Of a DNA stretch of 64,000 bases, positions 1 to 64,000 are shown in pieces. The notes beneath the pieces are model-generated. The model saw only the letters and a program-made list of their open reading frames with translations. It had not been told where the DNA came from and searched no databases. Where the stretch lies: positions 1-64,000 of the IMG/VR virus record IMGVR_UViG_3300012189_000001. One strand, 5' to 3'. Numbering within the stretch: position 1 is the stretch's first letter; every line of letters begins with the position of its first letter. The position numbers and the translations under genes are program-made. The DNA is from a virus.

Positions 1-24
1 ATGAGTAGATGAGTAGATGAGTAT
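1..24. repeat. 8-bp tandem repeat at window edge
   Basis: ATGAGTAG occurs twice and is followed by a third copy ending ATGAGTAT. The repeat may continue to the left of the window. It could be a terminal or packaging-related repeat or simple slippage; nothing here decides between them. Confidence 0.5.
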
Positions 25-275
25 AGTACTACTACACGGTACTAGAGGGTATGAGGGGTACGTTAAGGGACCGTTACGAGCATGTATAACGTCTCCTGCT
101 CGACGCACCCACGGAGTCTTTTCCCATAAAAATGAAAGTGGCGGGGGAACTTTTTCTCTGAAAAAATGAGGTTGTGCTTGGAACTTTTGTGGTGTCAAGA
201 GGAAGAAAAAGAATGACCCTCCGCCCGAGGAAAGCAGAGGGTCACTATGATGTACGAGAGAGAGGAGAAAAGCTC
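25..275. other. gene-free leader before terminase
   Basis: No reading frame with a ribosome-binding site was found on either strand between the edge repeat and the terminase promoter candidate. It contains the - strand terminator-like hairpin listed separately and otherwise nothing recognisable. Confidence 0.5.
201..244 (-). terminator. terminator-like hairpin read leftward
   Basis: A perfect 8-bp stem (TGACCCTC at 214-221 pairs with GAGGGTCA at 237-244) has a 15-nt loop. On the - strand it is followed by a T-rich stretch (complement of 201-213), so it fits an intrinsic terminator for leftward transcripts, which would keep them from leaving the structural block. On the + strand no T-run follows. 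Confidence 0.4.
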
Positions 276-304
276 TTGCGTGAACTGTCATCATATCATA
301 TGAT
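276..304 (+). promoter_or_regulatory. candidate promoter for terminase operon
   Basis: TTGCGT (276-281), a 17-nt spacer and TATGAT (299-304) fit a sigma70-type promoter with a weak -35 box. The -10 box lies in a 10-bp palindrome, ATCATATGAT at 295-304. Transcription would start near 311, giving a leader of about 33 nt that holds the AAGGA site of the terminase gene. Confidence 0.4.
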
Positions 305-343
305 TACGATAATGTAAAGAGGAGTGAGGAATAAGGAACTTGT

Positions 344-1855
344 ATGGCAGAGAAAAGTCTCGTAGTAAACTATACTCCCGGCCCTATGATTGAGCGATTT
401 ATTCTTTCGCGTGCCTTTTATACATTGTGTATGGGAGGGCGAGGAGCGGGAAAGACGACTGGAGGGCTTTTCAGGGCCATTGTGCATGCCCAACGTCTGG
501 GGAAGGCGCACTGGCCGGTAAAGTGGGCAGTGGTGCGTGATACACGAAGGAATATAGGTATTACGACGGCGCGAACTATTCGTAAATGGTGCCCACCACC
601 GTATTCAGTATGGGCGGGTAAAGTCGACGAGTTTGAGCGTTGCACGATTATCGTGAACAATAAACCTTTGATTACATTTGACTTTTTTGGGGTCAATTCC
701 CCTGCGGATCACGATAGATTTCAATCATTTGAATGCTCGGGACTCTGGCTTGAAGAGCCATGTCCTCTCGCCACTAATACGGAATTTGTTGCATCTGGTA
801 TAGCGGAGTCTGTGCTGACATCTGCCGTAACGTCACTGCGTGGTTCCCCCGAACCTACTGTGCAGATTACATTTAACCCACCCTCAGCGGATCACTGGAC
901 TGCCCAACTTTTTCATATTCCGGGTTATGAGGCAGGTGGAGATGATGAAGTAGAGATGACAGACGTGCAAATTCAGGTTCGGAATAATGTCCGTGCAAGT
1001 ACGGCCATTTTCATGGTACCACCATCTGAGTGTGCGGCGGAAATCGAAACGCCGGGATATATCCAGCGGAATAGGGAAATTCTCCAAGCAACGGGGCGCA
1101 CAGATCTCCTGGCGCGACTTGTAGATGGGCGTCTCGGATATGCGCAGGTAGGCGAGCGAGTGACCCCCGAATTTAATAGTGCCCATCTTGCGCCAGGCAT
1201 GGCAGTCATCCCGAATGTGCCCCTCTTACTCAGTTTTGACTACGGACTGAATCCGACATGTATTGTGGCACAGATATCCCCTGGGGGCTACCTCCTTGTG
1301 CATCGGGCATTTTCACAAGAAAACATCGGTATGAAGCAATTGTTAGAGCAGTATGTGCATCCGTATCTAGCCCAGCAACCCAGTACGCAGTGGAGTTATT
1401 GCGGCGGTCCAGAGGCAGTGGAACGAGAGCAGTCGGACAGCGAAGAGACGGCCTTGAGGATGATTATGAGGACGCTTGGTAATGCCCCATATCGCTCAGG
1501 ACCAGTGAGTTGGTCAGCGCGTCGTGATGCTCTCCATGATGCACTTACACGCTCACCTGGAGGGATGCCGTGGATTCGCATACATCCGCAGACAGCGGCT
1601 CTTTTGGTACGTTGTCTTGATGGAGGATGGCATTATCCTACTGACTCACAAGGACATATACGAAATGATGCACCTAATAAGAAATCAAAATGGGATCATC
1701 TCGGAGACGCCTTCTCCCATTTGTGTGCAGTCTTATTACGGAAAACGGATCGTGAGAGCAATAGACGACAGGAGTTACGCGGTCCAGCCCGCCTGTCTGT
1801 GCAACGGCAACGTGAGGGAATATCCCCAGTGGGTGTAACACGCACAGGTGTGTAA
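344..1855 (+). CDS. terL: terminase large subunit (packaging ATPase/nuclease)
   Basis: This is the motor protein that pumps DNA into the procapsid through the portal and cuts the concatemer. The ATPase half shows a Walker A loop GGRGAGKTT at residues 31-39 and a Walker B with catalytic glutamate, LWLEEP, at 134-139. The RNase H-like nuclease half begins with FDYGLNPT at 298-305 and ends with the DHLGDA motif around 451-456. At 503 residues it has the usual length. AAGGA at 333-337 sets the ATG. No small terminase subunit was recognised in the window; it may lie to the left or be one of the unknown small genes. Confidence 0.95.
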   Translation: MAEKSLVVNYTPGPMIERFILSRAFYTLCMGGRGAGKTTGGLFRAIVHAQRLGKAHWPVKWAVVRDTRRNIGITTARTIRKWCPPPYSVWAGKVDEFERCTIIVNNKPLITFDFFGVNSPADHDRFQSFECSGLWLEEPCPLATNTEFVASGIAESVLTSAVTSLRGSPEPTVQITFNPPSADHWTAQLFHIPGYEAGGDDEVEMTDVQIQVRNNVRASTAIFMVPPSECAAEIETPGYIQRNREILQATGRTDLLARLVDGRLGYAQVGERVTPEFNSAHLAPGMAVIPNVPLLLSFDYGLNPTCIVAQISPGGYLLVHRAFSQENIGMKQLLEQYVHPYLAQQPSTQWSYCGGPEAVEREQSDSEETALRMIMRTLGNAPYRSGPVSWSARRDALHDALTRSPGGMPWIRIHPQTAALLVRCLDGGWHYPTDSQGHIRNDAPNKKSKWDHLGDAFSHLCAVLLRKTDRESNRRQELRGPARLSVQRQREGISPVGVTRTGV

Positions 1856-1870
1856 GAAAAGGCAAAGGGT

Positions 1871-3943
1871 ATGTCGCAAACTGACAAAGCTCGTTTTATA
1901 ACGAGTCTCTCTGATGCTCAGTGGAGCAAGCTCACGAATCAGGTGATCGAAAATCGTGATGAAGCGCTAGCCTCACGCGGAGAATTCGATTTACGCCATG
2001 CGGATCGTTACCGGCGTTTTCTTGCTGATCCGTCATTGCGCCCGCCCGGTCCGTGGCCAGAGTCGGCTAGATTATTTATGCCCAATACGCGGGATGTCTT
2101 TGAGAAACTGCACTCAGAAATTTGGAATGCGCTCTTTGGGAATATCCATCAGATTCAGGTGACGGCGTTTGGTGACGAGGATGTGAAGAAGACGGATCTT
2201 GCTACACGATTTTTGCGCTGGTCTCTGGGAACTCCCCTGGCAATTGCCAACGAGGGGGCATTTGCGCAGGTGTCATCAGATCTCGTCTTTGATGCTCTTA
2301 TGGATTCAGTGGGTGTGGCGAAAATTACGCAGTGGACACCCCCCTGGCAGGCTCCTTCTGAGGATGCACGTCGTTTTCTCAAACGTATTGTGCGTATTGA
2401 TGCGCTCGATTTGGGGATGTTGCTTGTCGCGTCAGATGCGGAGTCTCTCCAATTTCCTCAATGCCGATATGTGCATCAGGAGTTTTTCCTGACCTCAGAC
2501 GATCTCTTACGCATGGAGAGAGCAGGTTTCGAGGTTCCTGATTATGACGAAATGGGCTATTCACAGCAGATGACGGATCGGAAGCGAGCGGAGTTGGAGC
2601 GCGGCGGTGAGCGGGTCATTGAGTTTCATCCCGATTCGATTCCATTTGTGGAATCCTATGAGCGTTTTGTGCTTGACGAGAAGGAAGGTGATGAGGAAGA
2701 TATTATTGTCTCCTGGTTCCCAGATGCCCAAATTCAAGGCACATCACATAATAATGACGGAAATCATGGTCGTATTGCTGGTGTACGGCGGCTTATTGAT
2801 GTATTTCCCCAAGATGATCGCCCTCGTCGTCCATTTTTTCCGGTAACTGTGTGGCCGCAACCGCGTCAATGGAAGGGGATGAATGTCGCAGACCGACTTG
2901 AATCCATGCAAGACCTCATCAATCGACTCCACGAACAACTCGTCAACTATGGCGAAGTGTCAATGTTACCATATGTATTTGTCAATACCTTCCTTACCGG
3001 AGAATTGCCCGATCTCAGGACAGTGCGCCCTGGCACTACTGTTCCAATCGACGATGTTAACGGAGTCCAGTTTGCCCCCACAAGATCGCTTAATCGTCAC
3101 TTCTCAGAACAGATTCAGCTTGCGCAAGCTAACGTCGAACGTGATTCGCAGGTTTCGGACCTCACATTAGGACGTTCATCGGATCGACCCAACGCGCCAC
3201 GCACGGCAGCGGCAACGATGGCCATTCTTGGGGAAGCGCGTAAATCGTATGGCTCCCTTGTGCGGCATGCCGCGTTACAGTTTGGGGCGATGCTAAGTTT
3301 TCACTTTAAGTTATGGCAGGAAATCCTCCCTGACGATACGCATGTGCAGATTTTTGAGTCGAAGGGCGCAGTAGAACCATCGTTACCGTCTGACGAAGCC
3401 TCGACATTGTGGGATCGTTTGTTTGCGCGTGAGCCGCTTTCGGAGACAGGGAGACCTCAAAAAGAGCAGTATGTTGCACTGCCAATTGGTCGGGACAATC
3501 TCTCTGGATTTTTTGATGCGACAGTTGAAGTGAATCCTGAGGAACAATTTGATCGCCAAGTGATGGTGTCGCTCTTCCAAATGACGTCACCGGCGCTTCA
3601 AGAATACCCTCTTGGAGTTCGTTTGATGTTGAAACGGATGTGGGCGATATTTGATCAGCACGGTTTTGATGATATTTATCCCGAAGAGATTGCTTTGTTA
3701 CAGACGCAGCAGCGCACTATGGCTGTTGAGGTGCAGATTGCGCAGTTTGAAATGCAGCTCAAGCAGATGGGGCAGCAGGAAGCGCAGCAGAAATTGCAAG
3801 GCATTCAGGCAGCGGCGCAGGAATATCATAAGACAGGACAAATGCCCTCGCAACTTGCTGATTTTATGCATCAGAATCTCCCCCCGGATCAGCAGCAGCA
3901 ATTTGTGCAGCAGCAAACAGCTCAAGTGGGAAAGAAGGCATGA
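1871..3943 (+). CDS. portal protein
   Basis: This 690-residue protein directly follows terminase and precedes the scaffold-like gene, the standard portal position. Composition and size suit the large podovirus-type portals: an alpha/beta body followed by a long glutamine-rich helical C-terminus (roughly 600-690) that could form the barrel inside the head. The ring would sit at one capsid vertex, hold the terminase during packaging and later the tail adaptors. The identification rests on position, length and general family resemblance. The stop overlaps the next start (ATGA at 3940). Confidence 0.85.
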   Translation: MSQTDKARFITSLSDAQWSKLTNQVIENRDEALASRGEFDLRHADRYRRFLADPSLRPPGPWPESARLFMPNTRDVFEKLHSEIWNALFGNIHQIQVTAFGDEDVKKTDLATRFLRWSLGTPLAIANEGAFAQVSSDLVFDALMDSVGVAKITQWTPPWQAPSEDARRFLKRIVRIDALDLGMLLVASDAESLQFPQCRYVHQEFFLTSDDLLRMERAGFEVPDYDEMGYSQQMTDRKRAELERGGERVIEFHPDSIPFVESYERFVLDEKEGDEEDIIVSWFPDAQIQGTSHNNDGNHGRIAGVRRLIDVFPQDDRPRRPFFPVTVWPQPRQWKGMNVADRLESMQDLINRLHEQLVNYGEVSMLPYVFVNTFLTGELPDLRTVRPGTTVPIDDVNGVQFAPTRSLNRHFSEQIQLAQANVERDSQVSDLTLGRSSDRPNAPRTAAATMAILGEARKSYGSLVRHAALQFGAMLSFHFKLWQEILPDDTHVQIFESKGAVEPSLPSDEASTLWDRLFAREPLSETGRPQKEQYVALPIGRDNLSGFFDATVEVNPEEQFDRQVMVSLFQMTSPALQEYPLGVRLMLKRMWAIFDQHGFDDIYPEEIALLQTQQRTMAVEVQIAQFEMQLKQMGQQEAQQKLQGIQAAAQEYHKTGQMPSQLADFMHQNLPPDQQQQFVQQQTAQVGKKA

Positions 3944-4158
3944 AAATCATTGAAGAATATCAATGCACTTTTTGCGCAGAAATCCAAACAATGACGACAT
4001 ACAATCATCCTTTTAAACTTGATTCTGCTTTATTGGGGGGTCTACCAAGAGGATGGACATTTATATCGCCATATATGTATGTGTGTCCTGCACATGAAGT
4101 AATAGTGCGTAGTACAGCAGAAGAGGAGCGCGATGAAATTATTTCGCCAGCGCATTGA
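3940..4158 (+). CDS. small CxxC protein, unknown
   Basis: A 72-residue protein starts in an ATGA overlap with the portal gene, so translation is probably coupled. It has C-T-F-C near residue 9 and a further cysteine with a nearby histidine (C-P-A-H) around residue 49, which suggests a small zinc-binding fold. Function unknown. It belongs to a series of small cysteine-motif proteins scattered through this genome. Confidence 0.6.
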   Translation: MKIIEEYQCTFCAEIQTMTTYNHPFKLDSALLGGLPRGWTFISPYMYVCPAHEVIVRSTAEEERDEIISPAH

Positions 4159-4303
4159 AGAGTTAGAAGATATCCTCGTAAAAATCGACAAATTCTTTGT
4201 GCAACTTGATACGGTTGTGAGTCGCATTGAAGAGAGTCTGCACGATTTACAAAAGCATATCATCAATCATGGAGATGTGTGTGAGTACGACGGCTACGAA
4301 TAA
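4133..4303 (+). CDS. 56-residue coiled-coil protein, unknown
   Basis: The ATG at 4133 has a good site, AGAGGAG, 4 nt upstream and overlaps the end of the previous gene by 26 nt. The product runs from MKLFRQRIEE to DGYE and is almost entirely heptad-like (isoleucine, leucine and valine spaced with charged residues), so a short coiled coil is likely. Its end overlaps the start of the next gene. Possibly a small head-assembly factor; no family recognised. Confidence 0.55.
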   Translation: MKLFRQRIEELEDILVKIDKFFVQLDTVVSRIEESLHDLQKHIINHGDVCEYDGYE

Positions 4304-4661
4304 GTTTGGTCCCGCAGAACGTGATGCTCTTCAGCAAATGGTGCGCTCTGCCGGGTGGAAAATTGTCATGCAGAATATCATAACTCCTCTGTTAATGCAG
4401 ACAAATGCTCGTTTGGAGGCTTTCGGAACTACCGAACAGGAAACACAATTCCATCGGGGAGTCAAGCACACGTTGAAAAGGTTGATGGAAGACTTGTATA
4501 ATCTCGGGGAATTACCAAATCCATTTGAGGAGCACATGCAGGCGTTCTTAACGACACTGGCTATTCAGCATCAGCCAACACTGGAAGAGGACCTGCAAAT
4601 GGCGAAAAAAGAAGTTACCCCCCCTGTGCGAATACGAGGGCGAGTATCTCCTGTATTTTAG
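4281..4661 (+). CDS. helical hypothetical head-region protein
   Basis: A 126-residue protein of mostly helical character. The frame is open back to an ATG at 4227, but the GTG at 4281 has GGAG 6 nt upstream, so the GTG start is preferred. It begins MSTTATNKFGP and ends with a basic, proline-containing tail. No motif was recognised. Position between portal and scaffold suggests a role in head assembly or as an accessory packaging factor. Confidence 0.6.
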   Translation: MSTTATNKFGPAERDALQQMVRSAGWKIVMQNIITPLLMQTNARLEAFGTTEQETQFHRGVKHTLKRLMEDLYNLGELPNPFEEHMQAFLTTLAIQHQPTLEEDLQMAKKEVTPPVRIRGRVSPVF

Positions 4662-4794
4662 GTGCTTGCTTTTTTGAAAAAAATTTAATAGAGTTATATC
4701 TGTAGAAAACTTCCGCAGTGCTTACCAGCAGCGAATTGGTTTATGGCACTACTGAAGTGCATTCGCTCATAAATCAATGAAAAAGGATGACAAC

Positions 4795-5802
4795 ATGCCT
4801 GGTGAAAAGAGCACCTTGCAAGATAAGACCGTGAAAGCGCACTCAAGTCTTGTAAGCCTCGATGGGACGGACGATGTTGAGGGAATTGGTACAGGTACTG
4901 CGGAAGACCCCATACAGATGAAAACGGAGTTGGATGAACTTCGTAAGCAAAATGAGCGGTACAAACAGCAAATGGCAGGGTGGGAAACGCAATCAAAACG
5001 CAATCTCACAGAGCGTGATCAACTTGCGGATCGTGTTGCCCGGATGGAAGGGCATATTTCTGCGACAGCCAACGGGAAAACGGCAGATAAAACCTCTGAA
5101 AAAGCGTTACCCTCTGGGAAATTGAAGAGTGCCCTTCAGAAATGGCTTGACAACGATGACTCAGAACTCAATGAAGTCGAAGCCTATTTAGCCAACGCAG
5201 CAGCACCACGCAATCCGGCAAAAGAAGAAGATGTCGAGAATATCGTCACACGTACACTACAAAAATTCGGCGCGAAATCGACATTGCAAAGTCGCATTGG
5301 CGTGATTCATCCAGAGATGGGGGATACAAACAGCGAACTCTATCATGCAGTATTTGAAAACTATGAAGAGTATGCGAATGATCCCCAGAACAAAATGTTT
5401 TTTCCTGATGATGATCAGTTTCTTGTCCCCGTGCCCGATCCGGCTGGTGGAAAAGCAAAGATGATGGACGCACGCATTGTGCGTCAGCTTGCATCTGAAT
5501 TGAAAGTACAAAGTGGCATCACAGAGGGCAGACGGCAAGGGCAAGAATCACGTTCTGCTACTTACGGTGCTGCACAAACAGGGAATGGTCGTACCACATC
5601 GACGGCACGAAATCGTAGTGTCGAGGCGCTTGAGTTACTCACGCAAAATGAGCGCAATGAAATAGCCAATTTAAAAAGTTTGAAAGCCTGGCCTAAAGAG
5701 TGGCCTACAGACGACAAAGCGGCAGCGAAGATGATTTTTGACAATCTTTCTGCTCCTGAAAAGTCAAGACGCCTGACGGAATATCGTCGGGTAAGGAATT
5801 AA
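4795..5802 (+). CDS. scaffold-like head assembly protein
   Basis: This 335-residue charged protein has a coiled-coil stretch at about residues 38-90, a low-complexity linker, and a C-terminal region rich in basic and acidic residues. Such a protein between portal and major capsid is typical of scaffolds, which fill the procapsid and leave or are cleaved on maturation. An upstream ATG at 4777 exists, but AAAAGGA sits 7 nt before the ATG at 4795. No protease domain is visible. Assignment is by position and composition. Confidence 0.65.
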   Translation: MPGEKSTLQDKTVKAHSSLVSLDGTDDVEGIGTGTAEDPIQMKTELDELRKQNERYKQQMAGWETQSKRNLTERDQLADRVARMEGHISATANGKTADKTSEKALPSGKLKSALQKWLDNDDSELNEVEAYLANAAAPRNPAKEEDVENIVTRTLQKFGAKSTLQSRIGVIHPEMGDTNSELYHAVFENYEEYANDPQNKMFFPDDDQFLVPVPDPAGGKAKMMDARIVRQLASELKVQSGITEGRRQGQESRSATYGAAQTGNGRTTSTARNRSVEALELLTQNERNEIANLKSLKAWPKEWPTDDKAAAKMIFDNLSAPEKSRRLTEYRRVRN

Positions 5803-5804
5803 GT

Positions 5805-5960
5805 ATGTCCAAGGATACATTGACGACTATATGCGGCGCGGCATTGGCTATTCTCCATCAAGTAGGGATCGTCGGGGCTCTTCCTCAGACCAAGACTGAC
5901 TGGACGAATACGGGCGTGAGTGCTATGATGCTGGCACTCGGATACTTCACAAATAAATAA
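5805..5960 (+). CDS. 51-residue hydrophobic holin-like protein
   Basis: AAGGA at 5793-5797 lies 7 nt before the ATG. The product starts MSKDTLTTICGAALAIL and ends LGYFTNK. It has one hydrophobic segment at about 8-27 and a second at about 38-48 with a charged end, resembling small two-segment membrane proteins often found in phage structural blocks and sometimes called holins. It is the only holin-like candidate near the head genes, but no endolysin lies beside it, so the lysis role is a guess. Confidence 0.55.
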   Translation: MSKDTLTTICGAALAILHQVGIVGALPQTKTDWTNTGVSAMMLALGYFTNK

Positions 5961-5976
5961 TAATTGATGAATTCAT

Positions 5977-6309
5977 ATGAGTTACTCAGCAGGCTTTGGA
6001 AAGGCAAGATTAAGAAGGTTCCCGAATGCTGCCTACTCACCGTTTGAAACCAAGTACGACTTACGTGCGACCTGTACGGTATGCGGCTTCAAGGGTATTG
6101 ACGCGGTTGCTACGCAGGAGCCCGAAATGCAGTCATTTGGTACAGTCATCACTGGATCTGTCTATCAGATTCCTGTGGGTACCCCGGCTGACCAGCTTTC
6201 GAGTGCTATTGACAAGGATGTCTTTACGCAAGTGGGTGCGTTTGCAGGCTGTCCATTTTGTGGTAGTCCAAACTGGTCATGGGCCAGGGAAAATGGGCTC
6301 CAATGGTAA
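5977..6309 (+). CDS. zinc-ribbon protein, unknown
   Basis: A 110-residue protein with C-T-V-C around residue 33 and C-P-F-C around residue 92, the two knuckles of a zinc ribbon separated by a beta-rich insert. It has a basic N-terminus. No strong ribosome-binding site is visible in front of the ATG. Location between scaffold and capsid genes suggests a virion or assembly part, but no function is known to me. Confidence 0.65.
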   Translation: MSYSAGFGKARLRRFPNAAYSPFETKYDLRATCTVCGFKGIDAVATQEPEMQSFGTVITGSVYQIPVGTPADQLSSAIDKDVFTQVGAFAGCPFCGSPNWSWARENGLQW

Positions 6310-6329
6310 GTGCGTAGATGCTATTTTGG

Positions 6330-6338
6330 TGGTATAAT
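6330..6338 (+). promoter_or_regulatory. extended -10 promoter before HNH gene
   Basis: TGG followed by TATAAT (6333-6338) matches the extended -10 class exactly; no good -35 is visible at 17 nt. The start point would be near 6345, giving a leader of about 33 nt that carries the TTAGGAG site of the endonuclease gene. Confidence 0.5.
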
Positions 6339-6377
6339 CTTCTAAGGTGGTTAGTATTTAACTTCTTAGGAGATAAT

Positions 6378-6971
6378 ATGAGAAATCAAAATAGTGAAGC
6401 TCAACGTAAACGTGCTACAACGCATGGAATGACAAAAACATCGACGTATACAGCTTGGCGTTCTATGAAAAGACGCTGTACCCTTAAAACTGATCATTCT
6501 TATACACGGTATGGCGAACGAGGAATTACTATTTGTGCACGTTGGCTTTTATCTTTCGAGAATTTTTTAGCTGATATGGGTGAAAAGCCTGAAGGTTTTT
6601 ATTTAGACAGGATTGATAATAACGGCGGTTATGAATTAGGAAATTGCCGTTGGGTCGATGCAAAAACTTCAACATGGAATCGTGAATGCACGCGTTATGT
6701 TGAAGTAGAAGGTAAGTCAGTACCGATTATGGAAGCGGCACGTTTACTCGGTCTTGGCGAGTTAAGGCTTTACCACTTTATTAACAAGTACGGGGAAGTG
6801 GAAGGTATAGAACGCGCAAAAAATGCTATAGTTAGAAAACATTGGAGCATGACATACAAAGGTATTACACAAAGTGCTTCTCGTTGGGCCGAAGAATATG
6901 GAATTGATCGGGGTACTGTGCGTTATCGTATATCACGTGGATTAAGCCCTGAAGAAGTATTAGGTGTATAG
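6378..6971 (+). CDS. HNH-type homing endonuclease with HTH tail
   Basis: A 197-residue protein. The first half has the signature of phage mobile HNH-like nucleases: a W-R-S-M-K-R-R-C segment, YGERGI, a W-L-x-S-F-E-x-F-L-A-D-M-G segment, LDRIDNNGGY and NCRW. Two short helix-turn-helix-like repeats follow, the last with RWAEEYGIDRGTVRYRI. Such selfish genes cut an empty allele so that repair copies them in. TTAGGAG sets the ATG at 6378; an in-frame ATG at 6318 has no site. It is free-standing between two virion genes and has its own promoter. Confidence 0.85.
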   Translation: MRNQNSEAQRKRATTHGMTKTSTYTAWRSMKRRCTLKTDHSYTRYGERGITICARWLLSFENFLADMGEKPEGFYLDRIDNNGGYELGNCRWVDAKTSTWNRECTRYVEVEGKSVPIMEAARLLGLGELRLYHFINKYGEVEGIERAKNAIVRKHWSMTYKGITQSASRWAEEYGIDRGTVRYRISRGLSPEEVLGV

Positions 6972-6987
6972 TGGTAAGGAAAACTGA

Positions 6988-7179
6988 GTGAAATTAACCA
7001 CTGACGTTGACCATTACGTTAAAAATTATTCTGTTCAATTGTGTTTTCATGAGGATACACTTACTTTCACATTACGAAAATGTGGTATTAATGACATAAA
7101 TGATGAAATGCTTGAAACCTTAGAAGCATTTGCTGCTAAATTTCGTAATTGTAAGAAGGAAGAGAGCGATGCTGTATGA
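6988..7179 (+). CDS. small beta-rich protein, unknown (copy A)
   Basis: A 63-residue protein with a GTG start and TAAGGA 7 nt upstream. It is acidic with a cysteine-containing beta section (residues 14-30) and a C-terminal helix. It may be distantly related to the two small proteins encoded just downstream (7169 and 7478), which share the order of two beta strands with L-T-F/I and then a helix. Function unknown. Confidence 0.5.
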   Translation: MKLTTDVDHYVKNYSVQLCFHEDTLTFTLRKCGINDINDEMLETLEAFAAKFRNCKKEESDAV

Positions 7180-7378
7180 CAATGAAGCACATGATGATCG
7201 CACACGATATGCTTCTTGTTTCAGTGTGCAAGGAGAAGCAGAGGCTAGTGGTACTTTGTATCTGGATGACAAAAAAATTATTCTTACGTTTACTTCTGGT
7301 GCCGGAAAAGTCGAAAATGATTCATTGTCTCATTGCATAAATCTGGTTATACGGGATTTGTTAGCGTGTCTCGAATGA
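7169..7378 (+). CDS. small beta-rich protein, unknown (copy B)
   Basis: A 69-residue product beginning MLYDNEAHDD. The ATG at 7169 lies behind AAGGAAGAG and overlaps the previous gene by 11 nt. The central strand pattern GTLYLDDKKIILTFTSG followed by a helix resembles the gene at 7478. Possibly a decoration or cement-type protein, but this is only context. Confidence 0.5.
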   Translation: MLYDNEAHDDRTRYASCFSVQGEAEASGTLYLDDKKIILTFTSGAGKVENDSLSHCINLVIRDLLACLE

Positions 7379-7539
7379 GATTTGATACCGATGGCGGGGT
7401 CGTTTATAGAGTAAGACACCGTATTTATACGAAGAACCGGGCGCAAGTCCCGCATCGCCTCCTCGGTAAGGAGTATTGTGGTGAGACAAGATACCGGAAT
7501 ACGCCATATGCAAATTGGAACAGCGGCATCGCGTATTGA
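7375..7539 (+). CDS. basic 54-residue protein, uncertain
   Basis: The ATG overlaps the previous stop (ATGA), which favours coupled translation. The product is very basic and rich in arginine and tyrosine. It overlaps the next gene in another frame by 62 nt, so one of the two may be spurious. No family recognised. Confidence 0.3.
   Translation: MRFDTDGGVVYRVRHRIYTKNRAQVPHRLLGKEYCGETRYRNTPYANWNSGIAY
7459..7473 (+). promoter_or_regulatory. hairpin covering a ribosome-binding site
   Basis: CTCCT (7459-7463) can pair with AGGAG (7469-7473) over a 5-nt loop. AGGAG is the ribosome-binding site of the GTG-start gene at 7478/7481, so folding would hide it. This could couple its translation to ribosomes reading the upstream frame at 7375. 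Confidence 0.35.
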
Positions 7540-7750
7540 CGGGATTCTTGATGTACGCGAGAGCAAAATTCGGTTGACTATTCGCAATAAGACAATGCCA
7601 GATGAGCAGGTGGAAGAAATAACGCTCACCATCGTCAAAGACTTTTTACGTCAACTGCGGGAACATCGTGATGAAAATCGGCCAAACGATAAAGACAGGC
7701 GCTGGGTACCTTACGAAGGCATTGCCGCTGCACAAGTGGAGACGGCCTGA
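7478..7750 (+). CDS. small beta-rich protein, unknown (copy C)
   Basis: A 90-residue protein. Two GTG codons follow each other (7478, 7481); AAGGAG at 7468-7473 is better spaced for the second. It contains DGILDVRESKIRLTIRN and then a helix, a pattern seen in copy B. The C-terminus is charged. Function unknown; perhaps a third member of a small duplicated family. Confidence 0.55.
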   Translation: MVRQDTGIRHMQIGTAASRIDGILDVRESKIRLTIRNKTMPDEQVEEITLTIVKDFLRQLREHRDENRPNDKDRRWVPYEGIAAAQVETA

Positions 7751-7775
7751 CGGGCTTTCGTCCTTTCTTACAGAT

Positions 7776-8054
7776 ATGATTCAGCTACGAAAAGCCCTTT
7801 GTTTGTGCTCTTCGTGCGAATACAAAATGCCGCGAAAGTGGCAGGAGCGGTATAATTACACCCTCGTTAAAAATTTCCATGCGGATAACACAGGGTGTGA
7901 CTATTGCCGTCAAGAGACCTCGACGAACCTTTATGTGTCAACTGAAGGTAAGTATTGTCAAGAGATGTTGCTCACCGAAAAGTCGGTACGTGAAACAAAG
8001 GCTCGTGAGAGGATACAAGCAGAGCGTGATCGCGCTATGCTATTTGTTGGATAA
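7776..8054 (+). CDS. zinc-ribbon protein, unknown
   Basis: A 92-residue protein with C-L-C-S-S-C near residues 9-14 and C-D-Y-C near residue 50, consistent with a zinc-ribbon, followed by a basic helix rich in arginine. The frame is open further upstream, but the ATG at 7776 lies just behind the preceding gene and gives a compact product; a clear ribosome-binding site is lacking. Function unknown. Confidence 0.55.
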   Translation: MIQLRKALCLCSSCEYKMPRKWQERYNYTLVKNFHADNTGCDYCRQETSTNLYVSTEGKYCQEMLLTEKSVRETKARERIQAERDRAMLFVG

Positions 8055-8078
8055 TTGCCAGACTAAGGGAGACTAGAT

Positions 8079-8825
8079 ATGGCAAGCGTAGTAGGAAGTT
8101 TTTCCGGCGGAAAAAGTTTTTTGGCGGATTATTTCGCCAGCGCAGCGCTTACGGCTGGCCAGGTTGCAGTGCGCGAAGCAACAGCATCGAACATCGGCGA
8201 AGCAACGAACCCCTCCAGCACAACTTCGGTAACTGATGTTGTTGGTGTGCTGCTTGATCAGGCTACTTCGAACACCGCGCCGACAAAAGAGCCGGGTTTG
8301 CTTCTTGTCGTAACGACTGGTGGTCTTGAGAATATAGTGCGTGTGGATTCCAATCCGCTGGCTATTTTCCGCTTCATCGTATCGGGTGGGACGGCAGACA
8401 ACACCGCATTGCCGACAGCAGCTCCTGCCAATATTTTGACGAATACTGTGCTGAGTTCCGGTGGTACTGTTATTACGGCATTTGTAGGTACAGTGGATAT
8501 GTCTGGCGGGCTTATTAAGGGTCGCACTGGCAACAATGCCGGTTCAATTCGCAAAATGGTAAGCCAGATTGCGAGCACTTCGACAACTGTGGGTATCGCA
8601 TTTGTCAACGCAATTGCTGTGAACGATACGTTCATTCGTGTGCCTTTTAGTCGTGTGGCTGTTGCAATGACATTGACCACGCCTTTTGATCAGGCGAATG
8701 GTAATGTGGCATTTTCTACGTCTACTGCGAAGTTCCGCGTTGTCAATGTGAATATTGACGAGCAGAATAGTATCGTGACTGTGGATGTGATTGCTACACT
8801 GCATTTCTATAATAAAAATTCTTAG
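8079..8825 (+). CDS. putative capsid decoration/structural protein
   Basis: A 248-residue protein rich in alanine, threonine, serine and valine with few charged residues, typical of beta-rich virion surface proteins. It lies directly before the capsid gene. AAGGGAG sits 8 nt before the ATG. The N-terminal part (G-Q-V-A-V-R-E-A-T, then V-V-G-V-L-L-D) resembles decoration or head-stabilising proteins in general pattern. No catalytic motif is visible. Assignment is by position and composition. Confidence 0.5.
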   Translation: MASVVGSFSGGKSFLADYFASAALTAGQVAVREATASNIGEATNPSSTTSVTDVVGVLLDQATSNTAPTKEPGLLLVVTTGGLENIVRVDSNPLAIFRFIVSGGTADNTALPTAAPANILTNTVLSSGGTVITAFVGTVDMSGGLIKGRTGNNAGSIRKMVSQIASTSTTVGIAFVNAIAVNDTFIRVPFSRVAVAMTLTTPFDQANGNVAFSTSTAKFRVVNVNIDEQNSIVTVDVIATLHFYNKNS

Positions 8826-8841
8826 TATAATGATGGGATTT

Positions 8842-8857
8842 AGGGGTTTATACCCCT
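8842..8857 (+). terminator. short hairpin after decoration gene
   Basis: AGGGG (8842-8846) pairs with CCCCT (8853-8857) across a 6-nt loop. It is followed by a mixed T/C/A tract, not a clean T-run, so it may be a weak terminator or an RNA-processing or stability element. A TATAAT at 8826-8831 just after the stop codon could be a -10 box for the capsid gene but has no recognisable -35. Confidence 0.3.
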
Positions 8858-8893
8858 TACTCCTTAATTCTTACTAAGTTTTTCGTTGAAAAG

Positions 8894-8998
8894 GAGCGGC
8901 AAGGGTTGGCCGACCCTGTTGGAGTTCATCGCCCAACAGCCGCTTCTGTTTATAGTGATGAATCGTAGATGAACGATACAGATGGACATCACTATAAA
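8894..8998 (+). ncRNA. structured leader of the capsid mRNA
   Basis: Several perfect inverted repeats nest here. A closing stem (AGCGGC 8895-8900 with GCCGCT 8939-8944) encloses two hairpins (AGGGT/ACCCT at 8902-8906/8913-8917; TGTTGG/CCAACA at 8917-8922/8933-8938), a three-way junction shape. It is followed by a 12-bp stem (8949-8960 with 8987-8998) topped by a 5-bp hairpin ATCGT/ACGAT (8962-8966/8973-8977). AAAAGGA of the capsid gene begins immediately after. It could stabilise the capsid mRNA, be an RNase processing site, or control translation. Confidence 0.55.
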
Positions 8999-9015
8999 TA
9001 AAAGGATTTTGCAAC

Positions 9016-9933
9016 ATGGCAATTTTAGATCTTGCTAGTTTTCAGACATTAGTCGATAGACGTTATCGTGAAATAAAGGATTTTGAGCTTGCGTCTGTCA
9101 CTGATCAACTTCCCTTGTGGTTTGGGATGGAGACTTCAGATACGTTCGAAGAGCGCCGCTCGACTATCGGCGAACTTCCGATATGGGATACCTTCGGCGG
9201 TAATCTCCAGTACACACGTTTTTTCGAGCAGTACAATGCAGTGGCAACGCACATTGAGTTTACGCAGGGACTGCGTTGGACCCGTCGTATGATGGATGAC
9301 GATCTCACGGGAATTATGCGTGGGGACCGTTATCGTAAGATGGTGCGTTCTGGTGTTATTACTCGCCAGATTCACGGCGCTCGTCTTTGGAACTTCGCGG
9401 CCTCGAATGACTCCTTCTTCTATAATCGTTCTGAAGGCGTTCCTCTTGCCTCGGCAGCACACACTACTCGGGCAGACGGTGTGTCAACGGCAACCGGCTT
9501 CAACAACATCACGGTATCCGATTTAGCTCCTACCTCGTATCGCGCTCTGCGTCAACAGATGCGGCGTTTTGCGAATGATCGCGGGTTCATCATCAATGTT
9601 ATTCCTGATTGCCTCGTTGTGCCAATTGAACTTGAGCAACGGGCTATGGAAATTCAGGACTCTCCCGGCGATGCAGACACCGCTCGTCGTTCCAGCAACC
9701 CGGAAGCCAGCACGGCGTCTATCGAAGTCCCTCTGTATTGGACGTCAACTACCAACTGGGCACTGTGCAATAAAGCATTGATGCATGAGAATCTGATTTG
9801 GTTTGACCACACAACCCCAGATTTCAACAGCGTCGTGGATTTTGAAACTTTCCAGCTCAAGGCAAGTGGTTATATGCGCTATTCTTGGCTCGCGTTGGAC
9901 TGGCGGTGGTTAAGTTACGGCAACGTTTCGTAA
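9016..9933 (+). CDS. major capsid protein
   Basis: This 305-residue protein follows portal, scaffold-like and decoration-like genes and has the expected length for an HK97-fold shell protein. It is rich in aromatic residues and arginine with no signal or membrane segment. The N-terminal helix (LASFQTLVDRRYREI) and the WTRRMMDDDL region suit the E-loop and spine parts of capsid proteins resembling the Mu gpT type. AAGGA sets the ATG. The foldable leader upstream suggests control at the RNA level. Its last 24 bases overlap the end of the opposite-strand HNH gene. Confidence 0.8.
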   Translation: MAILDLASFQTLVDRRYREIKDFELASVTDQLPLWFGMETSDTFEERRSTIGELPIWDTFGGNLQYTRFFEQYNAVATHIEFTQGLRWTRRMMDDDLTGIMRGDRYRKMVRSGVITRQIHGARLWNFAASNDSFFYNRSEGVPLASAAHTTRADGVSTATGFNNITVSDLAPTSYRALRQQMRRFANDRGFIINVIPDCLVVPIELEQRAMEIQDSPGDADTARRSSNPEASTASIEVPLYWTSTTNWALCNKALMHENLIWFDHTTPDFNSVVDFETFQLKASGYMRYSWLALDWRWLSYGNVS

Positions 9934-10491
9934 TCCAATTAACTTAGTTGGGTTACTTAGCGTAAGAAGTAAGGGTTGTACGGGAACTAATGGCCCTTTG
10001 TCATGTTTACTCGCATTGCAACTACGACACGCAGGTACGATATTATGAAGAGTATGTGATCCGCCTTGAGATATCGCGGTAATATGATCCATTTCCAGGC
10101 GGATGCACTCTTTATCGCAGTACGCGCAGCGGTTTTCAAAAGCGATTTTCATTTCTTGCCATTGAGCAGAACTAAAATCGTTTATAGGTGCCCTAGCTTT
10201 ACGGGCGCGGCGCGCAATAGTATAGGGTACCTGTTTTTGAGCAAGTTCTTTTCGATGTTGTTCTCTGTAACGACGATTTCGTTCTCGCGCTTCTTTGAGA
10301 TGAGTTTTACGCCATTTATTCATGTCCTGGCGTTTTTGTTCTTTCATTACTTCTTTGTTTGCTGCATATTTAGCGGCATTGAAAACTTGATTGTAGCAAG
10401 CATGTGTGCAATATTGTTTGACGCGGCCACCGCCGCCTTTACGTGGTGTGTATTCGAATGGCGTACCGCAATTAACGCAGAGTTTTTCCAT
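9910..10491 (-). CDS. HNH homing endonuclease (classical)
   Basis: A 193-residue protein with an N-terminal C-V-N-C zinc knuckle (residues 5-8), a long basic helix (40-85) and a classical HNH core: C-A-Y-C at 122-125, MDH at 134-136, the asparagine at 150 and C-R-S-C-N at 155-159. It is free-standing and reads against the capsid gene, ending inside its last codons. AGGAGG lies 6 nt before the ATG. It has its own promoter candidate 100 nt upstream. A selfish element next to a conserved essential gene is the usual homing location. Confidence 0.9.
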   Translation of the reverse strand: MEKLCVNCGTPFEYTPRKGGGGRVKQYCTHACYNQVFNAAKYAANKEVMKEQKRQDMNKWRKTHLKEARERNRRYREQHRKELAQKQVPYTIARRARKARAPINDFSSAQWQEMKIAFENRCAYCDKECIRLEMDHITAISQGGSHTLHNIVPACRSCNASKHDKGPLVPVQPLLLTLSNPTKLIGLRNVAVT

Positions 10492-10520
10492 GAGATACCT
10501 CCTACTTAGGTTATGTGGAT

Positions 10521-10579
10521 TGTCGGGCTTCCTACAGAAGTAGGCTGCGGGAATTTAGAGTGATCAGCTCAACCCGACA
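10521..10579. ncRNA. possible folded RNA element
   Basis: TGTCGGG (10521-10527) pairs perfectly with CCCGACA (10573-10579). Inside are the hairpin CCTAC-AGAA-GTAGG (10531-10544) and a short GAG/CTC stem over a TGATCA core. This again gives a three-way-junction shape, next to the HNH gene, and it can form on either strand. It was not recognised as a group I intron. Confidence 0.3.
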
Positions 10580-10608
10580 TTGTTGAATTGTACCATGGGT
10601 GTTATATT
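10580..10608 (+). promoter_or_regulatory. candidate rightward promoter
   Basis: TTGTTG (10580-10585), 17 nt and TATATT (10603-10608) form a moderate sigma70-type promoter ending 18 nt before the ATG of the next + gene. It restarts late transcription after the opposite-strand HNH gene and overlaps the leftward promoter below. Confidence 0.4.
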
Positions 10609-10616
10609 TTTGGCAA
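10587..10616 (-). promoter_or_regulatory. promoter for leftward HNH gene
   Basis: On the - strand TTGCCA (complement of 10611-10616), an 18-nt spacer and TACAAT (complement of 10587-10592) with a TGG just before it make a good promoter with an extended -10. The transcript would start near 10580 and carry the folded element and the AGGAGG site of the HNH gene. Confidence 0.5.
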
Positions 10617-10626
10617 AGGAGTAAAT

Positions 10627-11025
10627 ATGGCAAAGACCATTGTGGTTGATATTACCTATGATGGTGTACTGAATCAGCCCTGCTCATCGGCATTTGCAAG
10701 CGCATATACTCGCTTGTATAACCAGATTAGTGGTGATGCAACGCTATCGGCTGGTCGTGTTATCATGGCACTTGCTGGCGATAAATTCGCAGACAAATTT
10801 GGTAGTGAGTCTACTGTTACACGAAGTGACAGTACTCACGACATGTATCGCGTCTTGATCACCTTTGCACAGGCAGTAGGCACACCATGTGATGCAGATA
10901 TTGTCACAGCTTATAATGCGTTGCAAGCAATGATTGCAGGTGACAGCGTACTTTCTTTAGGTCATTATATTACTTCATTGTACGATACTGCGTTGTATGG
11001 TGGTGAATCTGGTGGTGACGAATAA
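10627..11025 (+). CDS. hypothetical virion-region protein
   Basis: A 132-residue acidic protein, mostly helical, with an even spread of alanine and aspartate. AAAGGAG is 5 nt before the ATG at 10627; an in-frame ATG at 10588 lies inside the promoter. It is the first gene after the capsid on this strand, so a head-tail or decoration role is plausible. No family recognised. Confidence 0.6.
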   Translation: MAKTIVVDITYDGVLNQPCSSAFASAYTRLYNQISGDATLSAGRVIMALAGDKFADKFGSESTVTRSDSTHDMYRVLITFAQAVGTPCDADIVTAYNALQAMIAGDSVLSLGHYITSLYDTALYGGESGGDE

Positions 11026-11038
11026 AAAGGAGTAAACT

Positions 11039-11242
11039 ATGTGGAAGACACATAAAGTTGAGCAGTATAAGGGTCTTTATGGCGATCCAGGTTCGATAAA
11101 GAGTAAAAATCCTGGTGTGCCATTTGATTACCTCCCTGCCCCCGGCGCAAAGCCAGCAGGAAAAATGACGGGTGGAGGCACTGGCGTGAAGAGTCACAAG
11201 ACACGCCAGGATCATGGCAACAAAAAGATGAAGGTTAGCTGA
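11039..11242 (+). CDS. 67-residue basic protein, unknown
   Basis: AAGGAG sits before the ATG. The protein is rich in lysine, glycine and proline and has no hydrophobic core, so it is probably disordered and may bind nucleic acid inside the head. It ends in a TGATG overlap with the next gene. Confidence 0.6.
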   Translation: MWKTHKVEQYKGLYGDPGSIKSKNPGVPFDYLPAPGAKPAGKMTGGGTGVKSHKTRQDHGNKKMKVS

Positions 11243-12273
11243 TGACGACCTTGACAGAACATGATCTTTCAGTCGGAGAACTTGCGAAAAAGGCATACTT
11301 TAATGTTGATCAAAGGAAAGAGCTAGAACTGTCCATTGATACAACGCAAACGATGCTTAATGAGACTCGCGCTGGTCGTGTCCAAGGCGAGGTTGAGGCA
11401 ATGGAAAAGCATCTGTTGCGTGAACGACAGATGCTAGCTACGGGTACGCCTCCGCAACTTGATACGCAGACAAAAAACAAGGTTTTTCGAAAGGTCCAAG
11501 AGCTAGAAACCAAGTTTACACATGCGCTTCCGACGTATGAGCAGATGCAAATCCCCAGTCCAAATCATATTGACTGGCACGTGGCGTGGGAACGCCAACA
11601 CCAGCAGGATGTATTGGCGTGGAAAACAGGTTTGCTGATGCTCGATCCAGACAATAGCGAGCCTAATTTTCGCAATATTGCGCGTCTTCGTGGCAATAAG
11701 ATAGCGGGGACTGATCCTCGCAAATACTGGCAAGGTTTCGAGGCGATTAAGTTCGCGCAAACAGAGCAGCAAATCCTCGAAGATATGATTGCGACAATGG
11801 ATGATGCTGCTTACATGAGTTTTTTGCAGTTAAAAAGTGCAAATTGGTCAAAGAAGAACATTCTTCGAAAGCTTGACTGGTCTGAGCCGATGTACGAGGC
11901 TGCCGAGTCGCGGTACGAGCAAGCGATTCGTAAGTTATCTGAAGATGAGGACTCTCCTACGCCTCGGGCCGCGATTTTACCAGAGCTCGATGTCGAAGAG
12001 GTCGAGGAAACAGAAGTAGTCGAAGAGGTAGAAAAAGGTTGGCCAATTCCTCTGATTAAGAGTTATGGACTGAGTGTCAATAAGTTTGTCGGGTTGGCAA
12101 AAATCAATCCAGGTCGTTTTTATAACCTCACGAAAACTCAAAAATGGCCTGTTGACGTGAAGAAGAAGATTGAAAAGACATTGCAATCATTGCAAAAACA
12201 CCAGGAAGAGACGGAGCCTGTTGCTGTAACAGAGCCCGTAATTGACATTGTTGCGGAGCCTGTCAAAGCATAG
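11242..12273 (+). CDS. large helical/acidic protein, unknown
   Basis: A 343-residue protein: helical coiled region (about 15-95), a central globular part, an acidic run of alternating glutamate and valine around 250-266, and a C-terminal helical section with a lysine-rich helix. The start overlaps the previous stop. No known domain was recognised. Position next to capsid suggests a virion or head-completion protein; the tail end is low-complexity glutamate, valine and proline. Confidence 0.6.
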   Translation: MTTLTEHDLSVGELAKKAYFNVDQRKELELSIDTTQTMLNETRAGRVQGEVEAMEKHLLRERQMLATGTPPQLDTQTKNKVFRKVQELETKFTHALPTYEQMQIPSPNHIDWHVAWERQHQQDVLAWKTGLLMLDPDNSEPNFRNIARLRGNKIAGTDPRKYWQGFEAIKFAQTEQQILEDMIATMDDAAYMSFLQLKSANWSKKNILRKLDWSEPMYEAAESRYEQAIRKLSEDEDSPTPRAAILPELDVEEVEETEVVEEVEKGWPIPLIKSYGLSVNKFVGLAKINPGRFYNLTKTQKWPVDVKKKIEKTLQSLQKHQEETEPVAVTEPVIDIVAEPVKA

Positions 12274-12300
12274 AGCCCGCACACCTGAGAGGAAATTCAG

Positions 12301-13977
12301 ATGCCTTTAGCCGGTTATCCAAGTCTTCTGGCAGGGTTTGGCCCGCCATTTTTGAACGTGTCTCCCCAAGTTACCACTGGGAAGATGTTCTTTGTATCAT
12401 CTGTGGTTGGTAAGGCGAACAATGTTGGCGATGATCCGCTTCGCCCTCTTGCTACCTTGACTCAGGCTCTTGCTAAAGCCCGTGCAAATAAGGGTGACTA
12501 TATCATCTTAATGCCCAGTCACGCAGAAACGGTGACGGCTATTGGCGGCATTACCGTGAGTACGGCGGGTGTTACGGTTATCGGCATGGGTGTTGGTGCG
12601 CAGCGTCCTACCTTCACGTTCAGTACTGTTGCAGGCGCTTCGTTGCTTGTCAATGCCGTCGATTTTAAGATGTATAACGTTGTAGGCGTATGCGGTGTGG
12701 CCCTCCTGACCCAGCCGTTTGATATCGAAGCGAGTGGATGTTATCTGGATGTTGAATGGCAAGATCCTTCCTCAGCGCTTCAGTCGGTGTCGCCTTTCGG
12801 TATAGCTCTCACGTCGGCAGTGAGTAACGTCTACTTGCGAGCGCGTATTCTCGGCCAAACCTCTGGTGGCACCGCTCCTGTGCAGGGTGTGGTCATTGGT
12901 GGTACGGCTGTCACACTTACGACGGGTGTTATTGATCTTGATTTTTACGGTCGCGCTTCGACAGCGGTTGTCAACTTTGTTTCGCAGGCGGCTATTGATA
13001 TTCGTGTTATCGGCACGATCTACAACAGCGGTGTAACGGACGGCTCGAAGAATGTTGTGGATACGGTAACGGGCTCTACCTGGTTTGCTTCAGTCAATGA
13101 TGCAGCGGCTGGACAGGTGTGGTCTGGCGGTAGCGGCGCAGCGGCTGGTCTCGGCAGCACCTCTCTTCTTGTGCCTACGGCTAACTCGACCGCCGACTTG
13201 TTGGAACGCGATGTTATCGGTAATAAGACTGACACAACCGTTGATGTTGTCGGGACTACGAAGTCCCTTCTGGCATATGCAAAGGGTTCTATTGCCAATC
13301 TGAGCGGTGCAGCAGGTGTTGCGACCTATCCTACGGCGGCTGCATACACCAACGGTGTATCGATTGCGGCTGTTCTTGGCTACGTTCAGGATGGTGTGCG
13401 TCGTGGTTCCGGTACCATTATGCCTGCGAATACATCGGTATGGGATGTGCTGGGTTCGGGTACTGGCACATTCACGTTTCCGGCTGCGGCAACCCCTGCA
13501 AACAACGTGAGTATCGCTCAGGTTGTGCGCGAATTGTTTAACCAGACTGACCAGGCGGTCAATACTACTGCTGGTGGTGTGGCAATTTCGCTGGCAACCG
13601 TCAGTATTTTTACCATCGCGGGCGGTCCTATTGAAGTGCTTGGTCTCTACTGGATTTGGCAGACAGCGGCTCAAGCAGTAGCGACAACGTTGCAGTTTAA
13701 TGTGAATGCAACATCCGGTGGCGCAACAACTGTCTCTGGGGCATCCGCTTCACAGTCTGGTGTTGCGGCTGGTACCTCAGGTATGTGTGTTGGAACTTTT
13801 GTTACCGCACCAACAATCACCACTGGTGGCACAGTCGCTACTGGCACTGTAAAGTTCATGGTACCAGCAGGGTCTATTCAGTATATTGCTGGTACGAGCG
13901 CGAATACGGGCTTGGTGACATGGTATTTGCGGTATCGCCCACTAGCTCGCGGTGTAACCGTTGTAGCGGCCATCTAA
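12301..13977 (+). CDS. beta-helix-type virion surface protein
   Basis: A 558-residue protein, alanine/threonine/valine-rich with few lysines. Residues 25-110 carry the pattern often seen at the start of phage right-handed beta-helix proteins: a G-x-D-D-P-x-R-P-L-A-T-L segment, an alanine-rich helix, then D-Y-I-I-L-M-P-S-H and repeated V-T-V-I-G strands. The C-terminal 150 residues look like a separate beta domain ending L-R-Y-R-P. It could be a head fibre or receptor-binding protein. A strong terminator follows it. Confidence 0.6.
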   Translation: MPLAGYPSLLAGFGPPFLNVSPQVTTGKMFFVSSVVGKANNVGDDPLRPLATLTQALAKARANKGDYIILMPSHAETVTAIGGITVSTAGVTVIGMGVGAQRPTFTFSTVAGASLLVNAVDFKMYNVVGVCGVALLTQPFDIEASGCYLDVEWQDPSSALQSVSPFGIALTSAVSNVYLRARILGQTSGGTAPVQGVVIGGTAVTLTTGVIDLDFYGRASTAVVNFVSQAAIDIRVIGTIYNSGVTDGSKNVVDTVTGSTWFASVNDAAAGQVWSGGSGAAAGLGSTSLLVPTANSTADLLERDVIGNKTDTTVDVVGTTKSLLAYAKGSIANLSGAAGVATYPTAAAYTNGVSIAAVLGYVQDGVRRGSGTIMPANTSVWDVLGSGTGTFTFPAAATPANNVSIAQVVRELFNQTDQAVNTTAGGVAISLATVSIFTIAGGPIEVLGLYWIWQTAAQAVATTLQFNVNATSGGATTVSGASASQSGVAAGTSGMCVGTFVTAPTITTGGTVATGTVKFMVPAGSIQYIAGTSANTGLVTWYLRYRPLARGVTVVAAI

Positions 13978-13985
13978 GTGACGTC

Positions 13986-14013
13986 GGGGCACCTTAAGGT
14001 GCCCCTGCTTTTC
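13986..14013 (+). terminator. intrinsic terminator
   Basis: A perfect 20-bp palindrome (13986-14005; arms GGGGCACCTT and AAGGTGCCCC) is followed by TGCTTTTC. It would end or attenuate transcription from the capsid region before the block of tiny basic proteins. Confidence 0.75.
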
Positions 14014-14028
14014 AGGGAGGATACGAAA

Positions 14029-14202
14029 ATTCCTGCAAAATCGAAGGCTCAGGCGCGGTTCATGTTCGCGGAGATGGGGCGTAAGAAGAAGGGCAAGAAG
14101 ACAGAAACTGGTATGAGTGAAGATCAGTTGAAGGATTTCACGAAAACGAAACAAAAAGGTCTTCCCGAAAAAATAAAGAAAACTAAGAAGGGAAAGAAGT
14201 GA
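14029..14202 (+). CDS. small lysine-rich protein, DUF3008-like, AUU start
   Basis: Read from the ATT at 14029 the product is 57 residues and starts (initiator counted as Met) MPAKSKAQARFM and later has KDFTKTKQKGLPEK. Both stretches match what I recall of a small phage/bacterial family (DUF3008) whose members begin MPAKSKAQ. AGGGAGG at 14014-14020 is spaced 8 nt from this ATT. The only other start in frame, GTG at 13978, would put the terminator stem inside the coding region. Function unknown; DNA-binding or disordered is likely. The stop overlaps the next ATG. Confidence 0.7.
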   Translation: MPAKSKAQARFMFAEMGRKKKGKKTETGMSEDQLKDFTKTKQKGLPEKIKKTKKGKK

Positions 14203-14360
14203 TGGCGAAGGCAATGAAGAAAGAAAAGCACGGCAAGATGTCGGGGCGTACTCCTCACGAAGAGCCACATGAGAAGACGGGTGGCAAGGGCATGATGGAG
14301 CAGAAGTCTCGCGGCAAAAAGGGTGGCAAGTCCAAGAAAATGAGTGGGAAATCCTACTAG
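14202..14360 (+). CDS. 52-residue lysine-rich protein
   Basis: It starts in a TGATG overlap. The product is about one third lysine and glycine and contains KHGKMSGRTPHEEPHEK. KMSGR recurs in the next gene, suggesting duplication. It has no hydrophobic core, so it is probably disordered. It may be a DNA-associated head protein or a peptide substrate of the nearby ATP-grasp enzyme; both are inference. Confidence 0.55.
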   Translation: MAKAMKKEKHGKMSGRTPHEEPHEKTGGKGMMEQKSRGKKGGKSKKMSGKSY

Positions 14361-14374
14361 GGAGATGAGAGATC

Positions 14375-14545
14375 GTGGGGAAGACCTATAAGAACAAGTC
14401 ATCTTCAAAGATGTCTGGACGTAGCAGTGAGAAGAGTGGTCGTACTGATGACCCCGATCTCGCTCTTGATATGTTGATGCAGAAGAAACAGAAGTCTACG
14501 AGTCGTAAGGGTATGAAACACAATCAATCGGGACGATCAGAATAA
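14375..14545 (+). CDS. 56-residue lysine/serine-rich protein
   Basis: GTG start with AGGGAG 10 nt upstream. The product starts MGKTYKNKSSSKMSGRSS and shares KMSGR with the preceding gene. It is rich in lysine, serine and threonine with a short acidic/hydrophobic middle (DDPDLALDMLMQ). Function unknown. Confidence 0.5.
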   Translation: MGKTYKNKSSSKMSGRSSEKSGRTDDPDLALDMLMQKKQKSTSRKGMKHNQSGRSE

Positions 14546-14546
14546 T

Positions 14547-14849
14547 ATGATTGATGAAAGACGTTACACGGTAGAAGACTGTACGGAAGAAGACACGATT
14601 TATCTTAACGTCCACATATCTCAACAATATGTAGATGGGTATTGTCGTGTCGGCAACCGCATGCTTCAGGGACGATTGGAAGTGAATCCGGCGTGGTTTT
14701 CTTCGACAAATCTTGAAAAGGCTATTGATACGCAAACGCGTTCGGGTCAGTTGAGCTTGAATGACATGCACGGTTTTGATTGGGAAGCCGATTACAATCT
14801 TGAAGATTTAAAATTGGATTATCCAGTCATTATAACTGAGATGGAATAG
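14547..14849 (+). CDS. acidic hypothetical protein
   Basis: A 100-residue protein with many aspartates and glutamates and a beta-like N-terminus. Its stop abuts the ATG of the ATP-grasp gene, with no gap, so the two are probably translated together. No family recognised; it could be a partner or substrate of the downstream enzyme. Confidence 0.6.
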   Translation: MIDERRYTVEDCTEEDTIYLNVHISQQYVDGYCRVGNRMLQGRLEVNPAWFSSTNLEKAIDTQTRSGQLSLNDMHGFDWEADYNLEDLKLDYPVIITEME

Positions 14850-16181
14850 ATGCCAAGATTTTTCCTGTGGAGCCCAAACGGTGATGGTGACTGTGTAAGT
14901 TACAGGCTTCATCTTGAGGGCGAAGATGTGGTATTGCGCATCGACGAGGCGTGGTCTCGGCCAAATCTTGAAGGAATTGTCGAGCACACAACGGCGTATC
15001 CACGAAAAGGCGATATCGTCATTTTTGGGTCGAGCAAACTCGGACAGGAAGCGGCGAAACTCCAAAAGGCAGGTTTTGGTGTTATTGGAAGTTGCCCGTA
15101 TGCGGACGATCTTGAAATGGACCGCTGGTTTTTTATTCAAGAATGTAAACGTCTCGGCATTAAAACCCCAGAAACACACCGATTTAACAGTTACGATAAA
15201 GCCCGTGCTTTTGTGCAACAACGGGGTGAGCGGTGGGTGTTTAAACCGTCTGGTGATCAGGAATCTGCCTGTACTTTTGTGGCAAAAGACGATGAAGAAC
15301 TGCTTTTTGCGTTTGACCATCTTGAAAAGCAAATTCCAAAGGCTGATTTCCTCCTTCAGCATTTTGAAGAAGGTATTGAAATCTCTCTTGAAGGATGGTT
15401 CAACGGGCACGATTGGATCAAAAACTCCTGGAATGCCACCAAAGAAACCAAGAAACTCATGGCCGGTGATATCGGACCCGCAACCGGATGTTCGTCAAAT
15501 GCGGTATACTTATTTGAAGGTACCCCGAGTTGGGTTCGCAAACTCCATGATAAATTCACTCCCATGCTTCGACGGGATAAGTACAAAGGCCCTTTTGATC
15601 TCAATATGATCGTGACGAAGGATGCAATGTATGCATTGGAAGCAACGCCTCGTTTTGGCCTTGAAGGCATTCAAAACTTTATCGAACTCTGGCATACCTC
15701 AGCGGGCGAAACATTTGAAGAGTTGGCCGCTGGTACATTGGGGTCCTTTGACGTTGATACCGCTTCCCTCGCTGCCGCCGTTCGCTTGGCTGTAGGACCC
15801 TACCCATTTGGGAGTAAAGAACACAGGACATCCGGCGATATCCCCGTCCTCATTGATGAAGCTGATACATGGACATTATGGATGTCAGGTGTTTGGAAAG
15901 AAGATGATATGTATTGTGTCGCTCCTACCGATGGTTGCATTGGTGCGCTCGTAGTGAAAGATACAACGATTGACAGAGCGGCAAAAACGTTGATGGAGAC
16001 GGCAAAACGTATTCACATCCCTGATCTTATGTATCGCAATGATGTCGGCGCAGGGCATCTGAAGATGTGGCAAGAGTTAGATGGGTATGGTTTTGACATT
16101 CCCCCAGCAGTCGAGGCTATGCTCAAACGTAAGCCTGTGCTTGATCAGGGATCACCTTTTAAGAAAATGGTATGGGTGTAA
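14850..16181 (+). CDS. ATP-grasp ligase (PurD-like fold)
   Basis: A 443-residue enzyme. The ATP-binding lid has W-V-F-K-P-S-G-D at 129-136 (K132 as phosphate ligand), FLLQHFEEG at 167-175 and EISLEG at 177-182. The Mg-binding end is ALEATPRFG at 262-270, close to the E-x-N-x-R-F-G of glycinamide ribonucleotide synthetase. ATP-grasp enzymes join a carboxylate to an amine through an acyl-phosphate. In phages the substrate is unknown. Its place among virion genes and next to tiny lysine-rich proteins argues for peptide or protein modification rather than purine synthesis. Confidence 0.85.
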   Translation: MPRFFLWSPNGDGDCVSYRLHLEGEDVVLRIDEAWSRPNLEGIVEHTTAYPRKGDIVIFGSSKLGQEAAKLQKAGFGVIGSCPYADDLEMDRWFFIQECKRLGIKTPETHRFNSYDKARAFVQQRGERWVFKPSGDQESACTFVAKDDEELLFAFDHLEKQIPKADFLLQHFEEGIEISLEGWFNGHDWIKNSWNATKETKKLMAGDIGPATGCSSNAVYLFEGTPSWVRKLHDKFTPMLRRDKYKGPFDLNMIVTKDAMYALEATPRFGLEGIQNFIELWHTSAGETFEELAAGTLGSFDVDTASLAAAVRLAVGPYPFGSKEHRTSGDIPVLIDEADTWTLWMSGVWKEDDMYCVAPTDGCIGALVVKDTTIDRAAKTLMETAKRIHIPDLMYRNDVGAGHLKMWQELDGYGFDIPPAVEAMLKRKPVLDQGSPFKKMVWV

Positions 16182-16193
16182 GGAGAATAAGCA

Positions 16194-17231
16194 GTGGCAT
16201 CCAGTGATTTTTACCCGTTCGAATCCACTTTTGAAGTGTCAGACTTCACAGAATGGACGAGTACTGTTGATACGCAAAGCAAGATGGAAGTTATCCATCT
16301 TCTTGACATCGTCAAAAAGTGGGGAAATGGCTTTCCCGGCGTTGCGCCATATCGTGGGAACTATGTCGATCACATCAATATCGCTTTGGGTACGGCTGAC
16401 GCCTATGCGCAGACGACAGTGGTAACAGCCGCGCTCGGTACGACGATATGGGTACGATTTTTCTTGCAGGTTACAAATAACCTGGTTATGGCTACAAGTG
16501 ACCGTTTCACCATACTTTCAGTGCAATCTGCTGGTGCAGTTGAGCAAGGCACTATCAGCATTCTCAACAATGTTGGTATTATACAACTTGTCGCAGCACA
16601 GACGGGATCGACTGCCATTGGCGCACTTACGGTACAAGCTGAATTTGAGCGCGATATTTATCACCTTGTTGAACTCGGCATGACCATTGATTCTGGCGCG
16701 GCAGACGGCACATTACAGTTTTGGTTGGACGGCAATCAGGTGGGTTCGACGATTACTGGATTAACGCAGGCAGCGATTACTCAGATGCGCCTCGGAGCTA
16801 TAGGCATTGATGCAGGCACCACTGCTGGGCATCTCCTATTCGATCAGGTTGTTCAAGCACTTACACACGTTGACGGTTTTTATCGGCGCTACCCCCAAGT
16901 TGTAGTGCTTACAAAGAGCGGATTTATAGCTCTTGGCCCAGGTAAAATCGAAGAATACACGCTTGTGGCCGGTGGGGCTGTCGATAATCATATGAGTGTC
17001 TATGATCTCGACAGACAACCTCTTCTAGGTCTTAGCGATTTTCTCGGCCCAGAGTTGACAAATTCCCATGCGTTTGAAGCAAAGGTATTTGCCTACTCGA
17101 AAAAGGATGGCTATTTCAACAGAGGCTTGTACGTGAGACTGATAGGCACAGCCCCTAGAGCCACAGTGACACTAGGAGCTGGGCAGACGACTTTGGGTAC
17201 CCTCAGACAGTACGCCATACGGAAATATTAG
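16194..17231 (+). CDS. ConA-like lectin-fold fibre protein
   Basis: A 345-residue protein with GTG start and AAGGAGAA upstream. Strand patterns such as IWVRFFLQV, LVELGMTID and LQFWLDGNQVGS resemble the jelly-roll of concanavalin A-like domains that bind glycans. The C-terminal 110 residues form a separate beta domain. It lies at the start of the fibre region and may recognise host polysaccharide. No signal peptide, unlike the five genes that follow. Confidence 0.55.
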   Translation: MASSDFYPFESTFEVSDFTEWTSTVDTQSKMEVIHLLDIVKKWGNGFPGVAPYRGNYVDHINIALGTADAYAQTTVVTAALGTTIWVRFFLQVTNNLVMATSDRFTILSVQSAGAVEQGTISILNNVGIIQLVAAQTGSTAIGALTVQAEFERDIYHLVELGMTIDSGAADGTLQFWLDGNQVGSTITGLTQAAITQMRLGAIGIDAGTTAGHLLFDQVVQALTHVDGFYRRYPQVVVLTKSGFIALGPGKIEEYTLVAGGAVDNHMSVYDLDRQPLLGLSDFLGPELTNSHAFEAKVFAYSKKDGYFNRGLYVRLIGTAPRATVTLGAGQTTLGTLRQYAIRKY

Positions 17232-17252
17232 AAAGAATAAGGAGACGACAAC

Positions 17253-18044
17253 GTGCGGCGATTACTTTATGCATTCATAACACTTGGTGCTCTACTCTGC
17301 GCATCTCAGGTGTTTGCCCAGCAATCAGTAGGCCCCATAACACTCCAATCGACAGGGGCTATTGGAAATGGTACTGCTCCTTCAACTGTGGGACTTACCC
17401 TCGCCACTGTGCAAGTTGTCGCGGCTGGAGGCTTTGATCGCACCTTGAATTTTGAAGTAACAGAAGATGCTACGAATTATCAAGCTGTATCTTGTTTAAA
17501 TGTTTCAACGAGTATGCAGTCAACGACAGCGACAGTAAGTGGTATTTATACGTGTTCTATTGGTGGGGCTCAGCTTTTTCGAGCGCGAACAAGTGATGGC
17601 GCTGCGAATGGCACGTTGAAGGTAAGTGTTACATTCAATCAGGGTGTTATTTCTGCAGGCGTTGCATCAGCATCTTCGGGTACAGCTTCATCGACAACAT
17701 CTGCGGTATCGCCTGTTGAAGGGTCAACCCTCTTTAATACTTCTACCGTAAGTGCGGCAGCTACTGCTTTGACGACATCTATCGCGGGAGCTGCAACTAC
17801 TCGCGTGCACCTCTACAGTGCAAGTGCGTACTGCTCAGCAGGTTCAGCAACTTTGACAATCAAAGATGGAGTGGCAGGTACAACGATCTGGGTTTCGCCA
17901 GCCGGATTTGTCGGAACAGTGGTTACATCCCTTACGTGGACTGCCGGTTTGACAAGTACTACAGCGAATGGTATGGATATCGTGCTTGGCTCATGCGGTG
18001 GGGCGAATACCGGAACATTACAAGTTGAAGCAGATAGATTCTAG
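17253..18044 (+). CDS. secreted beta-rich protein (signal cassette 1)
   Basis: A 263-residue protein with a clear Sec signal peptide: basic MRR, hydrophobic core to residue 20, cleavage after V-F-A at 22. The mature part is serine/threonine/alanine/glycine-rich with paired cysteines, which suits the oxidising periplasm or the outside. GTG start with AAGGAG upstream. It is the first of five consecutive genes with such leaders. It could be displayed on the infected cell or released; a virion part exported before assembly would be odd. Confidence 0.7.
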   Translation: MRRLLYAFITLGALLCASQVFAQQSVGPITLQSTGAIGNGTAPSTVGLTLATVQVVAAGGFDRTLNFEVTEDATNYQAVSCLNVSTSMQSTTATVSGIYTCSIGGAQLFRARTSDGAANGTLKVSVTFNQGVISAGVASASSGTASSTTSAVSPVEGSTLFNTSTVSAAATALTTSIAGAATTRVHLYSASAYCSAGSATLTIKDGVAGTTIWVSPAGFVGTVVTSLTWTAGLTSTTANGMDIVLGSCGGANTGTLQVEADRF

Positions 18045-18059
18045 CAACAAAGGTGGTCT

Positions 18060-18320
18060 ATGAATCGCGCAGTCGGATATTTCGTTGTGTGTGCGTTGTT
18101 CGCGGGAGTTACAACAGTATTTGCGGAAGATGCCAAACCTTCTAACTGTGCAGAAGACCTCGAAGTAATGAAGCTGGTGTACGCCACTTCTCGGGGCAAT
18201 GCTGAATCGTATCTAGAGACCTTGGCACGTACTGATATCAAATTGAAGGCGATTCAAGCACAACTTGCGGAGGCCAACCAGAAAATAAAGGCGTTTGAAG
18301 AGACGAAATCCAAGGAGTAA
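18060..18320 (+). CDS. small secreted coiled-coil protein (cassette 2)
   Basis: An 86-residue product with a 22-residue signal peptide ending V-F-A. The mature 64 residues are helical, with heptad-like ALARTD/IKLKAIQAQLAEA segments at the C-terminal half and one cysteine. It could form a coiled-coil stalk. AAAGGTGG precedes the ATG. Function unknown. Confidence 0.65.
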   Translation: MNRAVGYFVVCALFAGVTTVFAEDAKPSNCAEDLEVMKLVYATSRGNAESYLETLARTDIKLKAIQAQLAEANQKIKAFEETKSKE

Positions 18321-18325
18321 ACTCA

Positions 18326-19846
18326 ATGCGAAAATGGTTAGGCAGTCTTCTCATTATTGGGATGATGCTTGTTGCTCAGTCTGTGCAGGCGCAAATAGTG
18401 TCACAAATACCGTGGACGGCTGGATACGGCGGTACGGGATTTTCGACGTATACGATTGGTGATATGCTGTATGCCGATACAGCAAGTACATTGGCTAAGT
18501 TAGTGAGTCCCGTGACAGGACAAGTTATCACATCTGGTGGAGCAGGAGTCGCACCCGCGTGGAGTGCTAGTCCAACACTTACAACAAGTTTGACAACACC
18601 GTTGTTTATTGGTGGGACAGCAGTTGGCTCAACACTTACATTCAAGTCAACAAGTGCTGTTGGGACAACCGACGCTATTATTTTTCAAGTTGGAAATAAC
18701 GGCGGAACTGAGTCAATGCGCATTATCGACAGCGGCAATGTAGGTATTGGGCAGACAGTGCCGACTGCTTTACTCGATATTAAGGGAACTGCTGCGGGCG
18801 CAGAAATGATCATAGGTCCTTGGGCTGGAAGTACGGCCTACATGGCAGTTGGCCTCGCTAATTCTGTTGCAGCAACTACCTACAACTTTATAAGTAGTAC
18901 AACTGACACGAATTTGTATCTCAACAGACCAACGGGCAAGGATATTGCTTTTCGAGAGGCCAATCAGGGTAATATCAATGCAGTAATCTTTAGAGGTACG
19001 ACCGGATTCGTCGAAATATCGGGGGACGCGGCAAAGACTGTTAGTATGGCCCGCAATCCGGTTGCAAATACCGCAGGAAATGCTCTCACTGTGCAGTCCG
19101 GTTCGGCTACCTCTGCTGCGACCGATAAAAATGCAGGTACCCTTGTTTTGGCGTCAGGTCTTTCGACAGGTACAGGATCGGGAGGCATAAATCTACAAAC
19201 ATCCTCACAACAAGCAACGACAAATACGACTGATAATGCAGTTGCTACACGGCTCGCACTTGACGGATACGGGCATATAACTCACACTCCTGCGGTAGGC
19301 ACTGCCACTGTCGCGGCGAGTTTTACGCTCACAGGAGCGGCACACACCGCATTAACTGCGAGTACTGAGCGCTTCGATACCAACTTCAATAGTGCTCGTA
19401 CTGTGCAATGGGCAACAGGGGCATTGACAACTCAACGCTTTAACCTCTTCCAGGCTCCTACAGTCGGTTTTGTCGGCGGCAGTACAATAACGAATACGTG
19501 TACCCTCTGTGTAACTGGAGCTCCAGTATCGGGCACGAATGCAACACTTTCAAGTACGCATGGCTTGCTTATCCAGGCGGGAGCAGTGACAGCAGCAACA
19601 AATGCCTTTGGATTAACGGCAAATGCTCCTACAGGAGGTACCACCAATTACGCTGGGCAGTTTATTGGGGAAGTTCTTTTGGGTTCGACAGCTTTTGCAA
19701 GTCTCGGCACGCCAGCAAATGGGGCAATAACGTTTTGCAATGATTGTGATGCCCCGACGCTTGTTGATAGTACTTGCACTAGTGCAGGGGCCAAAACAGG
19801 TAGTTTTGCGGTGCGCGCAAACGGAGCCTGGAAGTGCATTTCATAG
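18326..19846 (+). CDS. secreted tail-fibre-like protein (cassette 3)
   Basis: A 506-residue protein with a 22-residue signal peptide ending V-Q-A. The mature part has typical fibre elements: YGGTGFSTYTIGDMLY near residue 34, STLAKL, and D-S-G-N-V-G-I-G-Q-T-x-P around residues 135-146, known from trimeric fibres. It ends with a cysteine-rich section (C-N-D-C-D, C-T-S). It shares a segment with the non-secreted fibre at 28580. A fibre that is exported would end up outside the cytoplasm where virions assemble, which is hard to explain. Confidence 0.7.
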   Translation: MRKWLGSLLIIGMMLVAQSVQAQIVSQIPWTAGYGGTGFSTYTIGDMLYADTASTLAKLVSPVTGQVITSGGAGVAPAWSASPTLTTSLTTPLFIGGTAVGSTLTFKSTSAVGTTDAIIFQVGNNGGTESMRIIDSGNVGIGQTVPTALLDIKGTAAGAEMIIGPWAGSTAYMAVGLANSVAATTYNFISSTTDTNLYLNRPTGKDIAFREANQGNINAVIFRGTTGFVEISGDAAKTVSMARNPVANTAGNALTVQSGSATSAATDKNAGTLVLASGLSTGTGSGGINLQTSSQQATTNTTDNAVATRLALDGYGHITHTPAVGTATVAASFTLTGAAHTALTASTERFDTNFNSARTVQWATGALTTQRFNLFQAPTVGFVGGSTITNTCTLCVTGAPVSGTNATLSSTHGLLIQAGAVTAATNAFGLTANAPTGGTTNYAGQFIGEVLLGSTAFASLGTPANGAITFCNDCDAPTLVDSTCTSAGAKTGSFAVRANGAWKCIS

Positions 19847-19865
19847 GAGGCAAAAACGCAAACAT

Positions 19866-20282
19866 ATGAAGTACTGGATTTTTGTTGTGTTATTTTTACT
19901 AGGCGCTACGGTAAGTTATGCGCAATATAATGTCGCGCCGCCCACAAGTTGCCCAACTGGGCAATCAATCACATGGGATGGAGCCAATTGGTCCTGTGCT
20001 ATACAAGTACCAAGCGGTTCTATTTTCATGTTTCTCACTGGGTGCCCATCTGGGTTTTCAGAGGTGCAGCAGGCAGCAGGCTCGATGTTACTTTCAACAA
20101 CTGCCGGGCAGCAAAATGCTGGGAGTTTTAGTTCTTTTGCTGTGATTACGCCTTCAACAACGAACATACTCAATTCCCAGTTAGGAGGTCGTCCTGTTTT
20201 GGGGTTTCCGCAGGCTGTTCCTGACGCGCTGAATGGGAAGTTTCCAACAACAATACGTGTTATTTTGTGTCAAAAAAACTAA
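19866..20282 (+). CDS. secreted tail-collar-like protein (cassette 4)
   Basis: A 138-residue protein with a 19-residue signal peptide ending S-Y-A. The mature part contains IPSG-like VPSGSIFMF and CPSGFSEV, reminiscent of the phage tail-collar fold found at fibre tips, and four cysteines. The frame is open upstream, but the ATG at 19866 starts the signal peptide; AGGAGG lies 13-18 nt upstream, somewhat far. Confidence 0.65.
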   Translation: MKYWIFVVLFLLGATVSYAQYNVAPPTSCPTGQSITWDGANWSCAIQVPSGSIFMFLTGCPSGFSEVQQAAGSMLLSTTAGQQNAGSFSSFAVITPSTTNILNSQLGGRPVLGFPQAVPDALNGKFPTTIRVILCQKN

Positions 20283-20296
20283 CAAAGGAGTTTACG

Positions 20297-20761
20297 ATGA
20301 AACGTGGATTACTGATGACTTTAGTCGGTGGGTTGTTTCTCATGTCCGCTCAGTTTGTGAATGCGCAGGGTATCCCTGGCACTCTGGTACAGCAGACGCC
20401 TACACGACTCGATTCTGCTACTCAGTCAGCGAGCAGCGCAACGTCGGCTGCTACCTTGACGCTGACCCCCAATGGCGGTGAATACGTGTATATTTATGCA
20501 GTTGACGTTGCTAATTGCGCCGGTGCGTCTAACGTGGTTGCCGCTGCACCAACGACGATCACTACGACGAATATTTCTGGATCTCTTAGTTTCACGTTGG
20601 GATCTGGCACAACTGCGGGTCAATGTACGCAGTTTGAAGCAATAGCCTATCCTACGGGCTTGAAAAGTCAGACATCGGGTGTCGCAACGACGTTTATATT
20701 ACCGACATTTGCAACAAATCAAACAGTGCGTTTGAATGTTATCTGGCGTTCTGCACCGTAA
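20297..20761 (+). CDS. secreted beta-rich protein (cassette 5)
   Basis: A 154-residue protein with a 23-residue signal peptide ending V-N-A. The mature part is threonine/alanine-rich with strand patterns YVYIYAVDV and VRLNVIWRS and two cysteines. AAAGGAG sets the ATG. It is the last of the signal-peptide run and is followed by the first adaptor. Function unknown. Confidence 0.7.
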   Translation: MKRGLLMTLVGGLFLMSAQFVNAQGIPGTLVQQTPTRLDSATQSASSATSAATLTLTPNGGEYVYIYAVDVANCAGASNVVAAAPTTITTTNISGSLSFTLGSGTTAGQCTQFEAIAYPTGLKSQTSGVATTFILPTFATNQTVRLNVIWRSAP

Positions 20762-20770
20762 GGACGAGAC

Positions 20771-21442
20771 GTGACCACCCTTGCAGTTCTTGTCAACGAA
20801 CTTCGACCACGAGCACAGCGGCTGGGTCTCCAAGATCCAGTCACTGGGCTCGTCGATGATAGCGAATTATCAACATATCTCGTAGAATCAATGCGATATT
20901 TGGCGAATCGTTATCAGTTGCAGCATTTCATACGGATTAATCGCCAGCTCTTCATTACCCAAGCCAATGTTGAGCAATATGATATCCCAGATAACTACGG
21001 TTTCTGGTCACCAGAAGAAACCTATCGCTCGGGCTTGTCTGTAACAAATACGGATGGTACGCAGACAACGAATTTGACGTATTACAATCCGGCAAAGTTC
21101 AACCTAGTACGGAGTCCTGGGCTGACCAACAAGCCCTCATGGTTTACGGTAACGCAAGGATTGATATACTTTGCACCAATACCGGATGCCTCCTACATTA
21201 TTGAGGCTATTGAGCGACAGGTGCAGGACGGAACAGATATCCCCGTGCCTTATGCAGAGGCAATTAAGATTGAAGCCCTGCTGAAACTGGCATCTGACAC
21301 CGGAAAAGTTACACCTTTGCTTGTCGATGAGCACACACAGATTCTGCGGACCCTTGTAAATGGGGAGTCTCGTTTTCGCCAGAGATTCTACACCTCACGC
21401 GAGCGTTTAGGGTTCAGTCGCTATAGGCGATATGGCCTGTAA
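20771..21442 (+). CDS. head-tail adaptor-like protein 1
   Basis: A 223-residue protein with GTG start and AAGGACGAG upstream. The N-terminal helix pair ([13 protein letters not shown], then [13 protein letters not shown]) and the middle [13 protein letters not shown] strand match the layout of the genes at 22572, 26291 and 26956. Such proteins form dodecameric rings below the portal in short-tailed phages. Four copies are unusual, so some may serve elsewhere. Its last 36 bases overlap the opposite-strand HNH gene. Confidence 0.6.
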
Positions 21443-21937
21443 TTGTTTCTTTGTTCGTCTTGGTCGTCTGTTATTTGCTTGCTCTTTACGAGTTGCCCAT
21501 CGACAGTTTTTTAGGCTGTAAGGACCGTTGTTATCTATACGTTCTAGAGTATGATAAGGAGACGGCCTTTCACCTACATCCGCACAAAAGGTTTTTAAGT
21601 TATGCCAGCGTTCGTCAACAAAAATACCCCTTCCTCCGTAGTCGGGGTAGGATTTATTTGTCGGTGTATAGCAGCGTTTCATAAGGTTGTACCAAGTTTT
21701 ACAATTTGGAGTATAACATAGTCCATGTTTTGTCTGTCTTTGTATAACACCTTCTAATTTAAGACAGCCACAACTTTGAGAGCGGCCACATCTAAGTCGA
21801 TGGCCATAAACAGGTTTTTGTGTTCCACAGTCACACTGGCACATCCATATCGCATTGCCATTTTTTGTGCTACAATAGTGTAAAACTGTCCAACGCCCAA
21901 AACGGTGTCCATTAATATCTTTTGTGTGATTAGTCAT
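21407..21937 (-). CDS. AP2/HNH-type homing endonuclease, leaderless
   Basis: A 176-residue protein starting [14 protein letters not shown]. The N-terminal half has an AP2-like DNA-binding pattern with C-Q-C-D-C-G and SCGC (zinc-like cysteines). The C-terminal half has [24 protein letters not shown] and NCRW, as in the nuclease at 6378. It reads against the fibre operon. A consensus promoter ends right at its ATG, so the mRNA should be leaderless. An in-frame ATG at 21973 would overlap the -35 box and is less likely. Confidence 0.85.
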
Positions 21938-21944
21938 GTTGAAC

Positions 21945-21973
21945 AGTATACCAAGAACGGATAGGATTGTCAA
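21945..21973 (-). promoter_or_regulatory. consensus promoter for leaderless HNH mRNA
   Basis: On the - strand TTGACA (complement of 21968-21973), exactly 17 nt, then TATACT (complement of 21945-21950). The start point is expected near 21938, one base before the ATG at 21937. The -35 box overlaps the ATG of the + strand gene at 21973, so the two genes share these bases. Confidence 0.75.
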
Positions 21974-22176
21974 TGGAACGATTTCCTACAGCACAGGATA
22001 CTATTATCTTTGAGGTAGCACCCTCACTTGGTTGGTGTACAGTATGCGAGCATCAACGATACGAGTATATGAAGCATCCAGCATGGATGTCTTGTCATTG
22101 TGCTACACCAACGTATGAGCCGCCACCTGTTGTGGCTACACCGAATCCTATGGCGGATTTGGACTACTACTGCTAA
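21973..22176 (+). CDS. small cysteine-motif protein, unknown
   Basis: A 67-residue protein with C-T-V-C near residue 23 and C-H-C near 43, then a proline-rich tail. No good ribosome-binding site is visible before the ATG, and its first bases are part of the opposite promoter, which suggests the HNH gene inserted just here. The stop overlaps the next ATG (TAATG). Confidence 0.5.
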
Positions 22177-22568
22177 TGAAACGCATAGCTATTGAGTTCA
22201 TAGAAAATATTGATCAACGCTACGACACCTGTGGCGATTACTGGGAAGAACCTCAGGCTTTCGAAATGCGAATTACACAATATCGCAATGAGAAATATGC
22301 GCATCTTATTCTCATTCATGAACTCGTTGAAATGCTTTTAGTGAAACAACGCAGTATTAAATTTTCGGTGATTGATGATTTCGATATCAATTATCTCGAT
22401 GAGGGCGAGCCTGGAAACGACCTGAGTGCTCCCTACCATAAGGAGCACGTTTTTGCGACCGCAATTGAACGTCTCTGCGCCCAAGAAATGGGTGTGGATT
22501 GGGCAGAGTACGAAAAGGTTGTTGACGAGGGAGAAAAGACTGCGATCTACACAGAGGATTATGAATAA
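22176..22568 (+). CDS. HELVE-motif phage protein, unknown
   Basis: A 130-residue acidic protein. H-E-L-V-E at residues 48-52 sits in a helix, and later YHKEHVFATAIERL adds another histidine pair, a pattern I associate with a phage protein family near tail genes. It recalls zinc-peptidase helices but lacks the second histidine of HExxH, so peptidase activity is doubtful. Start overlaps the previous stop. Confidence 0.55.
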   Translation: MKRIAIEFIENIDQRYDTCGDYWEEPQAFEMRITQYRNEKYAHLILIHELVEMLLVKQRSIKFSVIDDFDINYLDEGEPGNDLSAPYHKEHVFATAIERLCAQEMGVDWAEYEKVVDEGEKTAIYTEDYE

Positions 22569-22571
22569 CTC

Positions 22572-23183
22572 ATGTTGAAATTTTCAGACCTTGTAGACAT
22601 CATGATCCAGCGAGCAGAGCGTCTTGGTCTCGTCGAGCCCGATTCGAAAAAAGCCGACGCGGCAGAGATTGAACTTTATCTATTTCAAGCGCTCCTCGAC
22701 ATTACTGACGGCGGGGATTTGCCTGCCTACATGATACAAAATACGTCCATTGCTACGACAACAATCGGAGTGGCACAGTATCCTCTTCCCGCAGATTTTG
22801 GGCGTCTGATTACCCCCCGTGTGCAGAACAAGCGGGGTATCTATCTATTCGACACGTTTGAAATAGACGACTTGACGTATATTGAACCGAATGCGTTTGC
22901 CCGACAGGTATCCACAACGAATGCCAAGCCGGAGCAGTTTACGGTCACACAGCGGAATCTATTCGTGTTCCCAACACCTGACAAAAACACCTACACGATT
23001 CGCGGTCTCTATATCCAACGTGTAGATCGACCCGAACTTGATGATGAGGTATTGATTATGTACCCCACAGCCCTCATTGATGAAGGGCTTTTTCGTCTGG
23101 CGTCGGACATGAATCGCGCTACCCAAGCACTTACAATAATGCGCACAGAAGCTCTGGCGCGACTTACAGGGGGATCGAGGTAA
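22572..23183 (+). CDS. head-tail adaptor-like protein 2
   Basis: A 203-residue paralogue of the gene at 20771. Shared features are a start helix with RAERLGL, an acidic E-L-Y-L-F-Q-A-L-L helix, a Q-Y-P-L-P-A-D-F turn and V-T-Q-R-N-L-F-V-F-P-T-P-D. It ends in a TAATG overlap with the KTSC gene. Likely a ring protein or a connector for fibres. Confidence 0.6.
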   Translation: MLKFSDLVDIMIQRAERLGLVEPDSKKADAAEIELYLFQALLDITDGGDLPAYMIQNTSIATTTIGVAQYPLPADFGRLITPRVQNKRGIYLFDTFEIDDLTYIEPNAFARQVSTTNAKPEQFTVTQRNLFVFPTPDKNTYTIRGLYIQRVDRPELDDEVLIMYPTALIDEGLFRLASDMNRATQALTIMRTEALARLTGGSR

Positions 23184-23407
23184 TGAACTACACAGAGGTA
23201 AAGTCGGGACACATTGCCGGTATTGCTTATGAGCATGAGACGCAAACCTTGGGTGTGAAGTTCAAAACGGGTGAAGAGTACATTTTTTCAGGTGTGCACC
23301 CAGTTATCCATACCGAAATGATGGAAGCGGAATCTCCCGGCAAATATTTTCACAGCAATGTGCGTAATATTTTCCAGACAAAGCGTATTAATAGTGATCG
23401 GGGGTAA
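23183..23407 (+). CDS. KTSC-domain protein
   Basis: A 74-residue protein matching the KTSC domain pattern: GHIAGIAYEHETQTLGVKF, then a glycine turn with E-Y-I-F-S-G-V-H, then E-S-P-G-K-Y-F-H-S-N-V-R-N-I. These small domains occur next to tail or lysyl-tRNA-related genes in phages and bacteria; their function is not settled. Start is coupled to the previous gene. Confidence 0.75.
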   Translation: MNYTEVKSGHIAGIAYEHETQTLGVKFKTGEEYIFSGVHPVIHTEMMEAESPGKYFHSNVRNIFQTKRINSDRG

Positions 23408-23415
23408 CAAAAATA

Positions 23416-24609
23416 GTGGCAGCGGTTACGCGGGTGAGCGCTAAAATATCCTCAGTAGAATTATTAGAAGTTGTCGAACCTCTTGATGTACTTCGTGAGT
23501 CGAGTAGCAATGTGGCTATGGGTCCTATGCAGATTCAGGTGCAGCCGGGTGTTACCGGGCAGGAATTGCGCATTGTTGGTACTCAGGGTGTAAGCTCCAT
23601 CAAGACGATTTTTATCACAACTGATACGGATATTACGGTTTTGTATAATGGTACCGCGTCAGTCGCATTAGTAGCGGGGGGTTTCCATCTCATATCCGGT
23701 ACAACACTATCAACTGTGACACTTACGAATGCAACGGCAGATATTGCCGATCTCACTGTGTGGATTTTAGCTGGTTTCGAACCTCCTAACCCCGCAGGAA
23801 CCGGCGTATTTATTGTAGTCGGAAATGTACTTGGAAATGATGGTGCAACTTTAACACGGGACCTGCATCTAGATTTTCCTGCCGTGCCTTCTGGCGTATT
23901 TATGGTAGTTGGAAATGATGCAACTTTAACACCGGATATTCATATGACGTGTACTGCCGTGTCTTCTGGCCTTGTCGCTTGTTGGGATTTGGATGAGGTA
24001 TCAGGTACACGTGTGGACCATATAAGCGCGTTTAATCTCGCTGAAATGAATAGCATTGCTGGGGTTACGGGACATATTAGAAATGCGGCACAATTTTTGC
24101 TGACGAACCCTAATCACTATCTAGTAAATGTGAATAGCCCATTGTTTAATCTTGGTAGCAATCCTTTCACCATCGCTTTTTGGGTGCAGTTAACAAGTGT
24201 AGCTGCAAGCAATCAAATGGCCATTATCAGTCAAGGTACTACAGCAGGTGCGGGTCAATTTAATTGGTACATATACGCTCTGGGTGCTACACCAGCAATA
24301 CGAGCAGTATTTGAAGGGGGTTTCGCTGGTACAATTACGTCTTCAAGTACTCTCACTCTTGGCAACTGGACTTTCGTTGTGATATGGCATGATGGCGTCA
24401 ATCTTCAGTTACAAATAAATAACGGAACTATTGATTCAGTTGCTGCCCATTTCGCAAATTTAGGTGCCGCTGGAGGCACGTTTGATTTTGGAGCTATTGG
24501 TGCCGGAACTGATCCGTTAAGCGGACTTATTGATTCTACACAAGTTTGGAATAGGGTTTTAACGGCGGGAGAGAGAAGCACTGTGTGGAATGGCGGAGCG
24601 GGAATATAA
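23416..24609 (+). CDS. fibre protein with tip domain and LamG domain
   Basis: A 397-residue protein with GTG start. Residues 1-118 form a domain also found alone at 24631 and, more remotely, at 25911. A linker at about 130-188 consists of two near-copies of a 30-residue unit. Residues 185-397 form a laminin G-like lectin domain: GLVACWDLDE, FTIAFWVQL, WTFVVIWHDG and LIDSTQVWNRVLTAGE. The lectin part probably binds host surface sugar. Confidence 0.65.
   Translation: MAAVTRVSAKISSVELLEVVEPLDVLRESSSNVAMGPMQIQVQPGVTGQELRIVGTQGVSSIKTIFITTDTDITVLYNGTASVALVAGGFHLISGTTLSTVTLTNATADIADLTVWILAGFEPPNPAGTGVFIVVGNVLGNDGATLTRDLHLDFPAVPSGVFMVVGNDATLTPDIHMTCTAVSSGLVACWDLDEVSGTRVDHISAFNLAEMNSIAGVTGHIRNAAQFLLTNPNHYLVNVNSPLFNLGSNPFTIAFWVQLTSVAASNQMAIISQGTTAGAGQFNWYIYALGATPAIRAVFEGGFAGTITSSSTLTLGNWTFVVIWHDGVNLQLQINNGTIDSVAAHFANLGAAGGTFDFGAIGAGTDPLSGLIDSTQVWNRVLTAGERSTVWNGGAGI
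23803..23970 (+). repeat. 90-bp tandem duplication in fibre gene
   Basis: Two copies start with GGCGTATTTAT at 23803 and 23893. They encode GVFIVVGN / GVFMVVGN and ATLTRDLHL / ATLTPDIHM. The second copy is shorter. The high base identity points to a recent duplication lengthening the linker. Confidence 0.7.
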
Positions 24610-24630
24610 CGGAATATATAGGATAGGATT

Positions 24631-24993
24631 ATGGCAGGGATAGCACGGCTTGAAGCAAAAATGTCTACAACGACACCGCTTGGTATTACCGGGCCGCTAG
24701 ATATCGTCCAAGCACTCGCAATAACGATTGATACCGGTCCCCTCCTTGTGCAAGTGGTTACCGGGGTAAGTGGACAAGCTGTACGTATCATAGGCACACA
24801 GGGTATTACCACGGTGACGGGTCTACTTATCACGTCGGATCAGACCATTTCAGTGGGCTACAACGGTGGAACCGCTATAACACTCATTGCCAGCGGATTT
24901 CATATGTTTTCTGACACAAGTGTGACCGCGATAGCGATTACCAACGCATCTGGTAATACGGCGAATGTCACTATGTGGCTTGTCGGTTCATAA
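24631..24993 (+). CDS. stand-alone fibre-tip-like domain
   Basis: A 120-residue protein that is homologous over its length to residues 1-118 of the preceding fibre: both start M-A-x-x-x-R, have P-L-D-I/V, a V-T-G-V-S/T-G-Q-x-x-R-I-x-G-T-Q-G core, and end in T-N-A-x-x-x-x-A-x-x-T-x-W. Probably a beta-sandwich that trimerises. It may cap or anchor fibres. Confidence 0.6.
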   Translation: MAGIARLEAKMSTTTPLGITGPLDIVQALAITIDTGPLLVQVVTGVSGQAVRIIGTQGITTVTGLLITSDQTISVGYNGGTAITLIASGFHMFSDTSVTAIAITNASGNTANVTMWLVGS

Positions 24994-25009
24994 TAGGACG
25001 AAATAAATT

Positions 25010-25432
25010 ATGGCAGCTTTTCAGAAATTTCAGTTTTTTGTGGAAGATGTTGGTAAGAAGTTGCACAATCTCAATACGGATACCCTTAAAGTTCTACTAA
25101 CCAACACAGCGCCGGTTGCGGGAAACCACGTCTATGCGGATATCAGTGCTACAGAATTGGCGAATGGCAATGGCTATCTCACTGGTGGTACGGCCATTGG
25201 CGCGAACGCGTATTCTCAAGCTTCGGGTATTGCAAAACTCACAGGCAACAGTGTAGTATTTACGGCAACTGGCGCGATGGGACCATTTCGGTATGTTGCC
25301 ATATATAATGTCACGGCAACCAACAAAAACTTGATTGGTTTTTATGATTACGGACAGTCGATTACTCTAGCTAATGGTGACACCTTCACGGTTGCTTTTG
25401 ACGCGACTGCGGGTATCCTTACGATTACGTAG
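25010..25432 (+). CDS. conserved phage tail-region protein
   Basis: A 140-residue protein with a pattern common in phage tail regions: FFVEDVGKKLHNLNTDTLKV near the start, then L-T-N-T-A-P-V, NGYLTGGTA, and GPFRYVAIYNVTA with LIGFYDYGQSITL. It is beta-rich and probably a virion component attached near fibres. The molecular role is unknown. GACGAAATAA precedes the ATG without a strong ribosome-binding site. Confidence 0.6.
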   Translation: MAAFQKFQFFVEDVGKKLHNLNTDTLKVLLTNTAPVAGNHVYADISATELANGNGYLTGGTAIGANAYSQASGIAKLTGNSVVFTATGAMGPFRYVAIYNVTATNKNLIGFYDYGQSITLANGDTFTVAFDATAGILTIT

Positions 25433-25440
25433 GGGGTGCC

Positions 25441-25902
25441 GTGAGTGCATTTACTATCACTGCTGCCAAGGGTTCATTCACCCTAGACGGAAAAGCTGCT
25501 CAATTGCGTGGCCCACTCCAAGCAATTGTGGGTGCGTTTACTTTACTTGGAAGTGTTGCAGGGGTCCGAGTTGATGCACAGGTATCAGCGAACGTTGGTA
25601 CCTTTGTAGAAGCAGGGCAAAATGCAACGTTAAACGTAGTACTAGGTATGCCAGCCGCTGTTGGCGTCTTTGTGCTAACAGGCCAAACAGCGCAAATAGG
25701 TCGCGCTACACCTCCCCTTTCCGCTGTTGTGGGAGCATTTGTTGAGGCAGGTCAAAGCGCAACTTTTAATGTGACTCTCACCATGACGGCTAGTGTAGGG
25801 GTATTTACAGAGATTGGAAACGACGTCAGTTTTATAGCGAAACAAGCACTCATGCCAACAGCGCCTGGCATCATCTTCGATGCTCTTTTTGGCGGATTTT
25901 AG
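25441..25902 (+). CDS. repeat-built beta protein
   Basis: A 153-residue protein with GTG start made of about five repeats of 27-30 residues, each with V-G-x-F-x-x-x-G-Q-x-A or a close variant. Such glycine/valine/alanine repeats without charged residues suggest a fibrous beta structure. The C-terminus (PGIIFDALFGGF) is hydrophobic. No enzymatic motif. Confidence 0.6.
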   Translation: MSAFTITAAKGSFTLDGKAAQLRGPLQAIVGAFTLLGSVAGVRVDAQVSANVGTFVEAGQNATLNVVLGMPAAVGVFVLTGQTAQIGRATPPLSAVVGAFVEAGQSATFNVTLTMTASVGVFTEIGNDVSFIAKQALMPTAPGIIFDALFGGF

Positions 25903-25910
25903 AGGGGTCT

Positions 25911-26288
25911 ATGTCAGCACTTATTAAAGCGGAACTCGATCTCAAAGGCATTATTGACTCTCTCCCAATTGGCCCCTGGCCTTTTGCAAACTCGGGAGTC
26001 TATTCTATCTTTTTCGGCGCGAATATAAACCTGGCGACTGTTACTGCGGTGCAGGTTATTGGTGGTGTTAGTCCCATCATCTCTTCTATTACGACGATAC
26101 AATTTCTGTTGATTGTGCCGACACAAACCATCAAAGTTGGTCTGCACGGGGTGAGTGCACAAGCAAATGGTTTTACACTGAATGCAAATGCTCCTCTATG
26201 CATTAACGGTGGAAGTCTCACATCCTTGAGTTTGTATAATTTGTCCACAGCCTCTGCAAGTATCTTTCTTGGCATTGGCGGAGTATAA
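25911..26288 (+). CDS. fibre-tip-like domain, divergent third copy
   Basis: A 125-residue protein similar in the second half to the domains at 23416 and 24631: a strand T-I-K-V-G-L-H-G, then GFTLNANAPLCI and a final L-S-L-Y-N-L-S-T-A. The first half has diverged. Separate tip variants side by side suggest cassette exchange. Confidence 0.5.
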   Translation: MSALIKAELDLKGIIDSLPIGPWPFANSGVYSIFFGANINLATVTAVQVIGGVSPIISSITTIQFLLIVPTQTIKVGLHGVSAQANGFTLNANAPLCINGGSLTSLSLYNLSTASASIFLGIGGV

Positions 26289-26290
26289 TC

Positions 26291-26956
26291 GTGAATCTTG
26301 GCGCTCTTGTAACTCTCGTGGAACAGAAATTAGGCAGTCAAACTACTTTTTATACCGATGCTGAAATCGTAGACCATGGGATTAACCCCGCGCAGCGACT
26401 TATATGTCTGACCTATCCTATGCTGAATTATGTGCGTACAACGGTAGCTGTCACGACGGATCAGCCAATTATTGACTTGCGAGAACTGCTTGACGGAAGC
26501 CTGAATATTATTGGAAACCGATTTCGCCATGTGCGCCGTGTTTCTCTGGGCAATGTGACAGACAACCTTTCAACGCCCACTGCGGCAACTGGAGAGTTGC
26601 AAAAATTGGAACAGACAACAGTGAAACGCCTCGCCGGGCGTAATGACTGGTTCGCTTTGCACGGCGAAGTGCGAAAGTATTGGATGTGGGGTCAATACTT
26701 CCTTGGTGTGTATAAACGACCCATCGCTGCGACAACCTTGACGATCATATACAGCGCCGCTCCTGCTCCTCTTGCTCTTGCAGCACCAACAGGCATCCCA
26801 GACATTCCCGCTGTCTACCACCCTGTTATCGCGGAAATTGCCACGGGTTTGCTGATTATGAAAGAAGGTGCTCCACAGACAGAGCGTGGATTGGCCCGAA
26901 TTAAAGCAGGATTAAATCTCGCACTACAAGATCCTGTCGCAGAAAGGCTAGGATAG
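26291..26956 (+). CDS. head-tail adaptor-like protein 3
   Basis: A 221-residue protein with GTG start. It has a helical N-terminus with Y-T-D-A-E-I-V-D-H-G-I-N-P-A-Q-R, a beta middle, and W-M-W-G-Q-Y-F-L-G-V-Y-K-R-P near 140. This is the general plan of phage adaptor and tail-completion proteins. Its stop overlaps the start of adaptor 4 (both at 26956), so the pair is probably made together. Confidence 0.5.
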   Translation: MNLGALVTLVEQKLGSQTTFYTDAEIVDHGINPAQRLICLTYPMLNYVRTTVAVTTDQPIIDLRELLDGSLNIIGNRFRHVRRVSLGNVTDNLSTPTAATGELQKLEQTTVKRLAGRNDWFALHGEVRKYWMWGQYFLGVYKRPIAATTLTIIYSAAPAPLALAAPTGIPDIPAVYHPVIAEIATGLLIMKEGAPQTERGLARIKAGLNLALQDPVAERLG

Positions 26957-27600
26957 TGACCACTCTTGCCAATGAAATCACCCGTGTGCAACTCATGCTT
27001 CAAGATATTGATGTATCAGGCGGTAATATCACCCTGATAACTCAGTCAATCACTGAAGCTGCTCAGAAACTTGCGCGGCTAAATTACTTTCCACAAATCA
27101 GTTGGCTGCAAGGGATCACAGGCCAGAGTATCTACACATTGCCCGCCACCAATGTGAATATATCACATGTATTGTACAATGAAAAAGTTTTACGCTACGT
27201 TACTGAATCTTCCTTTGATCGACATATCACTGGATGGGAAAAACTCATAGGGGAACCTCGATACTGGACATACGACAACATTACACGAAATACCGTGCGG
27301 ATCATCCCTGCCCCTTCGCGCACCGGAGCGGTTGTGGTGTTTGATCCTGATGACCCACTCGCCAATGCGGGTGTGAATAATTTAATTGTGTTCGCATCTG
27401 ATGATGTGAGCGCTAACCTTGGCGCTGTTGTTATGCCCACGCTTCTTGATTATGATGACTTTATCGTGTATTATGGGGTATATTTACACGCAATGAAGGA
27501 AACAACTCAACAGAATCAGCCTGTAGCCAATGCTGCAAACTTACTAGCAGAAATGTGGCTTCAACTCATGGAAAAGAGGAAAGCTAGTGGCCCGAACTAA
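26956..27600 (+). CDS. head-tail adaptor-like protein 4
   Basis: A 214-residue protein with GTG start. It has an N-terminal helix (ITRVQLMLQDID), a Q-S-I-Y-T-L-P turn that recurs in adaptors, and a middle with W-T-Y-D-N-I-T-R and I-I-P-A-P. The C-terminal half carries long helices. Probably another ring or completion protein next to the tail hub genes. Confidence 0.5.
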   Translation: MTTLANEITRVQLMLQDIDVSGGNITLITQSITEAAQKLARLNYFPQISWLQGITGQSIYTLPATNVNISHVLYNEKVLRYVTESSFDRHITGWEKLIGEPRYWTYDNITRNTVRIIPAPSRTGAVVVFDPDDPLANAGVNNLIVFASDDVSANLGAVVMPTLLDYDDFIVYYGVYLHAMKETTQQNQPVANAANLLAEMWLQLMEKRKASGPN

Positions 27601-27775
27601 ATCATCTGATATAGGTATGTGGAAAGAGCCTACGCATAAAGAACAAGCTGATCATCATATTGATGAGGCGGTCAAGCATGCGGCATTAGAGCATCCTCAG
27701 ACCAAAAAACTCATGAAGAGTATCAAAGCAGATATGTTGAAGGCGTCGAAAGCCCCAAAAATAAAGAAAAAGTAG
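27587..27775 (+). CDS. 62-residue lysine/histidine-rich protein
   Basis: GTG start, overlapping the previous gene by 14 nt. The product is rich in histidine in the middle and lysine at the end. It is probably helical and soluble. No family recognised. Its stop is followed one base later by the next ATG. Confidence 0.5.
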   Translation: MARTKSSDIGMWKEPTHKEQADHHIDEAVKHAALEHPQTKKLMKSIKADMLKASKAPKIKKK

Positions 27776-27776
27776 C

Positions 27777-28574
27777 ATGAAGAAGTACCCTACTGGGCTT
27801 GTTATTGCTCAAGATTATCAAATGGAGTTGGTGCGCAGTTTTCTTTTTGGTGGTCAGTTAGATGGGCATCTTCCTTTTTTCTTTGTTGGACATAATGAAA
27901 ATATAAATATAGCAACTGTTCCACAAGATATATGGCCACTTGGTGGGCTCTACCAATTTCCAACAAGTGCAGTAGCTGTCGAAGTTCTTTCGTCATCGGC
28001 GAATGATACAGCGGCTGGAACAGGTTTGAGAACGGTCTCAGTCAGCGGTCTCGACGCTGATTACAACCCCATAGCTCAGATCGTGACATTGAATGGCACC
28101 ACGCCAGTGGCACTTACACAGCAATATTTCCGCATTAACGGTTTTATTGGTTTGACTGTCGGTTCGGCTGCGAGTAACGTTGGCGACATTACAATAAGAA
28201 CGGCATTCAGTCAGACCATTCTTAGCCGTATTCCTGTTGGCCAAGGGCGAGCACAACAGGCGATATGGACTGTGCCTGCGGGAAGAACATTTTTTGCAAA
28301 ACATGTTTCAGCGGGGATTAAAAGGATCAAGGCGGGTGATTTTGTAAGTATTGTTATACACACACGGGCAGCGGGAGGGCCGTGGACCCGACGAATCACT
28401 TTGCCACCAGCGAATACGGGTACCAACTTTGTCATATTTGAAACTAACATACCGGCTGTAGTCGCAGAAAAAACGGATTTGCGCTTTACGGCTGTGGATG
28501 TGGCATTAGATGCTACTGCGGTGCAAGCTACGATTCTCGGCGTTCATGTGGCCAACGCAGACACTTTTTGGTAA
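27777..28574 (+). CDS. virion structural protein (marine-phage type)
   Basis: A 265-residue beta-rich protein. The pattern QDIWPLGGLYQFPTSA, then LSSSANDTAAGTG, VSGLDADYNPIAQ and V-T-L-N-G matches a structural protein family I know from podovirus tail and fibre regions. It has no signal peptide or catalytic motif. Located between adaptors and fibres, it is likely attached to the tail. Confidence 0.6.
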   Translation: MKKYPTGLVIAQDYQMELVRSFLFGGQLDGHLPFFFVGHNENINIATVPQDIWPLGGLYQFPTSAVAVEVLSSSANDTAAGTGLRTVSVSGLDADYNPIAQIVTLNGTTPVALTQQYFRINGFIGLTVGSAASNVGDITIRTAFSQTILSRIPVGQGRAQQAIWTVPAGRTFFAKHVSAGIKRIKAGDFVSIVIHTRAAGGPWTRRITLPPANTGTNFVIFETNIPAVVAEKTDLRFTAVDVALDATAVQATILGVHVANADTFW

Positions 28575-28579
28575 TCACT

Positions 28580-29980
28580 ATGGCTGTACAAAGTCTAGGA
28601 AATCCGCAAATTAGTGGACGTACCGTCGATGAATTGCGCGTATCGACACAATTTTGGCTGCAACAAGTTTTCAACCATCTTGATAGGGTCACTGGGTTAC
28701 GCGGTAACCCCAAACTTTTCAGTTCCCTTGATGTGGGCGGCAATAGTATCATAAATGTGGCAGCAGGATCAAATCCTACTGATGTTATTGTAAAATCGCA
28801 AGCATTGACATTGCAAACAACGCCGACGGGTACGGTGTTTAACGCGAACACAACGCCCATTGTCAACGCAGCCCCTGCTGTGCAGCCCACAGATGTCCCG
28901 ACGTTGAACCAAGTCGTGACTCTTATTACGACGACAATCAGCACAACGACATCAGGATTGACATTTACCGCGTTGGCTGTTGGATTTTCGATTAAGGGCG
29001 GTGTAGCCCCCAAAACCTTAACGGTTGATCTAAACCTTACTGCATCAACGAGTATCAGTGTAGCGGGAACTGCGAATCGAATCAGTACGAGTGGAAGCAC
29101 CTCACTTTCTGTCGGTGGTACGATTAGTACTATTGACATTGCAGCTACCTATGTTGGACAGGCCAGCATTACCACGCTGGGAACTATCAGTACTGGTACA
29201 TGGCAGGGGTCAGTCATTGCTGGACAGTATGGCGGTACAGGTGTAGCAAACACCGGGGAAACAATTACGCTTGGCGGCAACCTCACAACCACTGGGGCAT
29301 TTGCCTCGACTTTTACGGTTACAGGAGCTTTTACATACACTTTTCCTGGTGGCACAAGCACATTACTGGCGAACAACTTTGGTATCACTGGCGGTACCAC
29401 CTTAATTGGAGACACCGCAGCAAGCGGCAATTTGACTTTTCAGTCTACAAGTAATGCTACTCGCGGTGCTGTGCTCTTTCAAATAGGGCAATCGACAGGA
29501 TTTGCCGGGCTCGTTGGCATTATAGACGTGCAAACGAGTAGCGCAGGCATTGGTAACACCGCAGACACGAATGATGATACGCTTTTTACGTACACGTTAC
29601 CCATTAATGCGTTAAACACAAATGGAAAGTCACTACGCGGTATCGCCAACGGTCATTTTGCGACAAATGGTAATAACAAACGAGTCAAATTCTTTTTTGC
29701 CGGGACAGCAATTGCTGATTCCGGTGTTGTGACTTCGAACAATGTTGACTGGACATGCACTTTTGAACTTGCACGTATAGACAGTACCCACGTATCCGCT
29801 GTGGGGGTATTTACGGCCAACGGTGTTGCTTCCGTTGTCACAGTGACTCCCAATCTGGTGGTAGCAGATTTGACTGCGAACACAAGTATCGTTAAAATTA
29901 CTGGGGCGTCTCCAACCACTGGAGCAGCAAATGACGTGTTGGGTTACCAAATGCGCACACGCTTTGAACAGCTAACATAG
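28580..29980 (+). CDS. tail fibre protein (cytoplasmic form)
   Basis: A 466-residue protein starting MAVQSLGNPQISGRTV. It has an N-terminal attachment part (1-100), a threonine/serine/glycine-rich shaft, and the fibre motif TLGTISTGTWQGSVI followed by YGGTG around residues 215-225. A later block resembles part of the secreted fibre at 18326. It has no signal peptide and is the best candidate for a normal receptor-binding fibre. An in-frame TTG at 28568 is less likely than the ATG. Confidence 0.7.
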   Translation: MAVQSLGNPQISGRTVDELRVSTQFWLQQVFNHLDRVTGLRGNPKLFSSLDVGGNSIINVAAGSNPTDVIVKSQALTLQTTPTGTVFNANTTPIVNAAPAVQPTDVPTLNQVVTLITTTISTTTSGLTFTALAVGFSIKGGVAPKTLTVDLNLTASTSISVAGTANRISTSGSTSLSVGGTISTIDIAATYVGQASITTLGTISTGTWQGSVIAGQYGGTGVANTGETITLGGNLTTTGAFASTFTVTGAFTYTFPGGTSTLLANNFGITGGTTLIGDTAASGNLTFQSTSNATRGAVLFQIGQSTGFAGLVGIIDVQTSSAGIGNTADTNDDTLFTYTLPINALNTNGKSLRGIANGHFATNGNNKRVKFFFAGTAIADSGVVTSNNVDWTCTFELARIDSTHVSAVGVFTANGVASVVTVTPNLVVADLTANTSIVKITGASPTTGAANDVLGYQMRTRFEQLT

Positions 29981-29988
29981 GCAGATGT

Positions 29989-30144
29989 ATGAAAAAGCTT
30001 TGCATACTGACCCTCGAAGAATCTGATCAATTGATTGCACTGCTTGTAGAGCTCCCAATTAAGTACCTCCCCCTTGTGCAGCAGATTCAGCAGTTTCTCC
30101 AAGGAAAATTTCTTGAGGAAGCTGAGCCAGTAAAAGAGAATTAA
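29989..30144 (+). CDS. 51-residue hypothetical protein
   Basis: An open frame from MKKLCILTLEE to EPVKEN fills the gap exactly: its stop is directly followed by the ATG of the tail hub gene. It is helical with leucine repeats (LIALLVELPIKYLPL). The ribosome-binding site is poor. Function unknown. Confidence 0.45.
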   Translation: MKKLCILTLEESDQLIALLVELPIKYLPLVQQIQQFLQGKFLEEAEPVKEN

Positions 30145-32886
30145 ATGTCTTTCAACCCTTTTCATTTGAATAAGTGGCTTCGAGGTTCGACACTCGTAGG
30201 AAATAGTGACGCTATTCCTGATGATGCTTTACGACGTGCAAATAATGTACGTCTTGATCGCACGCTAGGGCAAATAGAGGCACGTCCGGGTTGGACGTTT
30301 ATTTTTAATCCTTTTATCCCGCCGCTTATCTGGATATCAAAACTCTTTGTATCCGCTACCACCATCATTAGTTACATCCAACAAAACAACCTTTTGACAC
30401 GACATAATGATACATGGGGCGCTGGCTTAGGTATTATCGGCGTGGGATCACAAGTGCTTTCTGATGCCAATTCCCCCGATGGGGCTGGGCACTTCCTCAA
30501 ATACTTCGTCAATCAGTCTGTTGCCATAAAAGACGATGGCGCGACATCAACCTTCATTGGAATACTTCCTGCAACTCTCGCGCCAACCACAGCCGCTCTC
30601 GCAACCGATCTGTTTACACAAATAGACAGCTTTGAAGCTGGTGGCGCTGCAACGTGGACGGGTTCAGGCCTCTCTGCTGGCCCTGCTGATGATGCGACTG
30701 TCTTTCAGGAAGGTACAGGGAGTATGTCTTTTTCTATTGCTGCTTCAACATTTGGCACTGTGGTAAAAGACTACGTCGTGGCCATCAATCTCGATACATT
30801 AGTTGGTGGTGATGCACTTGTAAAAAATGATGACTACATTTTTCTTTGGGTCCGTGTCGATAACCCACAAAATCTCACATACATCCAATTGGATATTGAT
30901 ATTGATAGTGCGACAACGAGTATTGCGGATGCCTGGCGGCGTAACTATTTCAGTTTTAAAGGCGCAGCTCTGACGAGACTCTCGGGCGGTACAAATGAGT
31001 GGACGAAGCTTCAAATTCGTAAATCAGAATTTACGAGGTACGGTACGGATATAAATCGCAGTTTCGCCAATGCTCGCGTGTTTCGTATTGGTTTTCTCAC
31101 AAATAATTCCGGGACTGTGGCAATTAATATTGATGACTTAAAACTACGAGGTGGTATCGGGCTTGAAGGAACGATCAGTTACACAACATGCTATCGCAAT
31201 TCGTCAACAATGGGACGTGGAAATCCGCCAAAAGATGGCAGTGGCGTTGTTCTTTACACAGCCCCTCTCGTTGTAGATCGCCAACGGGTCAATCTCACCA
31301 CAACCAATGTGAGAACGGGAGGTGCAAACAATCCCGGCGACTCTCAGAACGACAGGCTCCTTATTTTTCGCAAGGGAGGCATTTTTACAACGGCTGTACT
31401 GGTAGACACAATTACATCGAATGATCCGTCTCCATATCTCGATGCGAAGTCTGATGCAACTCTCGTGTTGACCAACATCCAGCTTGAAACAGATAATGAT
31501 GTGCCGCCAGCAGCTACCACGACTCGTGTTATCTTCGGACCCGACGGGTCTGGTCATTTCTTTATGATTGTGGATGGTTTCAAGTTGTACATCTCGAAAC
31601 CCTATGAACGTTTGGAAAACCGAGCTGATAATTGGCCTGCTAAGGGCTTTGCTCTTGTAGGTGATGGTTCAACCCAGGTTGTAGCCGGGCTTGCAAGTAG
31701 CACCCAGGTACGTATATGGTCCACCGCGCTCAGCTACAATGTAGTGGGTGTCGGGCAAGATACCTTTCTACCAGTAGCCCTCGATGGCACACGGGGTACG
31801 GTGGGGAAAGATTCGGTGGCAGCAGGGGACGGTGTGATATTTTTCGTTTCCCAGGATGGTATCTACGAAGATGTCAACGGCCAGCAAGTCAAACTTACAT
31901 CTGCCATCGACAAATTCTTTCAGGGTATCACGGTTGACGGCCAATTGGGCTGGAGCACAGTATCGACAGATTTGTCTGATGTGCGCCTTGCTTTCTTACA
32001 CGAGCCAACTGGGTCTGTATTGGTTATGGCTTATGTCGAGGCGACTACCGGCACAAGGAAGCATCTCACGCTTAAGCCAAATATCCAGACAGGGCGTCTC
32101 ACCGAGATCTTTTTCGACTCAAGTAATGTCGCGTCTATTCGATCATTTTTTCTGGATACTCTTCGCCGCAAACTCATCATAGGGGGGTCAGACGGTAGTG
32201 TGTACCAGATCGAAGATCCCACCGCATATTCAGACAACGGAACGGCTATTGTAATAACAGCACGCGAAAAATCCTATGACATTGGACAGCCACAACGCGG
32301 AAAGTTTATCTCACACACAGAAGTCGAAGGAAATACGACTTCGCAAAACCTCACCCTGAAAGCATACTATGATCGTGCTCAATCATCAGAAACTCTTGGC
32401 ACGTTAAATACTTCAACGGATACCAGTGTACAGCAGTTTCCTACGGCAAATCCTACAGTATCTCGACGTGACATAGCACTGGAGGTGAGTGGTTCTGTAA
32501 CAGGACGAGTGATGATCAGCCGTCTTGGACGCTACTGTGAGCCTCAACCTGAAGCGCTGACTTTCTGGGATTCAGGTGTTGTCACATTTGATTTTATCCA
32601 TCAACTTAAGCGACTCCAACTCGATGTGCTCGCGGCTGCCGACTGCACAATTAAAATCTTTTTAGACGGGTCAGTAACACCAGCATTTACTGGCACCCTC
32701 ACTGCCGCGGCACAAAGGCGGTCGATGCCGTTCTATCTCACCTCAGGATTGCAGGCTTCAACGTTTCGAGTTACAATAGTATCTAGCACATCTACGACAT
32801 TTATCCCCTATAAATTTTCGGGCTTTTTTAAACCTCTAGGTGTGGATCAAGATTATCAGGAAAAAGTGCTGCTACAAGGGGTGTAG
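30145..32886 (+). CDS. tail hub / nozzle protein candidate
   Basis: A 913-residue protein, the largest beta-rich one. It begins SFNPFHLNKWLRGS and N-N-V-R-L-D-R-T-L-G-Q-I-E-A-R-P-G-W, a start I associate with podovirus tail tube or stabilisation proteins (comparable in role to T7 gp12 or P22 gp10). Repeated four-strand patterns in the second half suggest a beta-propeller. It would form the nozzle that closes the head below the adaptors. No enzymatic motif was seen. Confidence 0.65.
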   Translation: MSFNPFHLNKWLRGSTLVGNSDAIPDDALRRANNVRLDRTLGQIEARPGWTFIFNPFIPPLIWISKLFVSATTIISYIQQNNLLTRHNDTWGAGLGIIGVGSQVLSDANSPDGAGHFLKYFVNQSVAIKDDGATSTFIGILPATLAPTTAALATDLFTQIDSFEAGGAATWTGSGLSAGPADDATVFQEGTGSMSFSIAASTFGTVVKDYVVAINLDTLVGGDALVKNDDYIFLWVRVDNPQNLTYIQLDIDIDSATTSIADAWRRNYFSFKGAALTRLSGGTNEWTKLQIRKSEFTRYGTDINRSFANARVFRIGFLTNNSGTVAINIDDLKLRGGIGLEGTISYTTCYRNSSTMGRGNPPKDGSGVVLYTAPLVVDRQRVNLTTTNVRTGGANNPGDSQNDRLLIFRKGGIFTTAVLVDTITSNDPSPYLDAKSDATLVLTNIQLETDNDVPPAATTTRVIFGPDGSGHFFMIVDGFKLYISKPYERLENRADNWPAKGFALVGDGSTQVVAGLASSTQVRIWSTALSYNVVGVGQDTFLPVALDGTRGTVGKDSVAAGDGVIFFVSQDGIYEDVNGQQVKLTSAIDKFFQGITVDGQLGWSTVSTDLSDVRLAFLHEPTGSVLVMAYVEATTGTRKHLTLKPNIQTGRLTEIFFDSSNVASIRSFFLDTLRRKLIIGGSDGSVYQIEDPTAYSDNGTAIVITAREKSYDIGQPQRGKFISHTEVEGNTTSQNLTLKAYYDRAQSSETLGTLNTSTDTSVQQFPTANPTVSRRDIALEVSGSVTGRVMISRLGRYCEPQPEALTFWDSGVVTFDFIHQLKRLQLDVLAAADCTIKIFLDGSVTPAFTGTLTAAAQRRSMPFYLTSGLQASTFRVTIVSSTSTTFIPYKFSGFFKPLGVDQDYQEKVLLQGV

Positions 32887-32889
32887 AGA

Positions 32890-34206
32890 ATGGCTGCTCC
32901 GATTTCAACATCTGCGCTAGCTCCAGGGCAAAGCCTTGAGGACTTTCAGCGCATATACAGCGTCTATGCCAATGGCGGCACATGGGACCCCAGTGCGGCG
33001 CAAGGGCCGAGAGGTGGCGTGTACGATCCACAAGGAAACTTTGTGGGCATTCTCGCGCCTCCTGGATCATCTGGTGCACAGCCGGGGGGGAGTGGAAGCT
33101 CGGCGCGACTCAATCCGCAGACTGGGCAATATACCTGGACCCCAGACGATTTACCTCTTGGACTGAGCGATGCGGGCCTCGCCGGATTATTGGGCGGGGC
33201 AGTCCTCACTGCTGGTGTGGGAGGCGGGCTTCTCGTGGGCGGTGGAGCAGCCGCTGCGGGAGCGGGTGCCGCTGCCGGGGCAGAAGCGGGTGCTGCCGGG
33301 GCTGAAGCAGGTGTTACTGGCGCAGAAATCGGGACGGCGGGGGCAGAATTAAGTACGGCTGCTGGCGCTACTGGAGAAGTCGGTGTAGGGGGACTTGAGG
33401 CTGGTGGAGCTGCGGGCGGAGCAGGGGCCTATGCGGGAGCAGGAGGAGCTGCGGGTCTTCCATCACTAGGGCAGATTGCTTCGGGTGCAAGTACGGCAAG
33501 CACATTAGCAAAACTTGGTGGGGGTTTATTGGGTGGCGGAGCAGCGGTTGCCGGGCTGGTGGGTGGCGCAGGCGGAACAGGCGACCTGAAGAACGATCCA
33601 AATAGTGCGGCTATCCTCCAAGAAGGGCGGAATCTTGCCGTAGCAGGCGTCCCCCTACAAGTGAGTGGTGTTCTCGAAGCACTCGCCGCTCTGCGTGCAA
33701 AAGCATCAGGATCGGCTGCGGAGATTTTACCGAGTATTATTGATCGTCTCAGTGCGTTGCGTGGTCAATACTCTGGTGCCTCACAAGCCATTGCGCGAAA
33801 ACTTGGCTATGCTGGTGGTGGTCAAACAGAACGAGAACAAGGAAAAGCGTTGGCCGGGGCAACCCGCCAATACGGCGGACTTATTCAGGGTGAGCAACAA
33901 GCAGGACTTGCAGGCATGTACAAGACACTCGGTGGGTTCTCACCGCTGGTCTCTGGTGTAGCAAGAGAACCAAGCCGCAGTCTTAGCACGTCACCCTTTG
34001 CAACAAATGCAGAAGGGTTGGGTAGCCTGCTCGCGGGTACTCCAGGACTTATTACACAAGCGGGTAAGCTCTTCGGTGGAAGTGGCACTGGCGGTGGAGG
34101 TGGCGGCGGGGACACATATACGACACCTTCAGGACTAGAAACGATTGATGTACAACCAACAGTAAGTGATACTACCATTCCATTGGATCTCTTACCGCCG
34201 TCATAA
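32890..34206 (+). CDS. Gly/Ala-rich ejection protein candidate
   Basis: A 438-residue protein. Residues about 92-220 are almost only glycine, alanine and small hydrophobics, with potential membrane segments (LAGLLGGAVLTAGVGGGLLV); the C-terminal half is helical with a glycine run near 407-414. This is the composition of internal head proteins that leave with the DNA and line a channel across the host envelope. It is the first of four such genes. Confidence 0.55.
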   Translation: MAAPISTSALAPGQSLEDFQRIYSVYANGGTWDPSAAQGPRGGVYDPQGNFVGILAPPGSSGAQPGGSGSSARLNPQTGQYTWTPDDLPLGLSDAGLAGLLGGAVLTAGVGGGLLVGGGAAAAGAGAAAGAEAGAAGAEAGVTGAEIGTAGAELSTAAGATGEVGVGGLEAGGAAGGAGAYAGAGGAAGLPSLGQIASGASTASTLAKLGGGLLGGGAAVAGLVGGAGGTGDLKNDPNSAAILQEGRNLAVAGVPLQVSGVLEALAALRAKASGSAAEILPSIIDRLSALRGQYSGASQAIARKLGYAGGGQTEREQGKALAGATRQYGGLIQGEQQAGLAGMYKTLGGFSPLVSGVAREPSRSLSTSPFATNAEGLGSLLAGTPGLITQAGKLFGGSGTGGGGGGGDTYTTPSGLETIDVQPTVSDTTIPLDLLPPS

Positions 34207-34216
34207 GGACGTTGTT

Positions 34217-34798
34217 ATGGCCTACGAAATAGAGTCGGCTATCCTGCACAGCACGGGGAATATGCCCGAAATGTCTGGCCCCCAAGCACCCTCTGGCCAA
34301 CAGGCGACCGGCACAGGTATATCAACACAGGAGTTCCCAGAGGAAACACGGCGTCTTATACAATCGACTGAATTTCCCCTCCTTGCGGACTTTTTAGGGC
34401 AACAGGCTGCAACGACACAACCCTTTCTTGGCGGTGCGGCAACCTCGCCGTTTGTGAATCAGCAGTACGGCCAGGCAGCGCCCAATCTTGCCCTTGCGGC
34501 TGGCCGAGAAGGTGCCGCCCAGGGGGGTATCAGCGATTTCGGGCCTATAAATGAAGAAACGAGTGGCATGGCTCCACAGTTGGTGGCGGCTTTAAGACAA
34601 TTAACCCTGGCACGTGGAGCACAAACTCAGAGTGTGATTCAGCCTGGGTACGGAAATTTCTTAGCGCCAAGCAGTTTTAATATTTCCGCAAAGCAAAAAG
34701 AATTTAATCCCTTTAAAACAGGTTTTGATTTGGCCAGCGGTTTTACCAATATTGCAAGCGGTATTTCGGATTTGACAAGCAACAATACAAGCGCGTAG
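34217..34798 (+). CDS. small internal virion protein candidate
   Basis: A 193-residue protein starting MAYEIESAILHS, rich in glutamine, alanine and glycine, soluble and helical. AAGGA is set before the ATG at 34217; the frame is open upstream inside the previous gene. Its order, between a glycine-rich protein and the transglycosylase protein, suits an ejection-complex part. Confidence 0.5.
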   Translation: MAYEIESAILHSTGNMPEMSGPQAPSGQQATGTGISTQEFPEETRRLIQSTEFPLLADFLGQQAATTQPFLGGAATSPFVNQQYGQAAPNLALAAGREGAAQGGISDFGPINEETSGMAPQLVAALRQLTLARGAQTQSVIQPGYGNFLAPSSFNISAKQKEFNPFKTGFDLASGFTNIASGISDLTSNNTSA

Positions 34799-34807
34799 GT
34801 ACTTTTT

Positions 34808-37570
34808 ATGCCGGGATTTGGGGATTTTGCCCAAGCATTGCAATTTGGCGCAGGGCTTGTGCATGGATTTCAAAAACAGACCGAAGAGTTGAAAGCCTCC
34901 CATGAGCAGCAGCAACTTGAATTGCTCAAATTATTGTCGCATGACAAGAGCAAGTCAATCGAGCCGATACCTCAAGAAGACATCGTGGGCACGGAAGGTT
35001 TCTTCGGTAAAGGCGCGCTTAAAAGCAAGGAAGGTCATCCCGTCTTCAAAGTTGGGGGCAATGCCTTTGCTGTGAAAAGCAGAGCGCCTTTTCAGCTTCC
35101 AGGCACTGACGAGGAAGAAACAGCAGCTCCAGCCCCTGTAAAAGGTCTTGAAGAAGAAATCCCAAGTACGCCTACAGCACCCACAGCGCCATCTGCACCC
35201 ACTGCGGCACCACCGTCTCCAGCGGCACCCACACTCCCACAACCGCAGCAACCAGCCGCACAAAAAACAAAAAAGCTTGACTGGACCGCAGGCTATAAGA
35301 ATCTCACACCTGACCGCCGACTGGAAATAGACACAGCTATTCACGCATCGGCGGCTAAATACAAAGTGCCGCTGCACGAAGCATACTCGCTTTTCGGCAC
35401 AGAAAGTAATTTTAACCATGCTACTCGCAGTGAAAAAGGCGCAATTGGAATCGGCCAGCTCATGCAAGACACAGCAGACGAACTCGGCGTCGATCCTGAG
35501 AACCTCCAAGAAAATATTGACGGCAGTTTGAAATACTATGCTCAGCAAAAGACCCGCTTTGGGTCCACCCAGCTTGCTCGTGCCGCGTACAATGCCGGAC
35601 CTAAAGCTGTGGAAAAGGCGGGCAATAAGATTCCACCCTTCAAGGAGACGATGACCTACGTGCAGCGTGGGGCGGATGCTGAGGGTCAATTTCAACGCCA
35701 TTTTGCGAGTCAGCAACAAGGTAATGTGCAAGCGGCCACCGGGAAACCTGCTGATACCTCCATGCTAGTAGCAGGAGGCCCCGGCGCGCCTGCCCCTAAA
35801 CCATCAGCGCAGCCCCAGGAAGGCGAACCTGATACCTCCATGCAAGTAGCAGGAGTCCCCGGCGCGCCTGCTCCCAAGCCAGGAAAGTCGGTACGCGAGG
35901 ATTACGGCTTAGGGCCGGAACTGACTATTCAAGATGCGAAAAAGAAAGCGGCCCTAGAATCCGATAAGACATTTGTGGGCTCATACGAAGAACCAAAAGC
36001 TATTCTCGCCGCACGTCGAGCTGCCGTGAAGGATGCAGAGACACGATTTTTTCAAGAAGAACGTGAGATTGCCGCAGCGAAAAAAGCCCTAAAACCGGAC
36101 ATACACAATTTGAAACTGCTCGACATGCTCGATCATGTGCATAGCGCAGCCGATTTTGCTCATTTCCTTCACACAAAAGACGCAACAACAGAACGTGATG
36201 CACTCGCACCTGCGCGAGAGCAGGTTGCAGCGGCTGTGGCTACTGGTGATCCAGAAAAGCGTGAACGTGCAGTAATCAATGCGTATGCTGATCTTACCAA
36301 TCGTAATTACACTGACGCGCAAATTAAAGAAACGCTCCAATCTGCTGGGGTGAACGATGCGAGAGAGCTGGCAAAAGCGAAAAAGCTCGGACAACAACAA
36401 TCTGAACAGCAAATTGCAACCGCCAAAGCTGAAATACCCGTTAAAGCCGAAGAAGCAGCCGCAACGACAACAGCACGTATGCAGGCTGAAGAAAAAGCCA
36501 AGCCTATCGTTACGAATGAAGCACATCGTGAAATCATTGGCCAGAAACTTGCCGAAGAAATTAATGCAGGCAATGTGGCAAAGGGCACGACGGTGGATGC
36601 GTATGCACGAGATAATCCTGACGTGATAACCTTTGCACGCAATACAACGCAAGCGGAAAAAGATCGTGAAAATGAAAGTACTGATCCCTACAAAATGGAA
36701 GCACGTGTGAGTTTTCCTGGAAAGCGTTTTAACGATTTGACGGGACCAGAGCTTGCTGCTGTTCGAGAGAAAGTAAAACAACAAAAGTCAGACGAAAAAC
36801 TTGGCGATGCGGAAACGATAAAGCGACTCGATGCCAGTATCAAGAGTGAAGCAAAAATGGATGAGCCCTTCCCGGCCAAAGACGCCCAATACTTTATGCA
36901 CAAAGACACGCTTGCACCTGTCCCAGCAGAATTTTCCAAGGGTGATTTTCGTGCGCATGCCGCAGACTATATACGAGTGACACCATCAGAGCGCAAACAA
37001 ATTGAAGCGGCTATCCCCGTGCTATCTCAGGTGGCAGAAATGCGTACTCTTGTTCCGCGAGTGTACGGGCCAGGGGGCACTTTGCATAATATGTACAAAG
37101 ACACAGCGCTCATGAAACGGGTAGGCAACAATTTTGATAAACTTGTCAGCTACGCCAAGGAAAATGATCCTGACATGATCCAACTTGATAAGCTTCTTGC
37201 AGAATATGGGGCCAAGTCTTCACGTATGTTTGATGGAGCATCAGGCAATGTCGCATTTAAATTTTTAGAGCCTACAATTAAATTACAACCGCGTATCAAT
37301 GTCGGATCAGCTTTTCTTCCTGCGACACGCGAGCGACTCGAAAGTGACTTTAGAACTGCGGAAAATCAAATCAAACGCAATATGCGCATGCTACTAGGCA
37401 TTACGTCTGTTGATGTTTCAGAACCGATACCGCCTGGTGGTGGTACTGCTCCAAAACCAGTAGCAGCAGTTGCGCCGACAGCCGCTCCAGCAACGCAGGC
37501 ACCTCCAAGTCCCCCACGCTCAAAAGGAGAGATTGAAGCGGACGATATTTTGGGTACGGAGAAAAAATAA
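34808..37570 (+). CDS. internal virion protein with SLT transglycosylase
   Basis: A 920-residue protein. After a proline/alanine-rich linker (105-155), residues 165-300 form a lytic transglycosylase domain: catalytic glutamate E199 in GTESNF, GAIGIGQLM at 211-219, AAYNAGP at 259-265 and a final T-Y-V-Q-R. It would cut peptidoglycan during DNA entry. The rest is helical. Two near-identical PDTSM-x-VAG-x-PGAPAPKP units follow the enzyme domain. It is the only muralytic domain recognised in the window, so entry and possibly lysis may depend on it. Confidence 0.85.
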   Translation: MPGFGDFAQALQFGAGLVHGFQKQTEELKASHEQQQLELLKLLSHDKSKSIEPIPQEDIVGTEGFFGKGALKSKEGHPVFKVGGNAFAVKSRAPFQLPGTDEEETAAPAPVKGLEEEIPSTPTAPTAPSAPTAAPPSPAAPTLPQPQQPAAQKTKKLDWTAGYKNLTPDRRLEIDTAIHASAAKYKVPLHEAYSLFGTESNFNHATRSEKGAIGIGQLMQDTADELGVDPENLQENIDGSLKYYAQQKTRFGSTQLARAAYNAGPKAVEKAGNKIPPFKETMTYVQRGADAEGQFQRHFASQQQGNVQAATGKPADTSMLVAGGPGAPAPKPSAQPQEGEPDTSMQVAGVPGAPAPKPGKSVREDYGLGPELTIQDAKKKAALESDKTFVGSYEEPKAILAARRAAVKDAETRFFQEEREIAAAKKALKPDIHNLKLLDMLDHVHSAADFAHFLHTKDATTERDALAPAREQVAAAVATGDPEKRERAVINAYADLTNRNYTDAQIKETLQSAGVNDARELAKAKKLGQQQSEQQIATAKAEIPVKAEEAAATTTARMQAEEKAKPIVTNEAHREIIGQKLAEEINAGNVAKGTTVDAYARDNPDVITFARNTTQAEKDRENESTDPYKMEARVSFPGKRFNDLTGPELAAVREKVKQQKSDEKLGDAETIKRLDASIKSEAKMDEPFPAKDAQYFMHKDTLAPVPAEFSKGDFRAHAADYIRVTPSERKQIEAAIPVLSQVAEMRTLVPRVYGPGGTLHNMYKDTALMKRVGNNFDKLVSYAKENDPDMIQLDKLLAEYGAKSSRMFDGASGNVAFKFLEPTIKLQPRINVGSAFLPATRERLESDFRTAENQIKRNMRMLLGITSVDVSEPIPPGGGTAPKPVAAVAPTAAPATQAPPSPPRSKGEIEADDILGTEKK
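35752..35880 (+). repeat. tandem repeat in linker of ejection protein
   Basis: Copies beginning GATACCTCCATG at 35752 and 35831, about 79 bp apart with a non-repeated stretch in between, encode proline/alanine-rich linker units. Probably a flexible spacer that varies in length. Confidence 0.6.
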
Positions 37571-40500
37571 TGGCTGACAATCCCCTTACGACTCCTGTTG
37601 ATACCACTGCGACCAAAAAGCAACCAGAAACCCTCGCGGATATTGTTAATGATCCCGCATTTAAGGCATTGCCTTTTGATATGAAACTTGATCGCTTTCA
37701 TAAAGCGACCAAAAACGACATGAAATATCAAAAGGCATCCGATGAGGGGAAGAGCGCCGTTCATAAACGTGTGTTTGGTCCAGGTGCGGAGCCTTCAGCA
37801 ACAGAAGGAGCCCCATCCCCACTCCAGGCGGCGGGTACAGCGGCGCTTGATTTGTTGGGAAAAGTTGCACCTGGCCACGCAGAAGCGCTTAAGAAGAAAT
37901 TTGGTCTTGAGCAAATACCCCCACAGACACTCGCAACGCCAAAAGAAGCAGCCGGAATGAGCCCAGAAGGCGTCCTTGCTGGGGAATATTCGCCTCCAGG
38001 ACCAGAAGAGCCCAGTGAAGAAAAAGGTGTACTGAGTACCATCGGCGGAGCTGTAGTAAAAGGCGCGGAACAAATTCCTGGTCTGGTGACAGCCGCAGGG
38101 TCTTTTGTAACACGAAGCGCCGAAGACTTAGGACTTGTGCCTGAATTTGCCAAAATGTCTCCTGAAACACGAGCAAAAGTAGAGACAATAGGCAGTAAAC
38201 CTCTTGAACAACTTACAGGGGAAATAAAACATCCCAGCTCTCCTGGATTACGTGTCTTAGAACACGTTGTCGAAGAGGTAGTAGGCACGACTATTTCCGT
38301 ACCACTTGCCAGAGCACTCATCCCCGCACTCAAAGCTGGCACAACACTAAGTAAAGACCTTATTAAGCAAATACTTACAACGCTTCCAGCGGCAACAGTC
38401 GGCCAGGGAGTTCGTGAAATGGGTGGCGGTGGCGGTGTGCAGATGGCCGCTGAATTGAGCACGATGGAACTGACTCAGGCCGCAACACGAGTCGCAAAGG
38501 CGCTTGCAAACAAGACCGGCATGCTTGAATCGGTTCGTGACATGTTGAAAACAGAAGTGCCAGACATTGCCGAAAAAGTAGAAACTTCGGGTAAAGCAAA
38601 AGAGCTACTTGGTTCCCGTGGCTACGAGCCCACAGCACCAGAGCAAACTGGTTCACCAATACTTGGAAAGGTTGCAGCGGCTCGATCCGCAGAAGACCCC
38701 GCAGGCTTTGGTATTCCCGCAAGCCAACGTTCTGCCGCCAACATTAAAGCAGCACAAGAAGCAACGGGTGAAATGCTCGGTGCCGCGCCACCGGAAGTAC
38801 TCGAACCCATCGTTGAACAAGCAAAAACCACTGTCCAAGAAGCGGCTGCAACTTCTGCCGCAAGCCAGGAAGCCCTTGCACAAGCGAAAGCGCAGGCGGA
38901 CGCTCTGCAAAAAAATGAGATTCTCGGCAAACGCGCATTGGCTGATTCTCGCTCAAATGCTGTCTTGACCGCAGAAACCAAGATGCAAGATGTTGAAGAC
39001 AAGATGCGTGAAGCAAATAAGCAAATGCAGCAAGAAGCGCAAAAAGCTCAACAACAAGGCACACAACTAGATGATGCGAAAATTGCGGAACATCGCAGAC
39101 TTCAAGATCAGTTGACTCAAGACCGACAAGCAGCGCATGATGAATACACCGTTGCTGTGCGTGCTGCCGATACCGAAAAAGAGGGTGTCAAAGCTGAGGT
39201 CAAAGCGACTCAAAAGAAACAAGAAATTATCATAGCAAAACAGACAAAAGCCAATGAAGATGAAATGGGCACATTACTTGCGGATGTGAGCGATGCCGCA
39301 GCCATGCGTGCTCCTGGCGCGGTTGCCGGTGGCGAGAAAGCTGTGCGAGCATCACAAAAGGAACGCGGCGAGAAAGCGGGAACGTTTTTTTCCACCCTCT
39401 GGGACAAAACTTTTGGTAACAAAGAAAAAAAAGTTGAGGGGTACTTTGGGAAAGAATACGGAAAACTTCACGAAACCTATAAAGACCTGGTAACGACACC
39501 AAAAGACACTAGCACATTCATGAACGACATACGACCTGGTGGCAGTTTTGATGAAAAAATGAAATTGCAAATGCGTGAAAGGTACGAGCCTGATCCTCTT
39601 TTGCACGATATACATAACTACGTGGTGACAAAAGCGGAAGCAATGGGAACTGAGGTTGACAAGACCCCACTCGCTCTTTCCGATTTTTCACAGGTGCGTT
39701 CAAGTATTTTAGCGGATATGCGCAATACGCCTATTGACAGTCCTCGCCGCATCGTGCAAAAACAGCTCTTCGATCTTGTCGAAAGTCATATGGAATTACT
39801 TGCAGAGGGCACTCCCGCACTTGACGAACTTCGTGGAATTAATGGGCGCTATCGTACAGAGATGCATCGTTTCGTTGGAGATACACCGGGCAATTATGCG
39901 ACAGTTATCAATCCTCGTACTGGTGAGCCTTTCCATAATCCTGATCATATTGGCGCTTATGTGGCTGGTCCGGGTGCAACATCAGGAAATCTGTCACTAA
40001 AGGGTTTACGAAATGAAGACGTGTATAGAACGTATCTTTCTGATCTCAATGACGTCATAAAAGGCAATGTGCTTAAAGGTGATGCAAGTGCACTCGCTGC
40101 GGCCAAAGACGCAAAAGCACGTCTTTTTGACTCAATAAAAAACGAATTTTACCAAGAGACGATGAGCAGCGGAAAATTTGACATAAAAAAAGCCGAAAAA
40201 TGGATTCAGCAACGTCAATCCATGATCGACGAAACCCCTGAACTTCGTCGTTCCTTTAGCTCAATCAGTGATAGACTACAAACAATAGCAGATGTAGCCG
40301 CAGTACACCAAGGGCAGCAAGTCGCGGAATCGGGCATCCTTACAAAACTAACAGAAGAAGGCAAAGAAACAATCAGCACAAGCAAGCTTGCTGCGAAAGC
40401 GCTAAAAGAAGGTGCAATAGATGAACGTACTTTGGCGGAGCGCACTGCGGATAGCGCGTTTAAAGCACGTGAACGCACTCTTGATGATGTGCTGCGTGAT

Positions 40501-41496
40501 CAGCAAAAACGTGAGCAAGACATCACACTTCAAAAAAACCTGCAAAGTCAGACTGGGACAGACGCGGTTGTTGCGGCAAAGCGAAAACTTCTCGAAGAAA
40601 AAAGAGCTGCTGCACGTTCAGAAACGGGACAAGTACGACAGCTTGAAGATATTCGTATGGCGCACGATGAGAAAGTGCAACTTCTCAAAGTGAAAGCAGA
40701 TGCCGATGAACTCCATTACAAAGATATGAATGATGCGTACCAACAGGTATTTGGGAAACAAGGAGCAGTCGCTAACGCTCTTGAACACGATTCGACATTT
40801 AAACAACTTGGTATTGGGGTCGATGACTGGCTCAATCGCACATTGGGGCTTCCTGTGGAAGACCAACTTGTACGCTTTGCAAACTTTAAAAAGTTGACGG
40901 GAAGCGACCCGGTTGCCACAAAAACACTCATGGGGTCATTGTGGCAGCGTTTTGTCGAAAGGGAAAGTGCGGGGGCTGCGGGAGAAGCTCTGAGTAAACG
41001 TCTCGGTGGAAATGCGGCTATTGCACCGCCAGATGTTATGCGAAAATTTCTCAGTAATGAGCAAGGCTATGGGCGTATCATTAAGCGCATAGCTCCAAAG
41101 CACGCAGAAAATATGAAACTCATTGACTTTGCACTTCAACGTTCTGCTGAACTTGAATCGGCCACGGCATCTGGTGTCCCAGCCGCGTTTACCTCTATAC
41201 CACGCGGTGTACGACGTATTCAGGATGTCGCTGTTATGACGTTTGCTCATATGTTTGGTGTGCCATATAACATTGCGGGTGTTGCTGGCTTGACGACAGA
41301 AGCTGCGGCACTCATGTCCAATGCACGAAAAGCAGCAGTGTTGAAAGAATTACACTTTAACCCGCAATCTGCCAAACTTGCCGTAGACATTCTCAGTTCG
41401 ACGAAAAGTGAAACCTGGAAACTAGCGGTTGCACGAACAATTGTTGCGCGTGCAGGCGCTCAAAATGCAGTATACCAACAAGAGCCGCAACAATAA
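37570..41496 (+). CDS. large internal virion/ejection protein
   Basis: A 1308-residue protein starting in a TAATG overlap with the transglycosylase gene. It is overwhelmingly helical: a charged N-terminus, hydrophobic stretches (about 185-300), and long coiled coils rich in alanine, glutamine, lysine and glutamate (about 420-580 and 850-1090). No known enzyme motif. Size, order and composition fit the largest ejection protein of short-tailed phages, which forms a channel or ratchet across the periplasm. Confidence 0.65.
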   Translation: MADNPLTTPVDTTATKKQPETLADIVNDPAFKALPFDMKLDRFHKATKNDMKYQKASDEGKSAVHKRVFGPGAEPSATEGAPSPLQAAGTAALDLLGKVAPGHAEALKKKFGLEQIPPQTLATPKEAAGMSPEGVLAGEYSPPGPEEPSEEKGVLSTIGGAVVKGAEQIPGLVTAAGSFVTRSAEDLGLVPEFAKMSPETRAKVETIGSKPLEQLTGEIKHPSSPGLRVLEHVVEEVVGTTISVPLARALIPALKAGTTLSKDLIKQILTTLPAATVGQGVREMGGGGGVQMAAELSTMELTQAATRVAKALANKTGMLESVRDMLKTEVPDIAEKVETSGKAKELLGSRGYEPTAPEQTGSPILGKVAAARSAEDPAGFGIPASQRSAANIKAAQEATGEMLGAAPPEVLEPIVEQAKTTVQEAAATSAASQEALAQAKAQADALQKNEILGKRALADSRSNAVLTAETKMQDVEDKMREANKQMQQEAQKAQQQGTQLDDAKIAEHRRLQDQLTQDRQAAHDEYTVAVRAADTEKEGVKAEVKATQKKQEIIIAKQTKANEDEMGTLLADVSDAAAMRAPGAVAGGEKAVRASQKERGEKAGTFFSTLWDKTFGNKEKKVEGYFGKEYGKLHETYKDLVTTPKDTSTFMNDIRPGGSFDEKMKLQMRERYEPDPLLHDIHNYVVTKAEAMGTEVDKTPLALSDFSQVRSSILADMRNTPIDSPRRIVQKQLFDLVESHMELLAEGTPALDELRGINGRYRTEMHRFVGDTPGNYATVINPRTGEPFHNPDHIGAYVAGPGATSGNLSLKGLRNEDVYRTYLSDLNDVIKGNVLKGDASALAAAKDAKARLFDSIKNEFYQETMSSGKFDIKKAEKWIQQRQSMIDETPELRRSFSSISDRLQTIADVAAVHQGQQVAESGILTKLTEEGKETISTSKLAAKALKEGAIDERTLAERTADSAFKARERTLDDVLRDQQKREQDITLQKNLQSQTGTDAVVAAKRKLLEEKRAAARSETGQVRQLEDIRMAHDEKVQLLKVKADADELHYKDMNDAYQQVFGKQGAVANALEHDSTFKQLGIGVDDWLNRTLGLPVEDQLVRFANFKKLTGSDPVATKTLMGSLWQRFVERESAGAAGEALSKRLGGNAAIAPPDVMRKFLSNEQGYGRIIKRIAPKHAENMKLIDFALQRSAELESATASGVPAAFTSIPRGVRRIQDVAVMTFAHMFGVPYNIAGVAGLTTEAAALMSNARKAAVLKELHFNPQSAKLAVDILSSTKSETWKLAVARTIVARAGAQNAVYQQEPQQ

Positions 41497-41512
41497 CTAA
41501 ATAGGTGCAATA

Positions 41513-41713
41513 ATGACGAGCAGTGACCAGATTCTCTACAGCGGAATTGGGGCTTTGGCAGGGGCCCTCGCCTTGCTCTATCGACGGCTCGAAGCCGCGA
41601 TGAAAACATGCGAAGACGATAGACGTTCTCTGTGGCAGGCAGTGGTGACCCTACAAGTGAAAGACTGTAACAAAGCAAATTGCCCCAATCACAGCCCTTC
41701 ACTTGGTGTGTAA
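41513..41713 (+). CDS. small membrane protein at end of late operon
   Basis: A 66-residue protein with one membrane segment (ILYSGIGALAGALALLY at 7-23) followed by a charged helix and a tail with two cysteines (D-C, N-C-P). It is the last + strand gene before the converging block, ending 3 bp from its neighbour's stop. Its topology resembles pinholin- or spanin-like small proteins, but no partner confirms a lysis role. Confidence 0.55.
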   Translation: MTSSDQILYSGIGALAGALALLYRRLEAAMKTCEDDRRSLWQAVVTLQVKDCNKANCPNHSPSLGV

Positions 41714-41716
41714 TAG

Positions 41717-41926
41717 CTAATGAAATGTCGAAAACCGCATGGTATCTGGGGGCGCGTTTTCGTCAGCAAAATGCTTGCGCATTGCCCCCATCCTCTCGTT
41801 CCACTCGATGAGATGCTGTCCGCTATCGAGATACAGCTCTGCCCATCGCTCGATATCCCCGACAACTGTTGTTCTCTCGGGCTGCATCACCGCCTGCAAA
41901 AACGTGTAGTTTTTAAAATTTGCCAC
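41717..41926 (-). CDS. hypothetical protein, end of early block
   Basis: A protein of 69 residues from the GTG at 41926 (MANFKNYTFLQAV). The frame is open to a TTG at 41956, but the GTG overlaps the end of the 31-residue membrane peptide upstream, a common coupling here. It has tryptophan-rich helices (ERWAELYLDSGQHLIEW). Function unknown. Confidence 0.5.
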   Translation of the reverse strand: MANFKNYTFLQAVMQPERTTVVGDIERWAELYLDSGQHLIEWNERMGAMRKHFADENAPPDTMRFSTFH

Positions 41927-42008
41927 GGGTGGGTACCCCGCGCAATGCGTAGACAAGCATAGTCACATAAAACGTAATGCCAACCGTGATAACAAGCACA
42001 TCAATCAT
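41913..42008 (-). CDS. 31-residue membrane peptide (MIDV-1)
   Basis: ATG at 42008 has GGAGG 5 nt upstream. The peptide starts MIDVLVITVGITFYV, one membrane span, with a basic tail (R-G-V-P-T-R-G-K-F). It overlaps both neighbours. It shares the start MIDV with the next upstream peptide. Too small to assign a function. Confidence 0.55.
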   Translation of the reverse strand: MIDVLVITVGITFYVTMLVYALRGVPTRGKF

Positions 42009-42087
42009 TTTTACCTCCAAAACACCACCACACTGCCAAGCACACTAACGAAACAGCAAGCATCACATATATTCCAACATCAATCAT
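42001..42087 (-). CDS. 28-residue membrane peptide (MIDV-2)
   Basis: Its ATG overlaps the stop of the upstream gene (ATGA). The peptide starts MIDVGIYVMLAVSLVCL and ends in F-G-G-K-N-D, with one membrane span and several tryptophans. Its final codons contain the GGAGG site of MIDV-1. The pair may be a duplicated, membrane-targeted product. Confidence 0.5.
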   Translation of the reverse strand: MIDVGIYVMLAVSLVCLAVWWCFGGKND

Positions 42088-42281
42088 TTGCAACCCCCAA
42101 ATACTGCCATTAAACCTATGACGATAATACACCCCACAATGACCGCAAATTGCGTGGTCCATGACCAATCAACACCTAGCGGTCCCGGTGTCAGAAGAAC
42201 ACTCCAATCATTATCATTGAGCACATGGGGAGGTGTATCCAACTTATTCTGCGCCGCTTCAAACCTTTTTTTACGAGACAT
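42084..42281 (-). CDS. small tail-anchored membrane protein
   Basis: A 65-residue protein starting MSRKKRFEAAQNKL, with a basic N-terminus, a soluble middle and a C-terminal membrane span (FAVIVGCIIVIGLMAVF). GGGGGTAAAA precedes the ATG. Stop overlaps the ATG of MIDV-2. Function unknown. Confidence 0.6.
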   Translation of the reverse strand: MSRKKRFEAAQNKLDTPPHVLNDNDWSVLLTPGPLGVDWSWTTQFAVIVGCIIVIGLMAVFGGCK

Positions 42282-42573
42282 TTTTACCCCCTTCTTCGAT
42301 ATCCCACGCATACAGCAGGCGCAGATAATTCATGACATCGACATACCGGCCCTTCATATCCTCCCGCAACGACACACCTTTCTCAATAGAGATAAGATGT
42401 TTCGTAAGAAATATGAGGATGACATGACGCACAGACAGCCCACACAATGTGGCAATTTTACGAAAATTCTCAAAGCGGTCTCCCTTCGATGCATATTCCT
42501 GCTGTGCAAGAGCAAGAACGGCATACCCCGTTGTATCTAAATCCTTCCATAACTCCGTATAGTCCAACGGCAT
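42271..42573 (-). CDS. hypothetical protein with DUF1599-like end
   Basis: A 100-residue helical protein. The section KGRYVDVMNYLRLLYAWD near the end recalls phage proteins with an R-x-x-D-x-x-N-Y-L motif (DUF1599 type) that occur near nucleotide-modification genes. It overlaps the next gene by 11 nt. Weak assignment. Confidence 0.45.
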   Translation of the reverse strand: MPLDYTELWKDLDTTGYAVLALAQQEYASKGDRFENFRKIATLCGLSVRHVILIFLTKHLISIEKGVSLREDMKGRYVDVMNYLRLLYAWDIEEGGKNVS

Positions 42574-42582
42574 ACATATCTC

Positions 42583-42933
42583 CTACTGACAGCGATCACA
42601 CGCCACTTCTTGGATTGTTATTTGCTTCTCACAACCATACGTCTTTGCATAGGCCAAAGCGAATGCGACCATAAACCGCGTCATTGGGTGCCAGAAGCTC
42701 ACTTTCTCAATGACAGGCTCTCGACACCAGGCCACCTCATGTGTTGGACACCAAAGCATCACACCAGGCGTAACAGTGCGATCTTCCAAAGGAGTTTCAA
42801 GAGCTTTGTCGATGGACCATCCAAGTTTTACCAAACGAAACCACAACGTTTTTTGGTCACATCCTTTTCGACGTGCCCACGCAGTCATAGAGAGCTTTTC
42901 ACCCTGATACGTGTAATATGTACACTTTGGCAC
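42583..42933 (-). CDS. HTH-type DNA-binding protein, unknown
   Basis: A 116-residue protein with GTG start and GAGGGG upstream. The N-terminal 45 residues (YQGEKLSMTAWARRKG, then a second helix, then L-G-W-S-I-D-K-A-L) have the same plan as the C-terminal repeats of the nuclease at 6378, a DNA-binding module often fused to homing nucleases. The rest has paired cysteines (C-P-T-H, C-D-R-C). It may be a remnant or regulator. Confidence 0.5.
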   Translation of the reverse strand: MPKCTYYTYQGEKLSMTAWARRKGCDQKTLWFRLVKLGWSIDKALETPLEDRTVTPGVMLWCPTHEVAWCREPVIEKVSFWHPMTRFMVAFALAYAKTYGCEKQITIQEVACDRCQ

Positions 42934-42947
42934 AATATCAGTCCCCT

Positions 42948-43511
42948 CTACGCTTGTGCAAGAGTGATGTCTTGTTGTCCCTGATATTTGCCTTTCTTAT
43001 CTGCGTAACTCACATTACAGATACTGGTCGCGGTGTGAAAAGTGAGCTGTGCAATACCCTCATTTGCGTAAATCAGCACGTCATTTTTGCCCGTATTGCT
43101 GATTTCCAGCGTTAAATACCCTTCCCATTCGGGCTCCAGTGGTGTGACATTGACAACAACGCCACATCGGGCATAGGTAGACTTCCCCGTGCATATCCCC
43201 ATAATGTCACGCGGAATCTTGAAGTACTCAATACTACGTGCCAGCACAAAGCTATTAGCACTCAGCACAAATATGGGTAACGAGAACTTCATAAACTGCC
43301 GCTCATTCGGATACTTCGGATCAATAGACATCGGATGTGCAATAGGCATCATAAACTCTTCACTAAGCCGGATATCGTACCCATAACTACTAAGCCCGTA
43401 GCTAATAAGCGGCTTTGCTCCCTGTTTACGAACTTGGAAACCGACAAACGGATCAATCATATTGTGAAAAGTGACTCGATGGATGATATCTTGATCTGAA
43501 AGTACGCTCAC
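42948..43511 (-). CDS. dcd: dCTP deaminase
   Basis: A 187-residue enzyme that converts dCTP to dUTP. SYGYDIRL at 42-49, GKSTYARCGVVV at 109-120, and the trimer-interface/catalytic segment E-G-Y-L-T-L-E-I-S-N (E136) are characteristic. With the class II reductase nearby it shifts dNTP pools toward dTTP; no thymidylate synthase or dUTPase was recognised in the window, so the host or another region would supply those steps. It overlaps the upstream cysteine-rich gene (ATGA). Confidence 0.85.
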   Translation of the reverse strand: MSVLSDQDIIHRVTFHNMIDPFVGFQVRKQGAKPLISYGLSSYGYDIRLSEEFMMPIAHPMSIDPKYPNERQFMKFSLPIFVLSANSFVLARSIEYFKIPRDIMGICTGKSTYARCGVVVNVTPLEPEWEGYLTLEISNTGKNDVLIYANEGIAQLTFHTATSICNVSYADKKGKYQGQQDITLAQA

Positions 43512-43678
43512 TCTTCTTCCCCTTCTTCGTCGTTTTCATAGAGCCAATCGCCACACGCCAGGCAGTCACCGATCTCTCTGCTCTCACTTACGCATTGCTC
43601 ACACATCAGACACTCACAATAAAACGCCCTCACAGATACACCCCTTTTTCCACAGTGCTCACACGAATCAAGTGTCAT
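43508..43678 (-). CDS. zinc-finger-like small protein
   Basis: A 56-residue product starting MTLDSCEHCGKRG. Four cysteine pairs (C-E-H-C, C-x-C-x-x-C-x-x-C, C-L-A-C) suggest one or two zinc sites; the tail is very acidic. The frame continues upstream, but this ATG overlaps the end of the previous gene by 11 nt. Function unknown. Confidence 0.55.
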   Translation of the reverse strand: MTLDSCEHCGKRGVSVRAFYCECLMCEQCVSESREIGDCLACGDWLYENDEEGEEE

Positions 43679-44057
43679 TGCGCACCTTCCAAGCAGGGAA
43701 GTCCTCAATTAAATCTAGTAAGTTGTGAAAAACTGGCATACCTAAGGAACGCGCCAGTTCCATTTCTTTTTCCACACCCTTACTATAACCCGGCAGCACA
43801 AGTAAGGCATCACAAGCACGCAAAAAATGGCAATCAAGCTCGTACCAATACTCTGGTAAAACTTCCGGCATGATAACCTCATTGTGAGCACTATGCACAT
43901 GCGGAGCGAAAAATCCGTACCCAAGTCTCGCCAACGCAGCACTCACTTCGTGCACACGGGTGATATTGGCCTGAATTTTGAAGTAACTCGCCGCGTCGTG
44001 GGTGTACTCACCCACATACGGGCCAGAGATGAACACATAGTGACGTCGTTGTGCCAT
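43668..44057 (-). CDS. DUF4406 / deoxyribosyltransferase-like protein
   Basis: A 129-residue protein: Y-V-F-I-S-G-P-Y-V at the start, a helix, P-H near residue 52, then the L-x-x-C-D-A-L-L-V-L-P-G-Y-S-K-G-V-E-K-E pattern of nucleoside 2-deoxyribosyltransferase-like folds. It may act on nucleosides during phage DNA synthesis. Start overlaps the stop of the phosphoesterase gene. Confidence 0.75.
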   Translation of the reverse strand: MAQRRHYVFISGPYVGEYTHDAASYFKIQANITRVHEVSAALARLGYGFFAPHVHSAHNEVIMPEVLPEYWYELDCHFLRACDALLVLPGYSKGVEKEMELARSLGMPVFHNLLDLIEDFPAWKVRNDT

Positions 44058-45427
44058 TAGAGTAATCCTATCTTATGAGCCATATCTGCCAGTGTGACGC
44101 TGGCGAGCTGAAACTGATACCGACTCTCTGTCTCGGGTGTTGCATCTCGGGCATTAATCGGATATCGAAAGGATACCCCACGCTTTGGATGTACACCAAA
44201 GAACAATTGCTCAGGTTCACTCCCTTGTTGAAGCACATCTAAACTGTACTCGTCTGGACCTTTAAGGCTTCCTGTCATGAGCAGCTCGCCGCCGCTTTTG
44301 GGGAACATACCAACCTGGTGAAAATGTCCAATACCAAGGTACTTAAAATACTCCCCTCTCTGTGCGTGCATCGTGGTAAAGTTTGCATTCATTCGATACA
44401 TCCCGTAAAACGGTATTTGATTCCACGCCTTCAGATTATCTCCATGGAGAAACACAAATGGCACCTCATTGATCACCTGGCGTACCCAGTAGGCGGGAGG
44501 AATCGTCATCGTAAAGTTTGCAATGTTTGCACACAACAAACCCACTGTCTCATAGGTCATACGGTCGAAGCTGTCCTCCGTCTTCAGTTTGTGCATAGGC
44601 TTCTTACGATTGCGCCCATGATTGCCAGGTAAACCCACCATTTCAACACATTCAAAGTTCGCGGCCAGGTCTCGAATACCCAAAGCAAGCAAATAAGCAG
44701 CAGACAGAGTTTGAGTAATAACAGGTCGTTCATTGGTTATTGACAACTCCTCATGTATATCACCAGAAACATTATCACCCAGATTAATAACCCAGAGCTT
44801 CCTAATTCGTTCGCCGCGATGATGATCACGCACCAGGTCAATAACGCTATCAACAACACTTTGAAAACGCGCTTGAGCAACGGCCATATTATACTCACCA
44901 AAGCCGTTCGTTTCTGCTGCACTCACAACCTCCCCCATGTGCAAACAACACAACATAAGGACTGCTTCTTGTTCGTGTTTATTCTCGACAATTTTGAACG
45001 TATGAGGCTCTGGCGGAGGAGGAAATGCGCTGGCTACTTCACGCACTGTCTCACGCACAAGCTCAGTGACCGTCGATTGTTTTTGCACTTCCTTCCACTT
45101 GCGCTCTGTAGCGTTCAGCGTTGCTCGTAAATTCGCCACCACCTGTTCTTGCGTATCGCTCGATTTTCGAGATTCCAGTTCGTCAATGCGCTTTTGCAAA
45201 CATTGCAAAGTGTCATCAGCCACATTTACCGTTTTAGCACCTAGCAGTCTGATATCTGGATTTTTAATCCAACGCTTGTAGCGCTTTCGTACTGCGTCAC
45301 CCGTAAAATGCGTATTAAAATCCTTATTGAGACAGCGGGCTATGTGCGAATACGTCAGAAATGGCGAAGGCATTGACTCAAAGTAGATTTTTAACGCTCG
45401 AATAAGAACTTCTGTGTCATCAGTCAC
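44057..45427 (-). CDS. metallophosphoesterase with DNA-binding start
   Basis: A 456-residue protein with GTG start at 45427, AGGAG 5 nt upstream and a GTGA overlap with the previous stop. Residues 1-60 look like a winged helix, 70-135 like a coiled coil, and 155-430 carry the calcineurin-like core: GDNV 217-220, GNHGR 268-272, HGDN 328-331, GHFH 367-370. The first metal motif, usually D-x-H, reads C-L-H (161-163), so one metal ligand may be lost. Probably a nuclease of the Mre11/SbcD sort acting on replication or recombination ends. Confidence 0.75.
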   Translation of the reverse strand: MTDDTEVLIRALKIYFESMPSPFLTYSHIARCLNKDFNTHFTGDAVRKRYKRWIKNPDIRLLGAKTVNVADDTLQCLQKRIDELESRKSSDTQEQVVANLRATLNATERKWKEVQKQSTVTELVRETVREVASAFPPPPEPHTFKIVENKHEQEAVLMLCCLHMGEVVSAAETNGFGEYNMAVAQARFQSVVDSVIDLVRDHHRGERIRKLWVINLGDNVSGDIHEELSITNERPVITQTLSAAYLLALGIRDLAANFECVEMVGLPGNHGRNRKKPMHKLKTEDSFDRMTYETVGLLCANIANFTMTIPPAYWVRQVINEVPFVFLHGDNLKAWNQIPFYGMYRMNANFTTMHAQRGEYFKYLGIGHFHQVGMFPKSGGELLMTGSLKGPDEYSLDVLQQGSEPEQLFFGVHPKRGVSFRYPINARDATPETESRYQFQLASVTLADMAHKIGLL

Positions 45428-45744
45428 GCAATCTCCTGATTCATGTAGTGTCGAATTGCTGTATGGTAATTTTCTAGTGTCACATATTTCCTCAACACCG
45501 TCTGAATGTCTGACATATGCCACACAGCTTTCAACTTATTTGATTTCGGCATAACCCCCCATGCCTCATAAAAGAGTTTGCCTAATAGAAGCAATGAATC
45601 ATCTGTAAAGATAATTCTCCCTCCTTTAGACCCGTTAGAAGGCACAAGGCTGTGGTACGCAACTATCAGTGCAGCCATTGCGGCACTATTGATCGGTTTT
45701 CTTGGGGCCCTTATGTGATACTTTTTTTGTGCTTTTGTGGTCAT
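45424..45744 (-). CDS. hypothetical protein, coupled
   Basis: A 106-residue basic protein joined by overlaps to both neighbours (ATGA at its start, GTGA at its end). It has a helical section with G-K-L-F-Y-E-A-W-G-V and a DNA-binding-like charge. No family recognised. It may be a partner of the phosphoesterase. Confidence 0.6.
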   Translation of the reverse strand: MTTKAQKKYHIRAPRKPINSAAMAALIVAYHSLVPSNGSKGGRIIFTDDSLLLLGKLFYEAWGVMPKSNKLKAVWHMSDIQTVLRKYVTLENYHTAIRHYMNQEIA

Positions 45745-45938
45745 TCTGCTATCACCATTTGATAAAATGAGCCGTTAAGGTCAAAAACCCATTTTACATA
45801 AAAACCCAAATAACCACCCACAAGACCGTCACCAGTTTCCGCCTCAATTCGCATAAATATCCGTCCAACTTTTATCTCGGCTGTAAAAGGGATTTTTAGC
45901 GTGGTTAACAAACCATGAACCATCTCTAAATCAGTCAT
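45741..45938 (-). CDS. small hypothetical protein after RNR
   Basis: A 65-residue protein starting MTDLEMVHGLL. Its ATG overlaps the reductase stop (TAATG) and its stop overlaps the next gene. Beta-rich with V-G-R-I-F-M-R-I and Y-L-G-F-Y-V-K-W-V-F-D. Function unknown. Confidence 0.6.
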   Translation of the reverse strand: MTDLEMVHGLLTTLKIPFTAEIKVGRIFMRIEAETGDGLVGGYLGFYVKWVFDLNGSFYQMVIAE

Positions 45939-48577
45939 TATGAGCACCCCGTTGTTGTGCCACAACTACCACAGACCCAGCAGGAACCGTTGCGCTGCGT
46001 CAGTCCAAAGCATTGCGGACATGCAGGCCCCACAACTTTACCGTCTATATACACTTGACCCCCTCCAACTGCGTACTCCTGGTGCTGTAACTCCGCAAGT
46101 TTGGTTTCAAATAATGCAGTAACAAACTTCTGCTCTAACCACTGAGCAATGTAATCCGTCAAAGAGCTAGCAGTGTGGATCTCTTTGTTTGTGGTAAATC
46201 CGTGCGGTTCATACCGTGTGTGGCGCAATTTCGCTATCAACACCTCCAGAGGCACACCGTATTGAAGTGCCATAGACACCATTGAAGCAAAAGCATCCAT
46301 AAGCCCGCTGAGTGTGGACCCTTCTTTCGCCATAGTGACAAACACTTCCCCAGGACTTCCGTTGGGGTAAAACCCAACGGTCAGGTACCCTTCGGTTCCC
46401 CCCACTGAGAACTTATGTGTGAGAGAGTTGCGCTCATCGGGCAATGACTTCCTCTGTGGTATTGCAAGTGGGCGATGGGCATTTAAGGCATCTAGCCCCT
46501 TCTTTATTGCCCGTGAGGGATTTGCTTCTGCAACTGCCGTATTTGAAAGTATTGGCGTTAACTTACGTAACTCCGTATCGTCTACTGGGACCTCGACATC
46601 GTGTTCAACATATGCCAGGGTGCCAGAGAACATCGCGTGACCAATGGCGTCATGTTCAACATATGAGTCTGTTCGCGTTTCGTGAACATCTTTCAATTTC
46701 TTAACGGTCACCGGCTGTTCTCCCTTGCAACCATCTCGATAGACAGCAATTGACTTCAAACCGAGTTCCCAGGCCATGACATAGGCGTCCTTGATATCGT
46801 CAACGGTCGAGTCTGCGGGCATATTAATGGTCTTCGACACGGCTCCTGACAAAAAAGGCTGTACCGCAGCTACCATCTTTACATGCGCCTGCCATGGCAG
46901 GGCATTCTCACCCAATGCACATTGGGAATTATCGGTAACTGCCTCGTTTGTAACGTGGATATTTCCGCCACCAACCAGTTGTTTCGTTGTCGAAACACCA
47001 AGATACGGTTCAATGCCCGTCGTTTCACAATCCATCATAAAACTGATTGTCCCACATGGTGCGAGCAGCGTTACCTGTGCATTGCGATATCCGCCGCCCT
47101 TTCCAACATTCATTGCTGCCCGCAAAGACTCCGCAGCCGAAATAGCGAGTGCGTGCGTAAGAGCGTCAGACCAAAAAAAGATTGGTTTTGCGTCATAATG
47201 CGCTTTCAAAACACCCCACATAGGGTCGCTATTTACTTCGTAACCACCAAAATGCCCCTTTATGACCGCAATACGCCCACTTTGTATGTACGCCTCTCCC
47301 GTCATGAGTGCCGTAATGGCTGCTGCCACGTTACGCCCAGCATCAGAATCGTAGGCAATCCCTTTCTCCATGAGCAAGCCGCCAAGATTGCCGTATCCCA
47401 ACCCCAGGGGCCGGAAACTTTTTGCTATGTGTGCAATCTTTTCAGTGGGATAACTTGAACGATCAACAAGAATATCCTGTGCTGTAATGAGTATATCAAC
47501 AACATGCTTGAATACCGCGACATCAAAATCTCCATCTTTGCGGCGGAACTTCATCAAATTGATTGACGCCAGATTGCATGCCGCGTTATCCAAAAATACG
47601 AACTCTGAACATGGATTGCTCGTAGTAATTGGGCCACTATTGGGGCACGTATGCCAGCGATTAATCGTATCAATGAATTGCAAACCGGGATCACCGCACA
47701 GCCAGGCCGCATTAGCAATGTCATTCAATAACCACTCACTATCGGGAGCTTGCATAAATACGTCTGTTACGGCTACGGAATTGTTGGAATTTTGGAATGC
47801 AACTGATGTCAGGGCCTCGCCCTCAATTCCACCACTGTATCCAGCAGCTCTGAGTACTGCCGCTTTTTCTTCTTCGTTTACTTTGCAACGAATGAAATCA
47901 CGAATCTCAGGATGGTCTATATTCAGAATGCGCATACAGGCCGCTCTGCGCGTCGTACCACCGCTTTTAATAGCCCCGGCATTGGCATCAGCGACCTTCA
48001 TGAATGACAGCACACCGCTGGCCGTACCGCCGCCAGAAAGGGGAGAACCCTTCGCTCTAATATTTGAGAGATTAATTCCAGCACCTGAGCCCCCTTTAAA
48101 AATCATCCCCTCTTCCTTGTACCAGTCGAGAATAGATTCCATCGTATCATCAACAGCCAACAGAAAGCATGCGGATGTTTGGGGAATCGCCTGCACGCCA
48201 ACATTGAACCACACCGGGGAATTGAATGATGCATATTGATGCAGCAGAATGTGAATAAGCTCATCATAAAATATGAGGCCGTTTTCAGCATCAAAATACC
48301 CGTCTTGAACTCCCCACTGGTAAATAGTGTGTGCAACGCGATTAATTATCTGCGCAACAGAAGATTCTCGTACCCCGTCAACAATACGAAAATACTTCGA
48401 CGCAACAATTGTTGACGCTCGTTGTGACCATGACCGTGGAAAAATCGTGTCTTTTGCCTCAAAAACAGTTTTGCCTTCAGTATCAGTAATACAAATATTT
48501 CGATTTCCCCATCGAACACTTGTAAACGGACTAAACCCTGCAGACGTGAAATACCTATCCCATTGCAGCAACGCCAT
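45938..48577 (-). CDS. nrdJ: ribonucleotide reductase, class II (B12-dependent)
   Basis: An 879-residue enzyme that makes deoxynucleotides from ribonucleotides. The radical-site loop NPCSEF at 321-326 (N321, C323, E325), the redox cysteine C137 and ACNLAS at 333-338 are present. The C-terminus has C-P-Q-C and C-W-V-C-G-S-C pairs, typical for the adenosylcobalamin type; no small subunit gene was found, which agrees with class II. It depends on host cobalamin. AAAGGA sets the ATG. A hairpin leader separates it from the gene before. Confidence 0.9.
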   Translation of the reverse strand: MALLQWDRYFTSAGFSPFTSVRWGNRNICITDTEGKTVFEAKDTIFPRSWSQRASTIVASKYFRIVDGVRESSVAQIINRVAHTIYQWGVQDGYFDAENGLIFYDELIHILLHQYASFNSPVWFNVGVQAIPQTSACFLLAVDDTMESILDWYKEEGMIFKGGSGAGINLSNIRAKGSPLSGGGTASGVLSFMKVADANAGAIKSGGTTRRAACMRILNIDHPEIRDFIRCKVNEEEKAAVLRAAGYSGGIEGEALTSVAFQNSNNSVAVTDVFMQAPDSEWLLNDIANAAWLCGDPGLQFIDTINRWHTCPNSGPITTSNPCSEFVFLDNAACNLASINLMKFRRKDGDFDVAVFKHVVDILITAQDILVDRSSYPTEKIAHIAKSFRPLGLGYGNLGGLLMEKGIAYDSDAGRNVAAAITALMTGEAYIQSGRIAVIKGHFGGYEVNSDPMWGVLKAHYDAKPIFFWSDALTHALAISAAESLRAAMNVGKGGGYRNAQVTLLAPCGTISFMMDCETTGIEPYLGVSTTKQLVGGGNIHVTNEAVTDNSQCALGENALPWQAHVKMVAAVQPFLSGAVSKTINMPADSTVDDIKDAYVMAWELGLKSIAVYRDGCKGEQPVTVKKLKDVHETRTDSYVEHDAIGHAMFSGTLAYVEHDVEVPVDDTELRKLTPILSNTAVAEANPSRAIKKGLDALNAHRPLAIPQRKSLPDERNSLTHKFSVGGTEGYLTVGFYPNGSPGEVFVTMAKEGSTLSGLMDAFASMVSMALQYGVPLEVLIAKLRHTRYEPHGFTTNKEIHTASSLTDYIAQWLEQKFVTALFETKLAELQHQEYAVGGGQVYIDGKVVGPACPQCFGLTQRNGSCWVCGSCGTTTGCS

Positions 48578-48606
48578 ACGCCATCCTTTGTGTGTGGAAA
48601 CGCGAG

Positions 48607-48644
48607 AGGAGAGAGCAAAAGTATAGCATTTTTGCCCCTCTCCT
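48607..48644 (-). promoter_or_regulatory. hairpin in reductase leader
   Basis: AGGAGAG (48607-48613) pairs with CTCTCCT (48638-48644), and CAAAA (48616-48620) with TTTTG (48630-48634) inside. On the - strand a TATACT lies in the loop region, but no -35 fits. It sits between a small gene and the reductase start, so it may act as attenuator, processing site or stability element. It does not resemble a cobalamin riboswitch. Confidence 0.4.
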
Positions 48645-48665
48645 GCTCATAACACTTTTTAATAG

Positions 48666-48884
48666 CTAGTGCTTCTCTCGCGGCATTTCATGCGTCAAAA
48701 GAATAGGTGTTTGCGGCTGCATTATTTGCTTAAATGCCTCAATAATCGCCGCCCCTTGTGCCTGAACAAGCAATTGCGCGACACTTGGCCAACCTCCATC
48801 AATGTCAGTATGCTTAATCTGTAAAGTCGTCTGACCAGTTATGAGACTGGTTTCAAGGCTAATGGTAATGACAGGATTAGGCAT
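48666..48884 (-). CDS. 72-residue hypothetical protein
   Basis: It starts MPNPVITISLETSL with GGAAGAACTC upstream and overlaps the previous gene by 8 nt. It has a beta start and then one long helix with alanine and glutamine (LLVQAQGAAIIEAFKQ). Function unknown. Confidence 0.6.
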   Translation of the reverse strand: MPNPVITISLETSLITGQTTLQIKHTDIDGGWPSVAQLLVQAQGAAIIEAFKQIMQPQTPILLTHEMPREKH

Positions 48885-49170
48885 TGAGTTCTTCCTCTTT
48901 CCACAATTCGAGTTGATGTTCCGACGCCACAAAAATAGGCCCGTTGGATTCACATTTTCCTGTGTCTGTGACATCCCATCTCTGCACATGAAAATATTTT
49001 GTGTAGCCCAGGGTAACCCATGAAAACGACAAATTCGCCTTAAGTACACGATATGGCTGCGTTGCCCACTGTTGTGGTGTCTGCGTTTCCCCATAAGATG
49101 GGAGATAACGCACTTTTGTCCCAGGGAAAAACTGAAAGGTCTTTTCTGTTTCCGCGTCACTTATCTGCAT
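48877..49170 (-). CDS. 97-residue hypothetical protein
   Basis: A tryptophan/tyrosine-rich, beta-type small domain: F-F-P-G-T-K-V-R-Y-L-P, then YRVLKANLSFSWVTLGYTKYF, ending in a glutamate-rich helix. Its start overlaps the previous stop. No family recognised. Confidence 0.6.
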   Translation of the reverse strand: MQISDAETEKTFQFFPGTKVRYLPSYGETQTPQQWATQPYRVLKANLSFSWVTLGYTKYFHVQRWDVTDTGKCESNGPIFVASEHQLELWKEEELNA

Positions 49171-49507
49171 ATCTCAACTTCCTTTCTATCCAAATACCAG
49201 GATAAAAGTCACGCGCTATTTGACGAATCCGCTCTCGGGACAGTCCGTATCCACGACCAATGAATGCATAGGAATACCCATTGCGCAAAAACTCTTCAAG
49301 ATCGTACAGCGCAGTCTCGCCGTACTTCGCCGCAAAATGACGCTCAAATTTTTTTGCCCGTGGGATACCCAGAGCTTTGTGCCATGCTCCAACTGTAACC
49401 TCAGAAACGCCAAGTGTAGTCGCAATTTCTTTCCCAGTGAGTTGTTTCTCAGTGGTGAGGTGTCGTAAGCTCTGTTCGATAAGAGCTTTATCAGTACGTA
49501 AACGCAT
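49157..49507 (-). CDS. HTH DNA-binding protein
   Basis: A 116-residue product starting MRLRTDKALIEQ. It carries two helix-turn-helix-like regions: LTGKEIATTLGVSEVTVGAWHKALGI at about 24-49 and YAFIGRGYGLSRERIRQI at about 84-101, the second like the sigma-type recognition helix. Probably a regulator of phage genes. GAGGCGG precedes the ATG, directly after the stop of the gene before. Confidence 0.65.
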   Translation of the reverse strand: MRLRTDKALIEQSLRHLTTEKQLTGKEIATTLGVSEVTVGAWHKALGIPRAKKFERHFAAKYGETALYDLEEFLRNGYSYAFIGRGYGLSRERIRQIARDFYPGIWIERKLRYADK

Positions 49508-49508
49508 C

Positions 49509-49865
49509 TTAGACCGCCTCTTCGATGATAGATATCCGCGATACCTTGCCAACTGTATGAAAACTCTTATGCAGAATCGCAGCAATTTTTCGCAAAGACA
49601 AACCTGTTTGTCTCAAATCGCGCACTTGTTCGATCAACGCTCTTGAAAAGTGTGTCATGCCAATTTCCCCATTTGCATATTGCACACGTAAATGGCCATT
49701 TCCATACATAATTTCATGAACCACCAGGGGTTCTTCGGGAATGCGATTTGCCCACTCATGGCATGCAGGACACACCCTCAGCGTGGGACTGCATGTGCAG
49801 GGTTCACGTTCAACAGTCTTTTCACCACTGTTTCGAACTCTTCTCTCGCTGGTAATATTTTCCAT
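49509..49865 (-). CDS. zinc-ribbon/HTH protein
   Basis: From the ATG at 49865 the product has 118 residues and overlaps the polymerase end by 88 nt; a shorter form from the GTG at 49775 starts right after the polymerase stop. The long form has C-T-C, V-C-P-A-C (zinc-like); both have a C-terminal HTH (LIEQVRDLRQTGLSLRKIA). Start uncertain. Likely DNA-binding. Confidence 0.5.
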   Translation of the reverse strand: MENITSERRVRNSGEKTVEREPCTCSPTLRVCPACHEWANRIPEEPLVVHEIMYGNGHLRVQYANGEIGMTHFSRALIEQVRDLRQTGLSLRKIAAILHKSFHTVGKVSRISIIEEAV

Positions 49866-52288
49866 TCGTATTCTCCAACCCAAGTCAGGCCGCATTTAAA
49901 TTCCACTGGTATGCTCAACTCTGCTCCATTGTACACCCTTGAACGCTCAAGTGAGCCTTGTAAGAACACGGCCACATCGTATGCCTCATCAGGGTCAACA
50001 CTCATAACGAGCTCGTCATGGATGTGCAGAAGAATACGACTCTTCATCTCATGCTCCTTAAGCCAGTACCACAAAGCTATAAAACCGTACTGATTCATAA
50101 GGTCTCCGCACTCCGATTGAAGGAGCCATGAGTACGCACGACGAAATAATTCGTCATTAATCTCCTCGTAGTACACATCCCAGATGCGACCCCACGAATT
50201 AATGAGGAGTTTATTCTGCCGTACTTCTTGACGAATTCGTTGGTGCCACTTCCTGATACCTGGAAATGCCTTGTGGTATTCCTCAATAAGCTCATCACAC
50301 TCTTCCGCAGAATAAACGTATCCCTCCTTCATAAGGGTTTCGGCCATCCTCACCCCTTGCATAGCCCTCTGAGCGCCGTGGCCAATACTTTTGCATACTT
50401 GCCGTTCACCAGGTTCGACAGCTTCAATGACCTTCTTAAACACAAGAGCAGCAACAAACTTATGCTGGTCAAATTCTGTCGAGCGTAAACGAGCCAGTCG
50501 AATAAGCTCAGAGTCGCCAGTATACGCAAAGCAAAAACGAGACTCCACCTGACTTAAATCTGCGTCAAGTATAATATGACCTTCTTCAGGCAATACCATA
50601 CGACGCACACGCTTATCTCTCGGCCAGTTTTGCGAATTTGCTCCAGTACCGTCTGGCGCGGCACTCGATGAAAGACGTGCTGCTTCAGTGTTCACTTTTA
50701 AGGTGAATCGAAATCGCCCATCTGCGCTAAAATGCTTATCATAGCAAAATGTTGCCGCTTTCTGTGCTTTGCTATGAGTAATCGCAAGGTCAACGACTTC
50801 GACAACATCGGGCCGCGTCTTAGCATATTCGGCCTTAATTTGTAAGAGCGTCGTAATATCGCTTGTTTCCGTAACCTCCCCTGATGCTCTCTTCTTAAAC
50901 TTGGCCGCAACACCCATCTTCTCATACAACATCTTTTTGAGAAGAGCTCCCGAGACCGTAAAACCACTTGTGTACAAAGGAGCCCCATTTATCTCACCGA
51001 GTTTATCGCGTGCTTCCTCTGCTTCATGCAACAAATACCCCATGAGCGCTTTTCTATATTCCTGGTCAATTCGTACTCCACAACTCGACAGATCCAGGAT
51101 AGGATCGTACAGACGCTTATAATGAGCATGATAAAACTTGTCGAGGTGGTGCGACTCAAGTTGGCTCCATAAAATGTCATGTAGTTCTCGGGTAACACAA
51201 CTATCAAGCCCGCAGTACTCGTAGTAGGCTTGCTGCGTTTCCGGCGTTTTAAGAATGGCATTTTCATCGTGCCCCTTCGCCTCACTCTTATAGAAAGGCT
51301 CCCACGTATACCTTGACGTGATAAATTCGAGACTGTGCCTACTCGCCGGATCAAGACAATGGTGCATCGCAAGCGTATCTCGTATCTCACCCCCTACCTT
51401 GATGCCCTCCTTCTCAAACCACCACCTGTCAAAGGATATGAAATTGTGCCCCACTTTGATGCACGGTGATGCACACAAAGAGTGGATGATGTTGCCCACG
51501 ACAATATCAAACGGCAACACAAGACTTTCATGCGGAGTGTACGCAAAACTCACACAGACAATCTGACGTTTGCCTTTCACCTTTGGTGTTTCAATATCAA
51601 TAGCCATAATTGTCTGGGGATCTTGCGCTGCCTCGCAATAGCGATAAATCGCGTCATTATACGCGCGTATATCCCCATAAGGCGTTATGTGCTCTCTTTC
51701 AATCCTGTGAGCACACCCGCAATACCTATGGTGTGTCGTGTGCTCTGTCGCCATGAGCTTCGCACGCTCCCAATCAATCCGTGCGTGCTTCTCGTACTCC
51801 TTTCTAGCATAGATGACGCTAGGATCAATCATAGCCAGGACTTTTATGCCTCGCCATTCGTAGACTGATCCACGCCGTCTGAGGCTGTCTCGGAAACCTG
51901 TAAATGCCTCAAGCGGGTCATCCCCAATCGTAATGATAAAAGAGGGCGCTCCCACATGGTTATAAAGTCTTTCTCGCTCAAAAATTCTCTTGTCCAAATC
52001 AGTGTGTTCAACACGTATGTCGACATGGACTCTCGGGTATACGTACTCGACTCTACATTTTCGAAGGTCGATTCCGCCGTATCGGGCATGTTGTACCACC
52101 TTTGTGCCCCGGCGTCCAAGCCAGGGCTGTTGTTGTTCGTACTCATCATAGTTCGGAGCATCGCACACAATGACTATCTGGGCATCCGCAGGACCAAAAC
52201 CGTACAGTGGCTCAGCGTGATCAACCCTGTCTGGAATAGCAACCACTGTTCCACTCGCCTTTGTAAGTAATGCCTCTAAACGAGTCAT
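49778..52288 (-). CDS. DNA polymerase, family A, with UDG-like domain
   Basis: An 836-residue replicative polymerase. Residues 27-165 resemble family 4-type uracil-DNA glycosylases (FGPADAQIVIVCDAPN, PWLGRRG), with the usual catalytic H-P-S reading D-P-S at 155-157, so this part may be inactive. Residues 229-370 form a 3'-5' exonuclease: DIET 231-234, GHNFISFD 280-287, YYEYCGLD 355-362. The polymerase has motif A D575, motif B R629-K633-H637 and motif C HDE 757-759. The residue at the usual F/Y/L position of motif B is His. AGGTAG precedes the ATG. Confidence 0.9.
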   Translation of the reverse strand: MTRLEALLTKASGTVVAIPDRVDHAEPLYGFGPADAQIVIVCDAPNYDEYEQQQPWLGRRGTKVVQHARYGGIDLRKCRVEYVYPRVHVDIRVEHTDLDKRIFERERLYNHVGAPSFIITIGDDPLEAFTGFRDSLRRRGSVYEWRGIKVLAMIDPSVIYARKEYEKHARIDWERAKLMATEHTTHHRYCGCAHRIEREHITPYGDIRAYNDAIYRYCEAAQDPQTIMAIDIETPKVKGKRQIVCVSFAYTPHESLVLPFDIVVGNIIHSLCASPCIKVGHNFISFDRWWFEKEGIKVGGEIRDTLAMHHCLDPASRHSLEFITSRYTWEPFYKSEAKGHDENAILKTPETQQAYYEYCGLDSCVTRELHDILWSQLESHHLDKFYHAHYKRLYDPILDLSSCGVRIDQEYRKALMGYLLHEAEEARDKLGEINGAPLYTSGFTVSGALLKKMLYEKMGVAAKFKKRASGEVTETSDITTLLQIKAEYAKTRPDVVEVVDLAITHSKAQKAATFCYDKHFSADGRFRFTLKVNTEAARLSSSAAPDGTGANSQNWPRDKRVRRMVLPEEGHIILDADLSQVESRFCFAYTGDSELIRLARLRSTEFDQHKFVAALVFKKVIEAVEPGERQVCKSIGHGAQRAMQGVRMAETLMKEGYVYSAEECDELIEEYHKAFPGIRKWHQRIRQEVRQNKLLINSWGRIWDVYYEEINDELFRRAYSWLLQSECGDLMNQYGFIALWYWLKEHEMKSRILLHIHDELVMSVDPDEAYDVAVFLQGSLERSRVYNGAELSIPVEFKCGLTWVGEYEWKILPAREEFETVVKRLLNVNPAHAVPR

Positions 52289-52291
52289 GGA

Positions 52292-52378
52292 CTACCTTTC
52301 TATCCACGAACCGACAGCTACACCCACCCAGAAAATCAAAATCCCCGCCGCAACCATAGACGTCCAAAACATCCACAT
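52292..52378 (-). CDS. 28-residue membrane peptide
   Basis: ATG at 52378 has GAGGAGAG upstream. The peptide starts MWMFWTSMVAAGIL and ends S-W-I-E-R, with one hydrophobic span. It lies exactly between two genes, and its end contains the AAGG site of the polymerase. Function unknown. Confidence 0.5.
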   Translation of the reverse strand: MWMFWTSMVAAGILIFWVGVAVGSWIER

Positions 52379-52389
52379 ACTCTCCTCAT

Positions 52390-52662
52390 TTAATATTTCC
52401 ACTCTTCCTCATCCGTGTCCTCATTGAGATCGACATACCATTCTGTTTCTACATCAATAATGCGACCCTCGACTTCCTCAGGTGTCTCTCGGACTTGAAA
52501 GTGAACACCGTTCGACAAGGCCACCGTAGATCCATCAACAAAAGAAAGCCTTTCATCCTCATCATGTATCGTAAGATGAGAAGCACGAATAGCGATAATG
52601 GTGTCGAAAGCTACACGTATAACTTGACCGTTACTTTCAGTAAACTGCACAAAACGAGACAT
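52390..52662 (-). CDS. 90-residue acidic hypothetical protein
   Basis: A beta-type protein (QVIRVAFDTIIAIRAS, LSFVDGSTVALSNGVHFQV) with a strongly acidic end (E-D-T-D-E-E-E-W). A Sm-like or small OB-like fold is conceivable but not shown. It directly follows the ParB-like gene. Confidence 0.6.
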   Translation of the reverse strand: MSRFVQFTESNGQVIRVAFDTIIAIRASHLTIHDEDERLSFVDGSTVALSNGVHFQVRETPEEVEGRIIDVETEWYVDLNEDTDEEEWKY

Positions 52663-53457
52663 CTAGTTATCCCCCGGGTGTAAGGCATCATATTGATTCA
52701 ATGCTTTTACGAGCGCGCCAATGGTGAAAGACAGCGTACCACCATTTTCATTAAATACATCAACCACATCCTGAGCTGCGCACAGGAGATCATGCAGTGC
52801 CGAAACCTGCTGCCCCTTCACATATTTCCTCGTTTTATTGACCGCTGCCTTGTGCTCTTTTGCGGCGGCGAGTTCTTCTGGTGTTACTTCCTTGCCTTGC
52901 TTCTTTCCTTCTCGTATAGCCTCGACTGCCTCGACAACACCAACCTCGCCTTGGTGGACAGCTTCTTGGAGCTCCTGCCCCGCCTCAAGGAGCTTTAATC
53001 GCCCATAAACATGAGCCAGCGATTTTCCAATTTTCTGCGCGATCTTCTTGGAATCCCACCCAAAATTTTGCAATCGTAAGAAAGCATGCGCCTCGTCAAG
53101 AGGACTGAGCGACTCTCCCTGATTTGCAATGATGCTGCTAACGATCAAATCGGGAGCAGAGCCATTCTTCTCTAACATAACGGGAACCGCAGATATTTCC
53201 ACACCTTCTTCAATGAGCTGAAGCACAGCCCGAAGCCTTCGCTCACCGTCAATAAGTTCAAGGCCGCTTCCCCGCTCTTTGACAAGAAGCGGCTTCCACT
53301 GAAAAAACCCATGCTCTCGTATGGATGCTACCAAATCCGTAATGTCAAATTGTGTGCGAGGATTCCACCCTTCGCACACAGAGATGGCCTGAGGGTCCAC
53401 CTTAAAAAGATCCGTCTTCCCGACGTAACCTTCAATTTTTAAAATTGATGCGGGCAT
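52663..53457 (-). CDS. ParB-like DNA-binding protein
   Basis: A 264-residue protein with a ParB/Srx N-terminal domain (WNPR near 31-34, GERRLRA at 71-77, NQGESLSPLDEA) and an HTH with KKIAQKIGKSLAHVYGRLKLL around 137-157. The C-terminal third is helical. No ParA partner is present, so it is probably a transcription or replication factor and not a partition system. The start overlaps the stop of a tiny basic protein (TAATG). Confidence 0.8.
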   Translation of the reverse strand: MPASILKIEGYVGKTDLFKVDPQAISVCEGWNPRTQFDITDLVASIREHGFFQWKPLLVKERGSGLELIDGERRLRAVLQLIEEGVEISAVPVMLEKNGSAPDLIVSSIIANQGESLSPLDEAHAFLRLQNFGWDSKKIAQKIGKSLAHVYGRLKLLEAGQELQEAVHQGEVGVVEAVEAIREGKKQGKEVTPEELAAAKEHKAAVNKTRKYVKGQQVSALHDLLCAAQDVVDVFNENGGTLSFTIGALVKALNQYDALHPGDN

Positions 53458-53627
53458 TATTGACCTCTTTTCGCATTAAGGTACTGCTTTTTCGCCTTTT
53501 GATACGCCTGTCGAATCAGGTCAGCGTGTATAGTCTTGCCGTTATTGTCGAGGTAATACGTGCGTGCCTGTAGTGACTTGTCGCCGTATATCACCTTTCT
53601 CAACTTCTTCGCCTTTTTAACGTTAAT
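53457..53627 (-). CDS. 56-residue basic protein, apparent AUU start
   Basis: From the ATT at 53627 the product (initiator counted as Met) is MNVKKAKKLRKVIYGD and on to K-R-G-Q. GGAGG lies 6 nt upstream of the ATT, and the ATT overlaps the stop of the gene before. No ATG or GTG exists at a suitable place; a TTG ten codons in has no ribosome-binding site and would remove the basic K-K-A-K-K segment that small phage proteins of this look begin with. Function unknown. Confidence 0.55.
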   Translation of the reverse strand: MNVKKAKKLRKVIYGDKSLQARTYYLDNNGKTIHADLIRQAYQKAKKQYLNAKRGQ

Positions 53628-53958
53628 AACCCACCTCCACGCTTACTAATTTATCATGCAATTCTATGACCTTTTCAATAACCTCTTCCCTGGTGCGTCC
53701 AAGATCATCGTTGAACCACATTAACTCATTTAATTGTTCTGATGTTACGTGCCCGCACGTATCAGCATATAGGAAAATGGGCTCTGCAGAAAGAGTATGT
53801 CTAAGGCTGTTTGCCAATGCGTACATACCCCACACACAGTACCTATCAATAACATCCTTACCGTATGTCACCGCTACATTATGAAGCGCATTTTGCCCCC
53901 ATGAGATTTTGGGGTCTTTCACAATTGCGAGCCAGCGATCATATTGCTCTTGATTCAT
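53623..53958 (-). CDS. hypothetical protein
   Basis: A 111-residue protein starting MNQEQYDRWLAIVKD. The ATG lies one base after the previous stop, with GAGGG about 8 nt upstream; the frame is open to a GTG at 53994. Helical, with W-F-N-D-D-L-G-R-T-R-E-E. No family recognised. Confidence 0.55.
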   Translation of the reverse strand: MNQEQYDRWLAIVKDPKISWGQNALHNVAVTYGKDVIDRYCVWGMYALANSLRHTLSAEPIFLYADTCGHVTSEQLNELMWFNDDLGRTREEVIEKVIELHDKLVSVEVGY

Positions 53959-53959
53959 G

Positions 53960-54253
53960 CTACACACCCTCGGATCTGCAATCAACTTCGTCACAGTTCT
54001 CTAAAATCTTATCGTAGTCATACCCCATTTTAGAGACGAGAGCTTCGACAAAGAGTCGTGATGCCCGCTCAATCCCTAAAATTTTTGCAATCTCTTCGAC
54101 AATGTACACAAAGCGCGTTGTCGTTGAAAAGGCATGAAGACCTACAGGAGGCTGCGTGTTTTGCAGCATAGCTACCAACCACGTATTGGCGCGCAGTTGG
54201 TCGTCTGACCACATACGCCCTGGCCTTGGAGTAGCATCTTCGTCGTAATGCAT
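53960..54253 (-). CDS. hypothetical protein
   Basis: A 97-residue acidic protein. The middle (FSTTTRFVYIVEEIAKILG) and the end (ALVSKMGYDYDKIL) are helical. AAGGG sets the ATG. Function unknown. Confidence 0.55.
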   Translation of the reverse strand: MHYDEDATPRPGRMWSDDQLRANTWLVAMLQNTQPPVGLHAFSTTTRFVYIVEEIAKILGIERASRLFVEALVSKMGYDYDKILENCDEVDCRSEGV

Positions 54254-54254
54254 G

Positions 54255-54518
54255 TTATTTCCCTTCTTTCAATAGTGTTTGTAAATCTGAGTCCCAGTCT
54301 GTTATCCATTCTTCTTTTATCGACTCTGCTGTTATTACAGGTGTCGGCTCTGCCTCCATAATAAAGCCCTTGCCTGTTTTGACCATATAATGTGCACTAT
54401 AGCTGTCGATAATCTTCAAATAATGAAGTATATTTCCATGCTCATGATATAACATTTGCTTAGGTTCTACAGATGTCATCTGCTGCAAAGAACGACATAC
54501 ACTACAAAAGGCAAACAT
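54255..54518 (-). CDS. hypothetical protein with CxxC
   Basis: An 87-residue product starting MFAFCSVCRSLQQM, with C-S-V-C near the start and an acidic end. It overlaps the stop of the small signal-anchored protein upstream (TAATG at 54518). No family recognised. Confidence 0.55.
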   Translation of the reverse strand: MFAFCSVCRSLQQMTSVEPKQMLYHEHGNILHYLKIIDSYSAHYMVKTGKGFIMEAEPTPVITAESIKEEWITDWDSDLQTLLKEGK

Positions 54519-54676
54519 TATTGTGCACTCCTATTCATTTCTCCACTGGACCAACAAGGCAGTGTGTGTCCTCCCGCTGCCTTACGTACAGCTTCACATT
54601 GTTCCTGAGTTCCAAAAGGTCCAACTGTGTAAGCACCCATATTGATATAAAGAAACCACCACGCAAACACAGTCAT
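54518..54676 (-). CDS. small signal-anchored protein, copy 2
   Basis: A 52-residue peptide starting MTVFAWWFLYINMG. It shares WWFLYINM, YTVGPF-x-TQEQCEA and PCW with the gene just upstream at 54704, clearly a tandem duplicate. It has a short hydrophobic N-terminus, then a polar part with two cysteines. The likely ribosome-binding site (AGGAG) is about 20 nt away, so the start is less certain. Confidence 0.55.
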   Translation of the reverse strand: MTVFAWWFLYINMGAYTVGPFGTQEQCEAVRKAAGGHTLPCWSSGEMNRSAQ

Positions 54677-54703
54677 AAGGATATTAGGGTTGTACACTCC
54701 TAT

Positions 54704-54865
54704 TCATTCTCCCTTGGTCCAACAAGGCGTTGGTGTGTATCCTCTCACTGACGCACGTGCTGCTTCACATTGTTCCTGAGTTTTAAAAGGTCCAACTGTG
54801 TAAGGAGCCATATTGATATAAAGAAACCACCACGTAACCACAATGACACACTTTCGTAAACGCAT
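54704..54865 (-). CDS. small signal-anchored protein, copy 1
   Basis: A 53-residue peptide starting MRLRKCVIVVTWWFLY: basic residues and a hydrophobic stretch like a signal anchor, then Y-T-V-G-P-F-K-T-Q-E-Q-C-E-A-A-R and P-C-W. AGAGG precedes the ATG. The V-G-P-F-x-T-x-x-x-C pattern is seen in small exported proteins. It may modify the infected cell surface; this is inference. Confidence 0.6.
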   Translation of the reverse strand: MRLRKCVIVVTWWFLYINMAPYTVGPFKTQEQCEAARASVRGYTPTPCWTKGE

Positions 54866-54876
54866 CTCATTCCTCT

Positions 54877-56499
54877 CTACCACAAAACGGCTAGTTTAGA
54901 CCCTGGTGAACACAACAGTAGTGAATCTTTTGCACGTGTCAAGCCCACGTAAAATACCCGTCTCATTTCCTCTGCTGCGTCTGAGGACTGCCGTATAGCC
55001 TCATATGCCTGCATGGATATATCAGGGCACATCACCACAGTCGAAGCTTCTGCACCTTTAAGGCTGTGCACAGTTCCCACTATTACTTGTGGTCTCTGTC
55101 GCAATGTCGCGACCCCGCGCCTGTCGATAATCTTCAACACATACTCACGTAGCACATCACTACCCTTACTCATGTGCTCCATATACCAACTAACATCAGG
55201 TTTCGGTACAATGTGTGCGAGTGCTTCTGGGGTAAACCATGAAGGTATCATGTCTGCAATGTCTTCATCAGTCGCTTTATCGGAAAGCGACTCAATTTCT
55301 TTACGCTTCCCCCGTGCTAAAATATTTTCAACAGGGAGGCCCGCTGCCCAGGCTTTAATGTCTCGCACAGACCAGAAACGCGCCTGCTCATTCCATATAA
55401 GGCTATCAGGCCGTGTAAACGCTAACACTCGATCTATCACTGTCAGGCTACCACTGCGACCTTTCGGAAGCGGATTCCACTTCCCGTGGTTTGGCCGACT
55501 TGGGTTGTGGAAAGGGATACCCGCATCGCGCAAACGGGTAATAACAGCATGAAGCATGTAGCCGCATGTCGTCTGAAACATCAGCGTATTGTCATCTTGC
55601 GTATACTGCTCTACAAGACGTTCTATCTCCCCCTGTGAAAACTTTTTAAAACTGCTCGAAAGACGTTGGACACTCCCCTCCACATCACGTGGCACAAAGG
55701 CAATAGGTATCGTCTGCTCGAACCTCTGTGCCCATCTATACGCCTCAGCGTAGACAGCTCTGGACAAGCGATACGATTGCTTTAATCTGTCCTTTACTTC
55801 TACAGTTCCTTCATATTTTAAACACATATTCTGTAAAAGTAGAGGGTCGCTTCCCCTCCAACTGAAGATAGCCTGCTGGCTGTCACCTAAAAAAACAAGA
55901 TGTTCAGCCTTCTCCCCCCACTTCATGAGGAGTTTCATTTCAAGCCCACCCGTATCCTGTGCCTCATCGCACAAGATAACGGCGGGATCTCCCGGTGCTT
56001 TGTCGCAATCTGTATACGCAACCTCGATCAAATCTGTAAAATCAAGATACCCACATTGCTTTTTCCAGTCTGTCCACTTCTCGTAAAAGCCTGCAACACT
56101 CTCAGGCCATTGTGTCATAGGGATACCCATTGTGCGATACCACGATGCCTGAAGCTTCGCGTCATCCCCGTAGGTTTCCCCATCCTTAGACCCATAACTG
56201 TCATCAGTTGTTCCACTATGTGCGGATAGCGCATACGTAGGGTATGCCTCATTCCATTCTTTGACTTTCGCCTCGGCGATGGTTGGCGAGCCAAGGGCTC
56301 TTGAGGCAAAGCCATGCACTGTGCCAAGTTGGCTATATGGTAATGCTACATCACGTGACGCTTGCTTAGCGCCTGCCTTCGTCAACGAGCACACAAGCAC
56401 ACGATCATGCCCATAACGTGTCGTGGCTCTAGCAGCCCACCTTGCACATTCAGTGGTCTTACCACACCCCGGTGGTCCTAATAGGACTGATATTTTCAT
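54877..56499 (-). CDS. UvrD/PcrA-type SF1 helicase
   Basis: A 540-residue enzyme: Walker A GPPGCGKTT at 8-16, Walker B I-L-C-D-E-A-Q-D to 182, GDSQQAIFSWRG at 205-216, TVHSLKGAE and Y-V-G-L-T-R-A-K near the C-terminus. This is the complete set of SF1A motifs in a shorter than usual protein. It would unwind DNA 3' to 5' in replication or repair. Its start overlaps the stop of the nuclease gene upstream. Confidence 0.9.
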   Translation of the reverse strand: MKISVLLGPPGCGKTTECARWAARATTRYGHDRVLVCSLTKAGAKQASRDVALPYSQLGTVHGFASRALGSPTIAEAKVKEWNEAYPTYALSAHSGTTDDSYGSKDGETYGDDAKLQASWYRTMGIPMTQWPESVAGFYEKWTDWKKQCGYLDFTDLIEVAYTDCDKAPGDPAVILCDEAQDTGGLEMKLLMKWGEKAEHLVFLGDSQQAIFSWRGSDPLLLQNMCLKYEGTVEVKDRLKQSYRLSRAVYAEAYRWAQRFEQTIPIAFVPRDVEGSVQRLSSSFKKFSQGEIERLVEQYTQDDNTLMFQTTCGYMLHAVITRLRDAGIPFHNPSRPNHGKWNPLPKGRSGSLTVIDRVLAFTRPDSLIWNEQARFWSVRDIKAWAAGLPVENILARGKRKEIESLSDKATDEDIADMIPSWFTPEALAHIVPKPDVSWYMEHMSKGSDVLREYVLKIIDRRGVATLRQRPQVIVGTVHSLKGAEASTVVMCPDISMQAYEAIRQSSDAAEEMRRVFYVGLTRAKDSLLLCSPGSKLAVLW

Positions 56500-56855
56500 A
56501 ATAAAAAAGTCCCCTGTCGCAAAAGAGCCTGCTCACTTTCAGACAACAGCGGCCAACTCCGCAGTACCCCAATAATTCGTATTACTTCCTCAGCACTGTG
56601 GGCTTCAATGACCATCGCACCAAAAGACCTCATATTGCGTGCCCACGCTTTCTGGAGTGAGGTAGATTCCTTTCCCTGCTGCTTGACCTCGACATACAAC
56701 GAAACAGGCCATGACTGATATGGGACAGGCACCGTAATGTAGAGGTCAGCCTTGCCCGCCTTCCCGTAGGCACCACCATGCGTTTTTTCTACGTTGCATC
56801 CGATGTTTTTCACGTTTTTCATAATGGACTTGACGATGCTGGCTTCGAGAGCCAT
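56496..56855 (-). CDS. VRR-NUC-type nuclease
   Basis: A 119-residue protein with the restriction-like core: G-K-A-D-L-Y (D37), Y-V-E-V-K (E56, K58) and then S-T-S-L-Q-K-A-W. Small stand-alone VRR-NUC proteins of phages cleave branched DNA such as flaps or junctions. It is coupled to the SF1 helicase (ATGA), so the two may act on the same structure. GGAGG precedes the ATG. Confidence 0.75.
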   Translation of the reverse strand: MALEASIVKSIMKNVKNIGCNVEKTHGGAYGKAGKADLYITVPVPYQSWPVSLYVEVKQQGKESTSLQKAWARNMRSFGAMVIEAHSAEEVIRIIGVLRSWPLLSESEQALLRQGTFLL

Positions 56856-56856
56856 G

Positions 56857-57024
56857 TCATTCCTCCAATTGCTCTATACGCTCAAGTAGTTTGTCCTGAA
56901 GCTCCTCAATAGTGACAATACCCTTCTTTAACAACAATTCAATAAGTGTTCCAACACTTTCGGTGAGCAATTCTTGCTGCGAAAGGTGCTTTATGCGCTT
57001 CTCCATATCGTACAGCGGTATCAT
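56857..57024 (-). CDS. 55-residue helical protein
   Basis: Starts MIPLYDMEKRIKHL behind AGGAG and the previous stop. It is two helices with leucine/isoleucine heptads and ends I-E-Q-L-E-E. Function unknown. Confidence 0.5.
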   Translation of the reverse strand: MIPLYDMEKRIKHLSQQELLTESVGTLIELLLKKGIVTIEELQDKLLERIEQLEE

Positions 57025-57026
57025 AT

Positions 57027-57278
57027 CTACAGCTCCTGTTCTATCATCCACAGACACGTTTCAATAAATAGACGCCTACGTTTTGCCTCGTCACCAGGGT
57101 ATTTTTTCATAGTGAGACACGTGAGCAACAGGCCCATATGACCCGCTAAAACCTGTCCTTCCGTTTTGAGATGATCATAACATCCCTCAAACAATTTCAT
57201 CTGCACGTTTGCAGGCGTATCCTCAGTCGCATCAGTAATAATAAGCGTATCTGTTTCATACCGCACATCATAATCCAT
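57027..57278 (-). CDS. hypothetical protein
   Basis: An 83-residue protein with an acidic beta start and a helical end (AGHMGLLLTCLTMKKYPGDEAKRRRLF). AAGGGG precedes the ATG, immediately after a terminator-like hairpin, so it may be transcribed by read-through. Function unknown. Confidence 0.55.
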   Translation of the reverse strand: MDYDVRYETDTLIITDATEDTPANVQMKLFEGCYDHLKTEGQVLAGHMGLLLTCLTMKKYPGDEAKRRRLFIETCLWMIEQEL

Positions 57279-57290
57279 GAAAACCCCTTG

Positions 57291-57318
57291 AGAGAAAAGG
57301 AGGGGATTTCTCCCCTCC
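57291..57318 (-). terminator. intrinsic terminator/attenuator
   Basis: On the - strand GGAGGGG and CCCCTCC (57312-57318 and 57299-57305) form a 7-bp GC stem with a 6-nt loop followed by TTTTCTCT. It lies between the Cys-rich protein gene and the next, and would reduce expression downstream. Confidence 0.65.
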
Positions 57319-57326
57319 CTCGAAGA

Positions 57327-58061
57327 TTAATACTGTATATCGTCTTCCTGCGCGGTGGGTACCACCGACTTTGCGGTAGGATCAATGACCTCAGTTGATT
57401 CGAAGGTGGGATACGCGAGGCTGCCTGCCAGCATACGCGCATAACCACGCGCAGCATCAGCTACCTCGCCGGTAAGCGGGTAGAGCGTCTTGAAAGCCGC
57501 AACCATACCCAAACCTTGCTTGCGTTTCTCCAGGCTAATACGTGTCATGAGTTGATTAAGAAACTGGCCAGACATGCCCACAGTGTTACGGTATTTCTCG
57601 AAATTGGCAATACTGGTACGCGGCACATTAAACTTCACCGGCATCGTGCGGTCAGGAAAAAGCAGATACACGAAATAGCCAGGATTGCACCCGCCTTGAA
57701 ATTTACCAAGAGGGCACCGCGCACAATCTCCACCAGGATTACCAACACCGTGGCTCCCATCATACGAAACACAATCGGGAGGAGATGCTTGGGGATTTTT
57801 GGTATCGTAGGCCGCACTGTAATATTGCCTCGTTGCGTGTGCATGAAGAATGACCACATCAAGATACTGCATCGGCACTTCGCCGTCTTCTGTTTTCACA
57901 ACATACGACAAAGAGCCCGCGCCGGGGACCCGGATTTGATCAAACTGGAAGGGGTTAAAACCTGTAAGTCCACTCTCGCGTAAACTTGAAATTACGTTAT
58001 TCACGTCAATTTTCTGGATTGCCAAAGTCTCGATACGTGCTAACGCTTTCGATTCAGTCAT
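57327..58061 (-). CDS. Cys-rich conserved phage protein (possible ssDNA-binding)
   Basis: A 244-residue protein from the ATG at 58061 (AAGGA 9 nt upstream; an in-frame ATG at 58097 has a poorer site). The block with C97, GVGNPGGDCARCPLG at 106-119 and C125 is the signature of a phage family found in replication regions, with a later P-V-K-F-N-V-P-R-T-S segment. Members are often thought to bind single-stranded DNA, but this is not established to my knowledge. Gene order next to helicases and polymerase fits replication or recombination. Confidence 0.6.
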   Translation of the reverse strand: MTESKALARIETLAIQKIDVNNVISSLRESGLTGFNPFQFDQIRVPGAGSLSYVVKTEDGEVPMQYLDVVILHAHATRQYYSAAYDTKNPQASPPDCVSYDGSHGVGNPGGDCARCPLGKFQGGCNPGYFVYLLFPDRTMPVKFNVPRTSIANFEKYRNTVGMSGQFLNQLMTRISLEKRKQGLGMVAAFKTLYPLTGEVADAARGYARMLAGSLAYPTFESTEVIDPTAKSVVPTAQEDDIQY

Positions 58062-58112
58062 TGGGATTGATCCTTGTAATTTGTGTTTTCTAACCATTTT
58101 GTTTCTGCCTAC

Positions 58113-58286
58113 TTAGTAAATGGGCTTTGCTAAAAACGTTGAAATCGCTTTAATAGCTCCTTCTATGTCTTCGAGTAAACGCTTGAAGAAGGCCACGCCT
58201 TCCCCATCCCCGTCAATAATAGCCTCGCACAGAGATTCCTGAATGCTACCTCTCTGTTCCCGCAATTCAGCTAACTCATCTATCAT
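58113..58286 (-). CDS. 57-residue helical protein
   Basis: It starts MIDELAELREQRG with GAGGAT upstream. Entirely helical and acidic, with a hydrophobic end (AIKAISTFLAKPIY). Function unknown. Confidence 0.55.
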   Translation of the reverse strand: MIDELAELREQRGSIQESLCEAIIDGDGEGVAFFKRLLEDIEGAIKAISTFLAKPIY

Positions 58287-58318
58287 ACAATATCCTCGTT
58301 CATTTGTCAATAGAAAAA

Positions 58319-58669
58319 TTAACCCCCCATTAGTGGGCTGTACCACTTATCCCCGTCCTCTGTCTCCTCGTACTCTGCCGTCGTCAACGCCTGGTGCAAA
58401 AGCAAAGCCATTCTGTCAACAAGCACTTCATTATCCCTTAATTCATCTTCCCCAAGGAAATGAAAGATGAGATGTAGCATCTCATGGAGGAAGGTCTTCT
58501 CGCTGAGAGACCGTGGACGCTTCAACGAAGCACAATTTTGATTTTGTAGTTCGATCTCATTGCGCGTCATACGCGCTAAGCCGCCTGCCCCCTCCTTTTC
58601 AATCAAATCATCTCGCCACGTCACCACAATACGCTGGCCGAATAATGTAAAGGCTAATGGTATCTTCAC
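58319..58669 (-). CDS. HEMLH metalloprotease-like protein
   Basis: A 116-residue protein. GTG start at 58669 with AGAGG upstream; another GTG at 58690 is possible. The zinc helix FLHEMLHLIFHFLG has H62, E63 and H66, and E81 in a following helix (RDNEVLVDRMA) could be the third ligand. This is the minimal layout of SprT/ImmA-like proteins. In phages such proteins may cleave a repressor or act on DNA-protein crosslinks; neither is shown. Confidence 0.65.
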   Translation of the reverse strand: MKIPLAFTLFGQRIVVTWRDDLIEKEGAGGLARMTRNEIELQNQNCASLKRPRSLSEKTFLHEMLHLIFHFLGEDELRDNEVLVDRMALLLHQALTTAEYEETEDGDKWYSPLMGG

Positions 58670-58673
58670 TCCT

Positions 58674-58838
58674 CTACCTCTTACTTTCACGTGTACAGAT
58701 AAGTATTGCCAGCAAGATCTGCCCTGTACAAAAACCTACCATACCCAGAACTGACCCTGTTGCAACAAGAATTCCTCCACCTAGAAGGTTAACGAGAGCC
58801 AATACTCCTAGTAAATTACGATGTGTCATATCTCGCAT
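58674..58838 (-). CDS. 54-residue two-span membrane protein
   Basis: AAGGG precedes the ATG at 58838. The peptide starts MRDMTHRNLLGVLALVN and has two hydrophobic segments (about 9-26 and 29-48) and a basic end (R-E-S-K-R). It could be a holin-like or envelope protein; it is adjacent to the lipoprotein gene. Confidence 0.55.
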   Translation of the reverse strand: MRDMTHRNLLGVLALVNLLGGGILVATGSVLGMVGFCTGQILLAILICTRESKR

Positions 58839-58848
58839 ATTTTACCCT

Positions 58849-59052
58849 TCAATCGCAATGAATATGAACAAACCCTGTCCCGGTATTCCACGCAGTGCAA
58901 TAGGGGTCACGATATTGCAGCACATAGACCGAACGATGTCTATGGTAATACCCTTCATTGAGACCGTCTGCAAACTGACCCCATTGCTGAGCATTCCAGC
59001 CGCAACCACTTAACGCTAAAAGTAAACTTCCGATGCCCATAATTCGACGCAT
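58849..59052 (-). CDS. small lipoprotein
   Basis: A 67-residue protein with a lipoprotein signal: basic MRR, hydrophobic core and the lipobox L-S-G-C at 14-17. The mature part is 51 residues with tyrosines, tryptophans and two more cysteines. GAGGAAA precedes the ATG. Phage lipoproteins serve as outer spanins or block superinfection. Its start overlaps the end of the HNH gene by 37 nt. Confidence 0.65.
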   Translation of the reverse strand: MRRIMGIGSLLLALSGCGWNAQQWGQFADGLNEGYYHRHRSVYVLQYRDPYCTAWNTGTGFVHIHCD

Positions 59053-59711
59053 GTTTCGATTTCCTCATCTCCATAAGTGTTAATAAATTCCCGCGCCCAT
59101 GCGAGCTTGTCATCTACACGCTGACCAGGTGGTTGACTTGTAGTCCATAGTTCTAAATTCTCTATGCGATTGTCATCTCTGATTCCATTGATGTGATGAA
59201 CGTTTTCCCCCTTCCGCAAAGGACGTCCTAAATATTCAGACATAACTAGTGTGTGCTCAGCTATTTGACCCCATAAACCGGCGTTAGGGTGTTCTTTATA
59301 GTCATACAAAATTACATAACCTAACTTACTCTTATATCTCTCTTTTTTGGTGGGCTTCTCCCATAAAAGACCATCATCCCCATGAGCAAGTTGACGTCTG
59401 TAATGTATATTACAATACCCTTTACTGTAATGATCTTTTAAACAACCATCTACTAGACAGCCAACTAAGCCGTATGTATTACGTGCCTCTAATGTGTCAT
59501 ATAAGCGCATACGCTTGTAATGGACATTGCAGTATCCCTTAGCCTCATGACGTTTACCGCAGTCAGGCACAGCGCAAAAAACAGGGTTGTGCCCATACCG
59601 TGTTTCTGCGCCACCAACAGTTTTACTCTTGCGTAAACGCTGATAATGCATACTGCAATAACCTTTCCCTAAAAGTTTACGGTCGCACCCCTCTACTTGG
59701 CATTGTTTCAT
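59016..59711 (-). CDS. HNH endonuclease with three zinc-finger repeats
   Basis: A 231-residue protein. Three repeats of about 35-45 residues each contain C-x4-C-x7-9-G-Y-C-x2-H-Y-x-R (KGYCSMHYQR, KGYCNVHYKR, KGYCNIHYRR), a likely zinc-finger array for site recognition. The nuclease part has E-H-x-L-V-M-S-E-Y-L-G-R-P-L, then V-H-H-I-N-G and N-R-I-E-N-L-E-L-W. It starts in an overlap with the helicase stop and, unlike the other three HNH genes, has no visible promoter. Confidence 0.85.
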   Translation of the reverse strand: MKQCQVEGCDRKLLGKGYCSMHYQRLRKSKTVGGAETRYGHNPVFCAVPDCGKRHEAKGYCNVHYKRMRLYDTLEARNTYGLVGCLVDGCLKDHYSKGYCNIHYRRQLAHGDDGLLWEKPTKKERYKSKLGYVILYDYKEHPNAGLWGQIAEHTLVMSEYLGRPLRKGENVHHINGIRDDNRIENLELWTTSQPPGQRVDDKLAWAREFINTYGDEEIETCVELWASEVYF

Positions 59712-61315
59712 AATCTCACCTCTAAAAGCTCCTCTAAAATATCACGCCGTTTGTCCAGCGCATCTCGAATACGCATGTCTACAGTATTATTCGCTAATAT
59801 GTGGTGATACCACACAGTAGTACTTTTTTGTCCCGGACGATTAATCCTCGCCATTGACTGGGAATAACTTTCTAAGGAAAAATCGTAATTCCAATATATT
59901 ACCCGTGCTGCACGGGTAAGATCCACTCCCACACTTCCTGCGCGGAGCTGTGCTACCAATATGTCGCTTTCACCTTTTTGCCACTTCTCCACATCTTTAA
60001 CGGCACCAGACAGTTCACTACTTGTATAACCCATCGTTTTAATCGTATTAGCGATTGTCCGTAAATCATACCTAAAGCGACAAAAAATTACAAGGGGTAC
60101 ACGCCCTAAATCTTCAAGAAGATCGCGTAGCGCATTGTGTTTTGCATCATGTACGTCTTGCATGATTCTCATACCGTTATTATCATCTATTGGCAAAAAC
60201 CCACTCGCTACAGCCTGTAGGCGCGTTAATAAAACAGCAGCGTTCGCCACCGAAAGGGACCCAGTTTCAAGCTGGATAAACAACTCCTTTGCGAGTTTGT
60301 CGTATAATCGCCTTGCACTAACAGGTAACTCGACAACAATATCAGAATGCACAGCCTCTGGAAGATCATAGCCTTCAGGTTCAATAAGGACGCGAATAGT
60401 GTTGAGTTTTTGTCGTAAATCATCCTGGTTAATCCACTGAAAAACCTGCTGATTATTAAACCCTCCCATCACAGCATAGGTTGCGCGAAAACGATGAAAA
60501 CTTGTGCCAAAAATAGGGCTACCGACGGCACGGCACACCCCGTAGGCGTCAAGCGGCGAGTGAGGTAGTAACGTACCACTCATGCCAAAGCGTAGGGGTA
60601 TTTTTTTACTAAGCCGCGCCAAACACCGCGAAATGACCCCTCCAGGTGCTTTCGCTCTGTGTATCTCGTCCCCTACCAGTAGATCAAATTTTGCATCAAA
60701 CATTGCGTCTTCAAGCGGCTCGCGCCATATTGCCTCATAGTTCACCACAATGATCGCAATACGATTTTTTCGCTTTGCCTCTTCCAATACCACGGGGATG
60801 ACCGCAGCTCGTTCTCTTATCGTGCCTCGGTCTAATTCGCATATTTCGACTGGCTTACCACCGTGTACGGCAAATTGCCGGGTCCACACAGGTACAACAC
60901 TTAATGGGCATACAATCAATACTTTATGGATATCTGGTTTGTTGAGCACGTAATCCACAATAATCTTTGATTTGCCACACCCCATAATCCCGTCAATAAG
61001 TGCCGATTCCATGTTCCAAATAGTTCGTAAAGTCTTGAGCTGGTGACCCCACGGTCTATTCCTGCTACACGTAGGATACACAGTACTCGCATCCTGCTCC
61101 ACAATGGGAATTCGCTCTTCCGCCACAATAGGACTTTCCCACTTCGCCACAATCCGCTGTAGTGCCTTTACCTGTGCCAGAGGTACCTTCCAACTCTTTG
61201 TGGGTGCATCGTATTTTCGCCCAGGGATCTCTTTAATCTCCTCGACAATATCCCGATTGTAGGGAAAACTGACCACAAAGTACCTATCTGTCTGCTGCAC
61301 CGTGATTTTGACCAC
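59708..61315 (-). CDS. SNF2-type SF2 helicase
   Basis: A 535-residue ATPase, first gene of the leftward block. The N-terminal 60 residues (YFVVSFPYNRDIVEEIKEIPG, YDAPTKSWKVP) resemble the HARP-type module of annealing helicases. Walker A is GIMGCGKSK at 109-117, DEIH at 216-219, SGT at 246-248, and the C-terminal lobe has V-A-Q-L-R-A-G-S-V-G-V-D-L and R-I-N-R-P-G-Q. It probably remodels replication forks or displaces proteins. Confidence 0.85.
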   Translation of the reverse strand: MVKITVQQTDRYFVVSFPYNRDIVEEIKEIPGRKYDAPTKSWKVPLAQVKALQRIVAKWESPIVAEERIPIVEQDASTVYPTCSRNRPWGHQLKTLRTIWNMESALIDGIMGCGKSKIIVDYVLNKPDIHKVLIVCPLSVVPVWTRQFAVHGGKPVEICELDRGTIRERAAVIPVVLEEAKRKNRIAIIVVNYEAIWREPLEDAMFDAKFDLLVGDEIHRAKAPGGVISRCLARLSKKIPLRFGMSGTLLPHSPLDAYGVCRAVGSPIFGTSFHRFRATYAVMGGFNNQQVFQWINQDDLRQKLNTIRVLIEPEGYDLPEAVHSDIVVELPVSARRLYDKLAKELFIQLETGSLSVANAAVLLTRLQAVASGFLPIDDNNGMRIMQDVHDAKHNALRDLLEDLGRVPLVIFCRFRYDLRTIANTIKTMGYTSSELSGAVKDVEKWQKGESDILVAQLRAGSVGVDLTRAARVIYWNYDFSLESYSQSMARINRPGQKSTTVWYHHILANNTVDMRIRDALDKRRDILEELLEVRL

Positions 61316-61384
61316 TCTATTACCCTTTATTCACCGCAATGATGCTATACTCTTCCATCTAAGACCTTTCATTACAAGGTGCAC

Positions 61385-61413
61385 TTGACAATCTTTGTAT
61401 AGTAGATTATACA
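61385..61413 (+). promoter_or_regulatory. rightward promoter for HTH/primase operon
   Basis: TTGACA (61385-61390), exactly 17 nt, TATACA (61408-61413). The start point is expected near 61420, giving a leader of about 37 nt with AAGGA before the ATG at 61457. Confidence 0.75.
61396..61413. promoter_or_regulatory. operator-like inverted repeat
   Basis: TGTATA (61396-61401) and TATACA (61408-61413) are perfect arms around a 6-nt centre. The repeat covers both -10 boxes. A second short repeat, TGACA-CGC-TGTCA at 61422-61434, overlaps the leftward -35. These are good candidates for binding sites of the HTH protein encoded at 61457. Confidence 0.5.
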
Positions 61414-61435
61414 TTGTGGTCTGACACGCTGTCAA
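61406..61435 (-). promoter_or_regulatory. leftward early promoter
   Basis: On the - strand TTGACA (complement of 61430-61435), 18 nt and TATAAT (complement of 61406-61411), both boxes perfect. Transcription would start near 61399 and run through the whole replication block. It shares -10 bases with the rightward promoter, so both cannot be occupied at the same time. Confidence 0.75.
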
Positions 61436-61456
61436 CACCTATTTTAAGGACAATAT

Positions 61457-61684
61457 ATGGATACCCACTTTGACGAAACGCACCTTGATGAAATGATTAT
61501 CGGACTCCGAGACGATTTGCGTAAATGCCCACAGGACTGGGCGACCATCGCCGAACATTCCGGCCTTTCTCCCCTCACTGTTCGCGCCTTTGCGCACACG
61601 TGGGTTTGTTCCAGAAATCCCACAATACAGACACTCAAACTCCTCTCTAGAGCTGTGCAGACTTTACACAGAGAGAAGGCCTAA
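61457..61684 (+). CDS. small HTH regulator
   Basis: A 75-residue protein with TTAAGGA upstream. The section D-W-A-T-I-A-E-H-S-G-L-S-P-L-T-V-R-A-F (about 27-45) followed by R-N-P-T-I-Q-T-L-K-L-L-S-R-A resembles the Cro/CI-type helix-turn-helix with its typical trailing helix. Being next to the shared promoters, it probably controls the switch, by analogy with lambda-like systems. No partner repressor is seen. Confidence 0.7.
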   Translation: MDTHFDETHLDEMIIGLRDDLRKCPQDWATIAEHSGLSPLTVRAFAHTWVCSRNPTIQTLKLLSRAVQTLHREKA

Positions 61685-61685
61685 C

Positions 61686-63173
61686 ATGCTTTTCGACCCC
61701 GCACATATCTCAAATATCCCACAGGAACTCCGCGATATCCCCCGGTGGATATGTTGGCGTGCGGTACCCTCGACAGACGGCACAATAGGCAAGATCCCTA
61801 AAAACCCGCACCACCCAACGCATAACGGCTCCACAACGAACCCCAAGTGCTGGGGTACCTTTAGCGAAGCTCTTGGCGCAAGTATGGCGAGCATGGGTGA
61901 GCTTGGCATTGGCTTTGTCTTTGTCGACGACGACACCATCTTTGGTCTTGACTTGGACCACTGCCTCGACAAAGACACCCTCACACCAGACGCACAAGAG
62001 ATTCTGCGCCAGGTAAAACATACGTATGGCGAAGTCAGTACCTCAGGCACTGGTGTGCATGTCTACGGGTACGGCGTACTGCCGAAAACCCTCAAGACCA
62101 AACTGGGCGAATTGTACGCGACCGGTCGCTATTTTACGGTTACAGGACAGCATTTACCAGATTCAGCACAATGCCTTGCTGAATGCCCACCCTCCCTCAT
62201 TGACTGGTTAATGAACTACCTGAGTAAGGGGGCCACAAAGCCCTCAGTTTCCCTCCAGCCACAACACGGCACATACCAGGATATCGACATCAACGAGGAA
62301 GATGATTCTCCTCCCGCTGGCACGCAGTTCCACCAACTCTGTGACAAGTACCCTTCCTTCTACGCCGTATGGGAGAGGAAAAGTACGAAGGAGTACGCCA
62401 GCCCTTCAGAGGAAGAGATGGCCATCGCTCGCTACGCCTATAACGCCGGATGGTCTCCTCAGGATATCTATCGTCTCATGAAGCATTGGCGCACAACGCA
62501 TAATCTCGATGGCAAACACCTGACCTCATACCGCTTGACCATTTTTAATCTCCATGAAACTCCCCCTCAGCAAGCTATCGTCATTGACAAGATGGAACGC
62601 GCCGCTGCGCTCCAAGTGCTTGCACAGACAGTACCCTTACCGATTGACCGGGTTATCTGCCTGGGGTCTGATGACGGCCACTACCGACTTGTGCTCACCT
62701 CTGGGCAGCAAGTCGACCTTGGGAAATTCGACGCCGTAGAGAAGCAACCTCTCTGGCGTAGACTTGTTGCTGAACAAACCAGCATGTACCTGGCTCCCAT
62801 CCCTGGCAAAGCTTGGAACAAAGTGGTAGAGGCTCTTATAGCGCTCAAGGAGGTTGAAGAGAATACCGATAGTAACACCACTACCGAGACACAACAGTGG
62901 TTGCGAGAATTTGCAAGCAACCTTCTCAAGAGTGGTTTGTCCTACGACATTATTCGCCGTAACGAAAGCTTCTATCAAGACACTCAGCTCCATGTAAGTA
63001 TCAGCAAGTTCCTTGCCCATGTCAAAGTCAAGTACAACCCAAGTATGACTCAAGCAGGACTCGCGCAGCGTTTACGGATGATAGGGTGGGCTCAAACATC
63101 AATCACGCTTCCTGACGCAGCAGGAAAGACTCTTACACAAACATACTGGAAGCAAGAAGAGGAGATAGCTTAG
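61686..63173 (+). CDS. primase-polymerase (NrS-1-like)
   Basis: A 495-residue protein starting MLFDPAHISNIPQEL. The N-terminal domain has W-I-C-W-R near 21-25, K-I-P-K-N-P, W-G-T-F-S-E-A, the catalytic G-L-D-L-D-H at 87-92 and S-G-T-G-V-H at 120-125, as in archaeo-eukaryotic primase-type enzymes of phages. The C-terminal half lacks a Walker A motif, so there is no fused helicase. It would make primers for the family A polymerase. An ORF extension upstream overlaps the HTH gene and is not used. Confidence 0.8.
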   Translation: MLFDPAHISNIPQELRDIPRWICWRAVPSTDGTIGKIPKNPHHPTHNGSTTNPKCWGTFSEALGASMASMGELGIGFVFVDDDTIFGLDLDHCLDKDTLTPDAQEILRQVKHTYGEVSTSGTGVHVYGYGVLPKTLKTKLGELYATGRYFTVTGQHLPDSAQCLAECPPSLIDWLMNYLSKGATKPSVSLQPQHGTYQDIDINEEDDSPPAGTQFHQLCDKYPSFYAVWERKSTKEYASPSEEEMAIARYAYNAGWSPQDIYRLMKHWRTTHNLDGKHLTSYRLTIFNLHETPPQQAIVIDKMERAAALQVLAQTVPLPIDRVICLGSDDGHYRLVLTSGQQVDLGKFDAVEKQPLWRRLVAEQTSMYLAPIPGKAWNKVVEALIALKEVEENTDSNTTTETQQWLREFASNLLKSGLSYDIIRRNESFYQDTQLHVSISKFLAHVKVKYNPSMTQAGLAQRLRMIGWAQTSITLPDAAGKTLTQTYWKQEEEIA

Positions 63174-63180
63174 GCTATCT
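63163..63180. terminator. hairpin between converging genes
   Basis: AGATAGC (63163-63169) and GCTATCT (63174-63180) form a 7-bp stem with a TTAG loop spanning the stop codon of the primase gene. The flanking sequence is C/T-rich on the + strand and not a clean T-run. It may act as a weak terminator for the rightward operon. Confidence 0.4.
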
Positions 63181-63204
63181 TCCCCTCCTCTCCATCCACA
63201 GATG

Positions 63205-63564
63205 TTAGGGAATTTTATATCCCCTACGTTCATACATCTCAATGAGTGTCCCCATGTCAATAATATCCCAACGCTTTTGTAAGTCACTGCGATACACGAC
63301 GGTTGTCATGCGCATATGACCAGTATTAAGGTAGTAAAAACACCCATGATTCCCAAACTGAACTGTTTCTACTCCGTAACAGTTCAGTACTTCATTCAGA
63401 GCTACCATGACACACTCGTCATACCGAGGCAGGTAATGCTGTTTCAGCCAGAGCTGCACTGAAGCATAGGTATGTGGGTGTACCCGGCCATTAATAAGGG
63501 CGAGGGCTTTTTTCTGCTGTTCAGATGTCGCCCATGTCAAGCGTTCTATAGACTTCTTTGTCAC
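63205..63564 (-). CDS. hypothetical protein
   Basis: A 119-residue protein starting MTKKSIERLTWATSEQ, basic at first, with two cysteines and a tyrosine-rich middle (FGNHGCFYYLNTGHMRM). The helix with L-A-L-I-N-G-R-V-H-P-H-T-Y-A-S-V could be DNA-binding. No family recognised. Confidence 0.55.
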   Translation of the reverse strand: MTKKSIERLTWATSEQQKKALALINGRVHPHTYASVQLWLKQHYLPRYDECVMVALNEVLNCYGVETVQFGNHGCFYYLNTGHMRMTTVVYRSDLQKRWDIIDMGTLIEMYERRGYKIP

Positions 63565-63567
63565 AGC

Positions 63568-63771
63568 CTATTCCTCTTCTTTGTACCAGCCGCGTATGAG
63601 TACTTCTTGTGCACCGTACACGGTCTTTTTGCCGCAACCATCGCAGGGGTAACGTTGTGCATCCGGCTCGCAATTCCCCATAATATCCCCACACGCAACG
63701 CACACACCTTCGTTGTCATCGTTTTCAAGGAGTTCTTCCAGCTCGGACCATACGATAAGATATCGAGGCAT
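63568..63771 (-). CDS. zinc-ribbon protein
   Basis: A 67-residue protein with C-V-A-C and C-D-G-C pairs about 19 residues apart, a small zinc ribbon, and an acidic N-terminal stretch. It overlaps the previous stop by one base. Function unknown. Confidence 0.6.
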   Translation of the reverse strand: MPRYLIVWSELEELLENDDNEGVCVACGDIMGNCEPDAQRYPCDGCGKKTVYGAQEVLIRGWYKEEE

Positions 63772-63983
63772 TATTCAATCCCCTCTTCTTCTATCACAGT
63801 GAGGTTGTGGTCGAGGTAGCTTCCCCGACAGTTTGCCTGCCATAGAACGCGAACAACAGAAAACGGCGTCTCTTTCAGGATAGTTATCCCTGTGATAACC
63901 CCTACCCAACCAGCTACCTCCTGGTTCGCTTTCATCTGCTGCCAGAACTTTGCCGACAGTTTGACCTTATTCCCGATTTTCAT
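63771..63983 (-). CDS. small SH3/KOW-like protein
   Basis: A 70-residue protein starting MKIGNKVKLSAKFW. G-N-K-V-K-L-S, then G-W-V-G-V-I-T-G-I and V-V-R-V-L-W form the strand order of small SH3-like barrel proteins common in phages. AGGAG precedes the ATG. Function unknown. Confidence 0.6.
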   Translation of the reverse strand: MKIGNKVKLSAKFWQQMKANQEVAGWVGVITGITILKETPFSVVRVLWQANCRGSYLDHNLTVIEEEGIE

Positions 63984-64000
63984 GCTCTATCTCCTATGAT

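Follow-up and report, generated by a model that had tools for sequence, protein, structure and literature searches.

Five consecutive genes with predicted signal peptides, at a position kept in related phages, within the late structural operon of an SU10-like phage

Why would five consecutive genes in the fibre region of a tailed phage each begin with what looks like a Sec signal peptide? The question arises from a 69,109-base record of an uncultured virus, whose bases 1-64,000 form the window (the 64,000-nucleotide stretch of DNA that was analysed). Profile searches assign the portal to PF23899 and four adaptor genes to PF24175; because these fit the SU10 families, the phage is taken to be SU10-like and short-tailed. 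The genome also encodes a class II ribonucleotide reductase, a family A DNA polymerase, and an SNF2-like helicase. One contig is 98.8% identical to the left 9.2 kb, and upstream of that match it carries the window's right end at 92.5% identity. Since this contig joins the right end of the window to the left, the genome is circular or circularly permuted, with a length of about 69 kb. The five-gene cassette sits in the late + strand operon, among the virion-building genes, in a slot with these boundaries and contents:

16194..17231, + strand: LamG-like gene without a signal peptide; left boundary of the slot, 36-40% identical in three relatives
17253..18044, + strand: predicted exported protein 1, 263 aa, GTG start; signal peptide 17253-17318; beta-rich type
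18060..18320, + strand: predicted exported protein 2, 86 aa; signal peptide 18060-18125; mature part short and coiled-coil-like
18326..19846, + strand: predicted exported fibre-like protein 3, 506 aa; signal peptide 18326-18391; mosaic of phage-fibre modules
19866..20282, + strand: predicted exported protein 4, 138 aa; signal peptide 19866-19922; collar-like by eye
20297..20761, + strand: predicted exported protein 5, 154 aa; signal peptide 20297-20365
20771..21442, + strand: SU10-type adaptor gene 1; right boundary of the slot, PF24175 (E 1.4e-6), 43-58% identical in relatives

Because the cassette lies within the structural operon and no promoter-like site was found on the + strand inside it, its genes are probably expressed late.

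The preliminary description reported a Sec-type signal peptide on each of these genes, and the open reading frames, starts, and cleavage sites are as it gave them. Up to the cleavage site, the N-termini read MRRLLYAFITLGALLCASQVFA (17253, followed by QQ), MNRAVGYFVVCALFAGVTTVFA (18060, followed by ED), MRKWLGSLLIIGMMLVAQSVQA (18326, followed by QI), MKYWIFVVLFLLGATVSYA (19866, followed by QY), and MKRGLLMTLVGGLFLMSAQFVNA (20297, followed by QG). All five have a basic n-region, a hydrophobic core, and an A-x-A site, and the residue after this site is, as had been noted, Q in four cases and E in one. Good Shine-Dalgarno sequences precede 17253, 18060, 18326, and 20297. Lipoprotein export and Tat export were ruled out from the sequence; with neither a lipobox Cys at +1 nor a twin-arginine motif in any of the five, the proteins look like substrates of Sec and SPase I.

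The strength of these signals was gauged with a hand-written heuristic over the n-, h-, and c-regions (not SignalP), which keeps the best of several start codons per gene. The scores, 13.1-14.5 overall, are 13.2 for 17253, 13.1 for 18060, 14.5 for 18326, 14.3 for 19866, and 13.2 for 20297. In the rest of the 69-kb genome no gene scores at least 13, even with alternative starts allowed; the next values, 11.8 and 11.1, both come from internal starts. Of 8400 shuffled N-termini from late genes, 4 score at least 13, and of 10000 shuffles made from the N-termini of the five themselves, 42 do. Since shuffles so rarely reach this value, a run of five lies far above chance. When applied to seven other phages, the score picks only plausible cases (the SU10 holin-slot protein, four MW202444 genes, and BcepC6B gp19). 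In the Bcep22-like phages BcepIL02 and JC1, which served as negative controls, the ordinary tail fibres, without true signal peptides, score at most 11.8, and a value of about 13 can therefore be considered a safe line.

It might be argued that there is no export at all, and that the hydrophobic N-termini are incidental, or serve ordinary virion proteins as anchors that stay uncleaved or as tags for assembly. The heuristic does yield some false positives at about 10-12, such as the Ala-rich N-termini of ordinary tail fibres. However, this explanation is very improbable given scores of 13-14.5 on five consecutive genes, a signal-peptide feature that is kept in the slot, the enrichment of cysteine, and a C-terminal domain whose occurrence follows that of signal peptides. 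The last three of these are independent of the score. Taken together, the sequence features indicate that all five products are very probably exported across the inner membrane.

The cysteine content is the first of the independent lines. The mature parts of the five proteins contain 17 Cys in 1039 residues (1.64%) vs 14 Cys in 9150 residues (0.15%) for the 23 other virion-type proteins of the window, an 11-fold enrichment (p = 8e-10). The counts per mature protein are mostly even: 4 (17253), 1 (18060), 6 (18326), 4 (19866), and 2 (20297). We know of no evident reason why proteins of the reducing cytoplasm should carry extra paired cysteines; the pattern seen here fits an oxidising compartment, and we strongly infer that the products would fold oxidatively, with disulfide bonds, in the periplasm. 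Signal-peptide proteins are also richer in Cys than the others in three related phages, with 2.0 vs 0.7% in L010, 1.9 vs 0.4% in L020, and 1.2 vs 0.6% in L011, where the difference is not significant.

These three relatives, found by capsid searches, have capsid proteins 68-74% identical to that of the present phage, and in each of them the slot again extends from the LamG-like gene to the first SU10-type adaptor gene. There the slot contains 3, 1, and 3 signal-peptide genes (L010: 16276, 17719, and 18947; L011: 15921; L020: 14778, 16892, and 18431). By BLAST, the mature parts across the slot are mostly unrelated, and N-terminal regions are partly conserved in some relatives. What persists across the relatives is thus export, as predicted from the N-termini. 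Since the slot is kept in relatives, contamination by host DNA as the source of the cassette is ruled out. In addition, signal-peptide genes are found outside the slot. L011 has one at 13937, directly left of its LamG gene, and L010 has one after the portal, at 3568, which was called by eye and whose N-terminus has no basic residue. This L010 protein is homologous to L011:15921, a beta-helix protein with pectate-lyase-type Pfam matches just under the cut-off. L020:14778 combines phage-fibre repeats with a Cys-rich C-terminal half, and L020:16892 has a weak, kelch-like match. Because these Pfam matches in the relatives are weak, a lectin or hydrolase activity is a suggestion only. A near-identical partial contig, L001, stops short of the cassette. 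Two scans of genome contigs found no relative and so gave no link to a host or a prophage.

The third independent line comes from protein 18326, in which three parts can be distinguished:

18698..18937, + strand: stalk module, residues 125-204, with a GNVGIG repeat; resembles Bdellovibrio Bd2133
19271..19591, + strand: module, residues 316-422, common to fibre genes of two huge phages
19694..19843, + strand: C-terminal four-Cys domain, residues 457-506, found elsewhere on signal-peptide proteins

The sole PDB match of 18326 is to Bd2133 (8OND) and is weak, with an E of 0.01 for the whole sequence. Residues 316-422 are 40-50% identical to the fibre genes of the two huge phages, which have no signal peptide; the Cys pair that 18326 carries here as C-T-L-C is A-T-L-Y or A-T-L-A in these non-exported homologues. 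A further stretch of 41 residues resembles a tail-fibre gene of MW202545. The C-terminal domain has the pattern CxxC...C...RxNGAWxC, and was aligned between 18326 and a protein of MW202444, the Manatee Spring phage. When viral contigs were searched with this domain alone, it was found encoded in 11 others. Seven of the domain proteins have an intact 5' end, and every one of these starts with a signal peptide, one scoring just 9.6. At equal stringency, signal peptides occur in 6/7 domain proteins vs 2/43 other long open frames at the same loci, which were given the same freedom of best-of-several starts (p = 1e-5); these frequencies are rough, the domain set being eleven contigs and the comparison phages being three relatives plus one near-identical partial contig.

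Among the five, the label "fibre-like" is well supported for 18326 alone. The preliminary description had seen fibre- or collar-like motifs in two genes; those of 18326 stand as fibre modules, but 19866 is collar-like only by eye and has no match to Pfam Collar. Pfam, PHROGs, NCBIfam, and PADLOC offer no usable family for any of the five, and tblastn of 17253, 19866, and 20297 against the phage collection gave nothing significant; the small proteins 17253 and 20297 match no family. The defence and anti-defence profiles of PADLOC found nothing for four of the five and a single weak match (E 0.003) for 18060. AlphaFold models made without alignments for 18326 and 17253 were uninformative (pLDDT 33 and 38). 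Protein 18060 may instead be a lysis (spanin-like) protein. Its layout resembles that of L010:18947-19258, which is also short and coiled-coil-like (BLASTP marginal, E 0.04) and may likewise be a lysis protein, and a signal-peptide protein of L055 that is loosely like 18060 has a weak match to Rz (E 0.007) and adjoins the exported fibre of L055. A check of 18060 itself against Pfam and other family profiles gave no match, and no partner o-spanin was seen.

Is such a cassette known from other systems? Exported phage proteins are, and so are exported phage-fibre-like trimers in Bdellovibrio. The mosaic adhesive trimer (MAT) fibres of Bdellovibrio bacteriovorus are exported and phage-fibre-like; a signal peptide is followed by a conserved beta-rich domain of about 130 aa, and many end in S74 (PMC10769870). 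Protein 18326 likewise has a signal peptide followed by phage-fibre-like modules, its match to the Bd2133 stalk being the weak one given above; however, the MAT genes belong to a predatory bacterium, whereas the five are viral and lie in a late operon. Among cultured phages, BcepC6B gp19 ("tail fiber") and orf35 of Xanthomonas phage PBR31 ("putative structural protein") each open with a signal peptide and are located between a tailspike or fibre gene and the holin; the two share 52-55% identity over their N- and C-terminal parts. They resemble the five in having a signal peptide, fibre-type sequence, a few cysteines, and a place in the late region near other fibre genes. Unlike the run of five, each is a single gene beside the lysis module, and no sequence similarity to the five was detected; no comment on orf35 was found in the PBR31 paper. 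In MW202444, a protein of 1253 aa shares with 18326 both the signal peptide and the C-terminal four-Cys domain, but the genome is unrelated to that of the present phage and has two other small signal-peptide genes, one directly downstream. SU10 and the Kuravirus group share with this phage the portal and adaptor families and the general gene order; in the 50 kb of SU10 that was scanned, however, a signal-peptide-like N-terminus is found only on a 72-aa putative holin and not on the tail fibre gp12. The preliminary description knew of no described system of this kind, and none was found in the searchable literature, a search that left subscription papers mostly outside. What is new, in that it is not described there, is a positionally conserved run of predicted exported, Cys-rich, fibre-type genes in the structural operon of a tailed phage.

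The best explanation, held at little better than even confidence, is that the slot is an export cassette of accessory envelope or extracellular proteins of an adhesin type or active on glycans, which a group of SU10-like short-tailed phages carries inside its late structural operon. The products would be made together with the virion proteins, pass through Sec, be cut after the A-x-A site, and be disulfide-folded in the periplasm. They would be adhesin-type or glycan-active proteins built at least partly from phage-fibre modules, here with a stalk and a cysteine-rich tip, and with beta-helix, fibre-repeat, or kelch-like proteins as counterparts in the relatives. Acting at the envelope, or outside it after release by lysis, they would most likely attach to or cleave glycans or receptors of the host surface; progeny might thereby avoid being trapped on the dying cell or on its debris, and rival phages might find receptors already occupied. 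The preliminary description had suggested that the proteins may coat the infected cell, act as decoys against superinfection, alter adhesion, or form an extracellular structure, each of which is a candidate role. As to function, we infer, though weakly, that these late products are most likely adhesins or glycan-active proteins that fold oxidatively and act at the envelope or outside it. The position of the genes, their variable number, and their variable tips fit an accessory role, and such a role at the envelope or outside the cell is judged somewhat more probable than a part in the virion. It counts against the accessory role that a position in the virion operon and common fibre modules also fit a virion part.

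Exported fibre-like proteins had been called unexpected on the ground that virion parts assemble in the cytoplasm. The export stands, but the premise is not airtight, since periplasmic fibres could meet virions at lysis. The five might then be virion fibres that fold in the oxidising compartment, wait in the periplasm, and join virions when the inner membrane is breached. The genes do lie inside the structural operon and adjoin an adaptor gene, 18326 is composed of virion-fibre modules, and N-terminal regions are partly kept among some relatives while the rest diverges; moreover, the C-terminal tip domain of BcepC6B gp19 is likewise the last domain of a Phimunavirus tail-spike attachment protein, one without a signal peptide. 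Nevertheless, we know of no tailed phage that exports its fibres and then attaches them at lysis. In addition, the number of genes varies from one to five per genome, and most have no common docking domain; the non-exported family of gene 12301, with a conserved N-terminus and a divergent remainder, is a better fit to the virion-fibre pattern. Export followed by attachment, the chief rival of the accessory role, is thus possible but doubtful.

Phages also export proteins that mask receptors. Llp of T5 is a small, early, phage-encoded lipoprotein that is exported and acts on the receptor at the envelope. By this precedent, the five would be exported to the host surface to block the receptor for the phage itself and its relatives, and they are predicted to be exported during infection and to act at the envelope; they are also adhesin-like and variable in sequence, as receptor-specific blockers should be. 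They are, however, larger than Llp, non-lipidated, and partly fibre-like, and they lie in a late operon, with no + strand promoter-like site in the cassette, a setting unlike that of the early or prophage genes that usually provide exclusion. Nor was a receptor-binding tip, which would have favoured masking, found to be shared between the five and the rest of this phage's proteins, its own fibres included; this result counts against masking and also against the accessory role. Superinfection exclusion of the Llp type is therefore improbable as the role of the five. Receptor masking overlaps with the favoured accessory role at the envelope.

Because the relatives keep one to three such genes in the slot, it appears that these phages produce fibre-like proteins whose place of action lies outside the cytoplasm, the compartment of virion assembly. 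A more speculative reading, which we consider unlikely at present, is that tailed phages have a second, extracytoplasmic fibre assembly line, in which late parts are exported, stapled by disulfides, and then either joined to virions at lysis or released as free fibres to manage receptors; if so, the four-Cys domain would be a marker of the class in environmental phages. Current annotation assumes that fibre-like genes of a structural module encode virion parts assembled in the cytoplasm. If a recurring class of their products leaves the cytoplasm and carries disulfide bonds, many "tail fibre" calls made for environmental phages would be misplaced and the host-range predictions built on those calls would be off, and what phages do at or outside the infected cell would gain a new layer that can be tested.

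Besides the proposed export cassette, the window carries other genes of note, and signal-peptide genes are also found in other viral contigs. The features considered here are as follows.

5805-5960, hydrophobic ORF of 51 aa
9910-10491 and 21407-21973, minus strand, small ORFs inside the plus-strand late region
14850-16181, gene within the structural operon with an ATP-grasp match of GARS_A type (E 2e-8)
20771, 22572, 26291 and 26956, four SU10-type adaptor paralogues in a single genome
49778-52288, minus strand, DNA polymerase A, 3'-5' exonuclease present
MW202444 (Manatee Spring phage), 35906-36151, gene annotated as a Sep15/SelM redox domain, adjoining the 1253-aa exported fibre gene

Four adaptor paralogues seem to be more than one adaptor ring would require. 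In the related phage contig L010, a family 2 glycosyltransferase-like gene (13810-14595) occupies a position comparable to that of the ATP-grasp gene. Judged by eye, the two minus-strand ORFs look like HNH/homing-endonuclease-type genes. The polymerase has a weak match to a uracil-DNA-glycosylase-like domain at its N-terminus.

No endolysin gene was recognised in the window except for a transglycosylase-domain virion protein at 34808; the 51-aa ORF could be a holin.

In viral contig L050 (5585-8132 and 9632-10768), three signal-peptide genes in series are followed by a lipoprotein-like gene with 18 Cys. In MW202444, the Sep15/SelM-annotated gene might aid disulfide formation.
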